Virus record (IMG/VR): IMGVR_UViG_3300029309_000028
Span: 1-61,398 of that record
Length of the DNA: 61,398 bases
Reading direction: 5' to 3' (one strand)
From: a virus
The notes beneath the pieces are model-generated. The model saw only the letters and a program-made list of their open reading frames with translations, had not been told where the DNA came from and did no database searches. Both the position numbers and the translations under genes were made by a program. Positions 1 to 61,398 of this stretch are shown here, one piece after another; within the stretch, counting starts at the first letter, position 1; the number at the start of each line of letters is the position of its first letter.

Positions 1-95
1 TTCCTTTTGATGAGCATCCATACACTGCTTTAGCGCATTGGTTTAAAACTGATGAAGGTATGGAAATATATGCAAATATAGAAAAACGATTAAAT
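1..95 (+). repeat. 95-bp direct repeat, left copy
   Basis: Bases 1-95 are identical to 61237-61331. After base 95 the copies diverge, although both continue with a stop codon and then a tetraloop hairpin. It is a contig-end overlap rather than a clean terminal repeat. Confidence 0.9.
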
Positions 96-101
96 TCGTA
101 A
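1..101 (+). CDS. 3' end of head-associated protein (partial)
   Basis: Reading from base 3 this encodes the last 32 residues of a protein (PFDEHPYTALAHW...EKRLNS, then stop). All but the last residue are identical to the C-terminus of the 284-residue head protein at 60483-61337, which ends RLNN. The open frame enters from outside the window, so this is either the same gene seen through a circular or permuted genome, or a second allele. A hairpin terminator follows directly. Confidence 0.8.
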   Translation, partial: PFDEHPYTALAHWFKTDEGMEIYANIEKRLNS

Positions 102-114
102 CAACCTTAGTAGA

Positions 115-138
115 GTAACCACTCTTCGGGGTGGTTAC
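115..138 (+). terminator. intrinsic-type hairpin after the head gene
   Basis: The stem GTAACCAC/GTGGTTAC is extended by two pairs and closed by a UUCG tetraloop, 14 bases after the stop at 101. The following sequence is A/T-rich without a long T run. It matches in position and style the hairpin at 61351-61374. Confidence 0.75.
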
Positions 139-157
139 AATACTATAAAAAAATATT

Positions 158-835
158 ATGATAAAAATAGACGATGTATATCAGAAAGTTTTAGCTATTG
201 CTAATAAAGAACAGAGAGGTTATGTGACTCCTCAAGAGTTTAATTTATTTTCTGATCAAGCTCAGTTAGATATATTTGAACAGTATATCTATGATATAAA
301 TCAATTTGAAAGAGTAAAAGGTAACGATACAGAGTACTCTGATATGCTAGAGCATCTTAATGAAAAGTTAAGTGCGTTTAAACATTTAGAAAATTTAACT
401 TATACTACAGACTATTTTGAATTAGCTGATGATACTTATAGAATAGGTAGTATAATATATAAAGACATTCAAGTTCAAGAAATAAATGATAAAGAGTTTA
501 TTTATTTAAATTCATCTCCTCTTTTAAGACCAACAGAAAAAAATCCTATATATATAAAAAGACAAAACAAAATATTTTTATATCCTCAAAACATACAAAC
601 AGATATATCTTGCTCGTTTATAAAAAAACCAATAAAACCTAGATGGAATTATGTAGTTGTAAACGGTGAGGCTTTATATAACCCAACAAATTCTGAAAAT
701 TATCAGCTACATATATCAGAAGAAAATAATTTAATAAACAAGATATTGCAGCTAGCAGGTATAACTATGAACAACGAAATATACCAAGTTGCTAGTCAAG
801 AAGAAATAAAAGATATTCAACAAGAAAAAGCATAA
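158..835 (+). CDS. conserved head-tail connector/ring-type structural protein
   Basis: 225 residues. The N-terminus (IDDVYQKVLAIANKEQRGYV, then TPQEFN) is of a type I recognise as recurring in marine Bacteroidota phages and crAss-like phages, where proteins in this position belong to the connector/ring set beneath the portal. No enzyme motif is visible. It lies at the head of the tail-gene run, right after the head gene terminator, and its stop is 3 bases before the next start. The ring role is inferred from family memory and position. Confidence 0.6.
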   Translation: MIKIDDVYQKVLAIANKEQRGYVTPQEFNLFSDQAQLDIFEQYIYDINQFERVKGNDTEYSDMLEHLNEKLSAFKHLENLTYTTDYFELADDTYRIGSIIYKDIQVQEINDKEFIYLNSSPLLRPTEKNPIYIKRQNKIFLYPQNIQTDISCSFIKKPIKPRWNYVVVNGEALYNPTNSENYQLHISEENNLINKILQLAGITMNNEIYQVASQEEIKDIQQEKA

Positions 836-838
836 TAA

Positions 839-2128
839 ATGGCGTTACTTAATCAAACACAACAACAGTATTATCAAGGTAGTGATTTTGGTAATTATCA
901 GTTTATACCTTTATCCGAGGTTATAAATCAATTTATGGTTGTTTATGTAGGTGAAGAAAAAATAATAAACAAAGCTAGAAAAGTAGATGTTCAATTCCAC
1001 GCTATGAGAGCTATGCAAGAGCTTAGCTTTGATACTTTTAAATCTATAAAATCACAAGAAATAACTGTACCACCAGCGTTATCGGCCGTGCTACCTCAAG
1101 ACTATGTTAACTATGTAAAGTTATCTTGGACAGATAGCGCTGGTATTATGCACGTAATATACCCTACTAAATACACTAAAAATCCAGAGCCAATACTGCA
1201 AAACGAACAAGGAGAGTATAAATTACAAGCTATAGGTACTATGACTGATGGAAGTACAACTATTGTTTTAAATAAAGAATATAAAAACATACTAGTTGGT
1301 ATGGTTGTGTCAGCTCCAAACGTACCAGTTGGAAGCACAGTAACAAGCGTGACTAACAACTCTAGCATTACAACTATAGTTATAAGTAGCGCTGCTACGT
1401 ACACTGGAGATGAAACCTTAACGTTTACAAACACAGATGGTTCTTTAATATTTGAAGAAGAGTCTGCGTTTATACTAGAAGATTTAACTATTGTTTCTGG
1501 TAGTAATAAAATTACAGCAAACTCTACCGCGGACGCAAGGCAAATTAAAGTAGGTATGTTAGTGTCTTCAATTGATTTTGCTGTTGGGACGACTGTTATA
1601 GATGTTAACGGTGCTGTAATAACAACTTCTGAAAACGCTACTACAGTCAGTACTGAAGCTACGTTTTTATCTAATAAAAAAATATCACAAACACTTTCTA
1701 ATTACAGATCTTACAGCGCAAGCGATAACACTGATAGATATGATGATGGTACTTATGATTTAGTTGTAGGTGAAAGATATGGTTTAAATCCAGAGCAAGC
1801 TCAAGTAAATGGAACTTTTTATATTAGTAACGGTTACATATACTTTAGCTCTAATATTTCTGGTAAAAATGTAATTATAGATTATATAAGCGATGGTTTA
1901 GGCACGGATGAAGAGATGCAAGTTCATAAATTAGCAGAAGAAGCTATGTATAGATATATAGCTCACGCTATACTAGCTGGTAAAGCTAACGTTCCAGAGT
2001 ACATTGTTAATAGATTTAAAAAAGAAAAGTTTGCTGCTATTAGACAAGCTAAATTAAGATTATCAAATATTAAATTAGAAGAAATAACACAAGTACTTAG
2101 AAATAAATCTAAGTGGATTAAACACTAA
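839..2128 (+). CDS. tail/connector structural protein with beta-repeat insertion
   Basis: 429 residues. The N-terminal part (about 20-115) and C-terminal part (about 300-429) look like a conserved phage tail-tube or ring protein. Between them, about residues 130-280, lie two related Thr/Ser/Val-rich segments with a (V/I)GM(V/L)VS...GTTV(I/T)xV pattern typical of beta-rich decoration modules in marine phage structural proteins. A similar segment occurs in the 7899-9350 protein. Probably a T7 gp11-like or crAss-like ring component. Confidence 0.6.
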   Translation: MALLNQTQQQYYQGSDFGNYQFIPLSEVINQFMVVYVGEEKIINKARKVDVQFHAMRAMQELSFDTFKSIKSQEITVPPALSAVLPQDYVNYVKLSWTDSAGIMHVIYPTKYTKNPEPILQNEQGEYKLQAIGTMTDGSTTIVLNKEYKNILVGMVVSAPNVPVGSTVTSVTNNSSITTIVISSAATYTGDETLTFTNTDGSLIFEEESAFILEDLTIVSGSNKITANSTADARQIKVGMLVSSIDFAVGTTVIDVNGAVITTSENATTVSTEATFLSNKKISQTLSNYRSYSASDNTDRYDDGTYDLVVGERYGLNPEQAQVNGTFYISNGYIYFSSNISGKNVIIDYISDGLGTDEEMQVHKLAEEAMYRYIAHAILAGKANVPEYIVNRFKKEKFAAIRQAKLRLSNIKLEEITQVLRNKSKWIKH

Positions 2129-2131
2129 TAT

Positions 2132-5100
2132 ATGGCTAAAATACAGAATACTTTTACTCAAGGTAAAATGAACAAAGACCTTGATGAAAGATTACTGCCA
2201 ATTGGACAGTATAGACATGCTATGAACGTGCAAGTTAACACCTCAGAAGGCTCTGATGTAGGTACTATACAAAATATATTAGGTACTAATAATAATTTAC
2301 CTAAAATAGGCTTGCGTAGTGATGGTGTTTGTGTTGGTTCTATAGCTGATGAAAAAAATAATCACGTATATTGGTTTACTAAAATACAAAGTACTGGCGA
2401 TAATATTATATCAAGATACAACACAGACACTAATATTCATGAGTTAGTTTTAGTCGATAAAAACGATATATTAGAGTTTACTTACGAAAATATTATAACT
2501 GGTATAAATATTATTGATGATATGTTGTTTTTTACAGATAATATATCTGAGCCAAAAAAAATAAATATAACAAGATGTATTGAAGGTACAGTTGATATAA
2601 ATACACACACAAAGCTTTTTGTTAACGGTGAAGTAGTTCAAGATATTGTACCTGCTACTTTTGGAACTCCTGGTTCTGCTACAGATGTTGATTTAAGAAA
2701 AGAGCATATAACTGTAATTAAAAAAGCACCTAAATATCCACCTGTATTAAAAATGTCTTCTGAAATACCAACTGGTGTTTTTAGCGGTAGCACTGAAATA
2801 GACTTTGATACTTACAATGTAGACAATACTTTAATTATAAACGTTGCTCTTCCAGCTAACGTAGATCCAAACTCTTCTTTTAATATACAGCAAGGAAATA
2901 TAATAGTTTTACAAAATTATACTACAAGCGTTCCTAACGTACCTTTAGTTGATTACGTTATTAGAGCTGAAGTATTACAAGTAGTTTCTGGTACAAACCC
3001 TCCTTCATTAAATAATGGTTTAACTTTGTTTTCAATAAAAATACTTAGTAAATCAGTAAATACGCCTTCAGGTACACAAACTTATTACATGTCTTTATTG
3101 CTAGAAGAAAAAAATAAGTTTGAGTTTAAATTTCCTAGATTTGCTTATAGATACAGATATGAAGACGGTGAATATTCTAGCTTCTCTCCATTTTCAGAAA
3201 TAGCTTTTATACCTGGTAATTTTGATTATCATCCTAGAAAAGGTTATAATTTAGGTATGACTAACAGATTAACTGACATATATGTAACAGAGTTTGTAAC
3301 AGAAGATCAACCTGAAGACGTTGTTGAAATAGATTTACTATATAAAGAATCAGACTCATCATCTATTTATGTTCTAGAAACTTTAAAGCCTGATAATGAT
3401 GAATATCAAGTTGTTAACTTTGATGCTAATAATGCTTTAGATTTAAAAAGAAATGGTAGTTATTTAGTTAAATCAGAAACTATATACTCTTTACTACCTT
3501 CAAATCAAATATTAAGACCTTACGATAATGTTCCTAGATTTGCTAAAGCTCAAGAAATTATAGCTAATAGAATAGTATATGGTAATTATGTTCAAAACTA
3601 TGATTTGTCACCAAGATCAGAAAACGCAGATTACAAAACTCAATTAAATGTTATTTTAAAAAGTGAAAACGTAAACTCAAGTTTTGGTGTAAAATCTTTA
3701 AAATCACTTAGAGATTATCAAGTTGGTATTGTGTATTTAGATGAATACGGTAGACAAACACCAGTATTAACAACAAACACTTCTACAGTAGCTGTTGATA
3801 AAGTTAACGCTGACAAATCAAATAAATTAAGAGTTCAAGTTACTGGTGGGCAAACAGCGCCGTCTTGGGCAAAAGGTTTTAAGTTTTATGTAAAAGAAAC
3901 AACTGGCGAATATTATAATTTAGCTATGGATCGTTTTTACGATGCTGAAGACGGTAATATATGGTTAGCTTTTCCTTCTGTTGATAGAAACAAAGTAGAT
4001 ATAGAAACTTTTTTAATATTAAAAAAAGGTTCTGAATCTGATGATTTAGTTACTACAGAAGCTAAGTACAAAATAATAGCTATATCAAATGAAGCTCCAG
4101 ATTTTATAAAAGAAAAATCTTTTCCACTTGGTAGTGTTGTAGAAAACGCTAGTAATGATTTTTTTGGAACTGTATCTTCTTTAGAAGGTAGTAGAAGTAT
4201 TACTATTTTAGCAGATCCTAACGGTGGTTTTGCTTTAAAAAATGGTAGCTTATCACACATACATGAAAAAGTTAAATCAAAAAGAGTAAGAGTTAGATTT
4301 GAAGGAGTTAATAATCAAGTATCTAACTATTATGAAATTACTACTATTGGTTATGAGCCTGATCCAAATGGTATTGACTATCCTCTTAATAAAATAGAAA
4401 TAAATATAGAAGAAAGTTTTGGAGCTGATGTTAATTTTATATTTAGTGGTGGTGTTATTTCTAGTGCAACTACTTTAGTTTTTGAAGAAATAAAAGTTGT
4501 AAATTCACCTAAATTTGACGGTAGGTTTTTTGTAAAAATACATAACGATGCTTCAGTACAAGAAAATATAGGTGTTAATCAAAGTTCTAGTAGCAAATAT
4601 CAAGTTTTAACTTCTAGAAAATTATACTATTTATCACCAAACCATATAGCGCTACACTCTTTAGGAGGTACAGGTGCTGTTAATGATCCTAATTACAGTC
4701 CTAATACAACTACTTTTAACGATAATTATCACGATAATGGTATAATCATACCTTCAAATATAAATCCTAACGATTATTTTAGAGGTATTTATTCTGCTAC
4801 TATTCCTGAGTTTTGGTATAAGTATACTGCTTTTTTTAGAAATCAACCTACGTTTGATATAAATGATAGATCATCGTCAGCTGATGCTAGTTCTTTTGAA
4901 GATGTTTGGTATATAGATGGTGGTTTATCAGTTGGTGCTTTTACAAATACTACGCCTGCAAATTCAACAGGTACAAATCACACGAACGTACCTATAAACC
5001 AAAGTCAACATTTAGGTATGGGTGTAACAAATTATGCTAACTCTTCTATAATGGAAATAGGTTTCGGAGGTTTACAACCAGACCCTAGTAAAGAAGTTCA

Positions 5101-7897
5101 ACCTAATTCATACGCTGGAACGCAAATAGCTCTGATTTCTCCTGGAGGATCAATACAAGCATCTGTAAAAACCGCTGGTAATCTTAGTACTAGAGGTTGG
5201 ACTACAGGAAGTTCAAGCATATACGCTATAGGTGTTGAAGCTAAAAACGAGTATTATGGGCTTGAACAAAAAGAATTTGTAGATCCTATAATGACAGTAG
5301 GTACGCAGTTTAGATGGAAAGAAGATCCAAACGGAACTGTATATACTATAGTAGGAAATAATGATCCAGACTGGTTTTTATTAAGATACGATAATGGAAT
5401 CAATAATAGATTAGAGCCAATAGGTTATAGACCAGAAAACTGGAATAGAAACTTTAGAATTACCTTAAATAAGCCTATGCTTTGGAATCCTATAGTAGAT
5501 GGAGCTTTAAATGGTTATTCTCCAAACTCAATACAAGCTTTAACAAGTAATAGCAATTTACCTTCTGGTGTTACTTCTGCTACTTTCGTTACTATGGAAA
5601 TAGTTAAACAAGTAGACGAAGAAGTACCTTTAGCTGCAAATCCAGCTATATGGGAAACAGAACCAAAAGAAAAAGCAGAATTAAATGTTTATTACGAGGC
5701 TAGTAACGTTTACCCGGTAACTTTAGATGAAAAAAGTTTTAGCAGTATAATAAAAATAGGTTCTACTATAAGTCAAGATCAAAACGGTACAATAATTACT
5801 TCTACAGTAACTGGCCATGATGGTGATGATATTATAAACATAAGTAGTGCTTCAGCTACGTTTAACGCTGATGTAGCTACTATAACTTACAATAATATAT
5901 CATTAAACGTTACTATCGTTAACATGCCTCAGCAAGGTAAAGTTAAAATAAGTAGAAATATACATAGCAGCCCAATAGAACTAGAGTGGTTTAATTGTTA
6001 CAGCTTTGGTAATGGTGTTGAATCTAATAGGATAGAAGATAACTTTAACAAAGCTTTTATAGATAACGGTGCTATTGCTTCGGCTACTTTATCAGACACA
6101 TCTTTAATAAAAGAAGAGCGAAGAAAATATGGTTTAATATTTTCAGGGTTATACAACACTATATCAAATATAAATAACTTAAATCAATTTATACAAGCTG
6201 AAAATATAACTAAAGAAATTAATCCAACATACGGAAGTATACAAAAGCTATTTACTAGACAAACTGATTTAGTTACTTTATGTGAAGATAAAGTTGTAAA
6301 AGTATTAGCAAATAAAACAGCTTTATTTACAGCTGACGGTGAAAATAATGTAACTTCAACTTCTAATGTTTTAGGTCAAACAGTACCTTTTGTAGGTAGT
6401 TACGGTATATCACAAAATCCAGAGTCTTTTGCTAGTGAAAGTTATAGAGCTTACTTTACAGATAAACAAAGAGGAGCTGTTTTAAGACTATCAATGGACG
6501 GTTTAACACCTATATCTGACGCTGGTATGAAAGACTGGTTTGGTGATAATTTAAAAAGTGCAAACTATTTAATAGGTAGCTACGATCAAGATAAAAATGA
6601 TTATAACATAACTATAGTTAATGACACTTTAGTAAAAACTACAGGTTTAAGTAGAGAAATAGATTACACTTTATCTTTTGATGAAGAAGTTAGAGGTTGG
6701 ACAAGTTTTAAGTCTTTTATACCAGAAAGTGGTGTTAGTTGTTCTAATAAATACTATACGTTTTACAAAGGTAATATATTTGAACATCACGCTGAAGACT
6801 CTGAAAGAAATAATTTTTACGGAAACTTTGAGCAAACTTTAGTTTCATTTATATTTAATCAAGAACCAAGTGTTGTTAAAGAGTTTAGAGCTTTAGTTTA
6901 TGAAGGTAGCCAATCAAGAATATTAAGTGTATACGCTAATAACACTTATACAGATGCTAACGGTAATTTATTAACCTCTTCTAACGATAATTATAAAAAT
7001 TTAGTTGATAAAGATGGTTGGTATGCGCAAAAGTTAGAAACTGATTTAGAAAAAGGTATTATACCTTATTTTGTTAAAAGAGAAAACAAATGGTTTAACT
7101 ATATTAGAGGTAATGAAATAGATTATTCTCAAGGTAAGTTAGTTTTAGATACGTCAAAGTTTTCTGTGCAAGGTATAGGTTTTGCTAGCGATATACAGTC
7201 TACAGTAACACCACTTGGGCCATTAACACCGCCGTCTGTAACAGTGACTGGATGTACAGATCCACTAGCAGATAACTATAATCCAAACGCAACTGTTGAT
7301 GATGGTTCATGTGTTTATATAGCGCAACCACCCGTCGGGACACCAGTTGTAGTTCCATCTGATGGTCCTATTATTGACTTAAATGAAAACCCTATTGAAC
7401 CAGTACTTGATGATTCAAATCAAAACGTTAATACTATACAAACGCAAAACATTAACACTACACAAACGCAAAACATTATACAACCAGTAAACCCTCTACT
7501 ACCTGGTAGCTTTAATTTAGTTCAAGATAAAACGATTCCTTTTGTACCTTCTTCAAACAACTATACTTTTATTGGTATAGGTTTTAGCTCTATGGTTAGT
7601 GGAGGCACGCTACCTTACAATTACTTATTAACTGATTTAAAGTACGCTGAAGTTGATGTTAATGGTAATGTTGGAACTTTTACTACGGTAACACCTTCTG
7701 GAGGAGTTCCACCAAGCAATTTTACATCATCTGCAAACGCTTCTGTAAATAGTGGAGTACCTATCACTCATCAGCTATATTATTGGCAAACTGGTGTTAA
7801 TGCACAAACACTTAGATTTGAGATGACCGTTACAGATTCTAACTCTACACCAAATTTTGTAACTTTTACTGAAGACATAACGCTATACAGAGATTAA
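2132..7897 (+). CDS. giant tail hub/nozzle-like structural protein
   Basis: 1921 residues. The N-terminus has the signature QGKMNKDLDERLLP...YRHAMN seen in large tail stabilisation or nozzle proteins of marine podoviruses and crAss-like phages (T7 gp12 position). The centre is a long beta-rich region. Near residues 1705-1730 there is a single GCTDP...NYNP...DDGSC module, the same motif that is repeated in the secreted protein at 23293-25524. After it come Gln/Asn/Thr-rich repeats and a terminal beta domain. It probably forms the distal tail. Confidence 0.65.
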   Translation: MAKIQNTFTQGKMNKDLDERLLPIGQYRHAMNVQVNTSEGSDVGTIQNILGTNNNLPKIGLRSDGVCVGSIADEKNNHVYWFTKIQSTGDNIISRYNTDTNIHELVLVDKNDILEFTYENIITGINIIDDMLFFTDNISEPKKINITRCIEGTVDINTHTKLFVNGEVVQDIVPATFGTPGSATDVDLRKEHITVIKKAPKYPPVLKMSSEIPTGVFSGSTEIDFDTYNVDNTLIINVALPANVDPNSSFNIQQGNIIVLQNYTTSVPNVPLVDYVIRAEVLQVVSGTNPPSLNNGLTLFSIKILSKSVNTPSGTQTYYMSLLLEEKNKFEFKFPRFAYRYRYEDGEYSSFSPFSEIAFIPGNFDYHPRKGYNLGMTNRLTDIYVTEFVTEDQPEDVVEIDLLYKESDSSSIYVLETLKPDNDEYQVVNFDANNALDLKRNGSYLVKSETIYSLLPSNQILRPYDNVPRFAKAQEIIANRIVYGNYVQNYDLSPRSENADYKTQLNVILKSENVNSSFGVKSLKSLRDYQVGIVYLDEYGRQTPVLTTNTSTVAVDKVNADKSNKLRVQVTGGQTAPSWAKGFKFYVKETTGEYYNLAMDRFYDAEDGNIWLAFPSVDRNKVDIETFLILKKGSESDDLVTTEAKYKIIAISNEAPDFIKEKSFPLGSVVENASNDFFGTVSSLEGSRSITILADPNGGFALKNGSLSHIHEKVKSKRVRVRFEGVNNQVSNYYEITTIGYEPDPNGIDYPLNKIEINIEESFGADVNFIFSGGVISSATTLVFEEIKVVNSPKFDGRFFVKIHNDASVQENIGVNQSSSSKYQVLTSRKLYYLSPNHIALHSLGGTGAVNDPNYSPNTTTFNDNYHDNGIIIPSNINPNDYFRGIYSATIPEFWYKYTAFFRNQPTFDINDRSSSADASSFEDVWYIDGGLSVGAFTNTTPANSTGTNHTNVPINQSQHLGMGVTNYANSSIMEIGFGGLQPDPSKEVQPNSYAGTQIALISPGGSIQASVKTAGNLSTRGWTTGSSSIYAIGVEAKNEYYGLEQKEFVDPIMTVGTQFRWKEDPNGTVYTIVGNNDPDWFLLRYDNGINNRLEPIGYRPENWNRNFRITLNKPMLWNPIVDGALNGYSPNSIQALTSNSNLPSGVTSATFVTMEIVKQVDEEVPLAANPAIWETEPKEKAELNVYYEASNVYPVTLDEKSFSSIIKIGSTISQDQNGTIITSTVTGHDGDDIINISSASATFNADVATITYNNISLNVTIVNMPQQGKVKISRNIHSSPIELEWFNCYSFGNGVESNRIEDNFNKAFIDNGAIASATLSDTSLIKEERRKYGLIFSGLYNTISNINNLNQFIQAENITKEINPTYGSIQKLFTRQTDLVTLCEDKVVKVLANKTALFTADGENNVTSTSNVLGQTVPFVGSYGISQNPESFASESYRAYFTDKQRGAVLRLSMDGLTPISDAGMKDWFGDNLKSANYLIGSYDQDKNDYNITIVNDTLVKTTGLSREIDYTLSFDEEVRGWTSFKSFIPESGVSCSNKYYTFYKGNIFEHHAEDSERNNFYGNFEQTLVSFIFNQEPSVVKEFRALVYEGSQSRILSVYANNTYTDANGNLLTSSNDNYKNLVDKDGWYAQKLETDLEKGIIPYFVKRENKWFNYIRGNEIDYSQGKLVLDTSKFSVQGIGFASDIQSTVTPLGPLTPPSVTVTGCTDPLADNYNPNATVDDGSCVYIAQPPVGTPVVVPSDGPIIDLNENPIEPVLDDSNQNVNTIQTQNINTTQTQNIIQPVNPLLPGSFNLVQDKTIPFVPSSNNYTFIGIGFSSMVSGGTLPYNYLLTDLKYAEVDVNGNVGTFTTVTPSGGVPPSNFTSSANASVNSGVPITHQLYYWQTGVNAQTLRFEMTVTDSNSTPNFVTFTEDITLYRD

Positions 7898-7898
7898 T

Positions 7899-9350
7899 AT
7901 GAAAACAATAACTAACTTTGGATTTGACAATACAGATTTACCAAAAAATGAAACTGTAAGATATTTTTATGTTTACGGTGATGTTGATAGTGTTTTTAGT
8001 GTATATATAACTAACGAGGTACATGAAGAAACAACAACAAACAAAGGTGCTGTAGGTCACTACTATGATTTTGACTCTCAAGAGTTCGTGGCTAGTGGAT
8101 TTAAAGGTTTACTTCAAGTTAAAATACCAACAAGTGGTATTTATATTGGTTCTATAAAGTTTCCAACAGTTACTGATAATGATGAGTATAATATATATTT
8201 AAGAGCTGAAACGCATTTTAACACTCAACTATCTACAAACTTAGTTGATAAAGGTTTTTTATACAAAATGCCAAATTTTAGTAAACAAACTAATAGTGAT
8301 GGTAGTTTAACATATCCTTCAACTGTTTATCAATATTTAGACACAACTGTTACTATAGCTGTTTTATCTGGTAACGCAGGTATAGTAGAACCTTCTACAA
8401 CAACTTATGCCGCTTCAAGAGGTGTTTTTCAATTAGACGAAAGTAATATAGAAGTTATTTCGCCTATTAATAGAAAAGCTGTTAGTTATTCAATATCTAC
8501 CGGTGACGCAAGTTTAGTTTTATCTATATTAAAACAACCAGAAGCAAATGATTTTTATATTACAAAAACTTCAGGTACTGTCTACAATGATCAAGCACCT
8601 GCAGATACAGCTGGTACTGGAAGTCTTATTTATAACTATTTAGATGTAAATAGCGTTGAAGGTTTAGCTGTTGGTTACGATGTTTTTTCAGGAGTAAATG
8701 CTAGTGGTGCTGCTTTATCGCTAGAAGCTGGTGTTTATAAAATAGTAGCTATAAAAACTCATGAAGAATTAAGAGCTTTAGGCGGTCAATACATTAGTAA
8801 TTTAGTAGATGGTGTTACAAGAATATTTTTTAACACAACTAGTGGTTTTCCAAACACAGAACAAAACTCTGTTTTAACATTTAGAGGTTATGGTCCTAAC
8901 GCGGCTTTTAAATCTTATAATACTAAATTTAAATTAAACAAACTGAGTGCTGCTTTACCTGTTGTTAACAATGCAGATACAGGTCAACCTACAGAGTTTA
9001 ATGTAGTAACAACTGCCGGGCAAGATTTAACTTCAGCTGACAGTACTACCTGGGAAGTTGCGAGTACAGCTGGTATAAAAGTTGGTAATACGATGCAGTC
9101 TAAAGGTTTAGGTGTTACTAGCGCTGGTGCTAGCATAACAGTAGCTGCTGTAGCTAATGCTACTACAATAACTACAAGTGGAGCTTTAGCTAGCGGTTAT
9201 ACAATATTAAACGGTACTGCTATTTATTTTACAGGTAGCGCTGCTACAGTAACAATATCTGGTAATATTGATTTTATAAACTTAGGCGATACTAATTTTA
9301 CTTTAACTTTAGATTTAGATAAAATACTAACATTAACAGACAACTACTAA
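7899..9350 (+). CDS. tail structural protein, unknown role
   Basis: 483 residues, beta-rich, no catalytic motif. About residues 370-450 carry a TSAD...GIKVGNTMQSKG...ITVAAV segment resembling the beta-repeats of the 839-2128 protein. It starts one base after the giant tail protein ends and is followed after one base by the next gene, so it is translated within the tail operon. Most likely a tail or fibre-attachment component. Confidence 0.5.
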   Translation: MKTITNFGFDNTDLPKNETVRYFYVYGDVDSVFSVYITNEVHEETTTNKGAVGHYYDFDSQEFVASGFKGLLQVKIPTSGIYIGSIKFPTVTDNDEYNIYLRAETHFNTQLSTNLVDKGFLYKMPNFSKQTNSDGSLTYPSTVYQYLDTTVTIAVLSGNAGIVEPSTTTYAASRGVFQLDESNIEVISPINRKAVSYSISTGDASLVLSILKQPEANDFYITKTSGTVYNDQAPADTAGTGSLIYNYLDVNSVEGLAVGYDVFSGVNASGAALSLEAGVYKIVAIKTHEELRALGGQYISNLVDGVTRIFFNTTSGFPNTEQNSVLTFRGYGPNAAFKSYNTKFKLNKLSAALPVVNNADTGQPTEFNVVTTAGQDLTSADSTTWEVASTAGIKVGNTMQSKGLGVTSAGASITVAAVANATTITTSGALASGYTILNGTAIYFTGSAATVTISGNIDFINLGDTNFTLTLDLDKILTLTDNY

Positions 9351-9351
9351 C

Positions 9352-9711
9352 ATGCTAACATTAACATTTCCATTTCCATTAAACACATCTGTTCAAATAG
9401 GTGACTTTGTTTTTGCTAAAGCAACGTCGTTATCTGGGCAATATTCTACTAGTAGTAGCTCTGTAATGGGTGCAGATTTAGTTGGTATTATAACTGATAT
9501 ACAAGACAGAGAAACTAATAATTCTAAAATAATAATTGATAATCAAAATTTTACACCAACATCAAGTGATTTTATTTGTTTTGCTAAAAGTAATATTGTT
9601 AACGCTTCTAGTTTAAAAGGTTATTATGCTGAAACAACGTTTGTTAACAACTCAAAAGAAAAAGCAGAATTATTTGGTGTAACAGCTGAAATACAGCAAA
9701 GTAGTAAATAA
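9352..9711 (+). CDS. small conserved structural protein
   Basis: 119 residues. Composition and pattern (GDFVFAKATS..., DFICFAKSNIVN, LKGYYAE, NNSKEKAELFGV) match a small protein I recognise as common between tail genes in marine phages. The Lys/Ser-rich C-terminus ends SSK. Function is unknown. It starts one base after the previous stop. Confidence 0.55.
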   Translation: MLTLTFPFPLNTSVQIGDFVFAKATSLSGQYSTSSSSVMGADLVGIITDIQDRETNNSKIIIDNQNFTPTSSDFICFAKSNIVNASSLKGYYAETTFVNNSKEKAELFGVTAEIQQSSK

Positions 9712-9745
9712 TTAATATATAGTGTAATTATAAAAAATAAAAAAT

Positions 9746-10498
9746 ATGGCATTAGGTAAAAAGGTAAGTCCAGCAAAATTTTTAGGTGCAGTATCACTTG
9801 GTTTAGGTGTAGCGCAAGGCGCAACTCAAATTATAGGTGGTATAGCTGAAAGAAGAAGATTAAAGGATGAGATGCGAAGAACTAAAAAAGAGTTTAGAAG
9901 AAATAGAGATACATTACAAGGTATGCAGTTTGAAAATCCTTACGGTGACATGCAGACTAATTTTGAAAATCCTTACGAAGATTTAACAGTTAACCAACAA
10001 CAAGCTCAGTTTCAAGCAGAGCAAGCAGCTCAGTCAAGAGCTAATATACTAAACAGTCTTCAAAGCGCTGCTGGCCCAAGCGGTATAGCTGGTCTTGCTC
10101 AAAGTTTAGCTAATCAAGCAACTCAACAACAAGCTGCAGCTTCTGCTAGTATAGGTCAACAAGAAGCTAGAAACCAAGCATTAGCGGCAAGAGGTGCTGA
10201 ATCAGTGTCAAGAAGAGAACAGGCCGCTGAACAAACTGTTATGGCTGGTGAAGCACAAAGGCAAGCTCAAGAAAGACAAAGAGATTTACAAGTAATGCAA
10301 TTAAGAGCTGGTAAACAAGATGCTTTAGCAGGTTTAAGACAACAAAGGTCTGAAGCTATTGGTGATATAGTTGGTGGTATTGGTACAATAGCTGGTTCTG
10401 CTTCTAACGCTTTTGAGTTAGGTATTGGAACTGGAAATAAACCTCGTGTTACAGCAGATAATCCTTATGGATTTATTCCTGGTCAAGGAGGCATATAA
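9746..10498 (+). CDS. internal virion (ejection-type) protein, Ala/Gln-rich helical
   Basis: 250 residues. A short hydrophobic glycine-rich N-terminal stretch (about 10-30) is followed by a long Gln/Ala/Arg-rich helical region (about 75-200) and a second Gly-rich hydrophobic patch near 210-225. This composition is usual for podovirus internal virion proteins that form or line the DNA channel. It is followed by two larger candidate internal proteins. Confidence 0.5.
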   Translation: MALGKKVSPAKFLGAVSLGLGVAQGATQIIGGIAERRRLKDEMRRTKKEFRRNRDTLQGMQFENPYGDMQTNFENPYEDLTVNQQQAQFQAEQAAQSRANILNSLQSAAGPSGIAGLAQSLANQATQQQAAASASIGQQEARNQALAARGAESVSRREQAAEQTVMAGEAQRQAQERQRDLQVMQLRAGKQDALAGLRQQRSEAIGDIVGGIGTIAGSASNAFELGIGTGNKPRVTADNPYGFIPGQGGI

Positions 10499-10514
10499 TT
10501 TTAAAAATATAAAC

Positions 10515-11729
10515 ATGGCAATAGATTTTTTTGAAATAGGTAGAAGTGGTGCTAGTCGCACAAGAAAAATAGATTATTCTAAAGCGCTTGATCCACTTGC
10601 TAAAAAAATAGAAACAAGAGTAAAAGAGAGTAAAGCTAAAACAGAAGCTTTAATAAACTCTATGCCACAAGGTGTTGCTATTGATAAAGTACCAGAAGAA
10701 CTAAGAGGTCAAGTAACTGATTTTTTAGCTAAAAATAAAAAAGAGTACGTAGATGCTAGTAGAGTTATAGCTTCAGGTATAAGACCTACTGATCAAAGAT
10801 ATATAGATGCTATGTCTACTATTAACGGTGTAAATAATAAATTTCAAAACTTAAGTAATCAATTAGAAGATATAGCTTTAAAGAGACAAGCTGCTTTGGA
10901 CGGTAGAGATCACTCAAAAGGAGCTTTTGATTGGGAAATAAGTGATCATGAAGGTTTAGCAAATGGTAGTATGTATGCTAGTTTTTCATTACAAGATGAT
11001 GGTAGTTTTAACTACTTGTCAAACGATAGTAAAACTAAAAAGTGGAGTGATTATTCTAATACTTTTCAAACAAGCAGTGTTGGTCAAGAAGGTTTTGATG
11101 TTATTTTACAAAGAGCTAAACAAGATGGTAGATATGGTATAACTTACAACAAAAATACTTACAAAGGTTTATTTAAAAAATTAAGAGCAGATTTAAAAAC
11201 AGATGCTGGTAGAGACTTTTTATTTTCTGATGAAATATTTTTAGAAGAACAAACAGGTGAGAAGTTTGGTACACCAGAATACGAAAAAGCTGTAAGCGCT
11301 CTTCGTAATAAAGGTAACTTTGAAAATTTAATGAACGCTTACGAAAAACATGCTCTTAAAGAAATATTAAAAGTACATAAATCTGCTATTGACGCTTATG
11401 ATGATAGACAGGAAACGCGAAGTGGAAGTGGAAGTGGAAAAACTGAAAATAATCAAGCTTCAATTGAAGCTGCAAGAAGAGGTGATAAAATAATTAAAGT
11501 AGATAATTTTAACGTTGCTGTACAACAAAAAGATGGTTATACATATAAAATAGTTAAAAATAACGAAGCTTCTTTAAATTTAGATGATTATACTATTTCT
11601 TACAGTCAAGATGAATTAATCAAATTTTTTGGTGGTAAAATGGATTCTGATATGAGAAGATTTAAAAAATTAGAAGATACTTTAAATAAACAAGAAACTA
11701 AAGAAAAAGAGCTACCTGCAGGTGGTTAA
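10515..11729 (+). CDS. internal virion protein candidate
   Basis: 404 residues from the ATG at 10515 (MAIDFFEIGRSG). An upstream in-frame ATG at 10425 would overlap the previous gene by 74 bases and is less likely. The protein is highly charged and helical, with a Gly/Ser-rich linker (GSGSGSG) near residue 305. Its place between the Ala/Gln-rich protein and the giant polyvalent protein suggests a virion protein ejected with DNA. Confidence 0.5.
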   Translation: MAIDFFEIGRSGASRTRKIDYSKALDPLAKKIETRVKESKAKTEALINSMPQGVAIDKVPEELRGQVTDFLAKNKKEYVDASRVIASGIRPTDQRYIDAMSTINGVNNKFQNLSNQLEDIALKRQAALDGRDHSKGAFDWEISDHEGLANGSMYASFSLQDDGSFNYLSNDSKTKKWSDYSNTFQTSSVGQEGFDVILQRAKQDGRYGITYNKNTYKGLFKKLRADLKTDAGRDFLFSDEIFLEEQTGEKFGTPEYEKAVSALRNKGNFENLMNAYEKHALKEILKVHKSAIDAYDDRQETRSGSGSGKTENNQASIEAARRGDKIIKVDNFNVAVQQKDGYTYKIVKNNEASLNLDDYTISYSQDELIKFFGGKMDSDMRRFKKLEDTLNKQETKEKELPAGG

Positions 11730-11739
11730 TAAATATAAT

Positions 11740-14700
11740 ATGTTTGAATTACAAGGCGATACATATACTTTAAAGGAGCTTGAAGACTTTGCTTCTCAAC
11801 AAAATTTAGACTTTGATAGTTTCATGTCTGATATGAAAACTAAAGGTTTAGTAGATAAAAGAGAGAAAGAAGATACAAAACAAGCTTTACCTTTTGGCGC
11901 TAAAGTAGCTGTAACAACTGGAAAAGCTTTTGAAACTGGCGTTGATGTTGCTACTGGTTTATCTAAAATAGTAAAAGATTTAATAACTGATGAAGAAGAA
12001 AGAGAAGAAACAAAACAAGCTTTAAAAAACCAATTTGATAACGTTCCTATTAAATTACGTAATACTTTTTTTAATCAAATACCTGCTGCTGTTGTTGATT
12101 TAACAACAAGAGATCTTACAGGTATGCAAAAACCAGAAGTTAGAGAAAAAGCTAGTGAGTTTTTAAAAAATAAGTATAAAGAAATAGATGTTGTAAATAA
12201 ATATTTAATAAAAGATACTGGTGAAGGTATTGTTAAAGGTATAAAGCAAGGTGATGCTTCAGATTTTGTAAGCGGTTTAGTTGGCGCTAACTTACAAATG
12301 GTAGAAACAGTAGTACCAGCTATGTTAACTGGAGGCGCTAGTTTACCTTTTCAAGTGATAGCGCCTATGTATACTGATTATAACATAACTAAAGCTGAAA
12401 ATTTATATGGTAAAAATGATCCTGAAGCTTTAAATAAGTTAATTAGCTCTGGTGAAACAGAAGTTGCAACGCCTTTAGCTTTAGGTCTTATTGCTACTGG
12501 TTTTGAATACATAGGGTTTAAAGGTATAACTAAATACATGCTAGGTAATCAAGCCGCTAGTAAAATGGCTTCAAATTTATTTTTTACAAATAACAGAGAA
12601 GGTGTAACTGAATTATTACAAAATGGTGTAGAAAGTATAAGCACGGCTAAAGCTCAAGGAAAAAGTGATGAAGATGCTATGCAAGAATTTTTTAAAGGTA
12701 TATTTAGCGAAGAAGGTTTAGAGTCATATTTAAATGGTTTTGTTGGAAGCGTTGGTATAAGTACAGCTGGTAGAGCTGTAAATAGAGCTTTAAGAACTGA
12801 TAAAGCTAGCGTGAAAGAAATAAATGAACAAATAAGTAATTTAGCTGAATTAAATTTAGCTAAAAACTCTACTAGAGATGCAGAAGTTAAAGAAGCTTTA
12901 GAACAAGAAATAGAACAAAAAGAACAAGATTTTAAAAAATATATAACTGATAAAAGAAAAGTATCAGAGCTTTTAAACAATGAGCAAAAAATAAATTTAG
13001 TAAATTTTGTTAAACAAAAAGACAATATTAGATCAAAAGCTGAGTCTTTAAAAAATAAATTAGAAAATAATCAGATTACTACAAAAGATTTTGGTTATGC
13101 TATAAGAAGTTTAAATAATCAAAGCAATAGAATAACTGAACAGATTGAGCTTATTAATGAAACAGCAAAAAAACAAACAGCTGTAAAAGCTGCTGAAGAC
13201 GTAAGTCAAATTATAAAAGAAACTGGTTTAGAAGGTGAAGTTACAGAATTATCTTCTGAAGAAATATCTAACTTAGACATAGAACAAGCAAAAGAAGCAT
13301 CTAAACAATTTGGTTTTATAGCTCAAAGAAAAGACGGTAGTTTTAATATAATTTTAAACGAAGATAAACCATCTCTTGGCACAGCTGCTCACGAATTAAT
13401 GCATGCTATATTATATAAAACTATAGGTGGTAATCAAGAACTACAAGACTCTATAGGTAGCGCTTTAACAAGTTTTGTTAATGACAAAAAAGGTGGCGTA
13501 AGCCAAGCTTTTATAAACCGTATGAAACCTTACATTAATGATAAAAACTTTGGAGAAGAAGTTATTACTGTTATGTCAGAGTCTATGCTTGATGGTAGTT
13601 TAAACTTTAACGAAAATTTATTTACAAAACTACGAGACTCTTTTAGAAGATTTTATCAAAAAATTACAAACAAAGACGTAGAGTTTAATACAGGTAGAGA
13701 TGTTTATAATTTTATAAAAGATTATAATAAAAGTATTAAAGAAGGTAAATTAAGTCCTAGAATATTAAAAGCTGCTACTGAAGGTGTTAAAGGTAAATTA
13801 GTTAAAGGTAAAGTTAAACCTGAAGATACCGTACAAATGTCTAAAGAAGCTTCTGATAATGTTCAAAGATTATATGATACTAAAGAAGCTAATTTTGAAG
13901 CTAAAATTATAAATGAGTTTAAGCCAATAGTAAGTCGTATAGTTGAAAGACGTAGTCAAGCACCTAACTTTGATAGAGAGTTATTAACTAGTGAAATAGA
14001 AATAGGTGAAAGAGGTGTATTAGATTTAATTAGAGATTATAAACCAGATTCAGGTGTACCTTTAGCTGCTTATATAAATAAGTTTTTACCAGCAAGAGCC
14101 ATAGAAGCTTCTAGACGTGTTTTAGGTGAAGAATTTACAGAAGACGTAACAGAGGCAAGAGGTGTTGAAGCTAGAGAAGAAACCGTTGAAGTTGAAACAA
14201 AACCAAAACCTAAAAAAATAGTTTTAGCTGATAGATTAAATGTTAAAAGTAAAGTTGATAAAGCTATAAAAGAACAATTACCAAAGCTAGACGTTAAAGA
14301 ATTAACGTTTAAAAAATTAAAAAACTTAGTACCTGATATTACTGGCGAAATGTTTGGTATAAGCTCTAGAAAATTAAAAACTTTAGCAAACATAACTAAA
14401 AAAGAGCTACAAGCTGCGCAAATGTTTATTAATAAAAATGCTGATTTGTTAATAGCAATGTTACCAGAAGGCTCTACAGTAAGTGGTACATCTACAGGTG
14501 TACCTAACACTTTATTAAAAGCTTTTTACACAAAAACAGATAGAGCTAAAATGGCTAAAACAGGTAGTACCTCTGGTTTAGCGATTCAAGTAAAAAATAA
14601 AATAAATAAAAAAGAGTTTTTAGAAGTTTTTGGTATTATTGATGGTAAACCACAACGTGATGATAGAAACACATCTGCTAGAGTGTTAGCGTTAGCTAAT

Positions 14701-17700
14701 TTAACTGGTAAAATGATGACTAATCAAACTGTGAGAGAAAATTTAGAGTTATTAGGTAATAGTGAGCAAACTATAAAAAACATTAGAGAAGGCGCTTCTA
14801 GTGTTATGTTTAATAAAGAAGCTGTTTTAGATATAGACTTAAATTTACCTGAATTAAATTTAAATGATCCTAAAAATAGTTTTGAAAATATTGATATATT
14901 TGTAGATAAAATAGCTTTACTCGCTACTTATGGTAAGCTTGGTATAATTAGAGCTGTTGATTTACGGTCTACAATTACTAATAGCGCTGCAAAAGAGTAT
15001 GTAAGAACAAATACTATATTTGAAGATTTAGGTTTATTTACAATTGATGGTAAAATACAAGGTAAAGAAGTAGATATAAAGTTTCAAAGACCTGATCAAA
15101 AAACAGTTTTAGGTAAAAACGTAAAAGAGATAACTAAAAAACAAGCTAGAGATTATAATAAAAACGGAAAAGCTAATTTTAATGATATGGTAAATATGAT
15201 TAAAAAAGCTATAGAAGCAAATCCTGATGATAAAATACTTCAAGCTGCTATAAAAAAATACTTACAAGCCGCGACTTACGACACGTCACACCCTTTAAGA
15301 CAAGGTGCTGAGTATATTGGAGGCGATGTTACTGCTACTGGCGAGATAAGATACGAGCATGCTGTTCAAGCTGCTACAGTAAGAGATTTATTACTAGATG
15401 TTTTAATAAATAGGCCAAAAGAGTTTAATAAAACAATGAAGGCTATACAAAAAAACTATAAACTAATAGCTTTATCTAAAAAAAATGATGATGCTTTAAA
15501 CTCTTCTAGTTATATAAACGAAAAAGGTGAAATAGTGTTTTACAGTAACGGTATGGGTGTTGGTTGGGATATTTTTATTGATAATTGGTTTGATAGATAT
15601 TTTAACACAGATGTTAATGTTATAGATCCTAATAATCTTAGATTAATTAAAAACGGTAAAACTTTTGCTCAAGAGTATGGTGTTACTATGTCTGGTAAAA
15701 TACCTGCTTTAAACAGTAGCGTTGCAAATGTAAAAATAATTGATAAAGCTATAAATAAAGGTAGATTACTTAGTTTTTCAAAAACACCAAAAGGTATTAG
15801 TATATTAGACTTTGATGATACACTAGCAACTACAGAGTCTTTAGTAAAGTATATAGCTCCAGATGGTAATACAGGTACTTTAAATGCAGAGCAATATGCT
15901 AGTACTTATGAAGATTTATTAGATCAAGGTTTTACTTTTGATTTTTCAGATTTTAATAGAGTTGTAAAAGGTAAATTAGCACCTCTGTTTAATAAAGCTT
16001 TAAAACTACAAAGCAAGTTTGGTCCAGAAAATATGTTTGTGTTAACAGCTAGACCACCTGCAGCGCAAAAACCTATATTTGACTTTTTAAAAGCAAACGG
16101 TTTAAATATACCTTTAAAAAATATAACTGGCTTAGGTAATAGTACTAGTGAAGCAAAAGCCTTATGGATAGCTGATAAAGTTGGTGAAGGTTATAATGAT
16201 TTTTATTTTGCTGATGATGCTTTACAAAACGTGCAGGCTGTAGATAACATGTTAGAGCAATTTGATGTTAAACGTAAAGTGCAGCAAGCTAAGTTACAGT
16301 TTAGTAAAGATTTAGACGGTGAGTTTAACAGTATAATAGAAGATGTAAAAGGTATAAAAGCTGAAAAAAGATATTCACAAGCTAAAGCTAGAAAACGTGG
16401 TGAAGGTAAAGGTAGATTTAGATTTTTTGTACCACCATCACATGAGGATCTTGTAGGTTTGTTGTATAACTTTATAGGTAAAGGCGCAAAAGGTAACAAG
16501 CATAGAGACTTTTTTGAAAAAGCTATAGTAAAACCATTAAACAGAGCTTATAACGAATTAAATATAGCTAAACAGTCTATAGCAAACGATTATAAAGCTT
16601 TAATAAAAGCTTTTCCAGATATAAGAAAAAAATTAACAAAGAAAACTCCTGACGGTGATTATTATTATTCTGATGCTGTAAGAGTTTATTTGTGGAATAA
16701 ATCAGGTTTTGATATACCTGGTATGTCAAAAACAGATGTACAAGAGTTAGTTGATTTAGTAACTAGTGATGGTGAATTACAAGCTTTTGCAGATAACATA
16801 GGTGTAATATCAAAACAAGAACAAGGTTATGTTGAACCTAGCGAGGAGTGGCAAGCTGGTGATATAAGAACTGATTTAGCAGATGCTACAGGTAGAGTTG
16901 GTAGAAAAAAGTTTTTTGCTGAGTTTATAGAAAATGCAGATGTAATATTTAATAAAGAAAATTTAAATAAAATAGAAGCTGCTTATGGTATTGATTTTAG
17001 AGAAGCTTTAGAAGATGTTTTATATAGAACTAAAACAGGTACAAATAGAACTGTAGGTCAAAATAAAATTGTTAATAGATTTTTAGATTATTTAAACGGA
17101 TCTATAGGTGCTACAATGTTTTTTAACGCAAGATCAGCTGTATTACAGACTATATCTACAGTTAACTTTATAAACTTTGGTGATAATAATATATTTGCAG
17201 CATCAAGAGCTTTTGCTAATCAAAAACAATTTTGGTCTGACTTTTCAATGTTGTTTAACTCTGACATGTTAAAACAAAGAAGAGCTGGAGTTGCTTTTGA
17301 TGTTAACGCAAATGAAATAGCTAACGCTGTTAGTAAATCAAAACAACCAGTTAGAGCTGCTATAAGATATTTATTACAAATAGGTTTTTTACCTACGCAG
17401 TTAGCTGATAGTTTTGCAATATCACTCGGTGGTGCTAGCATGTACAGAAATAGAGTTAACACTTATTTAAAACAAGGTTTAGAACAAAAAGAAGCAGAAA
17501 CAAAAGCGTTTAATGACTTTCAAGAAATATCTGAAAGCACACAGCAGTCAGCTAGACCTGATAAAATATCACAACAACAAGCTTCACCGCTTGGTCGTAT
17601 GATATTAGCTTTTCAAAACACACCATCACAGTATGTTAGATTAATGAAAAAAGCTGGTTTAGATTTAATTAATAGAAGAAAAACACCACCTTACGCTAAT

Positions 17701-18375
17701 CAAGCTAAAAGCGATATGTCAAATATATCTAAAATAATATATTATGGCGCTATACAAAATATTATATTTTACGGTTTACAATCAGCAATGTTCGCAATGT
17801 TATTTGACGATGATGAAAAAGATGAAGAGTTTTTTGAAAAGAAAAGAGATAGAATACTTAACGGTAGTTTAGATACTATATTAAGAGGTATGGGTGTTGG
17901 TGGTGCTGTTATATCAACTATAAAAAATACAGCTATAAAATACGCTGAAAATCAAAAGAAAGACTGGGGTAAAGAAGATAATGTTGTTATGATGGAAATG
18001 TTACAATTATCACCACCTATAGGTATTAAAGCTAGAAAACTAAGTAGTGCACAAAAAACTATGGATTTTAATAAAAAAGTAATTGAAGAAATGGACACGT
18101 TTGATATTGATAATCCAGTTTACAGCGCTATAGGTAATTTAATTGAAGCAACTACAAACATACCACTTGCTAGATTACATCGTAAAACAATGAATTTACG
18201 TGAAGCTGCTAACGCTGAAAATGAGTGGTGGCAAAGATTATCTATGGCACTTGGTTGGAGCCGTTGGGATGTTGGTGTAGAAAACAAAGAAGTTGAAGCT
18301 GTTAAAAAAGAAATAAAACAAAGAAACAAAACAAGAGGAAAAGCTAAAAGAAAAGCAACAAGAACAACTAGATAA
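11740..18375 (+). CDS. giant polyvalent virion protein with zincin and HAD phosphatase-like domains
   Basis: 2211 residues from the ATG at 11740. An upstream GTG at 11722 is possible but overlaps the previous gene. About residue 550 there is a zinc metallopeptidase motif, HELMH, in AAHELMHAILY. About residues 1350-1510 form a HAD-like domain: LDFDDTLATT, then VLTARPPA, then YFADDA, as in polynucleotide phosphatase-type HADs. About residues 1995-2020 are hydrophobic, followed by an acidic DDDEKDEE stretch. This fits the large polyvalent proteins of phages, thought to be injected with the genome. Confidence 0.7.
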   Translation: MFELQGDTYTLKELEDFASQQNLDFDSFMSDMKTKGLVDKREKEDTKQALPFGAKVAVTTGKAFETGVDVATGLSKIVKDLITDEEEREETKQALKNQFDNVPIKLRNTFFNQIPAAVVDLTTRDLTGMQKPEVREKASEFLKNKYKEIDVVNKYLIKDTGEGIVKGIKQGDASDFVSGLVGANLQMVETVVPAMLTGGASLPFQVIAPMYTDYNITKAENLYGKNDPEALNKLISSGETEVATPLALGLIATGFEYIGFKGITKYMLGNQAASKMASNLFFTNNREGVTELLQNGVESISTAKAQGKSDEDAMQEFFKGIFSEEGLESYLNGFVGSVGISTAGRAVNRALRTDKASVKEINEQISNLAELNLAKNSTRDAEVKEALEQEIEQKEQDFKKYITDKRKVSELLNNEQKINLVNFVKQKDNIRSKAESLKNKLENNQITTKDFGYAIRSLNNQSNRITEQIELINETAKKQTAVKAAEDVSQIIKETGLEGEVTELSSEEISNLDIEQAKEASKQFGFIAQRKDGSFNIILNEDKPSLGTAAHELMHAILYKTIGGNQELQDSIGSALTSFVNDKKGGVSQAFINRMKPYINDKNFGEEVITVMSESMLDGSLNFNENLFTKLRDSFRRFYQKITNKDVEFNTGRDVYNFIKDYNKSIKEGKLSPRILKAATEGVKGKLVKGKVKPEDTVQMSKEASDNVQRLYDTKEANFEAKIINEFKPIVSRIVERRSQAPNFDRELLTSEIEIGERGVLDLIRDYKPDSGVPLAAYINKFLPARAIEASRRVLGEEFTEDVTEARGVEAREETVEVETKPKPKKIVLADRLNVKSKVDKAIKEQLPKLDVKELTFKKLKNLVPDITGEMFGISSRKLKTLANITKKELQAAQMFINKNADLLIAMLPEGSTVSGTSTGVPNTLLKAFYTKTDRAKMAKTGSTSGLAIQVKNKINKKEFLEVFGIIDGKPQRDDRNTSARVLALANLTGKMMTNQTVRENLELLGNSEQTIKNIREGASSVMFNKEAVLDIDLNLPELNLNDPKNSFENIDIFVDKIALLATYGKLGIIRAVDLRSTITNSAAKEYVRTNTIFEDLGLFTIDGKIQGKEVDIKFQRPDQKTVLGKNVKEITKKQARDYNKNGKANFNDMVNMIKKAIEANPDDKILQAAIKKYLQAATYDTSHPLRQGAEYIGGDVTATGEIRYEHAVQAATVRDLLLDVLINRPKEFNKTMKAIQKNYKLIALSKKNDDALNSSSYINEKGEIVFYSNGMGVGWDIFIDNWFDRYFNTDVNVIDPNNLRLIKNGKTFAQEYGVTMSGKIPALNSSVANVKIIDKAINKGRLLSFSKTPKGISILDFDDTLATTESLVKYIAPDGNTGTLNAEQYASTYEDLLDQGFTFDFSDFNRVVKGKLAPLFNKALKLQSKFGPENMFVLTARPPAAQKPIFDFLKANGLNIPLKNITGLGNSTSEAKALWIADKVGEGYNDFYFADDALQNVQAVDNMLEQFDVKRKVQQAKLQFSKDLDGEFNSIIEDVKGIKAEKRYSQAKARKRGEGKGRFRFFVPPSHEDLVGLLYNFIGKGAKGNKHRDFFEKAIVKPLNRAYNELNIAKQSIANDYKALIKAFPDIRKKLTKKTPDGDYYYSDAVRVYLWNKSGFDIPGMSKTDVQELVDLVTSDGELQAFADNIGVISKQEQGYVEPSEEWQAGDIRTDLADATGRVGRKKFFAEFIENADVIFNKENLNKIEAAYGIDFREALEDVLYRTKTGTNRTVGQNKIVNRFLDYLNGSIGATMFFNARSAVLQTISTVNFINFGDNNIFAASRAFANQKQFWSDFSMLFNSDMLKQRRAGVAFDVNANEIANAVSKSKQPVRAAIRYLLQIGFLPTQLADSFAISLGGASMYRNRVNTYLKQGLEQKEAETKAFNDFQEISESTQQSARPDKISQQQASPLGRMILAFQNTPSQYVRLMKKAGLDLINRRKTPPYANQAKSDMSNISKIIYYGAIQNIIFYGLQSAMFAMLFDDDEKDEEFFEKKRDRILNGSLDTILRGMGVGGAVISTIKNTAIKYAENQKKDWGKEDNVVMMEMLQLSPPIGIKARKLSSAQKTMDFNKKVIEEMDTFDIDNPVYSAIGNLIEATTNIPLARLHRKTMNLREAANAENEWWQRLSMALGWSRWDVGVENKEVEAVKKEIKQRNKTRGKAKRKATRTTR

Positions 18376-18947
18376 TGAAAAGATTTTTGTTGTGCATAAT
18401 CTTGCTTACAACTTGTGAAAAAATTGATGATGACGGTTTTAGAGTATTTAAAATAAATAAAGGCGAGCACAGGTCAGGTACATACTTACATAATGACGCG
18501 CCTTATAAAATAAACTTTTCAGTTAAAGTTACAGAGTCAATGATATATGATTTTGGCGGTAATACTAAAGATCAATACGATGTAAATAAAATATACGGTT
18601 TTAGTGATTTTGGCCAAATACACCAAGAAGCTTCTATAAGACTTGGTTGGTCATACTACACTAAAGGTGAAAGAGCTGGTGAGTTATGGTTCAGATGGAT
18701 AAAACATGCTTGGGGCCAACATAAAGCAGGTGACCTAATAGAAGTTGAAGTTGATGAAATATATAATGTTACAATAGAACAAAGGTTAATACATTATATT
18801 TTTACTATAAACGATCAAGAATTTATTATTGACAGAGATATAGAGCAAAACAGAAGATTAGATTATATAGATAGATATTATTTATACCCATATTTCGGTG
18901 GTCAAAAAACAGCGCCACACGATATAAAAATTAAAATAAAAGAATGA
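18375..18947 (+). CDS. phage-encoded lipoprotein
   Basis: 190 residues. The N-terminus MKRFLLCIILLTTC is a lipoprotein signal peptide with the lipobox cysteine at about residue 14. The mature part is beta-rich and aromatic (GWSYYTKGERAGELWFRWIK), suggesting a jelly-roll or lectin-like fold, but I do not recognise the family. It starts within the stop of the giant protein (TAATG) and ends overlapping the next lipoprotein gene. It could alter the host surface or bind carbohydrate. Confidence 0.6.
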   Translation: MKRFLLCIILLTTCEKIDDDGFRVFKINKGEHRSGTYLHNDAPYKINFSVKVTESMIYDFGGNTKDQYDVNKIYGFSDFGQIHQEASIRLGWSYYTKGERAGELWFRWIKHAWGQHKAGDLIEVEVDEIYNVTIEQRLIHYIFTINDQEFIIDRDIEQNRRLDYIDRYYLYPYFGGQKTAPHDIKIKIKE

Positions 18948-20026
18948 AAAAACTTATTATATTACTTTTAATAACTTTAGTTTCTTGTGCAGCGCCAAAA
19001 AGTTGTTGTGGTCAAGACTTACAGTCACTTTTAAAGTTTTCTACATTTTACGCAGCGGTAAACGGTGGTACGTCGCTATCAGATGTTGATGTGTTTTCTA
19101 TAGATAATGGTTTGTCAACTAGTACAATATCTACACCGTACGATTACAACTTAACGGTTGGGCTTCGTAAAATAGCTAGGTTTGGCTATGAGAACAAAGC
19201 ACAAACGTTTTACGATGGTACAGAGTCAAACTATAGTGACGCTGCTACAGTTGGTAAAGTTAGAGGTTTAGAGTATTTAATTGAGATAGACTACAAAAGA
19301 CAAGAAGGTGTAGACTATACAGATCAACATCATTTTGTACGTTGGAGCTCTGACGATGGTTGTGATAGTGAAGTTTGTATAAACTTCTTTGCTTTAAAGC
19401 TAGAGTATTTACAAGATGGTTTTGCTGATGTACAATATTTTGAAGCATCTGAAAGATATAGGTATAGAAAACATAAAAACTTATCTTGGAATATTGGTTT
19501 AGCTCATAGGTTAGCTGAGCCATACGGTTATAACCCGTTAGACGAGTGGATGTTATCAAATGGTAATTTACATTACACGTATTTAGCTTTACAAGAAGGT
19601 TACAATGTAGACGTGGCTAATTCAGTGTATACAGATCCAAATGGTGAAGTTGTAGCTACAAGCGCAGAAGTATGGGAAGCTATAGTGATACCACAAGTGT
19701 TATCTGATTATACAGAGAAAAAACGAAACGAGCTTGATAGAATAATACAACACTCTATTGTAGTTGGTTTTGATTACTATAAGTATAGTAAAAAAACCTG
19801 GTTACACGCTTGGGGTAATTTAATGCCGTATCATTACGATAGCGGTAATGAGTTCTCATATCACAACTTTAACGACGGCGAGCAATGGTATGATTATAGC
19901 GGTGGACTAATATATGGTATAAAAGTAAACAAAAGCTTAGGTTATTTCTTTGAAGGTAAATACAATAAGTATTGGAATAGAGAGTGGTATGACTTTAAGT
20001 TTGGCGTAAACTATGTAATATTTTAA
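18944..20026 (+). CDS. lipoprotein/outer-membrane protein
   Basis: 360 residues. The signal peptide MKKLIILLLITLVSC ends in a clear lipobox cysteine, with a CC pair soon after. The mature protein has many alternating aromatic strands and ends FGVNYVIF, with a C-terminal Phe as in outer-membrane barrels. It overlaps the preceding lipoprotein gene by 4 bases. Such a protein could occupy or modify the host outer membrane late in infection. The exact function is unknown. Confidence 0.55.
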   Translation: MKKLIILLLITLVSCAAPKSCCGQDLQSLLKFSTFYAAVNGGTSLSDVDVFSIDNGLSTSTISTPYDYNLTVGLRKIARFGYENKAQTFYDGTESNYSDAATVGKVRGLEYLIEIDYKRQEGVDYTDQHHFVRWSSDDGCDSEVCINFFALKLEYLQDGFADVQYFEASERYRYRKHKNLSWNIGLAHRLAEPYGYNPLDEWMLSNGNLHYTYLALQEGYNVDVANSVYTDPNGEVVATSAEVWEAIVIPQVLSDYTEKKRNELDRIIQHSIVVGFDYYKYSKKTWLHAWGNLMPYHYDSGNEFSYHNFNDGEQWYDYSGGLIYGIKVNKSLGYFFEGKYNKYWNREWYDFKFGVNYVIF

Positions 20027-20045
20027 CTTATAACTACTCACTAAA

Positions 20046-20327
20046 ATGGCAAAAGAATTAAATGAAGATACTAGCTTTAAAGTAAGCGTAAAAACATTAG
20101 TAGCAATAGGTGCTGGTTTATCAGCTTTAATAGGTATGTGGTTTACACTACAAGCCGATATTGCAGAAGCGAAAGAACTACCAATATCAGCTCCAGAAGT
20201 TACACGTATGGAGTTTGATATGAAAGATCAATTAGTTAGACAAACAATTATGTCTACACAAGAAGACGTTGCAGAGATAAAAGAAGATATAAAACGTATT
20301 GAAGAAAAAATAGATAAACTAAGATGA
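20046..20327 (+). CDS. membrane-anchored coiled-coil protein (lysis-associated candidate)
   Basis: 93 residues: a short cytoplasmic N-terminus, one transmembrane segment at about 14-33 (KTLVAIGAGLSALIGMWFTL), then a charged coiled coil ending EEKIDKLR. This layout suits an inner-membrane spanin or a holin accessory. It overlaps the next gene by 4 bases. No lysis gene is adjacent, so the role is a guess from topology. Confidence 0.5.
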   Translation: MAKELNEDTSFKVSVKTLVAIGAGLSALIGMWFTLQADIAEAKELPISAPEVTRMEFDMKDQLVRQTIMSTQEDVAEIKEDIKRIEEKIDKLR

Positions 20328-20677
20328 AAGCTATAGATATGTCAACTTTTGTTTACGTTCTAATAATGATACTTGTTTTTATGTCAGCAACAGTTTTTGG
20401 ACAAATAAAAGTAATTCAGTTTAACGCTGAGTGGAACCAAACAAACCAAGTGCCTTGGGTACAAGAATTAAAAGACTGTAGAACTATAAGTTTTATTGAC
20501 ATCGGTAAAAACGCTGATGATGCTAAAAAACATAAAATTGCAGTTATACCTACTATAATTATATTTAAAGACGGAGAAGAAGTTGCTAGGTTTCAAGCTG
20601 ATTTAAGCTTTAAAATGGTAGCAACACGTGAAGATATACAAGAGGAAATAGATAATCAATTAATGAGCGACTTTTAA
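20324..20677 (+). CDS. thioredoxin-fold protein lacking the active-site cysteines
   Basis: 117 residues. A hydrophobic segment at about 8-26 (signal peptide or anchor) is followed by a thioredoxin-like core: IKVIQFNAEW, then a central region, then the cis-proline loop VIPTIIIFKDGEEVARF. The expected WCxxC site after the AEW motif reads NQTNQ, so both redox cysteines are missing. A binding or structural role outside the cytoplasm is more likely than catalysis. Confidence 0.65.
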   Translation: MKAIDMSTFVYVLIMILVFMSATVFGQIKVIQFNAEWNQTNQVPWVQELKDCRTISFIDIGKNADDAKKHKIAVIPTIIIFKDGEEVARFQADLSFKMVATREDIQEEIDNQLMSDF

Positions 20678-20678
20678 C

Positions 20679-21071
20679 ATGCCAGGATCACCAATGCAAA
20701 ATAATATGTTTACAACTAGCTCTGGTTACAAACAAGAAGGTAACCCTTTTCCTGTAACTAGTTGTGGTAGACGTAGAAACACTGGTTCTCCTTTATTTAA
20801 AGCAGATCCTCGTAGAACTATTGGTAAAGGCAAAAACTTTAACAAAGTTTCTAAAAATAAAAAAGCAAGAGGTGGTGCTGCAGGTGGCGGTATGACTGAA
20901 AAAGGAGTTCGTGAATACAGAAGAAATAATCCTGGTAGTAAATTAAAAACTGCAGTAACTGGTAAAAATCCATCAAAAAAAGACGCGGCAAGACGTAAGT
21001 CGTTTTGTGCTAGATCAAGAAGCTGGAAAAGTGAAAGAGGTTTAGCTGCACGTAGACGTTGGAGATGTTAA
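20679..21071 (+). CDS. small basic protein with conserved Cys C-terminus
   Basis: 130 residues, rich in Lys, Arg and Gly. The C-terminal half (MTEKGVREYRRNNPGSKLKT...ARRKSFCARS...ARRRWRC) matches a pattern common in marine phages, including cyanophages. It ends in cysteine. It is the first of several basic proteins in a row. Possible roles are DNA condensation, capsid interior or host takeover; none is shown by the sequence. Confidence 0.55.
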   Translation: MPGSPMQNNMFTTSSGYKQEGNPFPVTSCGRRRNTGSPLFKADPRRTIGKGKNFNKVSKNKKARGGAAGGGMTEKGVREYRRNNPGSKLKTAVTGKNPSKKDAARRKSFCARSRSWKSERGLAARRRWRC

Positions 21072-21081
21072 AATAATAAAA

Positions 21082-21327
21082 ATGGAAAGAAAATTAAAAA
21101 AAATATCAAAACAGCTAAAAGGAGCTAGTAAACTACACGCTGGTCAAGCTAAAAAAATAGACAGTATGATAAAAAATAAAGCATCAGCTTTAAAAATGAA
21201 AAAATCACCTGCTCTAGTTAAGCTTAGCGCTAGTTGTAAAGCAGCTGCAAAAAGAAAATTTAAAGTATATCCATCTGCATACGCAAATATGTGGGCTGCT
21301 AAAACGCAGAGACAAGGTAAGTGTTAA
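21082..21327 (+). CDS. small basic protein, PSAYANMWAAK motif
   Basis: 81 residues, about one third Lys or Arg. The C-terminus (ASCKAAAKRKFKVYPSAYAN, then MWAAKTQRQGKC) has a Cys/PSAYAN/GKC pattern that I have seen in short marine phage proteins. Its stop is immediately followed by the next ATG. Probably nucleic-acid binding. Confidence 0.5.
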   Translation: MERKLKKISKQLKGASKLHAGQAKKIDSMIKNKASALKMKKSPALVKLSASCKAAAKRKFKVYPSAYANMWAAKTQRQGKC

Positions 21328-21600
21328 ATGTATAGTCAAAGTAATAATCCGTTTAAAAAGCGTATGGGTAAGTTTAAACACTCAGATGCGCCAGATGCTA
21401 AAGGTAAATTTAAAAGCTTGTCAGCTTCAGGTTTAGCTAGTTGGATGATAAAGTCTCGTAAGGGTAACTTATCAAGAATTATTAGTAGCTTAAATCAACA
21501 AGTAGTTTTTAACAGAAAGAAAAATCCTAGTTACGCAGCTAAAATGAAAACAACTATGAATATAGTTAGAAAACGTTTAGGTAAGAAAAAAGATGAGTAA
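21328..21600 (+). CDS. small basic protein
   Basis: 90 residues, Lys/Ser-rich. The N-terminus MYSQSNNPFKKRMG resembles that of the protein at 23012 (start-YLQKGNPFKKVK), pointing to a shared N-terminal tag or an old duplication in the cluster. Overlaps the next gene by 8 bases. Function unknown. Confidence 0.5.
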   Translation: MYSQSNNPFKKRMGKFKHSDAPDAKGKFKSLSASGLASWMIKSRKGNLSRIISSLNQQVVFNRKKNPSYAAKMKTTMNIVRKRLGKKKDE

Positions 21601-22048
21601 AGCATATAGAGGTGTATTAAAAGCTAGAATAACAAAGCTTTACGGTGGAAACGTAACTGTTACTAAAGCTAAAAAATTAAAAGCTAGAAAAGGCGCTACT
21701 TCTAGAGATAAACAATTAGCTAATTGGTTTATTAACATGCAAACTAATAAACCTTCACCTGCTAAACGTAAAGATCCACTTGTTGGTACTGGTAAAAAAC
21801 CAAAAGGTAGTGGAAGACGTTTGTATACTGATGAAAACCCAAAAGATACAGTACGTATTAAATTCGCTACCCCTAGTGATGCTAGAGCGACCGTAGCTAA
21901 AGTTAAAAGAATAAATAAGCCTTACGCACGTAAGATACAAATATTAACTGTAGGAGAGCAGAGAGCAAAAGTAATGAAAAAGACGCAAGTTGCTGCAATA
22001 TTTAAACGTGGTAAAGAAGCAATAAGAAAAGCAAGAAAAAATGTTTAA
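21593..22048 (+). CDS. basic protein, unknown function
   Basis: 151 residues, strongly basic. A Lys-rich N-terminal half is followed by a mixed segment, GRRLYTDENPKDTVRIKFAT, then a C-terminal helix ending RKARKNV. I do not recognise a family with certainty. It overlaps both neighbours by 8 bases, as expected for a translationally coupled cluster. Confidence 0.5.
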   Translation: MSKAYRGVLKARITKLYGGNVTVTKAKKLKARKGATSRDKQLANWFINMQTNKPSPAKRKDPLVGTGKKPKGSGRRLYTDENPKDTVRIKFATPSDARATVAKVKRINKPYARKIQILTVGEQRAKVMKKTQVAAIFKRGKEAIRKARKNV

Positions 22049-22583
22049 AGATTTTGATATAAGTAGTTTTAAAAAGATGAAGCCGCCAGGTGATAATACT
22101 TTTGACACTATGCAAGAGATTAAAGCGTTAAAAAAAATACCTATAAAAAAAGATTTTGTAAAAAAGTTTGACGATCAAGAAAAAGCTTTTAAACAAACAG
22201 CGGAAAAAGAAGGTATAAAAAATTATGATAATAGTATAGCTGCTAAATTAATAGAAAAATCAGCACCTATAATATTAAAATTAAAAAAATATTTTGATAG
22301 ACCAAGACCAAAAGTTTTGGCTAAAAAAATGAATATAAAAATGAATGATATTGAAATGGCTTCAATGAAGACACCTTCATATCCTTCAGGACACTCTACA
22401 CAAGGTATGTTAATTGGGTTAACATTAAGCGCTAAATACCCTAGATCAAGAAAAGCGTTTATGAAAACAGCTAATAACATATCTGATAGTAGAAATGTTG
22501 CGCATGCACATTACAAAAGTGATAGTGACATGGGTAAAAAACTAGGAAAATCAATGTACAACCATATAAAAAACAAAATTTAA
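22041..22583 (+). CDS. PAP2-type acid phosphatase
   Basis: 180 residues. All three PAP2 superfamily motifs are present: KKYFDRPRP at 82-90, PSYPSGHS at 112-119 and SRNVAHAHYKSD at 150-161, giving the catalytic His pair and phosphate-binding Arg/Lys. No membrane segments are evident, so it resembles soluble bacterial class A acid phosphatases or haloperoxidase-like members. It sits among very basic small proteins. The substrate (lipid phosphate, nucleotide or phosphoester) is unknown. Confidence 0.8.
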   Translation: MFKDFDISSFKKMKPPGDNTFDTMQEIKALKKIPIKKDFVKKFDDQEKAFKQTAEKEGIKNYDNSIAAKLIEKSAPIILKLKKYFDRPRPKVLAKKMNIKMNDIEMASMKTPSYPSGHSTQGMLIGLTLSAKYPRSRKAFMKTANNISDSRNVAHAHYKSDSDMGKKLGKSMYNHIKNKI

Positions 22584-22584
22584 A

Positions 22585-23010
22585 ATGAAAAAAGCACCTG
22601 CTAAAATGAAAAAAAAGTCTATGGCTAAAGCTAAGATGCCAATGACAACTGTTAACGGTAAGAAAGTACCTGCTTTCGCTGCTGACGGTAAAGGAGCAAA
22701 CGATATGAAAAAAGGATCTGCTGCTACTATGAAGAAAAAATCAATGGCTAAAATGAAAAAAGCACCTATGAAAGTTACTGCTAAACAAAAAGCTAATTTA
22801 CCTGCTAATTTAGTTAAAGAAATAGCTAAAAAAGAAGGTTCTGTTGCTAAAATGAAAAAAGCTGCTATGAAACTTAAAAAAGAATCAATGGCAATGATAA
22901 AAAAATCTGCTATGGAAATGAAAAAAGTTTCAGCTATGAAAATGAAAATGAAAAAGTCTATGGCTAAAATGAAAAAAGCTTCTATGACTAAAATGATGAA
23001 AAAGAAGTAA
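22585..23010 (+). CDS. Lys/Met/Ala-rich low-complexity protein (histone-tail-like)
   Basis: 141 residues composed almost wholly of short units such as AKMKKKSMAKMKKAPMK. There are about 25 methionines and more than 50 lysines. It resembles the lysine-rich tails of bacterial H1-like proteins and some giant or marine virus proteins. It probably binds DNA or RNA non-specifically. The next gene begins one base after its stop, with GTG. Confidence 0.6.
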   Translation: MKKAPAKMKKKSMAKAKMPMTTVNGKKVPAFAADGKGANDMKKGSAATMKKKSMAKMKKAPMKVTAKQKANLPANLVKEIAKKEGSVAKMKKAAMKLKKESMAMIKKSAMEMKKVSAMKMKMKKSMAKMKKASMTKMMKKK

Positions 23011-23011
23011 A

Positions 23012-23296
23012 GTGTACTTACAAAAAGGTAATCCTTTTAAAAAGGTAAAACGTACTAAAGCAAAAGGTGGAGGTACAACAAAAGTATGCCTACCTAAAGC
23101 TAAAATAGCAAGTATGAGTAAGTCTGAAAGACAAGCTGTTATACGCGCTAAAAGAAAAGCTGGTAAAGCTGGTAAATACAGACGTTCTAGTAAAAGTTTT
23201 GTTACTGGTACTAGCAGTGGAGGTAGCTTAAAAACTTGGGTAAAGCAAGACTGGAGACAGGTTGCTAATCCAAGTAAAAAATGCGGAGAAAAATGA
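23012..23296 (+). CDS. basic protein with conserved C/W/C motifs (GTG start)
   Basis: 94 residues. The start is a GTG, chosen because its N-terminus (start-YLQKGNPFKK) matches the cluster protein at 21328 and because the next ATG (23114) would remove the conserved part. The pattern KVCLPKAKI...RRSSKSFV...LKTWVKQDWRQVANPSKKCG is of a type I recognise in marine phages. Function unknown. It overlaps the next gene's likely ATG by 4 bases (ATGA). Confidence 0.55.
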   Translation: MYLQKGNPFKKVKRTKAKGGGTTKVCLPKAKIASMSKSERQAVIRAKRKAGKAGKYRRSSKSFVTGTSSGGSLKTWVKQDWRQVANPSKKCGEK

Positions 23297-25524
23297 TTAG
23301 AATTTTATTACTATTATTTCCTATACTTACAATTGCACAAAAACCAATTGTAGTTAGTGTTACTACTGACCAATACCCGAGTGAAACGTCATGGTGTTTA
23401 TTTGCTGATAGTTTATATGGAGACACTATATCTTATTCAAGTGCTGGTGATTATAATATTAGTTACAACAATTATATAGACACTGCTTTTATAAGCGATA
23501 GCGTTAACAATATTACTTTTTTAATAAGAGATAGCTTTGGAGATGGTATTGATAGTGGTGGTAGTTATTTTGTTATAGTATGTAACGATACAATAGTTAA
23601 CTACCCACAACCTAATTTTAACTCAGGTTTATACTCTAATAGAGTAATACCACAATGTTTACCACAACCACCACCTTTACCACCAGGACCACCAATATGT
23701 GAAACTACTATAATAAACGTAAACTTAGATCAATATCCTCAAGAAACTAGTTGGGATATAAAAGATAGTACAGGTACTATTATAATATCAGGCGGAACTT
23801 ATAATAATGTACCAGATTATCAACCACAGTTTATAGTTAATTGTTTACCAATAGGTGAATTAACTTTTACAATATATGACACTTACGGTGATGGTGTTGC
23901 AGGTAGTTTGTGGGGTGGTCAAGATGGTTCTTATTACGTAATACAGTGTAATGATACTTTAGTTTACGGTACCGTTGCTAATTTTGGCCGTGATACAAGT
24001 CATGTTTTTATTAGTGACACATGTGCACCGCTTCCACCAGTTTATGGTTGTACAAATGATGATTATGTAGAGTATAACCCGCTAGCTACAATAAATGATA
24101 GTAGTTGTGCTACATTGAAAGTGTATGGTTGTACAGACAGCACAATGTTTAACTATGACTCATTAGCTAACACGATGGAAGATATTGATTCATGCGAGTA
24201 CACGTTAATACTACATGATTTAGTGGGTAATGGTTGGGTAGGTACAAGATTAGAAATATGGCAAGATGCTGATACATCTATATTTTTTATTAACGGACCA
24301 TATTTTAACAAAACATTTAACATAGGTTTGTATGCGCCGGCAGAGATACATGCTAAGCTATTTGTAAGTCAACAGGCTCAGCACACGGCGTTAGAGTGTG
24401 GTTTTACTTTAATAAACCCGTTAGGTGACACTACAATGAGTGTACAACCACCGTTTATTGTGCCTTTTAAAACTTACGACGCCACAACGTATTGTGGTAA
24501 TATTTGCGAAGAAAAAGTTTACGGCTGTTTAGATAGCACAGCGTTTAATTACGTTGATAGTGCTAATACAGCTTTACCTTGTTATTATTACCCTGGTTGT
24601 ATATCACCAGCATATTTAGAGTATCACGTAGATACTACTAATGGTTATTATACAGATATTAATATACAAGACAGCTGCAACACTTTAGCAGTGTTCGGTT
24701 GTATGGACGATACTATGTATAACTATAATCCGCTAGCTAATGTAGATAACGGCGGTTGTGTAGCTTATATATATGGTTGTACGGATCCGTTGATGTGGAA
24801 TTATAATCCGCAAGCAACAGCAAGTGATACGTGTATAGCATACGTATACGGTTGTACTGATCCGACAGCTTACAACTATAATCCACTAGCAAACACTGAT
24901 AACGGTAGTTGCGAAGAAGTAGTTTATGGTTGTACTGATAGCACTATGTATAATTTTAATCCACTCGCAAATGTTGACAATAATTCTTGTATACCTTTTA
25001 TCTATGGCTGCACTGATCCTAGCATGCTTAACTATAACCCACAGGCTAACACTGAAGATTTTAGCTGTATTCCTTACGTTTATGGTTGCACTGACAGTAA
25101 TGCCTTTAATTATGATTCAACAGCTAACACTGACAATGGTTCGTGTATTGCTATCGTTGAAGGGTGTATGGATGTCAACGCGTACAACTATAGCATCGAG
25201 GCTAACACTAACGATTCCGTGGCATGTTTGTATGCAGCGAATTGTATAACAGGACCTGGTAATCCTTATTGGTTAAACGATCCTTGTTATGCTTGGGTAT
25301 TAGAAGTTGATGACTATTGTTGTGAGAACGAGTGGGACACTATATGTCAAGCTACATACGATTATTGTGACGGAACTTGGTCTGGTCCGTTATTAACAAG
25401 ACAAGCTGAGAAGAAGCTAGTCGCTGTAACTGATCTTCTTGGTAGACCAACACAGATAATTAAAAACAAGCTTCTATTATTTATATACAGCGATGGAAGC
25501 GTAACTAAAAAAATAATAAAATAA
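23293..25524 (+). CDS. secreted surface protein with T9SS-like C-terminal domain and GCTDP repeats
   Basis: 743 residues from the ATG at 23293 (ATGA overlap); an ATG at 23281 is also open. MIRILLLLFPILTIAQ is a signal peptide. Two related beta domains follow (DQYPSETSW...GDGI and DQYPQETSW...GDGV). Then come about ten copies of a cysteine module, YGCTDP...YNYNP.AN.DNGSC. A cysteine-rich WLNDPCYAW...YCCENEWDTIC block precedes a tail resembling the T9SS type A sorting domain (KKLVAVTDLLGRP...FIYSDGSVTKKIIK). It reads like a flavobacterial exported adhesin carried by the phage. Confidence 0.8.
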   Translation: MIRILLLLFPILTIAQKPIVVSVTTDQYPSETSWCLFADSLYGDTISYSSAGDYNISYNNYIDTAFISDSVNNITFLIRDSFGDGIDSGGSYFVIVCNDTIVNYPQPNFNSGLYSNRVIPQCLPQPPPLPPGPPICETTIINVNLDQYPQETSWDIKDSTGTIIISGGTYNNVPDYQPQFIVNCLPIGELTFTIYDTYGDGVAGSLWGGQDGSYYVIQCNDTLVYGTVANFGRDTSHVFISDTCAPLPPVYGCTNDDYVEYNPLATINDSSCATLKVYGCTDSTMFNYDSLANTMEDIDSCEYTLILHDLVGNGWVGTRLEIWQDADTSIFFINGPYFNKTFNIGLYAPAEIHAKLFVSQQAQHTALECGFTLINPLGDTTMSVQPPFIVPFKTYDATTYCGNICEEKVYGCLDSTAFNYVDSANTALPCYYYPGCISPAYLEYHVDTTNGYYTDINIQDSCNTLAVFGCMDDTMYNYNPLANVDNGGCVAYIYGCTDPLMWNYNPQATASDTCIAYVYGCTDPTAYNYNPLANTDNGSCEEVVYGCTDSTMYNFNPLANVDNNSCIPFIYGCTDPSMLNYNPQANTEDFSCIPYVYGCTDSNAFNYDSTANTDNGSCIAIVEGCMDVNAYNYSIEANTNDSVACLYAANCITGPGNPYWLNDPCYAWVLEVDDYCCENEWDTICQATYDYCDGTWSGPLLTRQAEKKLVAVTDLLGRPTQIIKNKLLLFIYSDGSVTKKIIK
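24034..25230 (+). repeat. cysteine-module repeats (GCTD...NYNP...GSC)
   Basis: Within the secreted protein, a unit of about 33-35 residues recurs. The densest run is from about 24700 to 25200, with seven units in tandem. Each has GC(T/M)D, a YN(Y/F)(N/D)P-like core and a closing C. Third-position differences between units show the repeats are not recent. Confidence 0.75.
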
Positions 25525-25526
25525 CT

Positions 25527-25931
25527 ATGGCAACAACAACTGCAGCGATTACGCTAACAAGTACTGATTTGCTTTCTGATTCATTGTCACTGTCAACAAC
25601 AGCTACTCTTACAAAAGCTGGAGGTGCTGTTGGCCTAGACCAGACATCAGGATTAGGAAGAAAAACTACAACAGCAACTTCAACGTTTACATTGTTTGAT
25701 GGTGCTGATTACACAGCAGCAAAAGCACATAAACTTTACTTAAAAAACACTTCTACTACAGACTCTGAATATTATACTCTAGTAGTTAACAGTGAAGAGA
25801 TAGGTAGATTATATGCTGGTGACTGGGCTTTTTTACCTTACTCAGCTTCTGCTGATACTAATGATATTAAGCTTACTCCAAGTGTTGGTACTACTATGAC
25901 GCTTGAATACATGTTAATATTTGAAGCTTAA
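25527..25931 (+). CDS. small structural (tail fibre region) protein
   Basis: 134 residues, Thr/Ser/Ala-rich with alternating beta pattern and no signal peptide or catalytic motif. It begins 2 bases after the secreted protein and precedes the fibre gene, so it is probably a baseplate or fibre accessory. Not assigned to a family. Confidence 0.5.
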   Translation: MATTTAAITLTSTDLLSDSLSLSTTATLTKAGGAVGLDQTSGLGRKTTTATSTFTLFDGADYTAAKAHKLYLKNTSTTDSEYYTLVVNSEEIGRLYAGDWAFLPYSASADTNDIKLTPSVGTTMTLEYMLIFEA

Positions 25932-25937
25932 TAAGTA

Positions 25938-26252
25938 ATGGCTTTTACAGCTAGATATAACATAACAAGTTCAAACCCAACAGATCTTATAGCTGCCGGT
26001 GAAAACGCCGGCAACTTAAGGTCTATACTACTAACCAACGTACATAGTAGTAATTCTATTAGTGTAGACTTATCTTTATATAATGCTAGTGATTATAAAA
26101 CGACTTATATAATTAAAAACACAGCTATACCTTCTGGTACTAGTTTAGATTTAGATGTTTCTAATATATCTATAAACACAGCTAAAAATCAAGATACGTT
26201 AACAATAAAATGTTCTTCTGCTGATGGTATAGACGTAATAATAAGTAAATAA
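25938..26252 (+). CDS. small structural protein next to fibre gene
   Basis: 104 residues, beta-rich (SILLTNVHSSNSISVDLSLY...LDLDVSNISI). Its pattern resembles small virion proteins that occur beside fibres in many marine phages. It ends one base before the fibre gene. Function inferred from position only. Confidence 0.5.
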   Translation: MAFTARYNITSSNPTDLIAAGENAGNLRSILLTNVHSSNSISVDLSLYNASDYKTTYIIKNTAIPSGTSLDLDVSNISINTAKNQDTLTIKCSSADGIDVIISK

Positions 26253-26253
26253 A

Positions 26254-28788
26254 ATGAAAAAATATATCGGTCAGCACATATTTGATTATGTTGCCAGCTT
26301 TCGTCAGAAGGTTGGTATAGGCACCGATACACCGGCACAACCTCTACATGTTAGTGGTAACGCTAGAGTAGATGGTGATTTTTTTATTATTGAGTCAAAT
26401 CCACAAATATTTCTTGCAGATACAAACCATAACTCTGACTTTTCAATTAATCTTAACAGCGGTCTTTTTAAAATTACAGACACTACAAACACTGTTGACG
26501 TATTGACTATAGACTCTTCTAGTAACGTTGGCATAGGTTTAACAAATCCAACTGAAAAGCTTCACGTTTCTGGTAACGCTATAATAACAGGTGATCTAAC
26601 TGTAAGCGGTACAACAACAACAATAGATACTACGAACTTAAACGTAGAAGATAAAAACATAACAATAAACTATAGCACCGGTGATTCTTCATCTACGGCA
26701 GACGGTGCTGGTATTACAATACAAGATGCTGTAGATTCTTCAAATGATGCCACTATTCTGTGGGATGCAACTAACGATGAATTTGATTTTAGTCATGGCG
26801 CTACTTTTAGCGGCGCTGTAAATTTTGGTGTTGACGACACTGGTGTAGATGTAAAATTTTATGGAGCTACATCTGGCAGGTTTATGCTATGGGATGAGAG
26901 TTTAGATTCTTTAATATTTAAAGACAATGTTGAAATAAGAATTGGTAGCGGTTTTGATTTAAGATTATCACATGATGGTTCACACTCAAGAATAAAAAAT
27001 AATAATGGTGATTTATTTATAACACAAAAGGCAGATGACGGAGATATTAGCTTCCAGTCAGATGACGGAAGTGGTGGTACAACAGAATATTTTAGATTAG
27101 ACGGTGGCGATGTTAAAACTATTGTTAACCAAACAATGGAGTTTCAAGACAATGTTAAACTTGCTATTGGTAATAGTGAAGATTTAACTATTGATCACAA
27201 CGCTACAAACTCAAGAATATTTAATAACACTGGAAACTTAAGAATAATAAATAGCGCAGATAACGGAGACATAACATTTGAGTCTGATGACGGAAGTGGA
27301 GGTGTAACTACATATCTAACTTTAGATGGTGGTTTTAGCTCACCACAAATAATAATGCCAGACAATGTTCAAATGAGTTTTGGTACTGGTTTAGATTTAA
27401 GAATTATTCATGATGGTTTTGATAGTTACATAACTAGCAATGGAACAGGTGACTTATATATAAGGCAAGCTAATGACGACAAAGATATTATTTTCCAAAG
27501 CGACGACGGCTCTGGTGGTTTAGCTACGTACATAACTATTGACGGTAGTACTAATAGAGTTAATTTTAATAAGCCTATTAAAGTAGCTGATAATACAGCT
27601 GTAAATATAGGTTCAGGTTTAGATTTACAATTAAGCCATGACGGTAGTGATAGTTATATATCTCAAAATGGTGCTGGCCATCTTTATATTGAAAACAACA
27701 ATGATGATCAAGATGTAATATTTAGATGCGATGATGGTAGCGGTGGTACAACAAATTATTTTAAGTTAGATGGTGGTGATGCTATAATTAAATTTGAAAA
27801 AGATACTAAGCACTTTGATAATGTTAAAGGAACTTTTGGTAACGCAAGTGATTTACAAATATATCATAGTGGAACAAAAAGTTTTATACAAAACGAAACT
27901 GGTCACCTTGACATACGTAATACAGCTACTAACTCTGATATTATTTTTCAAGCTGATGATGGTAGTGGTAGTTTTACTACATATTTCCAAATAGATGGTG
28001 GTGATGAAAAAATATATGCTTTTAAAGATGTGAAGTTTGGCGATGGCATAAGCGCTAGTTTTGGTAATAACGATCTTTTAATTCAACATAATGGTACTAA
28101 ATCTTTTATAAATAATTTTACGGGTGATTTAGAAATATCAAACTCAGCTGATGACTCAGATATTAAGTTTATTTGTGATGATGGCAGTGGAGGTACTCAA
28201 ACTTATTTAACTATAGATGGTGGTTTAGAAGCTGTAATTGCTCCAGACACTATATATTTAGCGGCAGGTAATAGTTTAGATTTAAGTCTTAGGCATGATG
28301 GTACTAATTCACATTTTCAAAATAATACAGGTAACTTAACTATTAAAAATGCTGCTAACGACAAAGATATTATATTTCAGTGTGATGATGGCTCTGGTGG
28401 ATTAACAACTTATTTTAAATTAGATGGTAGTATAGCTACACACGATGGTAGTTCTACAACTAGTATGTTTACTAAATGGGAAGACAACTCTATAATAAGC
28501 TTAGGTACTAGTAACGATGCTAGGCTTTATCATAATGGTACAGATACTTATTTAGATAATTTAACTGGTGATTATTACATAAGACAAAAAGCAAACGATA
28601 AAGATTTAATATTACAATGTGATGACGGATCAGGTGGTAATGCAACTTATATTACTTTAGATGGTAGTGATGTTAATACAACTATACACACTATAAAAGT
28701 ATTAATGCCAAACTTACCAACATCAGATCCAAGTAATGCAGGGCAATTGTGGAACGATAGTGGTACATTAAAAATTTCAGCAGGTTAA
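26254..28788 (+). CDS. repetitive tail fibre
   Basis: 844 residues. The N-terminus (MKKYIGQHIFDYVASFRQKV) is followed by GIGTDTPAQPLHVSGNARV and GIGLTNPTEKLHVSGNAII units typical of fibre shafts. From about residue 210, roughly nine repeats of 60-65 residues follow, each with a LxLSHDGxxSxIxN...GDL.I...D.DI.FQSDDGSGG...Y..LDGG pattern. The end is LWNDSGTLKISAG, with no intramolecular chaperone domain. Likely host-recognition fibre. Confidence 0.75.
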   Translation: MKKYIGQHIFDYVASFRQKVGIGTDTPAQPLHVSGNARVDGDFFIIESNPQIFLADTNHNSDFSINLNSGLFKITDTTNTVDVLTIDSSSNVGIGLTNPTEKLHVSGNAIITGDLTVSGTTTTIDTTNLNVEDKNITINYSTGDSSSTADGAGITIQDAVDSSNDATILWDATNDEFDFSHGATFSGAVNFGVDDTGVDVKFYGATSGRFMLWDESLDSLIFKDNVEIRIGSGFDLRLSHDGSHSRIKNNNGDLFITQKADDGDISFQSDDGSGGTTEYFRLDGGDVKTIVNQTMEFQDNVKLAIGNSEDLTIDHNATNSRIFNNTGNLRIINSADNGDITFESDDGSGGVTTYLTLDGGFSSPQIIMPDNVQMSFGTGLDLRIIHDGFDSYITSNGTGDLYIRQANDDKDIIFQSDDGSGGLATYITIDGSTNRVNFNKPIKVADNTAVNIGSGLDLQLSHDGSDSYISQNGAGHLYIENNNDDQDVIFRCDDGSGGTTNYFKLDGGDAIIKFEKDTKHFDNVKGTFGNASDLQIYHSGTKSFIQNETGHLDIRNTATNSDIIFQADDGSGSFTTYFQIDGGDEKIYAFKDVKFGDGISASFGNNDLLIQHNGTKSFINNFTGDLEISNSADDSDIKFICDDGSGGTQTYLTIDGGLEAVIAPDTIYLAAGNSLDLSLRHDGTNSHFQNNTGNLTIKNAANDKDIIFQCDDGSGGLTTYFKLDGSIATHDGSSTTSMFTKWEDNSIISLGTSNDARLYHNGTDTYLDNLTGDYYIRQKANDKDLILQCDDGSGGNATYITLDGSDVNTTIHTIKVLMPNLPTSDPSNAGQLWNDSGTLKISAG
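26920..28680 (+). repeat. tandem fibre repeats, ~190 bp units
   Basis: About nine diverged copies of a segment encoding HDG...N.TG.L.I......DI.F..DDGSGG.TTY..LDG occur in tandem inside the fibre gene. The SDDGSGG core is near-constant while the surface positions vary. Confidence 0.75.
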
Positions 28789-28792
28789 AATT

Positions 28793-29248
28793 ATGATTAG
28801 TAAACACATTAGTAATAAAGAAGGTACGCACAGCAGAACAGCTTTACGTCGTGGTATTAAAAACAAACCAAACAAAGAACAGTTAGGTAATATGGTTAAA
28901 TTAGCTGAAGAAGTATTTGAACCACTTCGTGAATACGCTAATGGTCCTATAAAGATTAATAGTTTTTTCAGATCACCTGAGCTTAACAAAGCTATAGGTG
29001 GTTCTGTAAAATCACAGCATTGTCATGGCCAAGCAATTGATATTGATGACACATACGGTCATTTAACAAATGCTGAAATGTATAGGTTTATCAAAAAACA
29101 CTTAGACTTCGATCAAATGATATGGGAGTTTGGTGATGACGATAACCCTGATTGGGTGCACGTGAGTTACGTGAGTGAAAGTGAGAATAGAAATAGATGT
29201 TTAAAAGCATATAAACATCAAGGTAAAACTAAATATAAAATTATATAA
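28793..29248 (+). CDS. M15-family peptidase endolysin
   Basis: 151 residues. The zinc-binding layout of M15 D,D-carboxypeptidases is visible: SFFRSPELNKAIGG, then SQHCHGQAIDID (first His and Asp ligands), then WVHVS (last His). It should cut peptidoglycan peptide cross-links at lysis or entry. There is no signal peptide, so release would need a holin; the nearest candidate is at 48818-49210. It starts 4 bases after the fibre gene. Confidence 0.8.
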   Translation: MISKHISNKEGTHSRTALRRGIKNKPNKEQLGNMVKLAEEVFEPLREYANGPIKINSFFRSPELNKAIGGSVKSQHCHGQAIDIDDTYGHLTNAEMYRFIKKHLDFDQMIWEFGDDDNPDWVHVSYVSESENRNRCLKAYKHQGKTKYKII

Positions 29249-29249
29249 C

Positions 29250-29573
29250 ATGGCATTAACAGGAAGTTTAACATACAAAGGTTTAACTATATCTAATGCG
29301 CACTTAAGAGTTATGCAAGCACATCACAGAGTTGTAGATACGTCTACAGAAGCTGAAGATGGTTCTGTAACTTGGAGCAAGACTTTATATGCTGATTACT
29401 CAGCTAGAGTTTATAAAGACGCTAGTTCTTACGCTGCAAACCCAGATGAAGCTATATATACTATAAGTGGATCGTTTACGCCTTCAGTGGCAGACGGAGC
29501 TACAGATATAGTTGAACAAACTTATGTTCACTTAAAAACGTTAGCAGATTATAAAGATCTTACTGACGCGTAA
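29250..29573 (+). CDS. small virion-type protein, last gene of the rightward block
   Basis: 107 residues with no recognised motif; Ala/Thr/Tyr-rich beta pattern (TYKGLTISNAHLRVMQAHHR). It starts one base after the endolysin stop and ends just before the bidirectional terminator. Such small proteins often accompany fibre genes. Function unknown. Confidence 0.45.
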   Translation: MALTGSLTYKGLTISNAHLRVMQAHHRVVDTSTEAEDGSVTWSKTLYADYSARVYKDASSYAANPDEAIYTISGSFTPSVADGATDIVEQTYVHLKTLADYKDLTDA

Positions 29574-29606
29574 AAAAAAAGGGAGCTAAATGCTCCCTTT
29601 ATTATT
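29572..29606. terminator. bidirectional terminator between convergent operons
   Basis: Stem GGGAGC/GCTCCC with a 5-base loop at 29581-29597, flanked by nine A on the left and a T-rich run on the right, so it works as an intrinsic terminator in both directions. It separates the plus-strand late block from the minus-strand early block. Confidence 0.9.
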
Positions 29607-29801
29607 TTAGAACTGAGCGTTCTTTTGATCTTGTACTTCGATCCTAACTTCTTGAGCTAAGTTCTTCACGTTCATCATAGCTTTTCTAACTCTAGTTCCT
29701 GCAGAGTTATTTCCCTCTACAAATTTATTTACATCACCTTGACAGTCGTTAACTGCGTCTTGCAGTTCATCGAACAGTCTGTGTAGCTTATTAAAAGACA
29801 T
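29607..29801 (-). CDS. histone H1-like DNA-binding protein
   Basis: 64 residues. The core VEGNNSAGTRVRKAMMNVKN fits the Bacteroidota H1-like (Hc1-type) proteins, whose consensus has GNKAAGTRARKA followed by a helix. The usual Lys-rich C-terminal tail is missing, leaving only the helical domain. It is the last gene of the leftward operon. It may coat phage or host DNA. Confidence 0.7.
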   Translation of the reverse strand: MSFNKLHRLFDELQDAVNDCQGDVNKFVEGNNSAGTRVRKAMMNVKNLAQEVRIEVQDQKNAQF

Positions 29802-29824
29802 ATTTAATTTAATTTTATTAGTAT

Positions 29825-30235
29825 TTAAAACTTATAAGATATAGTAAAATTTAATTTACCATCATATTCATCATCACTATTTTTCTTCATTGAAACAGTG
29901 TAGTTAGGATCAATATATAGGCCTTGCCAAATATTAAACGAGTAACCTACGCCTAAATCTAATCTGTCTACATACTCACCTTCACCTTCGGTATCGAACG
30001 AACCGTAAGCCCAACAGTTATCAGCAAAAGTATATCTTGCCATTACTTCATAGTTGTCTTCACCGTCCATTTCTAAACCTAACATAAGTATATCGCTAAC
30101 ATTATAACCAACAGCTAAGTTATCAGTGAAGTTGTATTCATCTTCAACTTCTGTAACTGTAGTCATAACTGTCATCTGCGCTGACGCTACTATTGTAGCT
30201 ACACTGAATAACATTGTTAAAAATAATTTGTTCAT
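29825..30235 (-). CDS. small outer-membrane beta-barrel protein
   Basis: 136 residues. The signal peptide MNKLFLTMLFSVATIVASAQ is followed by about eight alternating beta strands (NLAVGYNVSDILMLGLEM, YEVMARYTFA, LDLGVGYSFN) and a C-terminal aromatic end, SYKF, as required by the Bam system. It fits an 8-stranded outer-membrane barrel. In an early operon it could block receptor use by other phages or change permeability; this is inference. Confidence 0.65.
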   Translation of the reverse strand: MNKLFLTMLFSVATIVASAQMTVMTTVTEVEDEYNFTDNLAVGYNVSDILMLGLEMDGEDNYEVMARYTFADNCWAYGSFDTEGEGEYVDRLDLGVGYSFNIWQGLYIDPNYTVSMKKNSDDEYDGKLNFTISYKF

Positions 30236-30249
30236 AATAATTGTTTTAG

Positions 30250-32118
30250 TTATAAGCTTGTTATTTCACAAGATCCACCAGCACAAGCTAATTCACTAGA
30301 TAGATCTGTTTGGTCAGTTGCTTCTTTTACTTTTGTTATATCAACATCATGTAAAGATTTAACTAACTTATTAAACTCCGATTTTTTAATATCTTCAAAA
30401 GGAGCTTGTGTGTATGTTCCACCATCATACGGTAACACAGATAAACCATTATAGTATTCTCTGTTTCTCCACATCCACTCACCTGCTTTATCCCAGTCTT
30501 CTTGTTTTAAACTTATTGTAGCTGAAACGTTATGTGTGTTACTGCCAGATCTATGACCAGCTTTAACCCAGTTTTCTGCTATAAGCTTAACACGTTCTAA
30601 CAAGTCAAACGCAGACTCAGTTCTTAATATAGAACCTTCTGGTGATGACTGCGGTATTTCTATTACTGCAGTATCGTGTGGCCTGAAATATTCATCTTGA
30701 ACAAGTTCAGGGTGGTTTTGTTTTAGATATGTGTATATAGCTTCGTTCTTTCCTACACGAAGTCTACGTACATAATAATCATTATGCCACGCGTGAATAC
30801 CTGATGATGTACCGAGTACAAGAGACGTTGTCCCTGCGGGTTTAACACATGTTGTTCTTGCTGCTCTGTTGATACCAATAAGCTTTGCAACTCTAGTATT
30901 TTCACGCTTAACAACATCTGCGGCTTTATTCATATCTAAATTTAAAACTTTGTTTGACGCTATACCAGTCATTGAAACACCAATTAAAGCGTCACGTTCA
31001 GTAGTCTCTTGCCATACTTCTCTAAGATAATGAAACTCTGTATATCCAGCTTGTAACGTACCTATAAATGAAGCCGCTTTTACTCTAGCGTTTAGATCAT
31101 CTTGATCTTCAATGTTTGATACATTTACTTCGCATAAGTTACAAAACTGAAACGGTCTTAGTGCTATTTCACAACAAGGGTTTGTACCCCAGTCTTTATC
31201 GTTGTTAAAATAAATACCAGGCTCACCGCTACCTGACAACTCAATACGTTTCCATAGATCTAAGAAAAACTCTTTAGTTATCTTGTGTCTTACTAAAACA
31301 GCTGAGTTGTTTGCTCTACCTCGTTGTGGGTTTGTTTCCCACCAGTTACCTGATTTACACGAGACCATCTCATCATCTTTCGCACTAAATAACGATATAA
31401 GAGCTGCTCTTCTGATTCCTCCCGCCAAGACAGCATCCGCAATATGGCAGATAATATCGTGAACTTCAAGCGTTGTAAGTTTTGCACTATCTTGTTTTGC
31501 ATCTAATATTCCTTTAATTTTTAATAAACACTCTTTTAACGGTTGAGGCCCAGGAGCTTTACCGCCAGACGTAACTAGCAATGCTCCTTTTGGCCTAATA
31601 TCAGAATAATCAAACTTTATCTTAGATGATCTCCTAGAGCCTAAATAAGACTTAATTAATACTTTGATTGCGTCTGACCAACCTTCAATACTATCACCGA
31701 TAACAAACCTTCGTGTTCTACCTACAAACGGTTTAGTTACGTGTGGTAGTTTTTCTATATGATGCTTTTGAACACTATAACCAACACCGCAACCAGATAA
31801 CAAAAGAAACATACACTCACTAAAGCTGTCAACGTGGTCAATAGGTAAGTATGAACAGTTGTATAATCTATTCGGGCTGATCTCAATCGGCTTACCGCTG
31901 AACTGAAGCGATCGCATACTTGGTAAAACTTTTTTCTTATATACATATCTATAATTCTCTTCTATTTCATTATATAATTTAGGATATTTTTTTTGGTGCA
32001 TTTCTTTATTACGAGTCACCAGCTCTTCCCATGTTTCTCTTCTGTTAAGTTCTGGGATAAATTTTGCATACTTCATGTACACAGTAATGTCTGATAAAAT
32101 TTTGTTATTTAAATTCAT
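30250..32118 (-). CDS. nrdJ: class II (adenosylcobalamin-dependent) ribonucleoside-triphosphate reductase
   Basis: 622 residues. It fits monomeric class II RTPR: active-site C88 (NRLYNCSYLP), thiyl Cys C315 and Glu E317 in NPCCEI, partner C326 eleven residues on, and a C-terminal redox pair, ACAGGSC, five residues apart as in the Lactobacillus enzyme. It reduces NTPs to dNTPs without a small subunit or oxygen. It needs host or environmental cobalamin. Odd point: NPCCEI instead of the usual NPCGEI. Confidence 0.9.
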   Translation of the reverse strand: MNLNNKILSDITVYMKYAKFIPELNRRETWEELVTRNKEMHQKKYPKLYNEIEENYRYVYKKKVLPSMRSLQFSGKPIEISPNRLYNCSYLPIDHVDSFSECMFLLLSGCGVGYSVQKHHIEKLPHVTKPFVGRTRRFVIGDSIEGWSDAIKVLIKSYLGSRRSSKIKFDYSDIRPKGALLVTSGGKAPGPQPLKECLLKIKGILDAKQDSAKLTTLEVHDIICHIADAVLAGGIRRAALISLFSAKDDEMVSCKSGNWWETNPQRGRANNSAVLVRHKITKEFFLDLWKRIELSGSGEPGIYFNNDKDWGTNPCCEIALRPFQFCNLCEVNVSNIEDQDDLNARVKAASFIGTLQAGYTEFHYLREVWQETTERDALIGVSMTGIASNKVLNLDMNKAADVVKRENTRVAKLIGINRAARTTCVKPAGTTSLVLGTSSGIHAWHNDYYVRRLRVGKNEAIYTYLKQNHPELVQDEYFRPHDTAVIEIPQSSPEGSILRTESAFDLLERVKLIAENWVKAGHRSGSNTHNVSATISLKQEDWDKAGEWMWRNREYYNGLSVLPYDGGTYTQAPFEDIKKSEFNKLVKSLHDVDITKVKEATDQTDLSSELACAGGSCEITSL

Positions 32119-32258
32119 TATTTGTCTTTATATATCGTTAAACAAATATCTACAAACAGTAGATATATCACATGGTTAGTTCTGTATTGTTCGACGTATG
32201 ATCTAACGCCGAGTAGAAGACCAGGAAATGTTCCGATACTTAATTCCCAATTTGTCAT
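32118..32258 (-). CDS. small conserved protein upstream of the RNR
   Basis: 46 residues (MTNWELSIGTFPGLLLGVRS, then YVEQYRTNHVIYLL...). Its ATG overlaps the stop of the endonuclease gene and its stop overlaps the RNR start (ATAATG), strong signs of a real, translationally coupled gene. A hydrophobic C-terminal half suggests membrane association. I recall similar short proteins in marine phages but know no function. Confidence 0.65.
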   Translation of the reverse strand: MTNWELSIGTFPGLLLGVRSYVEQYRTNHVIYLLFVDICLTIYKDK

Positions 32259-32716
32259 TTGATTTTACTTTTGGTTATTAATTCGATTACAGTATCGCAT
32301 TCCTTCTGGTTCTGAGGTTTATATAAAGTTACATGTGGCATATTCGCTTTTACATACTTTTTAAATAATTTCCAACGCATTGGAAAACTTTCATTAGCAC
32401 GGCCTTTGCACTCTATTATAAATGAATTACTTATGAAGTCTGGTGTGTATTTAATTGGTAATATTTTTTTGTTACCTCTGTTTTTAAATTCACCTTTACC
32501 GTTGCTTTGACGCTCGTAACTTTGCACATCAAACTCAAAACCTTCTTGTATTGTATATGTTTTACCTTCGTATTTATTTTTTATTTTAGCTTTTTTAAGA
32601 GCAAGATACATATACTTTTCAAGACCGGAAGCAAACTTGATCCCGTCACAAACTACTTTTTTAGCTTGGACAGGACCACGTTTTCTTTTTAATCTGCCTC
32701 TAATTCTTCTTTTCAT
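32255..32716 (-). CDS. T7 endonuclease I-like Holliday junction resolvase
   Basis: 153 residues. The core YTPDFISNSFIIECKGR has the PD...(E)xK nuclease arrangement of phage endonuclease I (PDF...EAKG in T7 gp3), and SGLEKYMYLAL provides the N-terminal acidic residue. A very basic N-terminus (KRRIRGRLKRKRG) should contact DNA. It would resolve branched DNA before packaging. It overlaps both neighbours. Confidence 0.8.
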   Translation of the reverse strand: MKRRIRGRLKRKRGPVQAKKVVCDGIKFASGLEKYMYLALKKAKIKNKYEGKTYTIQEGFEFDVQSYERQSNGKGEFKNRGNKKILPIKYTPDFISNSFIIECKGRANESFPMRWKLFKKYVKANMPHVTLYKPQNQKECDTVIELITKSKIK

Positions 32717-32969
32717 TTAATTCTTCTCTTGCAGCTTGTATATACAATATAGCATCCATAAGCTCTTCTTGTATATCGTTTAAATATTCAGCTAAGCCTT
32801 TAACACCAGATGTTCTTTCATCATGTAATGTTTGGCCGTACTTTTCATAACCTATATCTGAACGATCAACAAACTTATCTACAACGTTTTTAACGACTTC
32901 ATCACGAAAGCCATAAGACTTTCTAGCTACGATACCTCGTTTAGCATCTATTATTTCTCTGTCTGACAT
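32700..32969 (-). CDS. small protein, MazG-neighbour (nucleotide metabolism-related?)
   Basis: 89 residues from the ATG at 32969, which sits one base past the stop of the GIY-YIG/MazG gene. A longer upstream reading overlaps that gene and is rejected. The sequence (KYGQTLHDERTSGVKGLAEY, then LNDIQEELMDAILYIQAA) resembles the phage family of small helical nucleotide pyrophosphohydrolase-like proteins, with an EEL.D pattern. Function is a cautious inference. Confidence 0.55.
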   Translation of the reverse strand: MSDREIIDAKRGIVARKSYGFRDEVVKNVVDKFVDRSDIGYEKYGQTLHDERTSGVKGLAEYLNDIQEELMDAILYIQAAREELNEKKN

Positions 32970-32970
32970 A

Positions 32971-33792
32971 TTAATCTTTTTTAAATGTTCCGTTATCCAT
33001 TTTACCTGTACGATCTTTAATCTCTTGATATGCTTGTTCAATACAGTCTTCTATTGACACACCAAGCAATTCAGCTAAGTTAGTTAATACAACTACACAA
33101 TCACCAATACCGTCAATAGCATCATGATCTTCGTTTTTAAGTATAGCTCTACACGTTTCACCAACTTCTTCAACAAGCTTTAACGCTTGTGTTTTAGTAT
33201 CACCGTGCTCATACAAACCTCTTTCATCAGCCCACTCTCTAATTAACTCGAAATAACTAGTTTGTAACTTTATACCGTTTTGCTTGTGTTTATGTCTATA
33301 GTCTGACATAATACCACCGGTTAATGTTACATGTGAATGTGGATCGTTGTTATCAAACCATCTAGCAAAAGCTTTATTATATACATAACATCTTTCTTTG
33401 TTATACATAGACTCTTTTACATTTTTCATAATCCATTTAATAGACTCTTCTGTTAACAAACACTCACCGTGTTCTGTTGACCATTTCATACCTATGTTAT
33501 CGATTAATCGACCTTTAAGTTTGTTGACTGGTACAGGAAACGTTGTTGTTTGCTCTGTTACGTTTATCTTCATTTTATTACATTTTAATTTATTATAAGG
33601 TACTTCATCTACTCTATATTTGTAGAATTTTTGCATTACTTGCTCTGCAGCAGATATAAAATCTATATCGTTAGAAGTTTCAAGAACTTCGTACTCGTGT
33701 GGGTAATAACCTTGTTGTTTGTGTACTCTGTTTTCAAGATCAGATGTTACACCTATTTTTTTACCTGGTATGTGATATAAATAGTACGTCAT
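32971..33792 (-). CDS. GIY-YIG-like/MazG-like fusion protein
   Basis: 273 residues with two apparent domains. Residues 1-70 (YYLYHIPGKKIGVTSDLENR) resemble a GIY-YIG nuclease fold, with Tyr, Gly-Val and Arg landmarks but a reduced core. Residues about 175-265 look like MazG: REWADERGLYEHGDTKTQALKLVEEVGET...DAIGDCVVVLTNLAELLG, containing the EExxE and D metal-binding residues for NTP pyrophosphate hydrolysis. The order and fusion are unusual. It overlaps the hydroxymethylase gene by 4 bases. Confidence 0.7.
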   Translation of the reverse strand: MTYYLYHIPGKKIGVTSDLENRVHKQQGYYPHEYEVLETSNDIDFISAAEQVMQKFYKYRVDEVPYNKLKCNKMKINVTEQTTTFPVPVNKLKGRLIDNIGMKWSTEHGECLLTEESIKWIMKNVKESMYNKERCYVYNKAFARWFDNNDPHSHVTLTGGIMSDYRHKHKQNGIKLQTSYFELIREWADERGLYEHGDTKTQALKLVEEVGETCRAILKNEDHDAIDGIGDCVVVLTNLAELLGVSIEDCIEQAYQEIKDRTGKMDNGTFKKD

Positions 33793-34445
33793 ACTTTATC
33801 GTTATATAAATGCATATTGTGTGCAAAGTGGTAGTATACACCAACCTCAACACCGACTTCGTGAGCTATCATTTTTTGTAGCTCTGAAAAACAATACTGA
33901 TCGTTGCAAAAGCCATACCATAGATCGTTACTACGCATAACAACACACATATCTAGTTTATCATGTAGTATTGTAAATTGCACGGCGTAAGTACATGGTG
34001 TGTCTTGTTCATAGGTATTATGCTCTTTACAGTCGTATATACTTATTGCAGCATGTCTTGTGTTATGTTTTTCTTTGAGTTTGTTAATTACATAATATAT
34101 TTGATTATTACGTAACCATTGCCAACCGTAATTAGAATTAACATTACCTTTGCTGTCAGCCATACGTTTCCATATTTCAGGTATTTTACCGTATACCTTA
34201 CCAAGCTCAGATATATTTCTATTACCAGATAAATACCACTGCCATTCGGCTTGAGCATAATCTAGTTTCCAGTTACGTTCTTTGTTTGTGATTTCGTTAG
34301 CTAAAGGATTTGTAATGTAGAAACCTACATTAAACAAAGCTTTTGTGTTGTCAAAATCTACACCGTTTTGTATAATAGCGTCGTGTAGATATTCGTAAGC
34401 TTCGTTAGCTGTTTGGAATTTTTTGTTGTTTATTGTATTTATCAT
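33789..34445 (-). CDS. dCMP hydroxymethylase-like enzyme (thymidylate synthase fold)
   Basis: 218 residues, close in length to T4 gp42 (246). Motifs align with dCMP hydroxymethylase: SKGNVNSNYGW at 98-108, catalytic C151 in PCTYAVQF, MRSNDLWYGFCND at 170-182, then HNMHLY at 209-214. D182 sits where thymidylate synthase has Asn (177 in E. coli) and T4 gp42 has Asp, the residue linked to choosing cytosine over uracil. It should make 5-hydroxymethyl-dCMP from dCMP and methylene-tetrahydrofolate. Confidence 0.8.
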   Translation of the reverse strand: MINTINNKKFQTANEAYEYLHDAIIQNGVDFDNTKALFNVGFYITNPLANEITNKERNWKLDYAQAEWQWYLSGNRNISELGKVYGKIPEIWKRMADSKGNVNSNYGWQWLRNNQIYYVINKLKEKHNTRHAAISIYDCKEHNTYEQDTPCTYAVQFTILHDKLDMCVVMRSNDLWYGFCNDQYCFSELQKMIAHEVGVEVGVYYHFAHNMHLYNDKV

Positions 34446-34695
34446 AATAGTATTTATAGTATTCGTAAACTTTATCTAATACATTATCATCATATCTTTT
34501 TGGATCGTGATGTGATGTGCCATTTATACGTATCTCTATTTGCCAAAGATTATATTCGTGTTTAAAGTCTGGTGTTACACCAATGTGTATGTTTTTATTC
34601 ATACACCATCCGACGATCTTCATTTGATCTTCGTCCCACACTTTTGTAGGGGCTTTTTTCTTTGGTAGCTTTTTTCTCCAGTGCTTCATTCCCAA
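34405..34695 (-). CDS. small hypothetical protein in replication operon
   Basis: 96 residues, basic N-terminus (MKHWRKKLPKKKAPTKVWDE), then a mixed region with GWCMNKNIHIGV and a Tyr-rich C-terminal helix. Two possible starts (34695 and 34689). It overlaps the primase-helicase end by 10 bases and the hydroxymethylase start by about 40. Not recognised. Confidence 0.5.
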   Translation of the reverse strand: MGMKHWRKKLPKKKAPTKVWDEDQMKIVGWCMNKNIHIGVTPDFKHEYNLWQIEIRINGTSHHDPKRYDDNVLDKVYEYYKYYYDKYNKQQKIPNS

Positions 34696-36398
34696 GGCAT
34701 TGGCTCGTTCTCATCTACAACTTGTTCATTAGAAACAAATGTACCAGAACGTGGTTCCCATGTAAAATGAGCTTCAGCACCGTTTTCACCTAAGTTTTGA
34801 AACTTAACTTTAAGTACCTTAACTTTAGTTGTTTTAGCTTCATAGTCTCTGTGTACTAATAAACCGTGGTAACTAGCATCATACCATTCACCACCACCTT
34901 TAATGTTGTACATGGTTGGCTCTTCAATTTTACCATCTTGTCCTTTATACATTTTAGTAGGATGCGCAACGATAAAAGTTAACACATCATACTTTTTACA
35001 AAAAGCTTCGATTTTAGCTAGATAATCCATTGTGTAACGGTTTACGTCATCTGATTTAGCATCGACATCTCTAATCTTATTAAACGGGTCAAGAACTAAA
35101 CATTTAATACCTTTACGTTTAACAAGCTCAGCTCCTTTACGTAATACAGACTCTAAACTGTATTTATCCATATCAATGAAGAAATAATTATCATTAACAT
35201 GATTAGTTACTTGTTGCCATTTACCGTTACCAATATCACCAACACCTGGCATATCTTGCCAATGCTTACGCATTAATTTATGTGCGTGTAGATATACTGG
35301 TTGATTTTCTGGACTTGCATACGCAGTTTTCCAACCGTATAGATTATTGTAACCAACAACCATTTGATCAACAAAGTCAGACTTACCAGAACTAGGGATG
35401 CCAGTGACAGTAATAAACTGCCCAGTGTAAGTGCTAAATATTTTGTCAAAGTTTTCAATGCCGATTTGGAAACCGGGTTTAAATCCGTTTTTAACGAAGT
35501 CTCTAAGTTCATCTTCTACATCTTTTAAAGTTGATACATTTTCAAGTGGTACTGGTCGCGCGTTGTATATAGCATCGCTTAACTCTTGCTTACCGTACTT
35601 GAGTAAATAGTCGTTTGCGTCTTTCTCGCCGTTAAAATCTACAAGATAACATACTTCAGCGCCGAGCCTACGTACAAGCTCTTGCTTTAACATCTGGCCA
35701 GGATCATCAGCATCAACAGCTAGTATTATCTTTTGTTTATCATCGAAGTAATCGATGCAGTTATCAAGATAATCTAAGTTGTTGTTGTTTAATGTAGCTC
35801 CGTTAGGTACAGAGATCGCGTTTGTAATACCAGCTTCGTGTAAAGCTAATACATCTATCTCGCCTTCGGTTATAACACACCAGTCATAACCGACAATACT
35901 ATTAATATTGTAAAATACTTTTTCAGCGCCTTTAAATAATTTAAAGTTTTTTCTACCATCACGGTATTTAATATTAATGAGCTGATCACCCATATAATAA
36001 TTAAACTGAATAGTATTTTCTTGTCTACCTGTCTGTGGCATAAACTCAGAACCTTCAGAAACCTGTAAAGCTCTAAGTGTATGTTTAGATATACCACGTT
36101 TGTCAAACCACTCTTCAACTTTCGTACTTACCTCGTTTAAGTTGGTAGGCTTAGTAGGCCTAGTATAGACCTTCTCGCTCGCACCCTTGCGTTGATAAGT
36201 ATGAAGTTGAAAAGAGGTGTTACAATTGTGACAGGTACCGAGACCACGTTCCCAGTCGTAAGAAGCACATTTAGCCTTCTGATTTTTGGGTTTCCTAGTA
36301 TGAGAGCACAACGGGCAAATGCCTTGTGATGCGCCTTCTTTTAGGCTATGTTTATTGAACTCGTCAATAACAAATCCATTGATCTCAACTGTCTGCAT
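34686..36398 (-). CDS. bifunctional primase-helicase (T7 gp4/Twinkle type)
   Basis: 570 residues. An N-terminal zinc finger (C28, C31, C44 or nearby, C56, C59), then a TOPRIM domain with VITEGEIDVLALHEAG at 175-190 and LAVDADDPG at 226-234. A RecA-type helicase follows, with Walker A GIPSSGKS at 333-340 and LVLDPFN-type Walker B. It primes and unwinds the replication fork. It partners the SSB immediately upstream. Confidence 0.9.
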   Translation of the reverse strand: MQTVEINGFVIDEFNKHSLKEGASQGICPLCSHTRKPKNQKAKCASYDWERGLGTCHNCNTSFQLHTYQRKGASEKVYTRPTKPTNLNEVSTKVEEWFDKRGISKHTLRALQVSEGSEFMPQTGRQENTIQFNYYMGDQLINIKYRDGRKNFKLFKGAEKVFYNINSIVGYDWCVITEGEIDVLALHEAGITNAISVPNGATLNNNNLDYLDNCIDYFDDKQKIILAVDADDPGQMLKQELVRRLGAEVCYLVDFNGEKDANDYLLKYGKQELSDAIYNARPVPLENVSTLKDVEDELRDFVKNGFKPGFQIGIENFDKIFSTYTGQFITVTGIPSSGKSDFVDQMVVGYNNLYGWKTAYASPENQPVYLHAHKLMRKHWQDMPGVGDIGNGKWQQVTNHVNDNYFFIDMDKYSLESVLRKGAELVKRKGIKCLVLDPFNKIRDVDAKSDDVNRYTMDYLAKIEAFCKKYDVLTFIVAHPTKMYKGQDGKIEEPTMYNIKGGGEWYDASYHGLLVHRDYEAKTTKVKVLKVKFQNLGENGAEAHFTWEPRSGTFVSNEQVVDENEPMPWE

Positions 36399-36400
36399 AA

Positions 36401-36706
36401 TTAAAACGGTAAGTCATCAGCAGGTGCTGCGGCCGGTGCAGGTGCCGGTACGTCAGTCCTTGGTGCTGGTTCAACATTGTTACCGTTTGTCCATACTACC
36501 TTAACATTACCAAGATATGTCTTAGCTGCTTTAGCATCTCTTTCATCTTTGGTTTGTTCTACAACTACTGGACCTTGATTACCGAACTGATCTAGCTCGT
36601 CATTCAACGTAATTGTAATAGGTAGATATTTACCTTTAGCACCTTGATATATTTTATCTTTAGGTATCTTGTTAAGGTCAATATTAGCTTTTATAATACT
36701 AGCCAT
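36401..36706 (-). CDS. single-stranded DNA-binding protein (SSB-like)
   Basis: 101 residues. A short beta-rich core (GAKGKYLPITITLND...VKVVWTNG) is followed by an Ala/Pro-rich linker and the acidic tip DDLPF, the classic SSB C-terminal tail that recruits replication partners. The core is much shorter than bacterial SSB. The gene lies directly before the primase-helicase in the operon. Its ATG overlaps the stop of the small upstream gene. Confidence 0.75.
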   Translation of the reverse strand: MASIIKANIDLNKIPKDKIYQGAKGKYLPITITLNDELDQFGNQGPVVVEQTKDERDAKAAKTYLGNVKVVWTNGNNVEPAPRTDVPAPAPAAAPADDLPF

Positions 36707-36873
36707 TAATAATTATTTATTTGGTTAAACATTCTCATAATTTGTTCTTTTGTAGCGCCACTGTTTCTTCTTAGATTATCTATAGCTTTAACATGGTTTT
36801 GATTTGTGTAAAAATTCTTTTCAGATGTTTTAACACCGCTTACGCTACATACTTTTTGCTTTGTTCTAGGCAT
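36706..36873 (-). CDS. small hypothetical protein between exonuclease and SSB
   Basis: 55 residues (MPRTKQKVCSVSGVKTSEKN, then FYTNQNH...). Its stop (TAATG) overlaps the SSB start and its ATG lies 13 bases past the exonuclease stop, which supports a real coupled gene. It has a Cys and a basic helix (AIDNLRRNSGATKEQIMRMF). Role unknown; a short DNA- or partner-binding helix is plausible. Confidence 0.6.
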   Translation of the reverse strand: MPRTKQKVCSVSGVKTSEKNFYTNQNHVKAIDNLRRNSGATKEQIMRMFNQINNY

Positions 36874-36885
36874 AATTATTTGGTT

Positions 36886-37617
36886 TTATAATGTTTTGCT
36901 TATGAAATACTGTTTAGGATCAAAGTCCTTGGTCTTGTAAAACAAGTCATAAGCTTCACTTGCTCTACGCACCTTATCTTCACCGCGTTCATAAAACTCA
37001 GGTGAACAGTCAAACACACCAATTTGATGTGTTGTTTTATCTATTACAACAAACACCATCTCATAACCAAACATTTTACTGTATATATAAGCTTGTGAAT
37101 CGTAATTGTATCTATTTGCTGACCATCTGAAACCTTCTATATCTGCGGTTGTTTTTAAGTCGATAACTAGTTTCTCATTGTGATTAACAATATCAGCTTT
37201 ACCTTTCCACGTATTATCAAACAATTGTATTATCCCAGGTTGTTCGTATTTGTTTTGTGTATCAACTATAAGATCTTTACATATATCGTTTGACATTATC
37301 TTGTCACGCATAAAAACTATATCATCAACTTCTTTTTGTAGCAAGCATAGCTCACCGCCAGACATATCTTTGTATACTTTGGTGTTTCTGGTTGCAGAAG
37401 GTATAACCTTAAACTTTTCGAGTTTATCTGGTTCAAGTATACACGTGTGGAAATAACCACCAACAAGAAATGCTGGCGAGGCTTTACTTGGCTCGTGAAG
37501 AGCTAACGGATTTTTGAGCAACGTTTTTATATCTGAGTTAGATAAGTACTGCTGGCCAAATTTACCGTAATAATCTTCGTCGTTACAAAGTCTTTGTAAG
37601 ATTTGTTCTTTGTTCAT
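36886..37617 (-). CDS. PD-(D/E)XK exonuclease (RecE/YqaJ-like)
   Basis: 243 residues. The nuclease core is seen in GKADIVNHNEKLVIDLKTTA (Asp, then DxK), followed by the Tyr-Gln motif YDSQAYIYS that such exonucleases share. FLVGGYFHTCILEPDKL is the usual early His-containing segment. It would make 3' single-strand overhangs. It overlaps the ERF annealase gene just upstream, forming a two-component recombination pair. Confidence 0.8.
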   Translation of the reverse strand: MNKEQILQRLCNDEDYYGKFGQQYLSNSDIKTLLKNPLALHEPSKASPAFLVGGYFHTCILEPDKLEKFKVIPSATRNTKVYKDMSGGELCLLQKEVDDIVFMRDKIMSNDICKDLIVDTQNKYEQPGIIQLFDNTWKGKADIVNHNEKLVIDLKTTADIEGFRWSANRYNYDSQAYIYSKMFGYEMVFVVIDKTTHQIGVFDCSPEFYERGEDKVRRASEAYDLFYKTKDFDPKQYFISKTL

Positions 37618-38143
37618 TTGTTAATTTATATTTATTTTCAATAGCATCAACAGTACCACCAGCCGCTACATATTCTTTAGCTTTACTTAACTGATCTTGT
37701 GTTATAGCTGGTTTTGCAGCTTCTTTAATTTTAGACACAGCTTTAGATTTACCGTGTGTATTACCACCATCGGCATCTTGTGTGTCATCGATTAAAAACA
37801 AATTACCAAGCGCATACTTTTTACCGTAAGATGATGCTGCACCAAACTGTTGTGCTGCTTGCATACCTTTTTGATTTAAGTCTACACCGACTATTGCTGT
37901 TGTTGAAATTTGATTTTCGCCATCAGAAATAATGGCTGTTGATTTTAGCATTGGAACAGGATCTGTTGCTAGTATATCTTCGTCTATTGTTACTGAAACA
38001 TTATGTTTAAGTAGAAAAGGTTTTACTGCTTCTAGTATATCCTCTGCTTTACGGAAATAATATTTACCGAACGAGTTGTAACTCGATTTTTTAACTTTAA
38101 GCTCAGTTTGTATTTGAGCTAGTTTTTGGTTTAATTCTTTCAT
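37583..38143 (-). CDS. ERF-family single-strand annealing protein
   Basis: 186 residues. The ERF pattern is clear: N-terminal SYNSFGKYYFRKAEDILEAV, then KSTAIISDGENQISTTAIV, then AAQQFGAASSYGKKYALGNL. It anneals complementary strands during recombination and replication. A Lys-rich linker and a C-terminal helical tail (KAKEYVAAGGTVDAIENKY) follow. It is the first gene after a 60-base spacer holding a promoter-like sequence. Confidence 0.85.
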   Translation of the reverse strand: MKELNQKLAQIQTELKVKKSSYNSFGKYYFRKAEDILEAVKPFLLKHNVSVTIDEDILATDPVPMLKSTAIISDGENQISTTAIVGVDLNQKGMQAAQQFGAASSYGKKYALGNLFLIDDTQDADGGNTHGKSKAVSKIKEAAKPAITQDQLSKAKEYVAAGGTVDAIENKYKLTNEQRTNLTKTL

Positions 38144-38203
38144 AGGTTTATTGGTTTGTATATATATAGTTACACATTAATTGTACGCTTTTAAGTTTGT
38201 AAC
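38144..38203 (-). promoter_or_regulatory. promoter-like spacer before the ERF gene
   Basis: Read on the minus strand, the 60-base spacer has TTACAAA near its upstream end, then TACAATTAATGTGTAACTATA about 12 bases downstream of it. TTACAAA is shared with the six-copy 33-base motif, but the TACGA and GGATAATA parts are missing. The ATGTRTAACTA block recurs near 42050 and 44375. Probably a related promoter variant. Confidence 0.4.
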
Positions 38204-38959
38204 TTACAGAAAATCAATGACTTGCGAAGAGTCTACATTGTCTATAAGCTTTTGTATAGCTTGCTTTTTTAGTTGTGAAACACGTACGTAAGAGCTACTA
38301 CCGTTAATACCTATTTTGTTAGCTATTTCAGTCGCAGAGTGCTTAACACAGTCAAGGCCATAGCTCATACGTAATACATCATATTCTTTATTATCAAGAT
38401 GTAACTTAAGTATACTTAACAAATAACTATTTAACATAGCGTTATTGTACTTGTTAGAATCATCTGGTATTTGATATACATAGCTACTTTCACTTGCACC
38501 TACATCGTCTATACTAGCAAACACAGAGTTAAAAAATAACTCAACAGCTTTTTTACCATCGCCTTTACGTATTTCATTTAGTTTATGCTCAGGTATACGC
38601 ATGTTACCTCTGTTAATATCAATACCTCTACGTATTGCACCTTTTATACGCTTAGATAAAAACGACTTAATTGTTTTTTCTTGATCTTCAGATTCCATAA
38701 TAGTGTCCCAGTGTATTTTATCTACAGCTCTTATTAAGCCTGCAGAACCTTCTTGTATTAAATCGTTAATACTCATAACACCGCTAGCTTGTTGTGATGT
38801 TGCAAACTTACGCGCTAAGTTTTCTACAAGTGGCATGAACAATATTATTAGCTCATCTCTAGTATAATCTCTATAATCAAATTTTTGTGGTAATCTTTTA
38901 TAAGCTTGTTTTAAATCTTGCTTATATCTAATGTAGTTTTGTACATTATAACTTTTCAT
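38204..38959 (-). CDS. phage sigma-70-family factor
   Basis: 251 residues. Region 2 is recognisable: FMPLVENLARKFA, then SINDLIQEGSAGLIRAVDKI (as in primary-like sigma factors), and SFLSKRIKGAIRRGI. Region 4 holds EYDVLRMSYGLDC...SATEIANKIGINGSSSYVRV as an HTH. It could redirect host RNA polymerase to phage promoters such as the TTACAAA-TACGA-GGATAATA set. It overlaps the upstream HTH gene by 14 bases. Confidence 0.8.
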   Translation of the reverse strand: MKSYNVQNYIRYKQDLKQAYKRLPQKFDYRDYTRDELIILFMPLVENLARKFATSQQASGVMSINDLIQEGSAGLIRAVDKIHWDTIMESEDQEKTIKSFLSKRIKGAIRRGIDINRGNMRIPEHKLNEIRKGDGKKAVELFFNSVFASIDDVGASESSYVYQIPDDSNKYNNAMLNSYLLSILKLHLDNKEYDVLRMSYGLDCVKHSATEIANKIGINGSSSYVRVSQLKKQAIQKLIDNVDSSQVIDFL

Positions 38960-39572
38960 TTTCTTTATTTAATAGTTCTTTTTCTCTTTTTAACTCATCT
39001 TCCATATTCCTGTGTATAGTTCTTTTTGAGCAGTCTAACAAATCTGCTATTTTACTTATAGTTATTTTTTTACCCATATCATGTAAATCTAACATACACT
39101 CGTATATATCATCAGGATGTATACGTTTAGATCTACCTATTAATGCACCTACTATTTTTAGTTTTTCTTCTTTCGTTAGACCTGTAAATGGTTTAAATAT
39201 AACTTTACGTAGTTTGTTTTTTGGTGGTGCATCAAGATCTAGCATGCTAACTTCGTACACTATTTTTCGTAGCAGTTGAGCGTGTATAGCAAATGAAACG
39301 AAGCCGTTAGGTTTATGTGTTATAACTTCTGCTAGTTTCATAAAGTCATCTTGATCAAGCTGTGGGTTTAAATACCATAATACCAACAAGTGCCACTTCA
39401 AAGATTTATAAGTAGTTATCTTTGCTGATGACCTAAACAACTCATAACACTCGTTAGTACCGTTTTCATAAAACATGTACTTATCTGTTTCTTGTGTTGG
39501 TTTGTCTGTGAGCGGCAGTCGTCTATATACGATGCGGTTGGTATTAAGGTATTTAAGGTTTCTTTGTGACAT
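38946..39572 (-). CDS. HTH DNA-binding protein (possible regulator or initiator)
   Basis: 208 residues. The C-terminal region KKITISKIADLLDCSKRTIH is a good helix-turn-helix. The central helical region (SLKWHLLVLWYLNPQLDQDD) is unrecognised. Its start codon lies inside a 44-base palindrome that has a relative in the divergent control region, which suggests self-repression. It could instead be a replication initiator binding those palindromes. Confidence 0.6.
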   Translation of the reverse strand: MSQRNLKYLNTNRIVYRRLPLTDKPTQETDKYMFYENGTNECYELFRSSAKITTYKSLKWHLLVLWYLNPQLDQDDFMKLAEVITHKPNGFVSFAIHAQLLRKIVYEVSMLDLDAPPKNKLRKVIFKPFTGLTKEEKLKIVGALIGRSKRIHPDDIYECMLDLHDMGKKITISKIADLLDCSKRTIHRNMEDELKREKELLNKENEKL

Positions 39573-39609
39573 TAGCCTGTTACTTATTAGTCTTAACAGC
39601 TTTTGTCAC
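39566..39609. promoter_or_regulatory. palindromic operator-like element over the HTH gene start
   Basis: The outer arms GTGACA/TGTCAC (39566-39571, 39604-39609) and inner arms CTGTTA/TAACAG form an interrupted palindrome. The HTH gene's ATG lies in one arm. Half the sequence (GTGACA, then three bases, then GCCTGTTACT) is repeated on the other strand at 44745-44790. Confidence 0.6.
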
Positions 39610-39708
39610 ATCTGGTTTTAACGATGCGACTATTATTCTTTGACTGTTTTCACCTTTGAATTTAATTTTATTAAATTCTTTAATACGTAGTTTTAATTCT
39701 TTATTCAT
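39580..39708 (-). CDS. small basic hypothetical protein
   Basis: 42 residues (MNKELKLRIKEFNKIKFKGE, then NSQRIIVASLKP...). It starts inside the 3' end of the upstream 64-residue gene and its 3' end lies within the palindrome at 39566-39609, 7 bases before the HTH gene start. A short basic helix plus a beta segment; function unknown. Confidence 0.5.
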   Translation of the reverse strand: MNKELKLRIKEFNKIKFKGENSQRIIVASLKPDVTKAVKTNK

Positions 39709-39895
39709 ATTGTTGCTTCATTAATTTTTCTAGTATCTTTGCAAGCCTAGTTAACGCTTTAGTTAACTCGCTAATGTCTTTATACATTTGTTGTTCGTTT
39801 CTATTCATTTCTTTTTTATTTTTATAGTCATACCACGCAGGGTTAGGTAATTCTGAGTAGTGATCCCACATTTCTTTTTCAACTATTTTACTCAT
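39701..39895 (-). CDS. small helical protein
   Basis: 64 residues, charged and probably alpha-helical or coiled-coil in the C-terminal half (DISELTKALTRLAKILEKLM). It overlaps the ligase end by 8 bases. Not recognised. Confidence 0.5.
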   Translation of the reverse strand: MSKIVEKEMWDHYSELPNPAWYDYKNKKEMNRNEQQMYKDISELTKALTRLAKILEKLMKQQYE

Positions 39896-40763
39896 AGTTA
39901 CGTATACATTTAAATAATGGGTGCCTATAACTATTAGCTTTAGTTTTTTCGAAATACGTAAACGTAGCTACTTTACCTACATAACCTTGCATAAGCTTAA
40001 AGTTATCTTGAAGGTATTTATAGTTAGCCATAACAGGCATACCGAAACGTATACCATTAGCATCGATAGCTAAAAACTTACCAATAGTACCTATACGTTT
40101 ACCTTTACCTTCAACCCAACCTTCAATTCTAGCTTCAGCATCTTGAAAGTCTTTGAACTTACGTAAGTTATGAGAACGTTTACAAGCATACATGTCGTTA
40201 GTACGCACAATAGAACCTTCATAGCCATCGATTAAATGTAAACCGTGATGATGCTTAGCGTTATTATCACCGTATACTTGCATTGTATGTACATGTTTAA
40301 TGCAATAGCTTTGTGGTAAAGTTAGTTCAATAAACTTATTACGGTTTTGAAACGATTGTGTTTCATCAACTATATCGTAACAATGAAACTGTACGTTATC
40401 GCGTGATTTAGATCTATCTTCTGCTGTTGGTTTTTGTTTTCTGACCATAGATATTATAGACTCAAAATCGTTTCTAAAATCATGATTATACAACTCGCCA
40501 TCGAGTATAACGTTAGGATTTTTATCAAAGAAAGGTTTAAGCTGTTTTAGTATGTGGTCAATATTTTTCCACACTTTACCTGTACGTGAATATGCTGTAA
40601 CTTTATATACAGGCTCACCTGTTTCTAGCTTTGTTAAGTAATCAATTGAATCTGCTTGTATTAGACAACGTACGCCATCAAGCTTTGGTTGTATGAACAC
40701 TGGTTTGTTATAGTCTATTGGTTTATCGCTTACTGGATAAGCTAGCATTGGTTTTTTTCTCAT
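39888..40763 (-). CDS. ATP-dependent DNA ligase
   Basis: 291 residues. The adenylation motif is QPKLDGVR with the catalytic Lys at 27, followed by LDGELYNHD, YDGYEGSIVR-type motif IV (DGYEGSIVRTND) and the LRKFKDFQDAEA motif V. An OB-fold domain follows (IGTIGKFLAIDANGIRFGMP). It is a minimal phage ligase that seals nicks during replication and recombination. Its start overlaps the upstream gene by 4 bases. Confidence 0.9.
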   Translation of the reverse strand: MRKKPMLAYPVSDKPIDYNKPVFIQPKLDGVRCLIQADSIDYLTKLETGEPVYKVTAYSRTGKVWKNIDHILKQLKPFFDKNPNVILDGELYNHDFRNDFESIISMVRKQKPTAEDRSKSRDNVQFHCYDIVDETQSFQNRNKFIELTLPQSYCIKHVHTMQVYGDNNAKHHHGLHLIDGYEGSIVRTNDMYACKRSHNLRKFKDFQDAEARIEGWVEGKGKRIGTIGKFLAIDANGIRFGMPVMANYKYLQDNFKLMQGYVGKVATFTYFEKTKANSYRHPLFKCIRNYE

Positions 40764-41041
40764 TTGTATTTTTTTAATATTTTGTTAACAACTTTCATAC
40801 GTCTTTTGACAATAGCACATTTTTCGTACTCTTCATCTTCTTGTAGTATATTCATTAATGTCATAAGCTTTGCAGCTTCACCTAAAGCTTCAACTTCTTC
40901 AGATAAGTTTAATTGGCTATAGTCACTGTCAGCAGCTTGTGCTGTAGACTCAACGTGGTTAAACCAGTCTTCCATAGTTTTAACTTTAAGCATACGGCTA
41001 ACAATTTTAGTCGCTAACATGTTTAAATCTTTTTCGTTCAT
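40760..41041 (-). CDS. small helical protein
   Basis: 93 residues from the ATG at 41041 (MNEKDLNMLATKIVSRML). An upstream in-frame ATG at 41065 lies inside the promoter motif at 41053-41085, so the later start is preferred. The protein is helical and charged, with EEVEALGEAAKLMTLMNILQ. Function unknown. Confidence 0.55.
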   Translation of the reverse strand: MNEKDLNMLATKIVSRMLKVKTMEDWFNHVESTAQAADSDYSQLNLSEEVEALGEAAKLMTLMNILQEDEEYEKCAIVKRRMKVVNKILKKYK

Positions 41042-41052
41042 TTTATTTATAT

Positions 41053-41085
41053 TATTATCCGTCATCGTTCGTATTATCTTTGTAT
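41053..41085 (-). promoter_or_regulatory. 33-bp early promoter-like motif, copy 1
   Basis: On the minus strand: ATACAAA-N5-TACGA-N8-GGATAATA, differing from the consensus TTACAAA by one base. It ends 11 bases before the ATG at 41041 and overlaps the 3' end of the next gene upstream. Confidence 0.75.
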
Positions 41086-41417
41086 TTATTAATTAGTTGT
41101 TCTGGTTTACCTACAAATATACATTTTAAATCTTCAGCACAACCATAACCTTCAAATATACTTATCCAAGTTTCTTTGAGTGGATGTTGCCATACATAAT
41201 AACAATATTCTAAATCACAATGTCTTGTAGATAAAAAATCTATTTCCCAGTTAGTTATTTTTGCACTATCTAATATTGATTTAGCTATTTCTATACCTCT
41301 ATGCTCAGGATAACCATCCCAATGTGCGTAAAATTGTGCGTCAAAACTATCCGGATGCTCACTAAACGATACTCCGTCTTCACGTTTAGCAAATCTTATT
41401 ATACTTCTTGTTGCCAT
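41055..41417 (-). CDS. conserved hypothetical (ATRS...HWDGYP family)
   Basis: 120 residues. It begins MATRSIIRFAKREDGVSFSE and contains YAHWDGYPEHRGIEIA, a pattern known from many phage and bacterial hypothetical proteins. No catalytic residues are assigned. The 3' end contains promoter motif copy 1 for the next gene. Confidence 0.65.
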   Translation of the reverse strand: MATRSIIRFAKREDGVSFSEHPDSFDAQFYAHWDGYPEHRGIEIAKSILDSAKITNWEIDFLSTRHCDLEYCYYVWQHPLKETWISIFEGYGCAEDLKCIFVGKPEQLINKYKDNTNDDG

Positions 41418-41418
41418 A

Positions 41419-41709
41419 TTATTCTTGTATTGGTGTTACGTCTTTTACATCATAGTAATGAGCTTGTAACGAAGTTATTATATGTCTACCAGTTGCAGTA
41501 TGAAAACCATAGCTATGTGTATGTAGCGGTGGTATTGCATCGTTAAAGCATAATAGCTTTAGCATATCTAGTGGCTTATCATAATTTAGTTCATCAGATA
41601 TATCATTGCAAGCTGCGGCTAGTGCTTTATGACAATGCCTGATTGGTTCATCTGAGCGTTGCTTTAAATATTTAAGTACAAACTCTGGTGTAAGGTATTT
41701 TTTATTCAT
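41419..41709 (-). CDS. small hypothetical early protein
   Basis: 96 residues with several His and Cys residues (IRHCHKALAAACND, PPLHTHSYGFHTATGRHI) that might bind metal. It is preceded at 11 bases by promoter motif copy 2. It ends one base before the next gene starts. Function unknown. Confidence 0.55.
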   Translation of the reverse strand: MNKKYLTPEFVLKYLKQRSDEPIRHCHKALAAACNDISDELNYDKPLDMLKLLCFNDAIPPLHTHSYGFHTATGRHIITSLQAHYYDVKDVTPIQE

Positions 41710-41720
41710 AATTTTTATTT

Positions 41721-41753
41721 TATTATCCGTTAGTTATCGTATTTAATTTGTAA
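41721..41753 (-). promoter_or_regulatory. 33-bp early promoter-like motif, copy 2
   Basis: Minus strand TTACAAA-N5-TACGA-N8-GGATAATA, perfect at all fixed positions, 11 bases before the ATG at 41709. It follows the T run of the hairpin at 41752-41832. Confidence 0.8.
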
Positions 41754-41832
41754 AAAAGAGACAGGCAAGCGAGTAATATCGCCTTTATCTAATGAAAGAC
41801 CTAGCATACACTCCTCGCGCCTTGCCTCTTTG
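41752..41832 (-). terminator. long stem-loop with T run (terminator or small structured RNA)
   Basis: On the minus strand the arms AAGAGGCAAG...CGAG and CTCG...CTTGCCT-GT-CTCTT pair around a 40-base loop and end in a run of six T. It lies 14 bases after the 41846-42031 gene and just before promoter copy 2. The loop is longer than a normal terminator, so a stable small RNA is possible. Confidence 0.55.
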
Positions 41833-41845
41833 AAAACAATGCTAA

Positions 41846-42031
41846 CTAAGCATCTTGATAGCTACCATACCTTTCGTATAGAGCTTTGTAATTTGACATT
41901 ATTGCTATTATTTTAGCTCTGTTTAATCCAGAGTAGTCTGATACTACTGATACATTAAACATATTAGTTACGCCTGATTGTCTTACGTCTTCGTAAGCAT
42001 TAAAATCATCTTGAGTTATTTCTATTGTCAT
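41846..42031 (-). CDS. conserved small phage protein
   Basis: 61 residues. The pattern MTIEITQDDFNAYEDVRQSG, then VTNMFNVSVVSDYSGLNRAK, is typical of a short phage protein family with unknown function (YEDVR.SGVTNMF). Helical. It starts 32 bases after the small upstream gene, in a spacer that contains TATAACTA, part of the recurring ATGTRTAACTA block. Confidence 0.65.
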   Translation of the reverse strand: MTIEITQDDFNAYEDVRQSGVTNMFNVSVVSDYSGLNRAKIIAIMSNYKALYERYGSYQDA

Positions 42032-42062
42032 ATTTATTTAATTTAATTAGTTATACATTGAT

Positions 42063-42197
42063 TTACTTGTACCAAACACCGTAAACTTTAACACCTCTAA
42101 CATCTTTTATAAGTACTCGTTTGATTACTTCTTTTTCAGTTAACTGGCTTTTGTCCATGTATTTTGGATTTTTGCTATTTAGTTTTCTTTTTTTCAT
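42063..42197 (-). CDS. small basic hypothetical protein
   Basis: 44 residues (MKKRKLNSKNPKYMDKSQLT, then EKEVIKRVLI...). It has a Lys-rich N-terminus and a beta-rich end (VRGVKVYGVWYK). It fills the space between two other early genes in the same strand and spacing. Function unknown. Confidence 0.5.
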   Translation of the reverse strand: MKKRKLNSKNPKYMDKSQLTEKEVIKRVLIKDVRGVKVYGVWYK

Positions 42198-42220
42198 ATC
42201 ATTTACTTTTATAAAAGCAG

Positions 42221-42271
42221 TATAAGTGCCGTTCAGTACGAGCCTAGGAGATACTTACTAGTGCACTTATA
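42221..42271 (-). ncRNA. hairpin with 9-bp stem and long loop (possible small RNA)
   Basis: TATAAGTGC (42221-42229) and GCACTTATA (42263-42271) pair across a 33-base loop. The stem starts at the base after the stop of the 42272-42481 gene. There is only a weak T-rich tail (TGCTTTTAT on the minus strand), so it is a poor terminator. It may protect the mRNA 3' end or be a small RNA. Confidence 0.4.
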
Positions 42272-42481
42272 TTACCTTAACATTGTACCATAACCTTTGC
42301 GGCGAGTTAACTTAGCGATACGTGCTGCGTCACTTGCCGACATAATCTGGATAGAGTTACCAGTTTTATGATAAGTGATTGGCGCACAGCCATATTGCTC
42401 GACAGTAGAACAGTTAACGCAAGTTTTGTAGCCAAGATTAACTCTGCCTGCAGGTATTATATTATTACATTTACATTTCAT
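42272..42481 (-). CDS. small zinc-ribbon-like protein
   Basis: 69 residues. Four cysteines in a CKC...CVNC pattern (MKCKCNNIIPAGRVNLGYKT, then CVNC) suggest a zinc ribbon, followed by a basic helix (ASDAARIAKLTRRKGYG). It may bind nucleic acid. Promoter motif copy 3 ends 16 bases before its ATG. Confidence 0.55.
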   Translation of the reverse strand: MKCKCNNIIPAGRVNLGYKTCVNCSTVEQYGCAPITYHKTGNSIQIMSASDAARIAKLTRRKGYGTMLR

Positions 42482-42497
42482 TGTTGTTATTTGTATA

Positions 42498-42530
42498 TAT
42501 TATCCAATAGCAATCGTATTTAGTTTGTAA
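42498..42530 (-). promoter_or_regulatory. 33-bp early promoter-like motif, copy 3
   Basis: Minus strand TTACAAA-N5-TACGA-N8-GGATAATA, perfect at all fixed positions. It lies between the stop of the 42531-42716 gene and the start of the zinc-ribbon gene. Confidence 0.8.
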
Positions 42531-42716
42531 TTATAAATAGTTTATGCTATTGTCTTCATGACACATCCACTCACAGCTATTTAAGTTGTGACCTTTGGCT
42601 ACTAAGTAGCCTTGCACGTTACCGTCATCTGGAGTCCAACCATCTGCACTTATATCGTACATATATACTTGACCTTTTTCAAAGTCTAATACTGTTAAGT
42701 AATTCATTTTTTCCAT
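42531..42716 (-). CDS. small hypothetical protein
   Basis: 61 residues (or 58 from the ATG at 42707), acidic, with LTVLDFEKGQVYMYDI and a CEWMCHEDN segment near the end. It overlaps the 3' end of the small gene just upstream. Not recognised. Confidence 0.5.
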   Translation of the reverse strand: MEKMNYLTVLDFEKGQVYMYDISADGWTPDDGNVQGYLVAKGHNLNSCEWMCHEDNSINYL

Positions 42717-42847
42717 ATTGTTTTATGTTTAAATTTTCTGTTATACTTCTTTTTATTAACAAACACAGAGCTGCCTGGTGGTCTTACACCTTGTTCGAGA
42801 TCTACTCGCCGTTTGACAGCTCGTTTGTGCTTGTTATTTAGTTTCAT
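42704..42847 (-). CDS. small basic hypothetical protein
   Basis: 47 residues (MKLNNKHKRAVKRRVDLEQG, then VRPPGSSVFV...). Its stop overlaps the start of the next gene (ATGGAAAAAATGA) and its ATG overlaps the end of the upstream gene by 4 bases. Basic at both ends; possibly DNA- or RNA-binding. Confidence 0.5.
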   Translation of the reverse strand: MKLNNKHKRAVKRRVDLEQGVRPPGSSVFVNKKKYNRKFKHKTIWKK

Positions 42848-43302
42848 ATTACTTTATATTTATGCCCATCTATTGTTACTGTTACTTCATTTGGCATTTC
42901 AGGTGCTATCTCGCCCATCATCTTTTCTTGCATGTCATACTTCCACTTCGGTATAAATCTACCACTTGATAACATGTTAGCTTGATTAATGTAATAGTTT
43001 TTGAGACAAAAGGCTATTAAATATTCTAATCTATCTGATTCGTTTGGTATTAGTATACGCTTTATACACATAAAATCTTTATAACCTGACGGTACTTTTT
43101 TAGTTTTATTTAGTTGCCAACTCGGCGAATAACCATTTGCTTTAGTACGTCTTACGTAACCACTAACAAAACTTGCTACATATATTGGTTTACCATGCTG
43201 GTCTTTTATTGGTAGCTTAAATTCACGCGTACCGTTTTTACTTTGTTGTTTAGTTGTAACTTCTTGAATACCAAGTAGTTGCATTGTTTGTTTTATGTTC
43301 AT
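42844..43302 (-). CDS. hypothetical early protein
   Basis: 152 residues from the ATG at 43302 (MNIKQTMQLLGIQEVTTKQQ). The longer open frame runs back through the tRNA-Ala gene and is not coding there. Mid-protein patterns (YVRRTKANGYSPSWQLNK, then LIPNESDRLEYLIAFCLKNY) are unrecognised. It may be regulatory given the strand and position. Confidence 0.55.
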   Translation of the reverse strand: MNIKQTMQLLGIQEVTTKQQSKNGTREFKLPIKDQHGKPIYVASFVSGYVRRTKANGYSPSWQLNKTKKVPSGYKDFMCIKRILIPNESDRLEYLIAFCLKNYYINQANMLSSGRFIPKWKYDMQEKMMGEIAPEMPNEVTVTIDGHKYKVI

Positions 43303-43318
43303 ATTTACTTTTATTTTG

Positions 43319-43392
43319 TGGAGAATATCGGAGTCGAACCGATGACCTCTTGCGTGCAAAGCAAGCGCTCTAGCCAACTGAGCTAATCCCCC
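43319..43392 (-). tRNA. tRNA-Ala (anticodon TGC)
   Basis: A 74-base cloverleaf on the minus strand. The acceptor GGGGGAT pairs with ATTCTCC. The D-arm is AGCTCAGTTGG...GAGC. The anticodon stem CTTGC/GCAAG closes loop TTTGCAC with anticodon TGC. The T-arm is ATCGG-TTCGACT-CCGAT. The discriminator is A, and CCA is not encoded. Confidence 0.93.
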
Positions 43393-43400
43393 ATTGTAGT

Positions 43401-43562
43401 TTAATCTAATCCATCTCTGTTGTTATTAGGCCAAGCAGCAGGTGGATTATTTGCTTTACGCTGCTTTTCCATTTGTATCATAGCATATATTGCTTGAGCT
43501 TCAGAGCTACTTTGTTTAGTTACTTTGTATTTTTCTTTATTTTGCTTTTTATTCTGCGACAT
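43401..43562 (-). CDS. small basic hypothetical protein
   Basis: 53 residues from the ATG at 43562 (MSQNKKQNKEKYKVTKQSSS). An upstream extension in the same frame overlaps the preceding gene and is not favoured. It ends 8 bases before the tRNA. The start overlaps the upstream gene's stop region. Helical and basic; function unknown. Confidence 0.5.
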   Translation of the reverse strand: MSQNKKQNKEKYKVTKQSSSEAQAIYAMIQMEKQRKANNPPAAWPNNNRDGLD

Positions 43563-43722
43563 AAGTGAAACCTTTATAGTTAAACCATTGAGTAACATAC
43601 GAGAAACCATCTTCATCGACTTGACCAAACCTAGTGTCAGCAAGTTGACAAATAGTGTATGGTTTATATAGTATGTTGTTTAGTATTATTTTATTGTTTT
43701 TTAGAAATTTAATTTTATTCAT
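43549..43722 (-). CDS. small hypothetical protein
   Basis: 57 residues (MNKIKFLKNNKIILNNILYK, then PYTICQLADTRFGQV...). Promoter motif copy 4 ends 15 bases upstream of its ATG, which supports it as real. Beta-rich C-terminus (YVTQWFNYKGFTYVAE). Overlaps the next gene by 14 bases. Confidence 0.55.
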   Translation of the reverse strand: MNKIKFLKNNKIILNNILYKPYTICQLADTRFGQVDEDGFSYVTQWFNYKGFTYVAE

Positions 43723-43737
43723 ATTGTTATTTATTAT

Positions 43738-43770
43738 TATTATCCAACTTTATTCGTAATTAATTTGTAA
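43738..43770 (-). promoter_or_regulatory. 33-bp early promoter-like motif, copy 4
   Basis: Minus strand TTACAAA-N5-TACGA-N8-GGATAATA, perfect. The upstream half overlaps the stop codon of the lipoprotein gene at 43760-43948. Confidence 0.8.
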
Positions 43771-43948
43771 TTAGTTCACTATGTTTGTATTCTATACTTT
43801 CACCACAGTCCCATAAAGCGTGCGCAGTTTCTTTATCACAACACTTTATTGGTTCTTGCTTTTTAGTTTTACAAGAAGTTATTAACATTAGTGAAATAAT
43901 TAATATTATTATTATTTCTGCACTATATTTTTCTTTAATTTTACTCAT
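43760..43948 (-). CDS. small phage lipoprotein
   Basis: 62 residues. A hydrophobic signal (AEIIIILIISLMLITSC) ends in a lipobox cysteine at about 26, then a short hydrophilic tail with a CC pair (KTKKQEPIKCCDKETAHALW). Early expression and envelope location fit a superinfection-exclusion lipoprotein, but that is inference. Confidence 0.6.
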   Translation of the reverse strand: MSKIKEKYSAEIIIILIISLMLITSCKTKKQEPIKCCDKETAHALWDCGESIEYKHSELITN

Positions 43949-43964
43949 AGTTATTATATTTTAG

Positions 43965-44081
43965 TAGTAGTGGTGAGAATCGAACTCACATATCACATTG
44001 ATATTACCATTGACTACTTTTACTTGTTCACATTTTTTATAAGTCGCTAAACAAAGCGTAACTACGACTTGACCCACCACT
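43965..44081 (-). ncRNA. tRNA-like element with long insert (tRNA- or tmRNA-like)
   Basis: On the minus strand a perfect T-arm (GTGAG-TTCGATT-CTCAC) is followed by CACTACT and a discriminator A. AGTGGTG at 44081-44075 can pair with CACTACT (one G-U). Instead of a normal body, 86 bases lie between. A canonical D-arm and anticodon arm are not clear, so it could be a degenerate tRNA, an intron-containing one or a tRNA mimic. It lies 16 bases upstream of the lipoprotein ATG. Confidence 0.5.
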
Positions 44082-44107
44082 CGCTAATAGGCACTTCACG
44101 AGTGGTT
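44077..44107 (-). other. hairpin overlapping the tRNA-like 5' end
   Basis: CCACTCG and CGAGTGG (7-bp stem, about 17-base loop) form a hairpin that uses some of the same bases as the 5' acceptor strand of the tRNA-like element. The two folds exclude each other. Confidence 0.5.
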
Positions 44108-44124
44108 ATTTAGAGCCTGAGTTA

Positions 44125-44352
44125 TTATACTAGCTCGATATTTCTAACTGACATTGGTATGTTATTAGTTGCAGTGTAACTTTTATACTTTAACCAACAT
44201 GGCATTACACTTAGTTTATCTTTCATAACTTCCCACACTTTGTCGTGATTATAAGTTACTGTGTCACCTTTTTTGTTTACAAATTCGATTACTTGATTTT
44301 TACCGATTAGAGACTTTCTTACAACAAATCTCTTAGATTTTAATATATTCAT
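44125..44352 (-). CDS. first gene of the leftward operon, hypothetical
   Basis: 75 residues, basic (MNILKSKRFVVRKSLIGKNQ, then VIEFVNKKGD...). It is the first gene after the divergent control region, with promoter motif copy 5 38 bases upstream, so it should be made first after entry. Beta-rich, perhaps nucleic-acid binding; family not recognised. Confidence 0.55.
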   Translation of the reverse strand: MNILKSKRFVVRKSLIGKNQVIEFVNKKGDTVTYNHDKVWEVMKDKLSVMPCWLKYKSYTATNNIPMSVRNIELV

Positions 44353-44389
44353 AGTTGTTTATTTTTATTTAGTTATACATTGTTTATTA

Positions 44390-44422
44390 TATTATCCACA
44401 TTACTTCGTATTACATTTGTAA
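44390..44422 (-). promoter_or_regulatory. 33-bp early promoter-like motif, copy 5
   Basis: Minus strand TTACAAA-N5-TACGA-N8-GGATAATA, perfect at all fixed positions. It points to the first leftward gene, with the ATG 38 bases away. Confidence 0.8.
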
Positions 44423-44514
44423 AAGTATATTAATTGTTTAGTTATAAATTTACTTGTGTATGTATTGCCCTCAACTTCATTGTGTGTAATAATTATTTTT
44501 TTTATTTACATATA

Positions 44515-44547
44515 TATTATCCACAATAAGTCGTAATTGTTTTGTAA
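44515..44547 (-). promoter_or_regulatory. 33-bp early promoter-like motif, copy 6
   Basis: Minus strand TTACAAA-N5-TACGA-N8-GGATAATA, perfect. No clear gene lies between it and copy 5, which is about 125 bases downstream. It may be an alternative start or drive a short leader. Confidence 0.75.
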
Positions 44548-44625
44548 AAAAACGTAAAATATATTAGAAAAATATAAATGATAGTACATGTGTAAACTGA
44601 TATAATCAGAGCAATCACGAAAACA

Positions 44626-44751
44626 TTAATGGCAAAACGGAAAAAACAGGTGGGGCCCGGTTTTAATAAAGTACTTTTGTATATACGCGCGTAGTGCAGC
44701 GTAGTGGCGCAAGTCTCTACTCCAATATTTATAACGATTTTTTTGTGACAT
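44626..44751 (-). CDS. possible 41-residue reading frame in control region
   Basis: MSQKNRYKYWSRDLRHYAAL then a hydrophobic end. The first codons match the start of the HTH protein (MSQRNLKY) because both begin in related palindromes, and the similarity extends a few codons past the palindrome. It may be a remnant or duplicate of the HTH gene's 5' end. Weakly supported as a protein. Confidence 0.3.
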   Translation of the reverse strand: MSQKNRYKYWSRDLRHYAALRAYIQKYFIKTGPHLFFPFCH

Positions 44752-44790
44752 AAGCCTATTAATAAAGATATAGTAACAGGCAAGTGTCAC
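44745..44790. promoter_or_regulatory. palindromic operator-like element in control region
   Basis: GTGACA-TAA-GCCT ... AGGC-AAG-TGTCAC, an interrupted palindrome with 6- and 4-base arms and a 20-base centre. Read on the minus strand it begins GTGACACTTGCCTGTTACT, close to GTGACATTAGCCTGTTACT at 39566. It may bind the HTH protein. Confidence 0.6.
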
Positions 44791-44829
44791 ACTTTTAAAT
44801 AATCCATTTACTATGTAATAATATACATT

Positions 44830-45069
44830 ATGAGAAGTTCACCAATATTACTAAAACAAAAACTTAGTCCAAAAGCTGCAGCAGCTAAAAAAAAGCGTGA
44901 TATAGCAATGGCTAAGACAACGGTGAGAAAAGCTAAAAAAGCACAAAACCAAAGAATAGGCCAAAAACCAGACTCAGACCTACACCATACTAAATCTGGT
45001 AGAGTACGAAGGGTATCGGTTAAAAGCAACAGAGGTAATTTTGGAAGAGGAACTAAACTAGAAAAGTAA
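44830..45069 (+). CDS. small basic protein, first rightward gene
   Basis: 79 residues, Lys/Ala/Arg-rich N-terminus (KLSPKAAAAKKKRDIAMAKT) and a conserved C-terminus (DSDLHHTKSGRVRRVSVKSN, then RGNFGRGTKLEK) that I recognise from marine phage proteins. Probably nucleic-acid binding or capsid-associated. No function known. Confidence 0.55.
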   Translation: MRSSPILLKQKLSPKAAAAKKKRDIAMAKTTVRKAKKAQNQRIGQKPDSDLHHTKSGRVRRVSVKSNRGNFGRGTKLEK

Positions 45070-45093
45070 ATATTAACCAAAAACCAATTAAAC

Positions 45094-45384
45094 ATGACTT
45101 ATTTATATTATAAAACGAGTACAGCATCGTATAATCACAAACCAAACGAAAAAACTATAGAACAGTGGCAGCATCTTGCAGATAAAAGTAACTGGAGGAT
45201 AACGCAACTACCAAATGGTTTTTACCAAACAGAAGTATCTGATACAGATGGTAAACAATGGCATGATGTAACTCGTAGAGAAACAATAGAAGGTGCAGAA
45301 GCAGCAATTGACGGAAGCATCGACCACTTCTCAAAAAAGTTAGAGGCAACGAAAGGCCCAAAAGTTATTAGAACATTCGAATAA
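45094..45384 (+). CDS. small hypothetical protein upstream of groEL
   Basis: 96 residues, hydrophilic, with aromatic-rich beta region (NWRITQLPNGFYQTEVSDTD) and a helical end. It precedes GroEL with a 20-base spacer made of AAATT repeats. It might be a chaperonin client or head protein; the family is not recognised. Confidence 0.5.
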   Translation: MTYLYYKTSTASYNHKPNEKTIEQWQHLADKSNWRITQLPNGFYQTEVSDTDGKQWHDVTRRETIEGAEAAIDGSIDHFSKKLEATKGPKVIRTFE

Positions 45385-45404
45385 ATTAAATTAAATTAAA
45401 TTAA
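45382..45404 (+). repeat. AAATT pentanucleotide repeat leader
   Basis: About four tandem AAATT units directly before the GroEL ATG, forming an unstructured A/T-rich ribosome landing region. It replaces a Shine-Dalgarno sequence, as expected for Bacteroidota. Copy-number slippage could tune expression. Confidence 0.5.
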
Positions 45405-46976
45405 ATGGAATACAACTTACCTAGTGAGATCGTCAAAGACTTAAACTTTGGCGATCAAGCTAAAAAACAAATAATAGCTGGCGTTGATAAGCTAGCACAA
45501 GCCGTTAAATCCACATTAGGTGCTTCAGGAAAGTGCGTAATATATGAAGATGCTCGCGGCAAACCGGTCATAACAAAAGATGGTGTAACCGTTGCGCAAA
45601 GCGTAGTCTTATTTGATCCGGTTGAAAACATTGGTGCTACTTTAATTAAAGAAGCAGCTCAAAACACTGTAAGAGAAGCAGGTGATGGTACTACTACAGC
45701 TACAGTTTTAGCGCAAGCAATACTAAAAGATGCTACAGAAGTACAAAAAACAGGTACATCTACAAGAGAAATTAAAGAAGGTATAAATTCTTGTCTTAAA
45801 AAAGTCAACGAATACTTAGAAAACATGTCTATTGACGTAGAAGGTGACATGTTAAGCAATGTTTCTGCTATTTCTTGCAATAATGATGCAGATCTTGGTA
45901 AAATTATCGCCGAAGCTTACACAAAAGTTGGTAAAAATGGTGTAGTTTTGATGGAAACGTCAGAAACTGATGAAACTTACGTAGATTTAGTTGATGGAGT
46001 ACAAATAGACTGCGGTTTAACATCACCAAATTTTGTAACAAACGCAGAAAAACATAAATGTGAGCTAGATAACCCACTTATTTTAATAGTTTCTAGCGAA
46101 ATACCTAATATTCGTAAAATACAAAAAGTATTAGAGCATGTTATTAAAAAAGGTAGAGCATTATTGATAGTAGCGCCAGTTGCACAGCAAGTAAAAGCTG
46201 CATTAATGATGAATAAAGTAAAAGGTAATATAAAAGTTAATATAATTGACTTACCAGGCTTTGGTCCTACTAAAAAAGACACTACTGAAGACTTAGCTGT
46301 ATTAACAGGTGCTACAGTAATTGATGAAGAACTAGGTGATGATCTTGATTTAATAGATATTAATTGCTTAGGTGAAGCTGAATACGCTTCAACAGATGAC
46401 ACTAACACTGTTATAACTACTAAAGATGATATACAACAGGATTTACAAGAAAGAATTGAACTCGTTTCAAAACTCGTTTCTAACGAAAAAAATGGTTTCA
46501 TTAAGAAAAAGCTGGAACAAAGACTGTCTATGCTATCGGGTAGTGTTGGAATCATCAAAGTGGGTGGTAATTCTAAAGTAGAGTTAAAAGAGAAAAAAGA
46601 TAGAGTTGAAGACGCTATATACGCAACTAAAGCTGCTTTGAAAGAAGGTATTGTACCTGGTGGCGGTGTTGCTTTACTAAACGCATCGCAACAAATAACT
46701 TCAAATAATATAGGTGAAACTATATTGCTAAGAGCTATATCATCACCGTTTAATACTATATTAAAAAATGCTGGCTTAGAACAAGTTGGTCCACGACCAT
46801 CAGATGGTGTAGGTGTTAATGTAGTAACTGGTGAAGATGTTAACATGGTAGAAGCTGGTATCGTAGATCCAGTGTTAGTAACTAAATCAGCACTTAAAAA
46901 TGCTGTTAGTGTAGTTTCAACAATTATATCTGCTGATTGTGTAATTTCAAACATAAGAGTAAATGAAGGCGGTTAA
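45405..46976 (+). CDS. groL: GroEL-type chaperonin (Cpn60)
   Basis: 523 residues, near full length (bacterial GroEL about 548). The ATP-binding motif GDGTTTAT is at 93-100. STLGASGKCVI, KDGVTVAQSV and, later, DRVEDAIYATKAALKEGIVP with PGGGVAL are equatorial-domain landmarks. The apical domain holds VDLVDGVQIDCG...NPLILIVSSEI. The C-terminal GGM tail is absent, ending in NEGG. It folds phage, and possibly host, proteins. Confidence 0.95.
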   Translation: MEYNLPSEIVKDLNFGDQAKKQIIAGVDKLAQAVKSTLGASGKCVIYEDARGKPVITKDGVTVAQSVVLFDPVENIGATLIKEAAQNTVREAGDGTTTATVLAQAILKDATEVQKTGTSTREIKEGINSCLKKVNEYLENMSIDVEGDMLSNVSAISCNNDADLGKIIAEAYTKVGKNGVVLMETSETDETYVDLVDGVQIDCGLTSPNFVTNAEKHKCELDNPLILIVSSEIPNIRKIQKVLEHVIKKGRALLIVAPVAQQVKAALMMNKVKGNIKVNIIDLPGFGPTKKDTTEDLAVLTGATVIDEELGDDLDLIDINCLGEAEYASTDDTNTVITTKDDIQQDLQERIELVSKLVSNEKNGFIKKKLEQRLSMLSGSVGIIKVGGNSKVELKEKKDRVEDAIYATKAALKEGIVPGGGVALLNASQQITSNNIGETILLRAISSPFNTILKNAGLEQVGPRPSDGVGVNVVTGEDVNMVEAGIVDPVLVTKSALKNAVSVVSTIISADCVISNIRVNEGG

Positions 46977-47220
46977 CAATTACATAATAGTAGACAAAAT
47001 AAAAGCTGAACCAAAAAAAGTGGCAGGCCTTATCGTAACAGAAGATACCGATCAAGACAACAGATACACTAAAGCTAAAGTAATTTCTGTAGGTAATCTA
47101 GTTGAAGGTATAAAAAACAACGACGTCGTGTATTACGATAAACACGCGGGCCACGGTGTTCAGTATAAAGATATATTATATTACGTTATACGTTCAGTTG
47201 ACGTAGTACTAATTGATTAA
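46963..47220 (+). CDS. groS: GroES-type co-chaperonin (Cpn10)
   Basis: 85 residues, shorter than the bacterial 97. Layout fits GroES: KAVNNYIIVDKIKAEPKKVA with GLIVTEDT as the mobile loop region, VISVGN, NDVVYYDKHAGHGVQYKD, and a closing strand YYVIRSVDVVLID. It overlaps the GroEL end by 14 bases, in the reverse of the usual bacterial groES-groEL order. It forms the lid of the chaperonin. Confidence 0.85.
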   Translation: MKAVNNYIIVDKIKAEPKKVAGLIVTEDTDQDNRYTKAKVISVGNLVEGIKNNDVVYYDKHAGHGVQYKDILYYVIRSVDVVLID

Positions 47221-47295
47221 ACCTAAACCAAAAACAATAAACCTTAAACTTAAAACATAAAATTAACCTAATTATTAACAAAAAAATTATTAAAA

Positions 47296-47634
47296 ATGAC
47301 TGATCCAATTTTAATTTTCATCGACGCTGCTGACGACGCAGGTGCTTACCCAGCTTCCAACTTACTTGGTATGACTGTTGCTGGTGACGGTACTATATTA
47401 GTAAAGTTTGGTAGTTCAATTGGTAGTGGTGGTACAGATGGTTCTGCTGCTGATATTGTAACTTTAACTGTTACTGCTGACACTGAGTTAGCTGTATTTA
47501 AAGGTATTGCTGAAGCTATTGAAGGTGCTAAGAAAAACACTAAAAACTTAGGACACGTTACTATTTGTGATGATGTAAATGGTGTATTTGCTCACCCAAA
47601 CATTTTGAGCTGTACTCTAGCTATTGACTCATAG
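47296..47634 (+). CDS. small structural/decoration-type protein
   Basis: 112 residues, acidic, Ala/Gly/Thr-rich (MTDPILIFIDAADDAGAYPA, then SNLLGMTVAGDG...). It resembles small virion proteins that recur in marine phages. It follows the chaperonins after 75 A-rich bases that hold no other feature. A chaperonin substrate or head decoration are possible roles. Confidence 0.5.
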   Translation: MTDPILIFIDAADDAGAYPASNLLGMTVAGDGTILVKFGSSIGSGGTDGSAADIVTLTVTADTELAVFKGIAEAIEGAKKNTKNLGHVTICDDVNGVFAHPNILSCTLAIDS

Positions 47635-47637
47635 TAG

Positions 47638-48078
47638 ATGCGATTAACCGCGCAAGATTTGCGTGAAATGAATATCCTTAAGTATTACAGGCTCGTGCGT
47701 AAATGGGCCTGTAAAACTTATGGGTTAAAAGACGCAGACTTAGAATTATTAATTTATTTAGATTGTAAAAAAAGATTTACACGAAACGATTTTATTGACG
47801 GAGTTTATACATACTCTTGGGATAAAAACAGATGGGAACGATTAAGACGTGATGGTTGGATAGAAGCTTGGAGACATCGTAATAGAACAACAATTAAATA
47901 TTCAGTGTTTAAAACATCATTTAAATGTTCTCAACTTATAAGTAGAATATATAGAGTATTACTAGGTGAAGAAGATTTACCTGTATCTGAGCGTAGTACT
48001 TTTTTTAATAATAAATCATATACAGATAAAGTTTATAATAAAGCTATAGATGATATGATAAAAGATATTGACAGATAA
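47638..48078 (+). CDS. hypothetical winged-helix-like protein
   Basis: 146 residues. The region LLIYLDCKKRFTRNDFIDGV, then YTYSWDKNRWERLRRDGWIE, could be a winged-helix DNA-binding fold (helix, turn, recognition helix, wing), as in MarR-like proteins. Arg-rich. Its stop overlaps the next start. It may be a late regulator or packaging helper. Confidence 0.5.
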   Translation: MRLTAQDLREMNILKYYRLVRKWACKTYGLKDADLELLIYLDCKKRFTRNDFIDGVYTYSWDKNRWERLRRDGWIEAWRHRNRTTIKYSVFKTSFKCSQLISRIYRVLLGEEDLPVSERSTFFNNKSYTDKVYNKAIDDMIKDIDR

Positions 48079-48500
48079 TGGCATACAAACTAGGTAAAGG
48101 TTACAAACCATACATGACAAACGGTAACATGCGTACTAAGCTTGCGTTTGGTAGAAAAGCTGGTGGAGACGCATCAGTACCTGGTACACCTGTAATTAGA
48201 AAGCCACTTGGCGAAGGTATTATGGGTGAAGCTAATATGGATGGTAGTATATTTATAAATAAAAATATAATACCTGGTAGTAAAGAAGAAAGAGAAGTTG
48301 TAAACCACGAAATGAGACATGCTACTGATATGAAAATTGGTAAATTATCTTATGGTGATAACTTTGTTAAGTTTAACGGCGAAACTTATTTAAGGAAAAC
48401 AATTAATGGTAAAGATATGATTATAGTAGATGGTGTTGCAAAAGAAGCTGGTAGCCATGACTTTCCTTGGGAAAATGACGCAAATAACGGTAATAAATGA
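48078..48500 (+). CDS. small zincin-like protein (HEMRH motif)
   Basis: 140 residues. VVNHEMRHATDM at 75-86 fits the HExxH metallopeptidase motif (H77, E78, H81) with a following Asp. The rest is Gly-rich. There is no signal peptide. It may be a small zinc peptidase or a structural relic of one. It overlaps both neighbours by 1-4 bases, in a cluster between the chaperonins and the holin. Confidence 0.6.
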   Translation: MAYKLGKGYKPYMTNGNMRTKLAFGRKAGGDASVPGTPVIRKPLGEGIMGEANMDGSIFINKNIIPGSKEEREVVNHEMRHATDMKIGKLSYGDNFVKFNGETYLRKTINGKDMIIVDGVAKEAGSHDFPWENDANNGNK

Positions 48501-48808
48501 GTTTAATAGGTAATATAGATAATATACCACTATTCACAACTATAGCTGAAGCTGAGCTTTGGGGTAGTCAATATGGTATAAATGGTCATCATACGCACGT
48601 GCTTTTAGGTCAACTAGGTTATATGGCAGGCACTACACACGCAGATATTACAGCTGCAAATTTAAATGTAGTAACAAATCCTTTAACTCCAAGTCAAGTT
48701 AGACAAGCTAGCGGGTCACCTACACCAACAGTTAGTGTTACAATGTCTAGCGGTGGTAGTGGCGGTAGTAGTGGCGGTAGTTCTAGCGGTGGCGGTGGTG
48801 GATATTAA
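48497..48808 (+). CDS. Gly/Ser-tailed structural protein
   Basis: 103 residues. A compact N-terminal region (EAELWGSQYGINGHHTHVLL, then GQLGYMAG) with His residues is followed by a tail of almost only Gly and Ser from about 78. Probably a virion or capsid-linked protein with a flexible tail. Confidence 0.5.
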   Translation: MSLIGNIDNIPLFTTIAEAELWGSQYGINGHHTHVLLGQLGYMAGTTHADITAANLNVVTNPLTPSQVRQASGSPTPTVSVTMSSGGSGGSSGGSSSGGGGGY

Positions 48809-48817
48809 AAATAAATT

Positions 48818-49210
48818 ATGAGTATATTAAGTAAAGTATTTTCAGCAGGAGCTGGTGAATTAGTAAAAAACGTGGGTGGAGTTTTAGATAACTTAACTAC
48901 AACTAAAGAAGAGAAACTAGCAGCTGAAGCAAAAATAAAAGATCTGATAATGGGTTACGAGGCTGAAATGCAAAAGCAAGTAACTGAGAGATGGAAGCTT
49001 GACATGAACAGTGATTCATGGTTAAGCAAAAATATAAGACCATTAGTTCTAGTGTTCTTAGTAATAAGTACAGTGTTGTTAGTATTTATAGATGCTGGTT
49101 TTATAAATTTCGATGTAAAGGACTCTTATGTAGATCTTTTACAATTAGTATTAATAACTGTGATCGGTGCTTATTTTGGAGGTCGTTCACTAGAAAAAGT
49201 AAAAAAATAA
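48818..49210 (+). CDS. holin (3TM-type family)
   Basis: 130 residues. An N-terminal amphipathic helix and charged coil (TTTKEEKLAAEAKIKDLIMG) lead to SWLSKNIRPLVLVFLVISTVLLVFIDAG and LVLITVIGAYFGGRSLEKVKK, with two clear transmembrane segments and the NIRPLV motif seen in phage 3TM holins. It would release the M15 endolysin at lysis, though it lies far from it in this window. Confidence 0.75.
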   Translation: MSILSKVFSAGAGELVKNVGGVLDNLTTTKEEKLAAEAKIKDLIMGYEAEMQKQVTERWKLDMNSDSWLSKNIRPLVLVFLVISTVLLVFIDAGFINFDVKDSYVDLLQLVLITVIGAYFGGRSLEKVKK

Positions 49211-49545
49211 TGGGAATAAATTCAACAGAAGTAGCTTACAACTTTGGACAACTTGGTAGCGGCCACTTACAAGCAGGTAGTAGCGCTTTAACACCACCAA
49301 CAGGTTTGGTGATAGTTGCTATTACGTTTTTAGATAATATAGAATTAAGCGCTTTAGTTCCAGAACAAGTTTATGGAGCTGACACATATATTGGTACCGG
49401 TAGTACTGCTAACACAGCTAACAACAGTGTTGTTATAGATACTGACGTAACTTTTCCAAAAGGCGTTACAATATACGGTAGATTTACATCTGTAACAATG
49501 AACGCTGCTAATGCTAATGGTATAATCTGTTACTTTGGTCAATAA
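49210..49545 (+). CDS. small structural protein
   Basis: 111 residues from the ATG overlapping the holin stop (ATAATGG). Beta-rich, Gly/Thr/Ala-rich (TYIGTGSTANTANNSVVIDT). Of a type common in phage capsid or fibre clusters. Its stop overlaps the next ATG. Confidence 0.5.
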   Translation: MGINSTEVAYNFGQLGSGHLQAGSSALTPPTGLVIVAITFLDNIELSALVPEQVYGADTYIGTGSTANTANNSVVIDTDVTFPKGVTIYGRFTSVTMNAANANGIICYFGQ

Positions 49546-50699
49546 TGTTAGGAGTGCCAAGCAGTGTTACAAGTAGCTGTGATATAACACACAAGTTAGT
49601 ATCTAACAAAGGTTCTGCTATTTTTGATGGAACTAATGATTTTATAGATGCTTCTTCAGTAGCTAATGATTTAAACTTAAACACAGGAACTATATCTTTA
49701 TGGGCTCGTGTAACAACTACTGATAGTAATGAATCTTTTTTTAACGTTTCAGACGGTACTAGCGGTAATGATAAACTTGTTCTAATGTATAAAACAAGTA
49801 GTTCTTTAATAAAAGCAAATTATAAAGCTGGAGGAACTAATCAAGAAGCTACTCACTCTATATCTAATAGTGATATTGTATCTGCAGGATGGTTTCATGT
49901 TGTTATGACTTATGATACTACAGCTGATGAAGTAAAGCTTTATTACAATGGATCTTTAGTTAATACAAGATCATCAAGTCTAACCGCTATAGACGCTGAA
50001 ACAGTAAGTTTTGATACAGTTTTACTAGGAAAATCTGCTAATGCTGACAACACATACCAACAAGGTTATATTGATGAGTACGCTTATTTTACTAGAGTTT
50101 TATCAGCTTCAGAAATAACAAGAATATATAATGAAAAAGGAAAGTTTAATTACGCTGAAGATTTAGATTTAACAGGTAGTGCAAATGCTTTAAAACAATG
50201 GTTACGCTTTGGTGATGGTAGTGTTGGTGGTGTAGGAGATCAAACTACTGGTATTATAGATATGAGTAACGCTACTTTAGGTAGCGAGTTAGTTACTAAT
50301 GGTGGTTTTGATGCTAATAGTGATTTTGATTTTATTGGAAATGCAACAATTAGTGGTGGTACTGGTAATTTTTCAGGAGGAGCTAATAGCTTTATTATAC
50401 AAACTAGTGTTGTACCAACTAGTGTTAAATTTTATCAATTAAAGTATGAATTACTAGAAAGCAATGGTGCTACTTTTAGATTATCAGGTGGTAATTCAGC
50501 TTTTGGTACAGTAATATTAACTAATACAGTTGGTGTACATACCGTATTTTTAAAATCTAATGGTACAAAAACATCTTTACAGCTTAACGGTACAACTTCG
50601 TTTGTTGGTACAATAGACAACGTTTCGCTAAAAGAAGTAAATGGCAACCTTGCTTTTACAAGCGGTGCTTTAATTAATCAAAATAATTTACCAGGATAA
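49545..50699 (+). CDS. LamG/concanavalin-A-like lectin-domain protein
   Basis: 384 residues. The segment GSAIFDGTNDFIDASS...GTISLWARV...WFHVVMTYDTTADEVKLYYNG...YIDEYAYFTRVLSASEITRIYN is a classic LamG jelly-roll with the DGTNDFID and F/Y-TRVLS...I..IYN features. A second beta domain follows from about 235. It lacks a signal peptide, so it is a virion protein that probably binds host glycans. Confidence 0.8.
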   Translation: MLGVPSSVTSSCDITHKLVSNKGSAIFDGTNDFIDASSVANDLNLNTGTISLWARVTTTDSNESFFNVSDGTSGNDKLVLMYKTSSSLIKANYKAGGTNQEATHSISNSDIVSAGWFHVVMTYDTTADEVKLYYNGSLVNTRSSSLTAIDAETVSFDTVLLGKSANADNTYQQGYIDEYAYFTRVLSASEITRIYNEKGKFNYAEDLDLTGSANALKQWLRFGDGSVGGVGDQTTGIIDMSNATLGSELVTNGGFDANSDFDFIGNATISGGTGNFSGGANSFIIQTSVVPTSVKFYQLKYELLESNGATFRLSGGNSAFGTVILTNTVGVHTVFLKSNGTKTSLQLNGTTSFVGTIDNVSLKEVNGNLAFTSGALINQNNLPG

Positions 50700-50932
50700 T
50701 GTTTGAAAATAGAAAGTACGTAATAATAAACACGAGTGATGTTTCATCTATAGACTTTAGTTTAGTAATAGAAAACAATGAATCATCATTAAGATATAAT
50801 AATGCTGGAACTAAAACTTTTGTAAAGTTTGAAGGTGATACTCCAGATTTTTTAAGCGGTAAAACGCAATACACACATTCAGAAATATTAAACGAATTAA
50901 ACAAGTCTGAGTGGATAAACACAGACGATTAG
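50699..50932 (+). CDS. small hypothetical protein
   Basis: 77 residues, acidic, beta-rich (VIINTSDVSSIDFSLVIENN). It starts in the stop of the LamG gene and follows it in the operon, so it is likely a partner. Not recognised. Confidence 0.45.
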   Translation: MFENRKYVIINTSDVSSIDFSLVIENNESSLRYNNAGTKTFVKFEGDTPDFLSGKTQYTHSEILNELNKSEWINTDD

Positions 50933-50947
50933 TAAAAAAATAAAATT

Positions 50948-51712
50948 ATGGGATATTTAAATGTAAAATTTCAACCTGACTTAATACAAGGTGACACTAC
51001 AGTAATGATTGCTGATGATAGAACAGATACGCCTTTTGCCGCTGGTGACGTGCTTTTTGATTGGCACGCTGTAGACATACCAAAAGGTGCATCAGTTTTA
51101 AAAGGAATAACAATAGTAATGAATGGTAAAAATGGATCTAGACAAACAGAAAGAGATATACAGTTTGTTTTTGCAAAAGATATTGATAATGTAGCACCAC
51201 CTACACTAGGTGTTGTAAACGCTACAGCTACAGCTTTATCACTTCAAAACCATATTATAGGAGGTTTTGTTGTAGATTCAACTGTAATTACTAAAATAGA
51301 TCCTTTTAGTGTTTTTGGATCTTGCTCTGGTCCAGCTCCTGCTAACGCGCTTAATTTACCTGTTTTAGAAGGAGACGCTTCTTCAACACAAGGTTTTCAA
51401 CGTGTTTATGTAGGTGCTATTGTTACCGGTGAAATAGACTTTGCTACAAACACTTTAGTAAATGGAGCTATAGACGCTTCAGCTACAAATGGTAAAACTA
51501 TAACAGTAGATGGTACTGACGCTAGAAAAGTGTTTACTAAAGGCGATTTAGTTTACGTTAGTGCTAACGATACACAAATACCTGGTAAAGTAGAAAGTGT
51601 AACTAATACTGTAATTACTTTTGATACTGTTAACTCAACAGTTGATATTGATAATGACACAGAAGTACTGTGTGCAACACCTATTAAAATAACACTTCAT
51701 CTTGAAGATTAA
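50948..51712 (+). CDS. conserved structural protein near terminase
   Basis: 254 residues, beta-rich with VKFQPDLIQGDTTVMIADDR and VLFDWHAVDIPKGASVLKGI, a pattern that I recognise in marine phage virion proteins. No catalytic site. Possibly a head-fibre or capsid-stabilising protein. Confidence 0.5.
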   Translation: MGYLNVKFQPDLIQGDTTVMIADDRTDTPFAAGDVLFDWHAVDIPKGASVLKGITIVMNGKNGSRQTERDIQFVFAKDIDNVAPPTLGVVNATATALSLQNHIIGGFVVDSTVITKIDPFSVFGSCSGPAPANALNLPVLEGDASSTQGFQRVYVGAIVTGEIDFATNTLVNGAIDASATNGKTITVDGTDARKVFTKGDLVYVSANDTQIPGKVESVTNTVITFDTVNSTVDIDNDTEVLCATPIKITLHLED

Positions 51713-51739
51713 ATAAATAATTAATTTAAATTAAATAAA

Positions 51740-52021
51740 ATGACAAAAAAAGAAAAGTTGGTTGACTTAAAACCAGAGAAGGTTACATCCTCACAATTGG
51801 AAAAAATACAAAAAACTGTTAGTGATATTAACAGAGCTCAAATGGAAATAGGTAGGTTTGAAACACAAAAGCATAACTTATTACATCAAGTAGCTGGTTT
51901 ACAAGATGAACTTAAACTTATTCAAAATGAACTTGAAAAAGATTACGGTACAGTAAACGTTAATATTGAAGACGGTACAATACAATACACTGAAGATGGC
52001 GAGACTGATAAGAAAGATTAG
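51740..52021 (+). CDS. coiled-coil hypothetical protein
   Basis: 93 residues. About residues 15-70 form a long coiled coil (KIQKTVSDINRAQMEIGRFE, then TQKHNLLHQVAGLQDELKLI), and the tail is acidic. Possibly a head assembly helper. Overlaps the following gene. Confidence 0.5.
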   Translation: MTKKEKLVDLKPEKVTSSQLEKIQKTVSDINRAQMEIGRFETQKHNLLHQVAGLQDELKLIQNELEKDYGTVNVNIEDGTIQYTEDGETDKKD

Positions 52022-52217
52022 TATTGGTAAAGATTATAAAAATGATGCTATGCATTATGCTGTTGGTCAAGAAGTTTACGGTGGACATACTATTTGTGAT
52101 ATAATAGAAGAAGAAGATAAGTTTTCAATATATATTAGAAAAAACAAAGATGTGTTGCCATGGAAAGACTTTAACAAAAACATGGCTGTATCTGTAGAAT
52201 ATAATCTAGAATACTAA
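51996..52217 (+). CDS. small hypothetical protein
   Basis: 73 residues from the ATG at 51996 (MARLIRKISIGKDYKNDAMH). Contains VGQEVYGGHTICDIIEEEDK, a small beta-barrel-like pattern. It overlaps the coiled-coil gene by 26 bases and ends at the next start. Not recognised. Confidence 0.5.
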   Translation: MARLIRKISIGKDYKNDAMHYAVGQEVYGGHTICDIIEEEDKFSIYIRKNKDVLPWKDFNKNMAVSVEYNLEY

Positions 52218-52807
52218 TGAAAAGCGTTTACAACTTTGTTGTAAAGCCAATAGGTAAAAGATATAATAACGTAAAGAAGGTTGGAAATAAAGAGTTAATT
52301 ATTAACACTGAGATCTTCAACCATCAATACGTTAATAGACAAGCGACTGTAATATCGAAACCTATTATTGGTGATACAGATATAAATGTAGGTAGTGATA
52401 TTATATTACACCACAACGTGTTTAGACGCTGGTATAATGTGAAAGGTATAGAGAAAAATAGTAAGAACTATTTTAATGAAGATACTTATATTGTTTATCC
52501 AGATCAAATATTTTTGTATAAAAAGTTTTGGCAGTGGCACTCACCAAAAGGTTTTTGCTGGGTTAAACCTATAAAAAACAAAGATAAATACGCTAATAGC
52601 GAAACACAAGAAAATATTGGTATTATAAAATATACTGACGGTAGTTTTAAAGTTAATGATCTTGTAGGTTTTACACCTATATCTAATTACGAGTTTGTTA
52701 TTGATGGTGAGCTACTATATAGAGTATATACTAAATTTATTACAATTAAATATGAATATCAAGGAGACGAAGAAACTTATAATCCAAGCTGGGCACAGAG
52801 CAGTTGA
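52217..52807 (+). CDS. possible tandem GroES-like fold protein
   Basis: 196 residues. The first half has the shape of a Cpn10 barrel: FVVKPIGKRY, NRQATVISKPI, INVGSDIILHHNVF and EDTYIVYPDQIFLYK. The second repeats it: CWVKPIKNKDK, ENIGIIKYTDG, FKVNDLVGFTPIS and DGELLYRVYTKFI. Similarity is by pattern only, so this is a hypothesis. It is encoded beside the small and large terminase candidates. Confidence 0.45.
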   Translation: MKSVYNFVVKPIGKRYNNVKKVGNKELIINTEIFNHQYVNRQATVISKPIIGDTDINVGSDIILHHNVFRRWYNVKGIEKNSKNYFNEDTYIVYPDQIFLYKKFWQWHSPKGFCWVKPIKNKDKYANSETQENIGIIKYTDGSFKVNDLVGFTPISNYEFVIDGELLYRVYTKFITIKYEYQGDEETYNPSWAQSS

Positions 52808-53030
52808 AGAACTGATTAATGTTGCTAAAGAAAAAATAATAACTAACACAGAAGATGATGTTAGTGCTGATAGATTAAAAAACGCTGCGGCTACGAAAAA
52901 GCTTGCTATATTTGATGCGTTTGAAATACTAAACAGAATACAAGAAGAAGAAAATATACTTGATGGTAAGGAACTAGAAGAAAAGAAACAAAGAGTATTT
53001 AGAGGTTTTGCTGAAGGTAGATCAAAATGA
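52752..53030 (+). CDS. candidate small terminase subunit
   Basis: 92 residues from MNIKETKKLIIQAGHRAVEE; it overlaps the upstream gene by 56 bases and the large terminase by 4. Helical (RLKNAAATKKLAIFDAFEIL). Position directly before the large subunit is the main ground for the call. The start is uncertain and another short helical protein is possible. Confidence 0.5.
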   Translation: MNIKETKKLIIQAGHRAVEELINVAKEKIITNTEDDVSADRLKNAAATKKLAIFDAFEILNRIQEEENILDGKELEEKKQRVFRGFAEGRSK

Positions 53031-55237
53031 GTTACGAACAAACATTAGTTAAGATAATTGAACCTGTTAAACGTACGACTATAACTCGTATGAACAGGGG
53101 TAAAAAATGGCAATATGGATATAATAAAGAACACGATATTATCGTTATATCAAAAACTGGTAAAATTGGTGAAATCATTGAGCTGCAAGGTTTGCGCATT
53201 GCTTTGCCAATGGAACCAGTGCGAGTGCACATGCACGATAAAAACAAATGGCAAAAGTTAGAATATCCTAAAGAATTATCTAAACTAAAAAATATATTTG
53301 ACTGGCGTAGTTATCCTGAAGAAGCAAAAGATCAATGGTATGACTATATAGACAAAGAGTTTAAACGAAGAGATGAAGGCTTTTGGTTTAAAAACAATAG
53401 TAAGTCAACGTACATAACCGGTAGTCATTACATGTATTTACAATGGAGTAAAATAGATGTAGGTGCACCTGATTTTAGAGAAGCTAATAGATTATTTTAT
53501 ATATTTTGGGAAGCATGTAAAGCTGATAAAAGGTGTTATGGTATGTGTTACTTGAAAAATAGAAGATCTGGTTTTTCTTTTATGTCATCAGCCGAAACAG
53601 TTAACTTAGCTACAATATCAAGTGATAGTAGATATGGTATATTATCAAAAAGTGGAAGTGATGCAAAGAAAATGTTTACAGACAAAGTTGTACCAATATC
53701 TGTTAACTATCCGTTTTTCTTTAAACCGATACAGGATGGTATGGATAGACCTAAGTCTGAGCTTGCTTACCGTGTACCTGCGAGTAAGTTTACTCGTAGA
53801 AAAATTACTGCAAACGAAAAGCAAGAAGACTTACAAGGATTAGATACAACTATAGACTGGAAAAATACTGGTGATAATAGTTATGATGGTGAAAAACTAA
53901 ACTTATTAGTACACGATGAAAGTGGTAAATGGGAAAAGCCTGATAACATATTAAATAACTGGAGAGTTACAAAAACTTGTTTAAGATTAGGTAGTAGAAT
54001 AATTGGTAAGTGTATGATGGGTAGTACTAGCAATGCTCTTGATAAAGGTGGTGGTAACTTTAAAAAATTATACAATGATTCAGATGTTAATAGACGAAAC
54101 CGTAATGGACAAACAAAGTCTGGCCTTTATTCTCTCTTTATCCCTATGGAGTGGAACTACGAAGGATTTATTGATGAATACGGACGTCCAGTCTTTAATA
54201 GTTCAAGTCATGATGTATACGGACCAGACGGTGAACTAATAGATTACGGTATTATAGATCATTGGCAAAACGAAGCTGATGGTTTAAAAAACGATCAAGA
54301 CGCGTTAAACGAGTTTTATAGACAGTTTCCAAGAACTGAAGAACACGCGTTTAGAGATGAAGCAAAAAACAGTATATTTAATTTAGTTAGAATATACGAG
54401 CAAATAGATTATAATGATGGTGTGAAACCACCAGTTAACACAGGTAATTTTCAATGGGTTAACGGTATAAAAGATAGTCAAGTTATATTTTATCCAGATC
54501 CAAAAGGTAGATTTAATGTTAGTTGGGTACCACCATCACAATTACAAAATAAAATTAAATTAAAAAATGGAAGCAAACACCCTGGCAACGATCATCTGGG
54601 CGCTTTTGGCTGTGATAGCTACGACATTAGCGGTACTGTAGATGGTAAAGGTTCAAAAGGCTCGTTACACGGTCTTACAAAGTTTAGCATGGAAGAAGCT
54701 CCTGTTAATCAATTTTTTTTAGAATATATAGCTAGACCACAAACCGCAGATATATTCTTTGAAGATGTACTAATGGCATTAGTGTTTTATGGTATGCCAT
54801 TACTTGCTGAAAACAACAAACCTAGATTATTATACTATTTACGAAGACGTGGTTATAGAGGTTATAGTATGAATCGTCCTGATAAATCTTGGAATAAGTT
54901 GTCAACAGCTGAAAAAGAAATAGGTGGTATACCTAATTCAAGTGAAGATATAAAGCAAGCTCATGCAGCAGCTATAGAAATGTATATACAAGGCCATGTT
55001 GGTCAAATGCAAACAGGTGGTTATGGAAGCATGTACTTTAATAGAACTTTAAACGATTGGGGTAAATTTGATATAAATAAACGTACAAAGTTTGACGCAA
55101 CAATTAGTAGCGGTTTAGCTATTATGGCTTGTAATAGACATTTATACGCACCAAACCCAAACGTTGAAAAACAAAAACTAAATATAAACATATCCAGATA
55201 TAGTAATGCTGGTTATAATTCTAAAATAATAAAATAA
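53027..55237 (+). CDS. terL: terminase large subunit
   Basis: 736 residues. ATPase parts: the deviant Walker A-like LKNRRSGFSF near 170, and Walker B LNLLVHDESGKWE near 295. The nuclease domain begins near 525 with GAFGCDSYDISGT, where an Asp starts the RNaseH-like fold. It packages DNA through the portal encoded next. Divergent Walker A is typical of crAss-like and marine TerL. Confidence 0.85.
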   Translation: MSYEQTLVKIIEPVKRTTITRMNRGKKWQYGYNKEHDIIVISKTGKIGEIIELQGLRIALPMEPVRVHMHDKNKWQKLEYPKELSKLKNIFDWRSYPEEAKDQWYDYIDKEFKRRDEGFWFKNNSKSTYITGSHYMYLQWSKIDVGAPDFREANRLFYIFWEACKADKRCYGMCYLKNRRSGFSFMSSAETVNLATISSDSRYGILSKSGSDAKKMFTDKVVPISVNYPFFFKPIQDGMDRPKSELAYRVPASKFTRRKITANEKQEDLQGLDTTIDWKNTGDNSYDGEKLNLLVHDESGKWEKPDNILNNWRVTKTCLRLGSRIIGKCMMGSTSNALDKGGGNFKKLYNDSDVNRRNRNGQTKSGLYSLFIPMEWNYEGFIDEYGRPVFNSSSHDVYGPDGELIDYGIIDHWQNEADGLKNDQDALNEFYRQFPRTEEHAFRDEAKNSIFNLVRIYEQIDYNDGVKPPVNTGNFQWVNGIKDSQVIFYPDPKGRFNVSWVPPSQLQNKIKLKNGSKHPGNDHLGAFGCDSYDISGTVDGKGSKGSLHGLTKFSMEEAPVNQFFLEYIARPQTADIFFEDVLMALVFYGMPLLAENNKPRLLYYLRRRGYRGYSMNRPDKSWNKLSTAEKEIGGIPNSSEDIKQAHAAAIEMYIQGHVGQMQTGGYGSMYFNRTLNDWGKFDINKRTKFDATISSGLAIMACNRHLYAPNPNVEKQKLNINISRYSNAGYNSKIIK

Positions 55238-55241
55238 ATAT

Positions 55242-57665
55242 ATGGCAGAGTCTGTTATAAAAAGTTATTTTCCAAGTCAAGTTGTAAGTGATGCTGAAAA
55301 GCTAAGCTATGATTATGGTTTAAAAGTTGCTAAAGCTATTGAAACAGAGTGGTTTTACAATGACTATAATCAAACTAGATATACAACTAATAAAAACAAT
55401 TATCATAATTTAAGATTATACGCTAGAGGTGAACAGTCAATACAAAAGTATAAAGACGAATTATCTATAAACGGTGATTTAAGCTACTTAAATCTTGATT
55501 GGAAACCTGTACCTATAATACCTAAGTTTGTTGATATAGTAGTTAACGGTATAGCTGAGCGTACTTATGATATAAAAGCTTACTCGCAAGATCCTTATGG
55601 TATAGAAAAAAGAACTCAATACATGGAGTCTATATTAGGTGATATGAGAAGTGTTGATTTAAACGAGTTTACTGAACAAGCTTTTGGTATACAAATATCT
55701 GAAAACGATCCTGAAACTTTACCTGAATCTGAAGAAGAGTTAGCGTTACACATGCAGCTTACTTATAAACAAGCTGTAGAGCTAGCAGAAGAACAAGCTT
55801 TAAACGTTTTAATGGAAGGTAGTAAGTACGAGTTAATTAAAAAACGTTTTTATTACGACTTAACAGTACTTGGTATTGGTGCTGTTAAAACAGATTTTAA
55901 TACTTCTGAAGGTGCAACTATTAAGTACGTTGACCCAGCAGACTTAATTTATTCGTATACAGAATCACCTTATTTTGAAGACTTGTATTACGTTGGTGAA
56001 GTTAAATCTATACCTGTAAATGAACTTGCTAAAGAGTTTCCTTTTTTAGAGCAAGAAGATTTAGAAGATATAGTAAAAAATAAAAGTTATAGTCAATCAA
56101 ATTACAACGAAGGCTCTTTTAATCGTAGAGAAATAGATAATAATAAAGTTCAAGTTTTATATTTTAACTATAAAACTTATATGAACGAAGTTTATAAAGT
56201 AAAAGAAACTGGTAGTGGCGCTGAAAAAGCTATAGAAAAAGATGACACGTTTAATCCGCCAGAAGATAAAGAAGGTAATTTTACAAGATTACAAAGAGCT
56301 ATAGAAGTTTTATATGAAGGCGCTTTAATATTAGGTACTAATAAACTTTTAAAATGGCAATTGTCTAAAAACATGATGCGTCCTAAAAGTGATTACAACA
56401 AAGTAAAAATGAACTATGCTATTGTAGCGCCTCGTATGTATAAAGGTAAAATAGAAAGTTTAGTAAGACGTATTACTGGTTTTGCTGATATGATACAGCT
56501 TACTCATTTAAAATTACAGCAAGTTATGCAACGTATGATACCAGATGGTATTTATTTAGACGCCGATGGTCTTGCTGAAATAGATTTAGGTAATGGTACT
56601 AACTACAACCCACAAGAAGCTTTGAATATGTTTTTTCAAACTGGTTCTGTAATTGGTAGATCATTAACTTCTGAAGGTGATATGAATCCTGGTAAAGTGC
56701 CAATACAAGAAATAACAAGTGGTAGTGGTGGTAATAAAATACAAGCTTTAATAGCAAATTACAATTACTATTTACAAATGATTAGAGATACAACTGGTCT
56801 TAACGAAGCAAGAGATGGTAGTTTACCTGACAAAAACGCTTTAGTAGGTGTTCAAAAATTAGCTGCAGCCAATAGTAACACGGCTACAAGACATATACTA
56901 CAGTCTGGTTTATTTTTAACTTCTGAAGTAGCTGAGCAATTATCACTTAGAATATCTGATATAATAGAATACTCACCAACAAAAGATGCTTTTATACAAG
57001 CTATAGGCGCTCATAATGTAGCTACGTTAGATGAAATGTCTAACTTACACTTGTATGATTTTGGTATATTTATAGAATTATCACCAGATGAAGAAGAAAA
57101 AGCTTTATTAGAAAACAATATACAACAAGCTTTAGCTCAGCAAAGCATAGAGCTTGAAGACGCTATTGATTTAAGAGATATTAAAAATGTAAAGCTAGCT
57201 AATCAACTTTTAAAAATTAGAAGAAAAAAGAAACAAGAAAGAGATCAAATAGCTCAACGTATGAATATACAAGCTCAAGCTCAAGCTAATGCTCAAGCGC
57301 AGCAGGTTGCAGCTCAAGCTGAAGTTCAAAAAAACCAAGCTAACGCTCAAGTTCAAGCTCAGCTAGAACAAATTAAAGCTCAGCTTGAAGCTCAAAAACA
57401 AGCACAAGAAGTTGAGTATAAAAAAGAGTTGATGCAACTAGAGTTTCAAATGAACATGCAGTTAAGAAGTATAGAGGTTGATGCTCAAAAACAAAAAGAA
57501 ACTGAAAAAGAAAATCGTAAAGATGAAAGAACAAGAATACAAGCAACTCAACAAAGTGAGTTAATTGATCAAAGAAAAGGTGATAAACCACCTAAAAACT
57601 TTGAGTCTGCAGGTAATGATATACTTAGTGGAGACTTTGATTTAGGTACGTTTGATCCTAGATAA
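55242..57665 (+). CDS. portal protein
   Basis: 807 residues. The gene directly after the terminase, with the portal-type core (residues about 60-560: RRITGFADMIQLTHLKLQQV, DTTGLNEARDGSLPDKNALV). From about 650 a long Gln/Ala-rich coiled coil (QAQAQANAQAQQVAAQAEVQ) forms the extended barrel or wing. It is longer than T7 gp8 and matches podovirus and crAss-like portals. Confidence 0.85.
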   Translation: MAESVIKSYFPSQVVSDAEKLSYDYGLKVAKAIETEWFYNDYNQTRYTTNKNNYHNLRLYARGEQSIQKYKDELSINGDLSYLNLDWKPVPIIPKFVDIVVNGIAERTYDIKAYSQDPYGIEKRTQYMESILGDMRSVDLNEFTEQAFGIQISENDPETLPESEEELALHMQLTYKQAVELAEEQALNVLMEGSKYELIKKRFYYDLTVLGIGAVKTDFNTSEGATIKYVDPADLIYSYTESPYFEDLYYVGEVKSIPVNELAKEFPFLEQEDLEDIVKNKSYSQSNYNEGSFNRREIDNNKVQVLYFNYKTYMNEVYKVKETGSGAEKAIEKDDTFNPPEDKEGNFTRLQRAIEVLYEGALILGTNKLLKWQLSKNMMRPKSDYNKVKMNYAIVAPRMYKGKIESLVRRITGFADMIQLTHLKLQQVMQRMIPDGIYLDADGLAEIDLGNGTNYNPQEALNMFFQTGSVIGRSLTSEGDMNPGKVPIQEITSGSGGNKIQALIANYNYYLQMIRDTTGLNEARDGSLPDKNALVGVQKLAAANSNTATRHILQSGLFLTSEVAEQLSLRISDIIEYSPTKDAFIQAIGAHNVATLDEMSNLHLYDFGIFIELSPDEEEKALLENNIQQALAQQSIELEDAIDLRDIKNVKLANQLLKIRRKKKQERDQIAQRMNIQAQAQANAQAQQVAAQAEVQKNQANAQVQAQLEQIKAQLEAQKQAQEVEYKKELMQLEFQMNMQLRSIEVDAQKQKETEKENRKDERTRIQATQQSELIDQRKGDKPPKNFESAGNDILSGDFDLGTFDPR

Positions 57666-57693
57666 AATTTATTAATTATTATTATATTATATT

Positions 57694-58905
57694 ATGGCAA
57701 AAAAACAAAAAGAAAAAGTAGCTGAAAAAGCTACTGATAATATTACTAAGGTAGATCTTAGTACAAAAAAAGAAACAAAAGATGATAATATCATCAAAGT
57801 AGATTTAAATAACCCACCAAAAAAAGAAGAAAATGCCGTTTCAGAGCAAAGCACAGATGAGGTTCCTGTACGCGACAAACCCGAGACTAGCGGAGAAGTT
57901 CAGGAAGAAAACGAAAAAGTCGTTGAAGAAGTTACCGGAGAAAGTGAAAAATCCGATACCGTTCAAGATGAACAACCCGTTATTGAAGAAGTAACAGATG
58001 AACAGGTTGAAGAACAAACAGAAGATCTAGTTGAAGAAACTAAAGAAGCTATAGCTGAAGCTGAAGAAACAGGTAAAGAACTTCCAGAAAATATACAAAA
58101 GCTCATGGATTTTATGAATGAGACTGGTGGTGATGTTGAAGATTATGTTAGGTTAAATCAAGATTATAGTAAATACGATGACAATAGCGTGTTAAGAGAA
58201 TACTATAGACAAACTAAAAAACATCTTACAGACGAAGAAATTAATTTTTTAATGGAAGACTCTTTTTCATACGATGAAGAAGAAAATACTGAAAGAGAAA
58301 TAAAAAGAAAAAAACTAGCGTTTAAAGAGCAAGTTGCCAGCGCTAGAAGCCACTTAGACGGGCAAAAGTCTAAATACTATGAAGAAATTAAAGCTGGGTC
58401 AAGGTTGACCTCTGAACAACAGAAGGCTGTTAACTTCTTTAATAGATACAACAAAGAATCAGAAGAGAATAAAAAAGTTGTAGAACGTCAAACAAATGCT
58501 TTTAAATTAAAAACTGACAGTTTATTTAATAAAAACTTTAAAGGTTTTAGTTATAATGTTGGTGATAAAAAGTATAGGTTTAATGTTAAAAATACAAACG
58601 AGGTAAAAGAAACTCAAAGCGACATTAATAATTTTGTAAAGAAGTTCTTGAACAAAAATAATGAAATGGAAGATGCTGCGGGTTATCACAAGTCTTTGTT
58701 TACGGCAATGAACTCTGATGCTATTGCTAAACACTTTTATGAACAAGGTAAAGCTGATGCTTTAAAAGAAAGTATAGCTAAATCTAAAAACGTTGATATG
58801 GCACCAAGACAAGCTTTTGGTAAAATTGAAGCCGGAGGTGTAAAAGTAAAAGTATTAGGTGATAACTCTAATGATTTTAAGTTTAGAATTAAAAACAATA
58901 AATAA
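57694..58905 (+). CDS. capsid scaffold-like acidic protein
   Basis: 403 residues, very acidic in the first third (VEEVTGESEKSDTVQDEQPV), then helical and charged to the end. It lies between portal and major capsid, the usual position of a scaffold. No protease motif is visible. Confidence 0.7.
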   Translation: MAKKQKEKVAEKATDNITKVDLSTKKETKDDNIIKVDLNNPPKKEENAVSEQSTDEVPVRDKPETSGEVQEENEKVVEEVTGESEKSDTVQDEQPVIEEVTDEQVEEQTEDLVEETKEAIAEAEETGKELPENIQKLMDFMNETGGDVEDYVRLNQDYSKYDDNSVLREYYRQTKKHLTDEEINFLMEDSFSYDEEENTEREIKRKKLAFKEQVASARSHLDGQKSKYYEEIKAGSRLTSEQQKAVNFFNRYNKESEENKKVVERQTNAFKLKTDSLFNKNFKGFSYNVGDKKYRFNVKNTNEVKETQSDINNFVKKFLNKNNEMEDAAGYHKSLFTAMNSDAIAKHFYEQGKADALKESIAKSKNVDMAPRQAFGKIEAGGVKVKVLGDNSNDFKFRIKNNK

Positions 58906-58925
58906 CAATTTAAAATTACAAAATT

Positions 58926-60416
58926 ATGGCAATTACTGCAGGAAGTTTGTTGAATAGCGTTGCTGCACCAGTGCAACAAGCGTTAGCATCAAACTATTTA
59001 GATTTAGCGTCAACAGCAAACCAAGGCTGGGCGCAACAATACGTGCCAGATCTTATGGAGAAAGAAGCTGAAGTTTTCGGTAAAAGAACAATTTCAGGTT
59101 TTCTTTCACAAGTAGGAGCTGAAGAGGCTATGACAGCTGATCAAGTTGTCTGGTCTGAACAATCAAGATTACATTTATCATATATCGGTACTTTAGACGT
59201 AGACGGTGATACTAATGGTACATTTGAGGTTGTTTCTGATATTGACGGAAACACAACTGTAGCAGATAACAATCACGGTATTAGAGTTAACGACATGGTG
59301 TTAATAGCGCAGGCTGGTACTGTTGTTAAAGCACTAGTTGTTGAAACTCCAGCTTCAGATACAGTTACAGTTGAGCCTTATGCTACAGCTGCTTTAAGTA
59401 CTTTAGCTGATGGAACTGCTACTTTATTAGTTGTAGGTTCTGAGTTTGGTAAAGGTCAGTCTTACTCTGATATTACTGGAACTGCTGCTGCTGAAAAAAG
59501 AACAGCTTTAGAGCCTCAGTTTAAATCTTTCAACAATAAACCAATTATCATTAAAGATAACTACACAGTGTCAGGATCTGACGCGTCTAGAATTGGTTGG
59601 GTTGAAATTTCTGGAGAAGAAGGACAAAGCGGTTACTTATGGTACTTAAAAGCTGAAGGTGACACAAGAGCTAGGTTTACTGATTACTTAGAAATGACTA
59701 TGCTAGAAGCTGAGAAAACAGCTGCTGCATCTGTCATTGGTTTTGCTGATGGTCAAATTAGAGGATCTGCTGATTCTGGTGCTGGTGGTTCTGGTACTGA
59801 AGGTTTATTCGCTGCTATTGAGTCTAGAGGTAACGTTACTTCAGGTATAACTGGTGTTAACGCTGCTACTGATTTAGCTGAGTTCGATGCAATATTAGCT
59901 GAGTTTGATAAGCAAGGCGCTATTGAAGAAAACATGATGTTCGTAAACAGAGCTACTAGTTTAGCTATTGACGATATGTTAGCTTCAATGAACTCTTATG
60001 GAGCTGGTGGTACATCTTACGGTGTATTCGACAACTCTGAAGACATGGCGTTAAACTTAGGTTTCTCTGGTTTCAGAAGAGGTTCTTATGACTTCTACAA
60101 ATCTGACTTCAGATACTTAAACGACAAAGCTACAAGAGGTGGTATTAATGACAGAGCAGGTAGCGCAGCTATCAGAGGTGTTATTATACCAGCTGGTGTA
60201 TCTTCAGTTTACGATGAGCAACTAGGTAAAAACATGAAAAGACCTTTCTTACATGTAAGATTTAGAGCTTCACAAACTGATGACCGAAGAATGAAAACTT
60301 GGGTTACTGGTTCTGTAGGTGCTGCTACATCTGCCTTAGATGCAATGCTAATACACTACTTATCAGAAAGATGTTTAGTTACTCAAGGTGCTAACAACTT
60401 TATGTTAATGAAGTAA
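58926..60416 (+). CDS. major capsid protein
   Basis: 496 residues. An N-terminal helical segment (LLNSVAAPVQQALASNYLDL) and DQVVWSEQSRLHLSY lead into an HK97-like body rich in beta structure, with an inserted acidic beta segment at about 95-170. Strongly conserved in marine Bacteroidota phages in my recollection. Codon use is smooth with frequent preferred third bases, suiting a highly expressed protein. A terminator follows directly. Confidence 0.85.
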   Translation: MAITAGSLLNSVAAPVQQALASNYLDLASTANQGWAQQYVPDLMEKEAEVFGKRTISGFLSQVGAEEAMTADQVVWSEQSRLHLSYIGTLDVDGDTNGTFEVVSDIDGNTTVADNNHGIRVNDMVLIAQAGTVVKALVVETPASDTVTVEPYATAALSTLADGTATLLVVGSEFGKGQSYSDITGTAAAEKRTALEPQFKSFNNKPIIIKDNYTVSGSDASRIGWVEISGEEGQSGYLWYLKAEGDTRARFTDYLEMTMLEAEKTAAASVIGFADGQIRGSADSGAGGSGTEGLFAAIESRGNVTSGITGVNAATDLAEFDAILAEFDKQGAIEENMMFVNRATSLAIDDMLASMNSYGAGGTSYGVFDNSEDMALNLGFSGFRRGSYDFYKSDFRYLNDKATRGGINDRAGSAAIRGVIIPAGVSSVYDEQLGKNMKRPFLHVRFRASQTDDRRMKTWVTGSVGAATSALDAMLIHYLSERCLVTQGANNFMLMK

Positions 60417-60426
60417 ATCATTATTT

Positions 60427-60456
60427 AAAAGTCGGGGCTTCGGCCTCGACTTTATT
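60427..60456 (+). terminator. intrinsic terminator after the major capsid gene
   Basis: GTCGGGGC-TTCG-GCCTCGAC, an 8-bp stem with a UUCG loop, flanked by AAAA and a TTTATTTT tract. It starts about 11 bases after the capsid stop. Confidence 0.9.
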
Positions 60457-60482
60457 TTATTAATTTTATTATATATTATATT

Positions 60483-61337
60483 ATGGCAAAAAAGAAAACA
60501 AAAGTGGAAGTTGAAGAAACTCCACAAGTAGTTGAAACACCGGTTGTTGAAACACCGGTTGTTGAAACACCAAAACAAAAAAGAACTGGACCAACTTATA
60601 AAAAAACAAACGACGGTTGGGAAATAAAAAATAGAATATACAGATTAAAAGGAGGTAAAAAACCTTTATCAAGATCTATTAGATCAGCAAACATATACTG
60701 GTTTGACGAAGAACTAGGTTATGAAAGAGAATTAAAATATTGTGAAAATCAAAAAACACAGTTTGTTGATGAGATGAAAGGTGATCAAAGATTGTCTCAC
60801 ATTATATTTAGAAACGGTATGTTGATTGTTGAAAAAGAAAAAACAGTTTTACAAAAACTACTTTCTTTATATCACCCTGATAATAACGTTTTGTTTTATG
60901 AAGAAAAACCAGAAGTTAACGCTTCTAATGAAATAGATATTTTAGAAATGGAAGCAGATGCAATATTAATGGCTAGAGAGTTAGACATTGATTTAGCTGA
61001 AGCTATAATGAGAGTTGAGATTGGTTCTAAAGTGTCTAAGATGAGTTCTAAAGAGCTTAAAAGAGACTTGTTGTTGTTTGCTAGAAACAACCCTGCTTTG
61101 TTCTTAGAATTAGCTTCTGATGACAACGTTCAACTTAGAAACTTTGGTATAAAAGCTGTTGAGCTTAAAATTATTAAATTAACTACAGATCAAAGAAAGT
61201 TTTTATGGGCTTCTAATGATAGAGTTATTATGACAGTTCCTTTTGATGAGCATCCATACACTGCTTTAGCGCATTGGTTTAAAACTGATGAAGGTATGGA
61301 AATATATGCAAATATAGAAAAACGATTAAATAATTAA
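60483..61337 (+). CDS. head-associated protein (conserved next to capsid)
   Basis: 284 residues. A Pro/Val/Glu-rich N-terminus with three VVETP units is followed by a mixed alpha-beta domain (about 30-130) and a helical C-terminal part (about 150-284). Not recognised by name, but it follows the capsid gene in marine phages of this type. Its last 31 codons are duplicated at the start of the window. Confidence 0.6.
   Translation: MAKKKTKVEVEETPQVVETPVVETPVVETPKQKRTGPTYKKTNDGWEIKNRIYRLKGGKKPLSRSIRSANIYWFDEELGYERELKYCENQKTQFVDEMKGDQRLSHIIFRNGMLIVEKEKTVLQKLLSLYHPDNNVLFYEEKPEVNASNEIDILEMEADAILMARELDIDLAEAIMRVEIGSKVSKMSSKELKRDLLLFARNNPALFLELASDDNVQLRNFGIKAVELKIIKLTTDQRKFLWASNDRVIMTVPFDEHPYTALAHWFKTDEGMEIYANIEKRLNN
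60531..60572 (+). repeat. 15-bp tandem repeat encoding VVETP
   Basis: Three near-identical copies of GTTGAAACACCGGTT encode VETPV units in the flexible N-terminus of the head protein. The repeat may vary in copy number between strains. Confidence 0.7.
61237..61331 (+). repeat. 95-bp direct repeat, right copy
   Basis: Identical to bases 1-95. Beyond it the sequence (TAATTAATCAAACTG) differs from the left copy (TCGTAACAACC). Confidence 0.9.
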
Positions 61338-61350
61338 TCAAACTGTAGAG

Positions 61351-61374
61351 GTGATCGCCCTACGGGGCGATTAC
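61351..61374 (+). terminator. hairpin terminator after the head gene
   Basis: GTGATCGCCC-TACG-GGGCGATTAC, a 10-bp stem with one G-U pair and a UACG loop. Same place relative to the stop as the hairpin at 115-138, but different in sequence. Confidence 0.8.
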
Positions 61375-61391
61375 ACTACAATTAAAAAAAT

Positions 61392-61398
61392 ATGGCAA
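61392..61398 (+). CDS. start of a following gene (truncated)
   Basis: An ATG (ATGGCAA) after an A-rich leader begins at 61392 and leaves the window. It would start M-A, unlike the M-I-K-I gene at 158 that follows the left copy of the repeat. Only two codons are visible, so nothing more can be said. Confidence 0.3.

Follow-up and report, generated by a model that had tools for sequence, protein, structure and literature searches.

A putative three-block early-strand promoter and a phage sigma factor as its candidate reader in a large group of flavobacterial phages

The phage and its promoter-like motifs

The window analysed here is an entire IMG/VR virus contig of 61,398 bases. It carries genes for a terminase, a portal protein, GroEL, GroES, and replication and recombination functions, together with a gene for a 1921-aa protein that holds a crAssvirus muzzle domain. 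Judged by the terminase, its annotated relatives comprise Elemovirus (Flavobacterium), Callevirus phi38:1 and Baltivirus phi18:3 (both Cellulophaga), Gundelvirus (Tenacibaculum), MW202828 and a Maribacter phage. A flavobacterial host is likely, given that exact matches in bacterial genomes to the motif described below are found mainly in Flavobacteriaceae bins, and that one of these matches occurs at a junction with a tRNA-Asp of the host.

Five exact copies of the pattern TTACAAA-N5-TACGA-N8-GGATAATA are located on the minus strand of the window, and a sixth copy differs by a single base (ATACAAA). Chance expectation, derived from 100 dinucleotide shuffles with up to three mismatches allowed, is 0.03 copies with a largest value of 1. 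Neither a plus-strand copy nor a match to a reversed control pattern occurs in the whole record. The original prediction had listed these six copies and noted that four of them end 11–16 bases before an ATG, and both statements hold (Table 1). Its list lacks a seventh copy, which carries two mismatches. This weaker match is probably a coding coincidence constrained as protein sequence, since it lies in frame inside an exonuclease gene and the corresponding site of another genome codes for the same peptide (YEQPxII..FDNxWKG).

The full consensus in 11 near-complete genomes is wTACAAAcTAAATACGA-N8-kGATAATA-taaat-R. This conserved element is longer than was originally recognized. Relative to the predicted transcription start, the TTACAAA box spans positions −38 to −32, the TACGA box spans −26 to −22, and the GATAATA box spans −12 to −6. 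Six positions beyond GATAATA, 457 of the 459 sites found by the matrix scan described below carry a purine. In 78 of the sites (seventeen percent), this predicted +1 nucleotide is the A of an ATG, and the resulting mRNAs would therefore be leaderless. The start codon at the other sites is mostly found ~10–25 nt further downstream, and the leaders predicted in the window are short (about 6–11 nt for four copies), with fully leaderless cases predicted in relatives.

The presence of A at −11 and T at −7 in the −10 box is a general characteristic of sigma-70-type promoters. The motif exhibits both nucleotides, along with an upstream box and a purine start 6–7 bases downstream of the −10 box. The description of the copies as promoter-like was therefore well founded, and these sequence features suggest that they are promoters in all but experiment. 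Promoters of the E. coli sigma70 type and intrinsic terminators do not rise above shuffled controls.

A second, divergent promoter-like class is present on the late strand, at whose start it follows the pattern cTTTtAAA-N14/15-TGTRATWATA-N5-ATG. The element there (44814) is positioned upstream of the first late-strand gene, which starts at the ATG at 44830, and the element at 9723 has equivalent places in other genomes. A repeated late-strand sequence, AGTAGTAAATAA, was also considered as a promoter and was rejected, as it occurs at one place per genome and in only 5 of 11 genomes.

Table 1. Promoter-like elements and putative regulatory genes in the window
Feature	Position	Strand	Remarks
Motif copy 1, exact	44515..44547	−	Predicted +1 is G at 44509; no ORF of ≥30 aa within 150 nt
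Motif copy 2, exact	44390..44422	−	Predicted +1 is A at 44384; ATG of 75-aa ORF (44125-44352) 37 nt after motif
Motif copy 3, exact	43738..43770	−	Predicted +1 is A at 43732; ATG of 57-aa ORF 15 nt after motif
Motif copy 4, exact	42498..42530	−	Predicted +1 is A at 42492; ATG of 69-aa ORF (42272-42481) 16 nt after motif; best matrix score in the window (45.8 bits)
Motif copy 5, exact	41721..41753	−	Predicted +1 is A at 41715; ATG of 96-aa ORF (41419-41709) 11 nt after motif
Motif copy 6, one mismatch	41053..41085	−	Predicted +1 is A at 41047; overlaps end of preceding ORF; ATG at 41041, 11 nt after motif, leads into the ligase–HTH–sigma gene run
Weaker seventh match, two mismatches	37228..37260	−	In frame inside exonuclease gene (36886-37617)
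Sigma-70-family factor, 251 aa	38204..38959	−	Regions 2, 3.0-like and 4
Orphan protein, 208 aa, C-terminal helix-turn-helix (HTH)	38946..39572	−	Just upstream of the sigma gene and overlapping its start
Second promoter-like class, TGTAATAATA	44814..44823	+	−35-like CTTTTAAA upstream
Second promoter-like class, TGTAATTATA	9723..9732	+	Upstream of 250-aa ORF (9746-10498)

The sigma/HTH gene pair and the distribution of the motif

The sigma gene matches phrog_351 (1.7e-19), and its Sigma70_r2 and r4 regions score slightly below the Pfam gathering cut-offs. Searching the solved structures by profile (66 sequences) identified SigA/RpoD at 5e-12, and the profile aligns nearly end to end with the sigma28/FliA protein of 1rp3 (2e-10). 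When the predicted model (pLDDT 77) was used for a fold search, the top hits were all sigma factors. The protein thus combines homology in regions 2 and 4 with a sigma fold, as expected for a phage-encoded sigma-70-family factor. The motif copy nearest to the sigma gene itself is ~2 kb upstream, at 41053.

The adjacent HTH protein is modelled confidently (pLDDT 88), and a fold search revealed no structural match outside its short HTH. The sigma gene is present in all 68 of the related contigs examined below, and the HTH protein is encoded next to it in every one of them; the latter is absent from relatives that lack sigma, apart from a marginal hit. We consider the HTH protein to be a candidate partner or activator of sigma, with the caveat that co-occurrence cannot tell which of the two matters because it is perfect. 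No residue of either protein stands out for covariation with the variable motif position 26 in 59 contigs, where the best adjusted R2 values (~0.3) are scattered in unlikely places.

An exact scan of IMG/VR found at least 117 stretches that match the motif. A matrix built from the motif was applied to 68 related phage contigs (1.77 Mb), half of which were chosen because they hold the motif. It identified 459 sites that score 14 bits or more, and no sites in a Markov-1 simulated control of equal size. Nearly all of the sites (453 of 459) are on the same strand as the sigma/HTH gene pair. The weight-matrix scan that the original prediction had called for was also run over 11 near-complete genomes, where it returned 99 sites. 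All of these except one belong to the early strand and fall within the early block. The many copies inside genes or in late regions that would have spoken against a promoter are absent from these genomes: 71 sites are clear of ORFs of at least 60 aa, 24 extend across one end of an ORF, and no more than 4 are entirely contained in one.

Among contigs selected by the sigma gene alone, 28 of 33 match the motif with no more than two mismatches, and reversed-pattern matches number zero. Motif sites in three others (G005, G011 and G032) were recovered by the matrix, and the remaining two (G014 and G018) break off just upstream of sigma. Conversely, 40 of the 50 motif-selected contigs of at least 40 kb carry sigma. 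We read six of the ten that do not, and all six end partway through the early operon, and thus they were rejected as counterexamples. Contigs selected by terminase were set aside as an independent sample because they are mostly fragments; the only two over 60 kb both have the motif and sigma. In contigs complete enough to judge, the motif and sigma were never found apart, and the motif is not private to the window but is a trait of this family of phages. Among 84,980 bacterial and archaeal genomes in GTDB, only 6 stretches match it exactly.

Five relatives that lack the sigma/HTH pair, some of which were scanned as partial stretches, do not carry the motif (best site 6.8 bits, compared with 16–49 bits for accepted sites). 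What these relatives do exhibit is the host-type element TAnnTTTG upstream of genes, with observed versus expected counts of 16/3.7, 10/1.5, 11/3.0, 5/1.8 and 8/3.9. The excess is seen in Elemovirus, MW202828 and Gundel_1, and more weakly in phi38:1 and phi18:3, and many of the boxes are located 15–25 nt before an ATG. The 11 sigma-bearing genomes, in contrast, have little or no excess (37 versus 24.6 expected in total). Host −33/−7 promoters were likewise rejected for the window, where the TAnnTTTG matches lie in coding sequence and the extended pattern TTTG-N17-23-TAnnTTTG is at chance (4 found versus 5.4 expected). Given that the sigma-less relatives have host-type boxes and the sigma-bearing genomes have no such excess, gain of the sigma/HTH pair appears to accompany the loss of host-type promoters and the gain of the motif.

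Comparison with known transcription systems

Phage sigma factors with private promoters are already known from phiEco32 and 7-11 (PMC8948821). These systems resemble the present one in that a podovirus encodes a sigma-70-family protein (gp36 of phiEco32 and gp47 of 7-11) and carries several dispersed copies of a phage-only promoter, whose start is 6–9 bases from the element (PMC8948821). Here too, copies precede several genes and are tied to a sigma gene in relatives. A further point of resemblance is that phiEco32 adds a small activating protein, gp79 (PMC8948821). However, the phiEco32 and 7-11 promoters are middle/late elements that are single (tAATGTAtA) or bipartite (GTAAtg-16-aCTA) (PMC8948821), whereas the motif has three blocks, lies on the early strand and belongs to flavobacterial phages whose sigma has no tblastn match among INPHARED phages.

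The group 3 sigma factor sigma28/FliA is similar in its size of ~250 aa without region 1.1, in its near end-to-end alignment, and in the GATAA core of its −10 box. The E. coli sigma28 consensus is TAAAGTTT-n11-GCCGATAA (PMC2859248), of which the motif shares only GATAA: it has no GCC before this core, a different −35 box and an extra TACGA box. The best-scoring hits of the phage sigma are also to SigA/RpoD rather than FliA.

The Bacteroidota primary promoter (TTTG/TAnnTTTG) has a −7 element with the invariant positions T-12, A-11, T-8, T-7, T-6 and G-5 (PMC6847099). As originally proposed, the motif differs from this host consensus, since its −10 box shares only A-11 and T-7 and departs at the other four of six positions, with no TTTG and no match to TAnnTTTG at −12 to −5. 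Furthermore, leaderless starts are frequent at the motif, whereas 87% of predicted transcripts in F. johnsoniae have leaders longer than 10 nt (PMC6847099).

Crass-like phages and N4 share a related podovirus architecture, as reflected by the crAss muzzle domain, and take over early transcription. However, they do so with a virion RNA polymerase. Scans of the giant proteins in the window for DxDxD and T7-type motifs, together with family searches for RNA polymerases, gave nothing, and so a genome-encoded virion RNA polymerase of recognizable type was rejected, although a very divergent enzyme could escape such searches; a sigma factor is found here instead.

Candidate readers of the motif

We judge it reasonably probable that host RNA polymerase carrying the phage sigma factor reads the 33-base motif, which would represent a clade-specific, phage-dedicated promoter class. 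The phage sigma is favoured because the −10 box deviates from the host element, because the motif is nearly absent from host genomes, and because motif and sigma never occur apart. The suggestion that a phage sigma might be the reader is thereby supported as a possibility, with sigma present in all 68 contigs and relatives without it lacking the motif. We infer that the motif starts transcription, and that the phage sigma reads it rather than the late class represented at 44814. The motif would then serve as a core promoter, with TTACAAA as its −35-type box, TACGA as a spacer box and GATAATA as its −10 box, from which transcription would begin on the purine six bases after GATAATA. Its reader would be the host core enzyme with the phage sigma, and the HTH protein probably helps this holoenzyme. 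Small early or middle genes as well as replication and recombination genes would be driven by the motif. Given that these would include the genes for sigma and its HTH partner, the circuit would be self-reinforcing. The first sigma molecules might come from leaky host transcription or be delivered with the virion.

Some considerations run against this explanation. Motif, sigma and HTH protein may owe their association to nothing more than joint inheritance within a single clade, and the late-strand class could be the real target of sigma. In addition, if these promoters depend on sigma and no host-type promoter lies before the sigma gene, the origin of the first sigma molecules becomes a difficulty. 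This start-up problem disappears if the motif is an early promoter that the host polymerase recognizes through a host sigma, either unaided or assisted by an injected phage helper, and the phage sigma is an early product that switches on the late strand via the TGTRATWATA class. Such an arrangement would fit the usual phage order, as in 7-11, where the early promoters depend on host sigma70 and the late ones on the phage sigma (PMC8948821). A distinct late class does occur where the late strand begins divergently, and the motif stands before tiny genes that open the operon, a placement often seen for immediate-early promoters. We nevertheless regard host-sigma recognition, the main rival, as appreciably less probable, as the −10 box preserves just two positions of the host −7 element (A-11 and T-7) and the sigma-less relatives do show host-type boxes. 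The near-absence of the motif from bacterial and archaeal genomes and its strict association with sigma point the same way.

Specificity could also reside in the HTH protein, which might bind TTACAAA/TACGA and recruit a host- or phage-sigma holoenzyme that needs only GATAATA, in the manner of T4 MotA or PhoB. The constant position of its gene beside sigma, and its near-restriction to sigma-bearing phages, are consistent with this idea. So is the architecture of the motif, in which TACAA and TACGA are 11 bp apart (one helical turn) and the boxes stop 9 bp short of the −10 hexamer on its upstream side, as would suit an activator that replaces the −35 contact. However, we rejected TACAA/TACGA as a direct repeat, given that 29% of column permutations do as well as the best shift of 11 bp. 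TTACAAA also sits where sigma region 4 normally binds, and the protein has no structural match beyond its short HTH; an activator of this kind seems unlikely to us. We attach far less weight still to a conserved DNA or RNA element that is not a promoter, such as replication iterons, a packaging signal or an mRNA leader element. Fixed spacing and repetition would suit such elements, but the copies are hundreds of bases apart, in one orientation and each just before a gene, and they finish with a −10 box of the A-11/T-7 type, after which a purine is fixed. In particular, there is no room for an RNA element at sites where the ATG coincides with the predicted +1, and the sole Rfam hit in the region is a tRNA.

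Returning to the phage sigma as the reader, a more far-reaching version is improbable in our estimation, namely that the clade gave up host-type promoters and expresses its whole genome, first transcripts included, through its own sigma. That protein would be delivered or pre-made (e.g. carried in the virion in place of the crAss-like virion RNA polymerase), and the mRNAs would be truly leaderless.

No published description of the motif was found in the literature searched, and neither the three-block early-strand promoter, nor its sigma/HTH pair, nor their distribution across a large group of flavobacterial phages seems to have been described there. The findings provide a sharply defined phage-only promoter and its likely sigma for a widespread, uncultured group of marine flavobacterial phages. 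In this phylum, where expression tools are few, a sigma/promoter pair that works orthogonally would be of practical use. Relatives that lack sigma have kept host-type promoters, and through this contrast the acquisition of a private transcription system can be tested directly. Likewise, the frequent coincidence of the start codon with the predicted +1 makes leaderless translation in Bacteroidota a testable proposition.

Motif copies in bacterial contigs

The three-block early-strand motif also lies within a repeated unit of 200-270 bp in host contigs, whose copies (two in one genome, one in another) are 96% identical. The match to the motif is 25/25, with one mismatch in one copy, and downstream is a decaying gene for a small secreted protein (MKTKITIATLLFGF...). 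The phage sigma factor is absent from the contigs that hold this unit. The unit may be a captured phage promoter, a phage-responsive host cassette or a remnant.

Another copy is found immediately after a tRNA-Asp gene and is followed by a phage-type 5'(3')-deoxyribonucleotidase, whose ATG coincides exactly with the predicted transcript start (+1). Either a prophage has inserted at tRNA-Asp or the assembly has joined unrelated pieces here; the arrangement also hints at the host.

Locations of features
Feature	Location	Strand	Setting
tRNA-Ala(TGC)	window 43318-43392	-	within early operon, between motif copies
T-arm-like stretch GTGAGTTCGATTCTCAC	within window 43970-44090		near tRNA-Ala(TGC); no tRNA called there
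Second promoter-like class	window 44780-44830	+	divergent start of late strand
2217-aa protein	window 11722-18375	+	adjoins structural genes
Repeated unit	L350, L354: CALSPF010000002.1		Flavobacteriaceae MAG
Repeated unit	L349: CAJIYH010000001.1
Motif beside tRNA-Asp	L348/L342: DIAL01000151.1		contig end, Flavobacteriaceae UBA5079

Other candidate elements and a giant protein

A second promoter-like class, GTCACaCTTTTAAA-N13-ACTATGTRATWATA-N5-ATG, occurs in relatives as well as in the window, and here too the ATG is at the predicted +1. The annotated relative MW202828.1 carries a palindrome (GTGTCGTTAACGACAC) in approximately seven upstream regions of its early strand that looks like the operator of a regulator.

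The 2217-aa protein has no family matches, and is probably an ejected or tail-tape protein; proteins of up to ~3,800 aa occupy the corresponding place in relatives. Motif scans show no RNA polymerase signature in it.

Broken sigma genes

Stops or frame shifts break the sigma gene in three motif-bearing phage contigs (G040, G056 and G077), which reflects either real decay or sequencing errors. If real, this decay would constitute a natural test.
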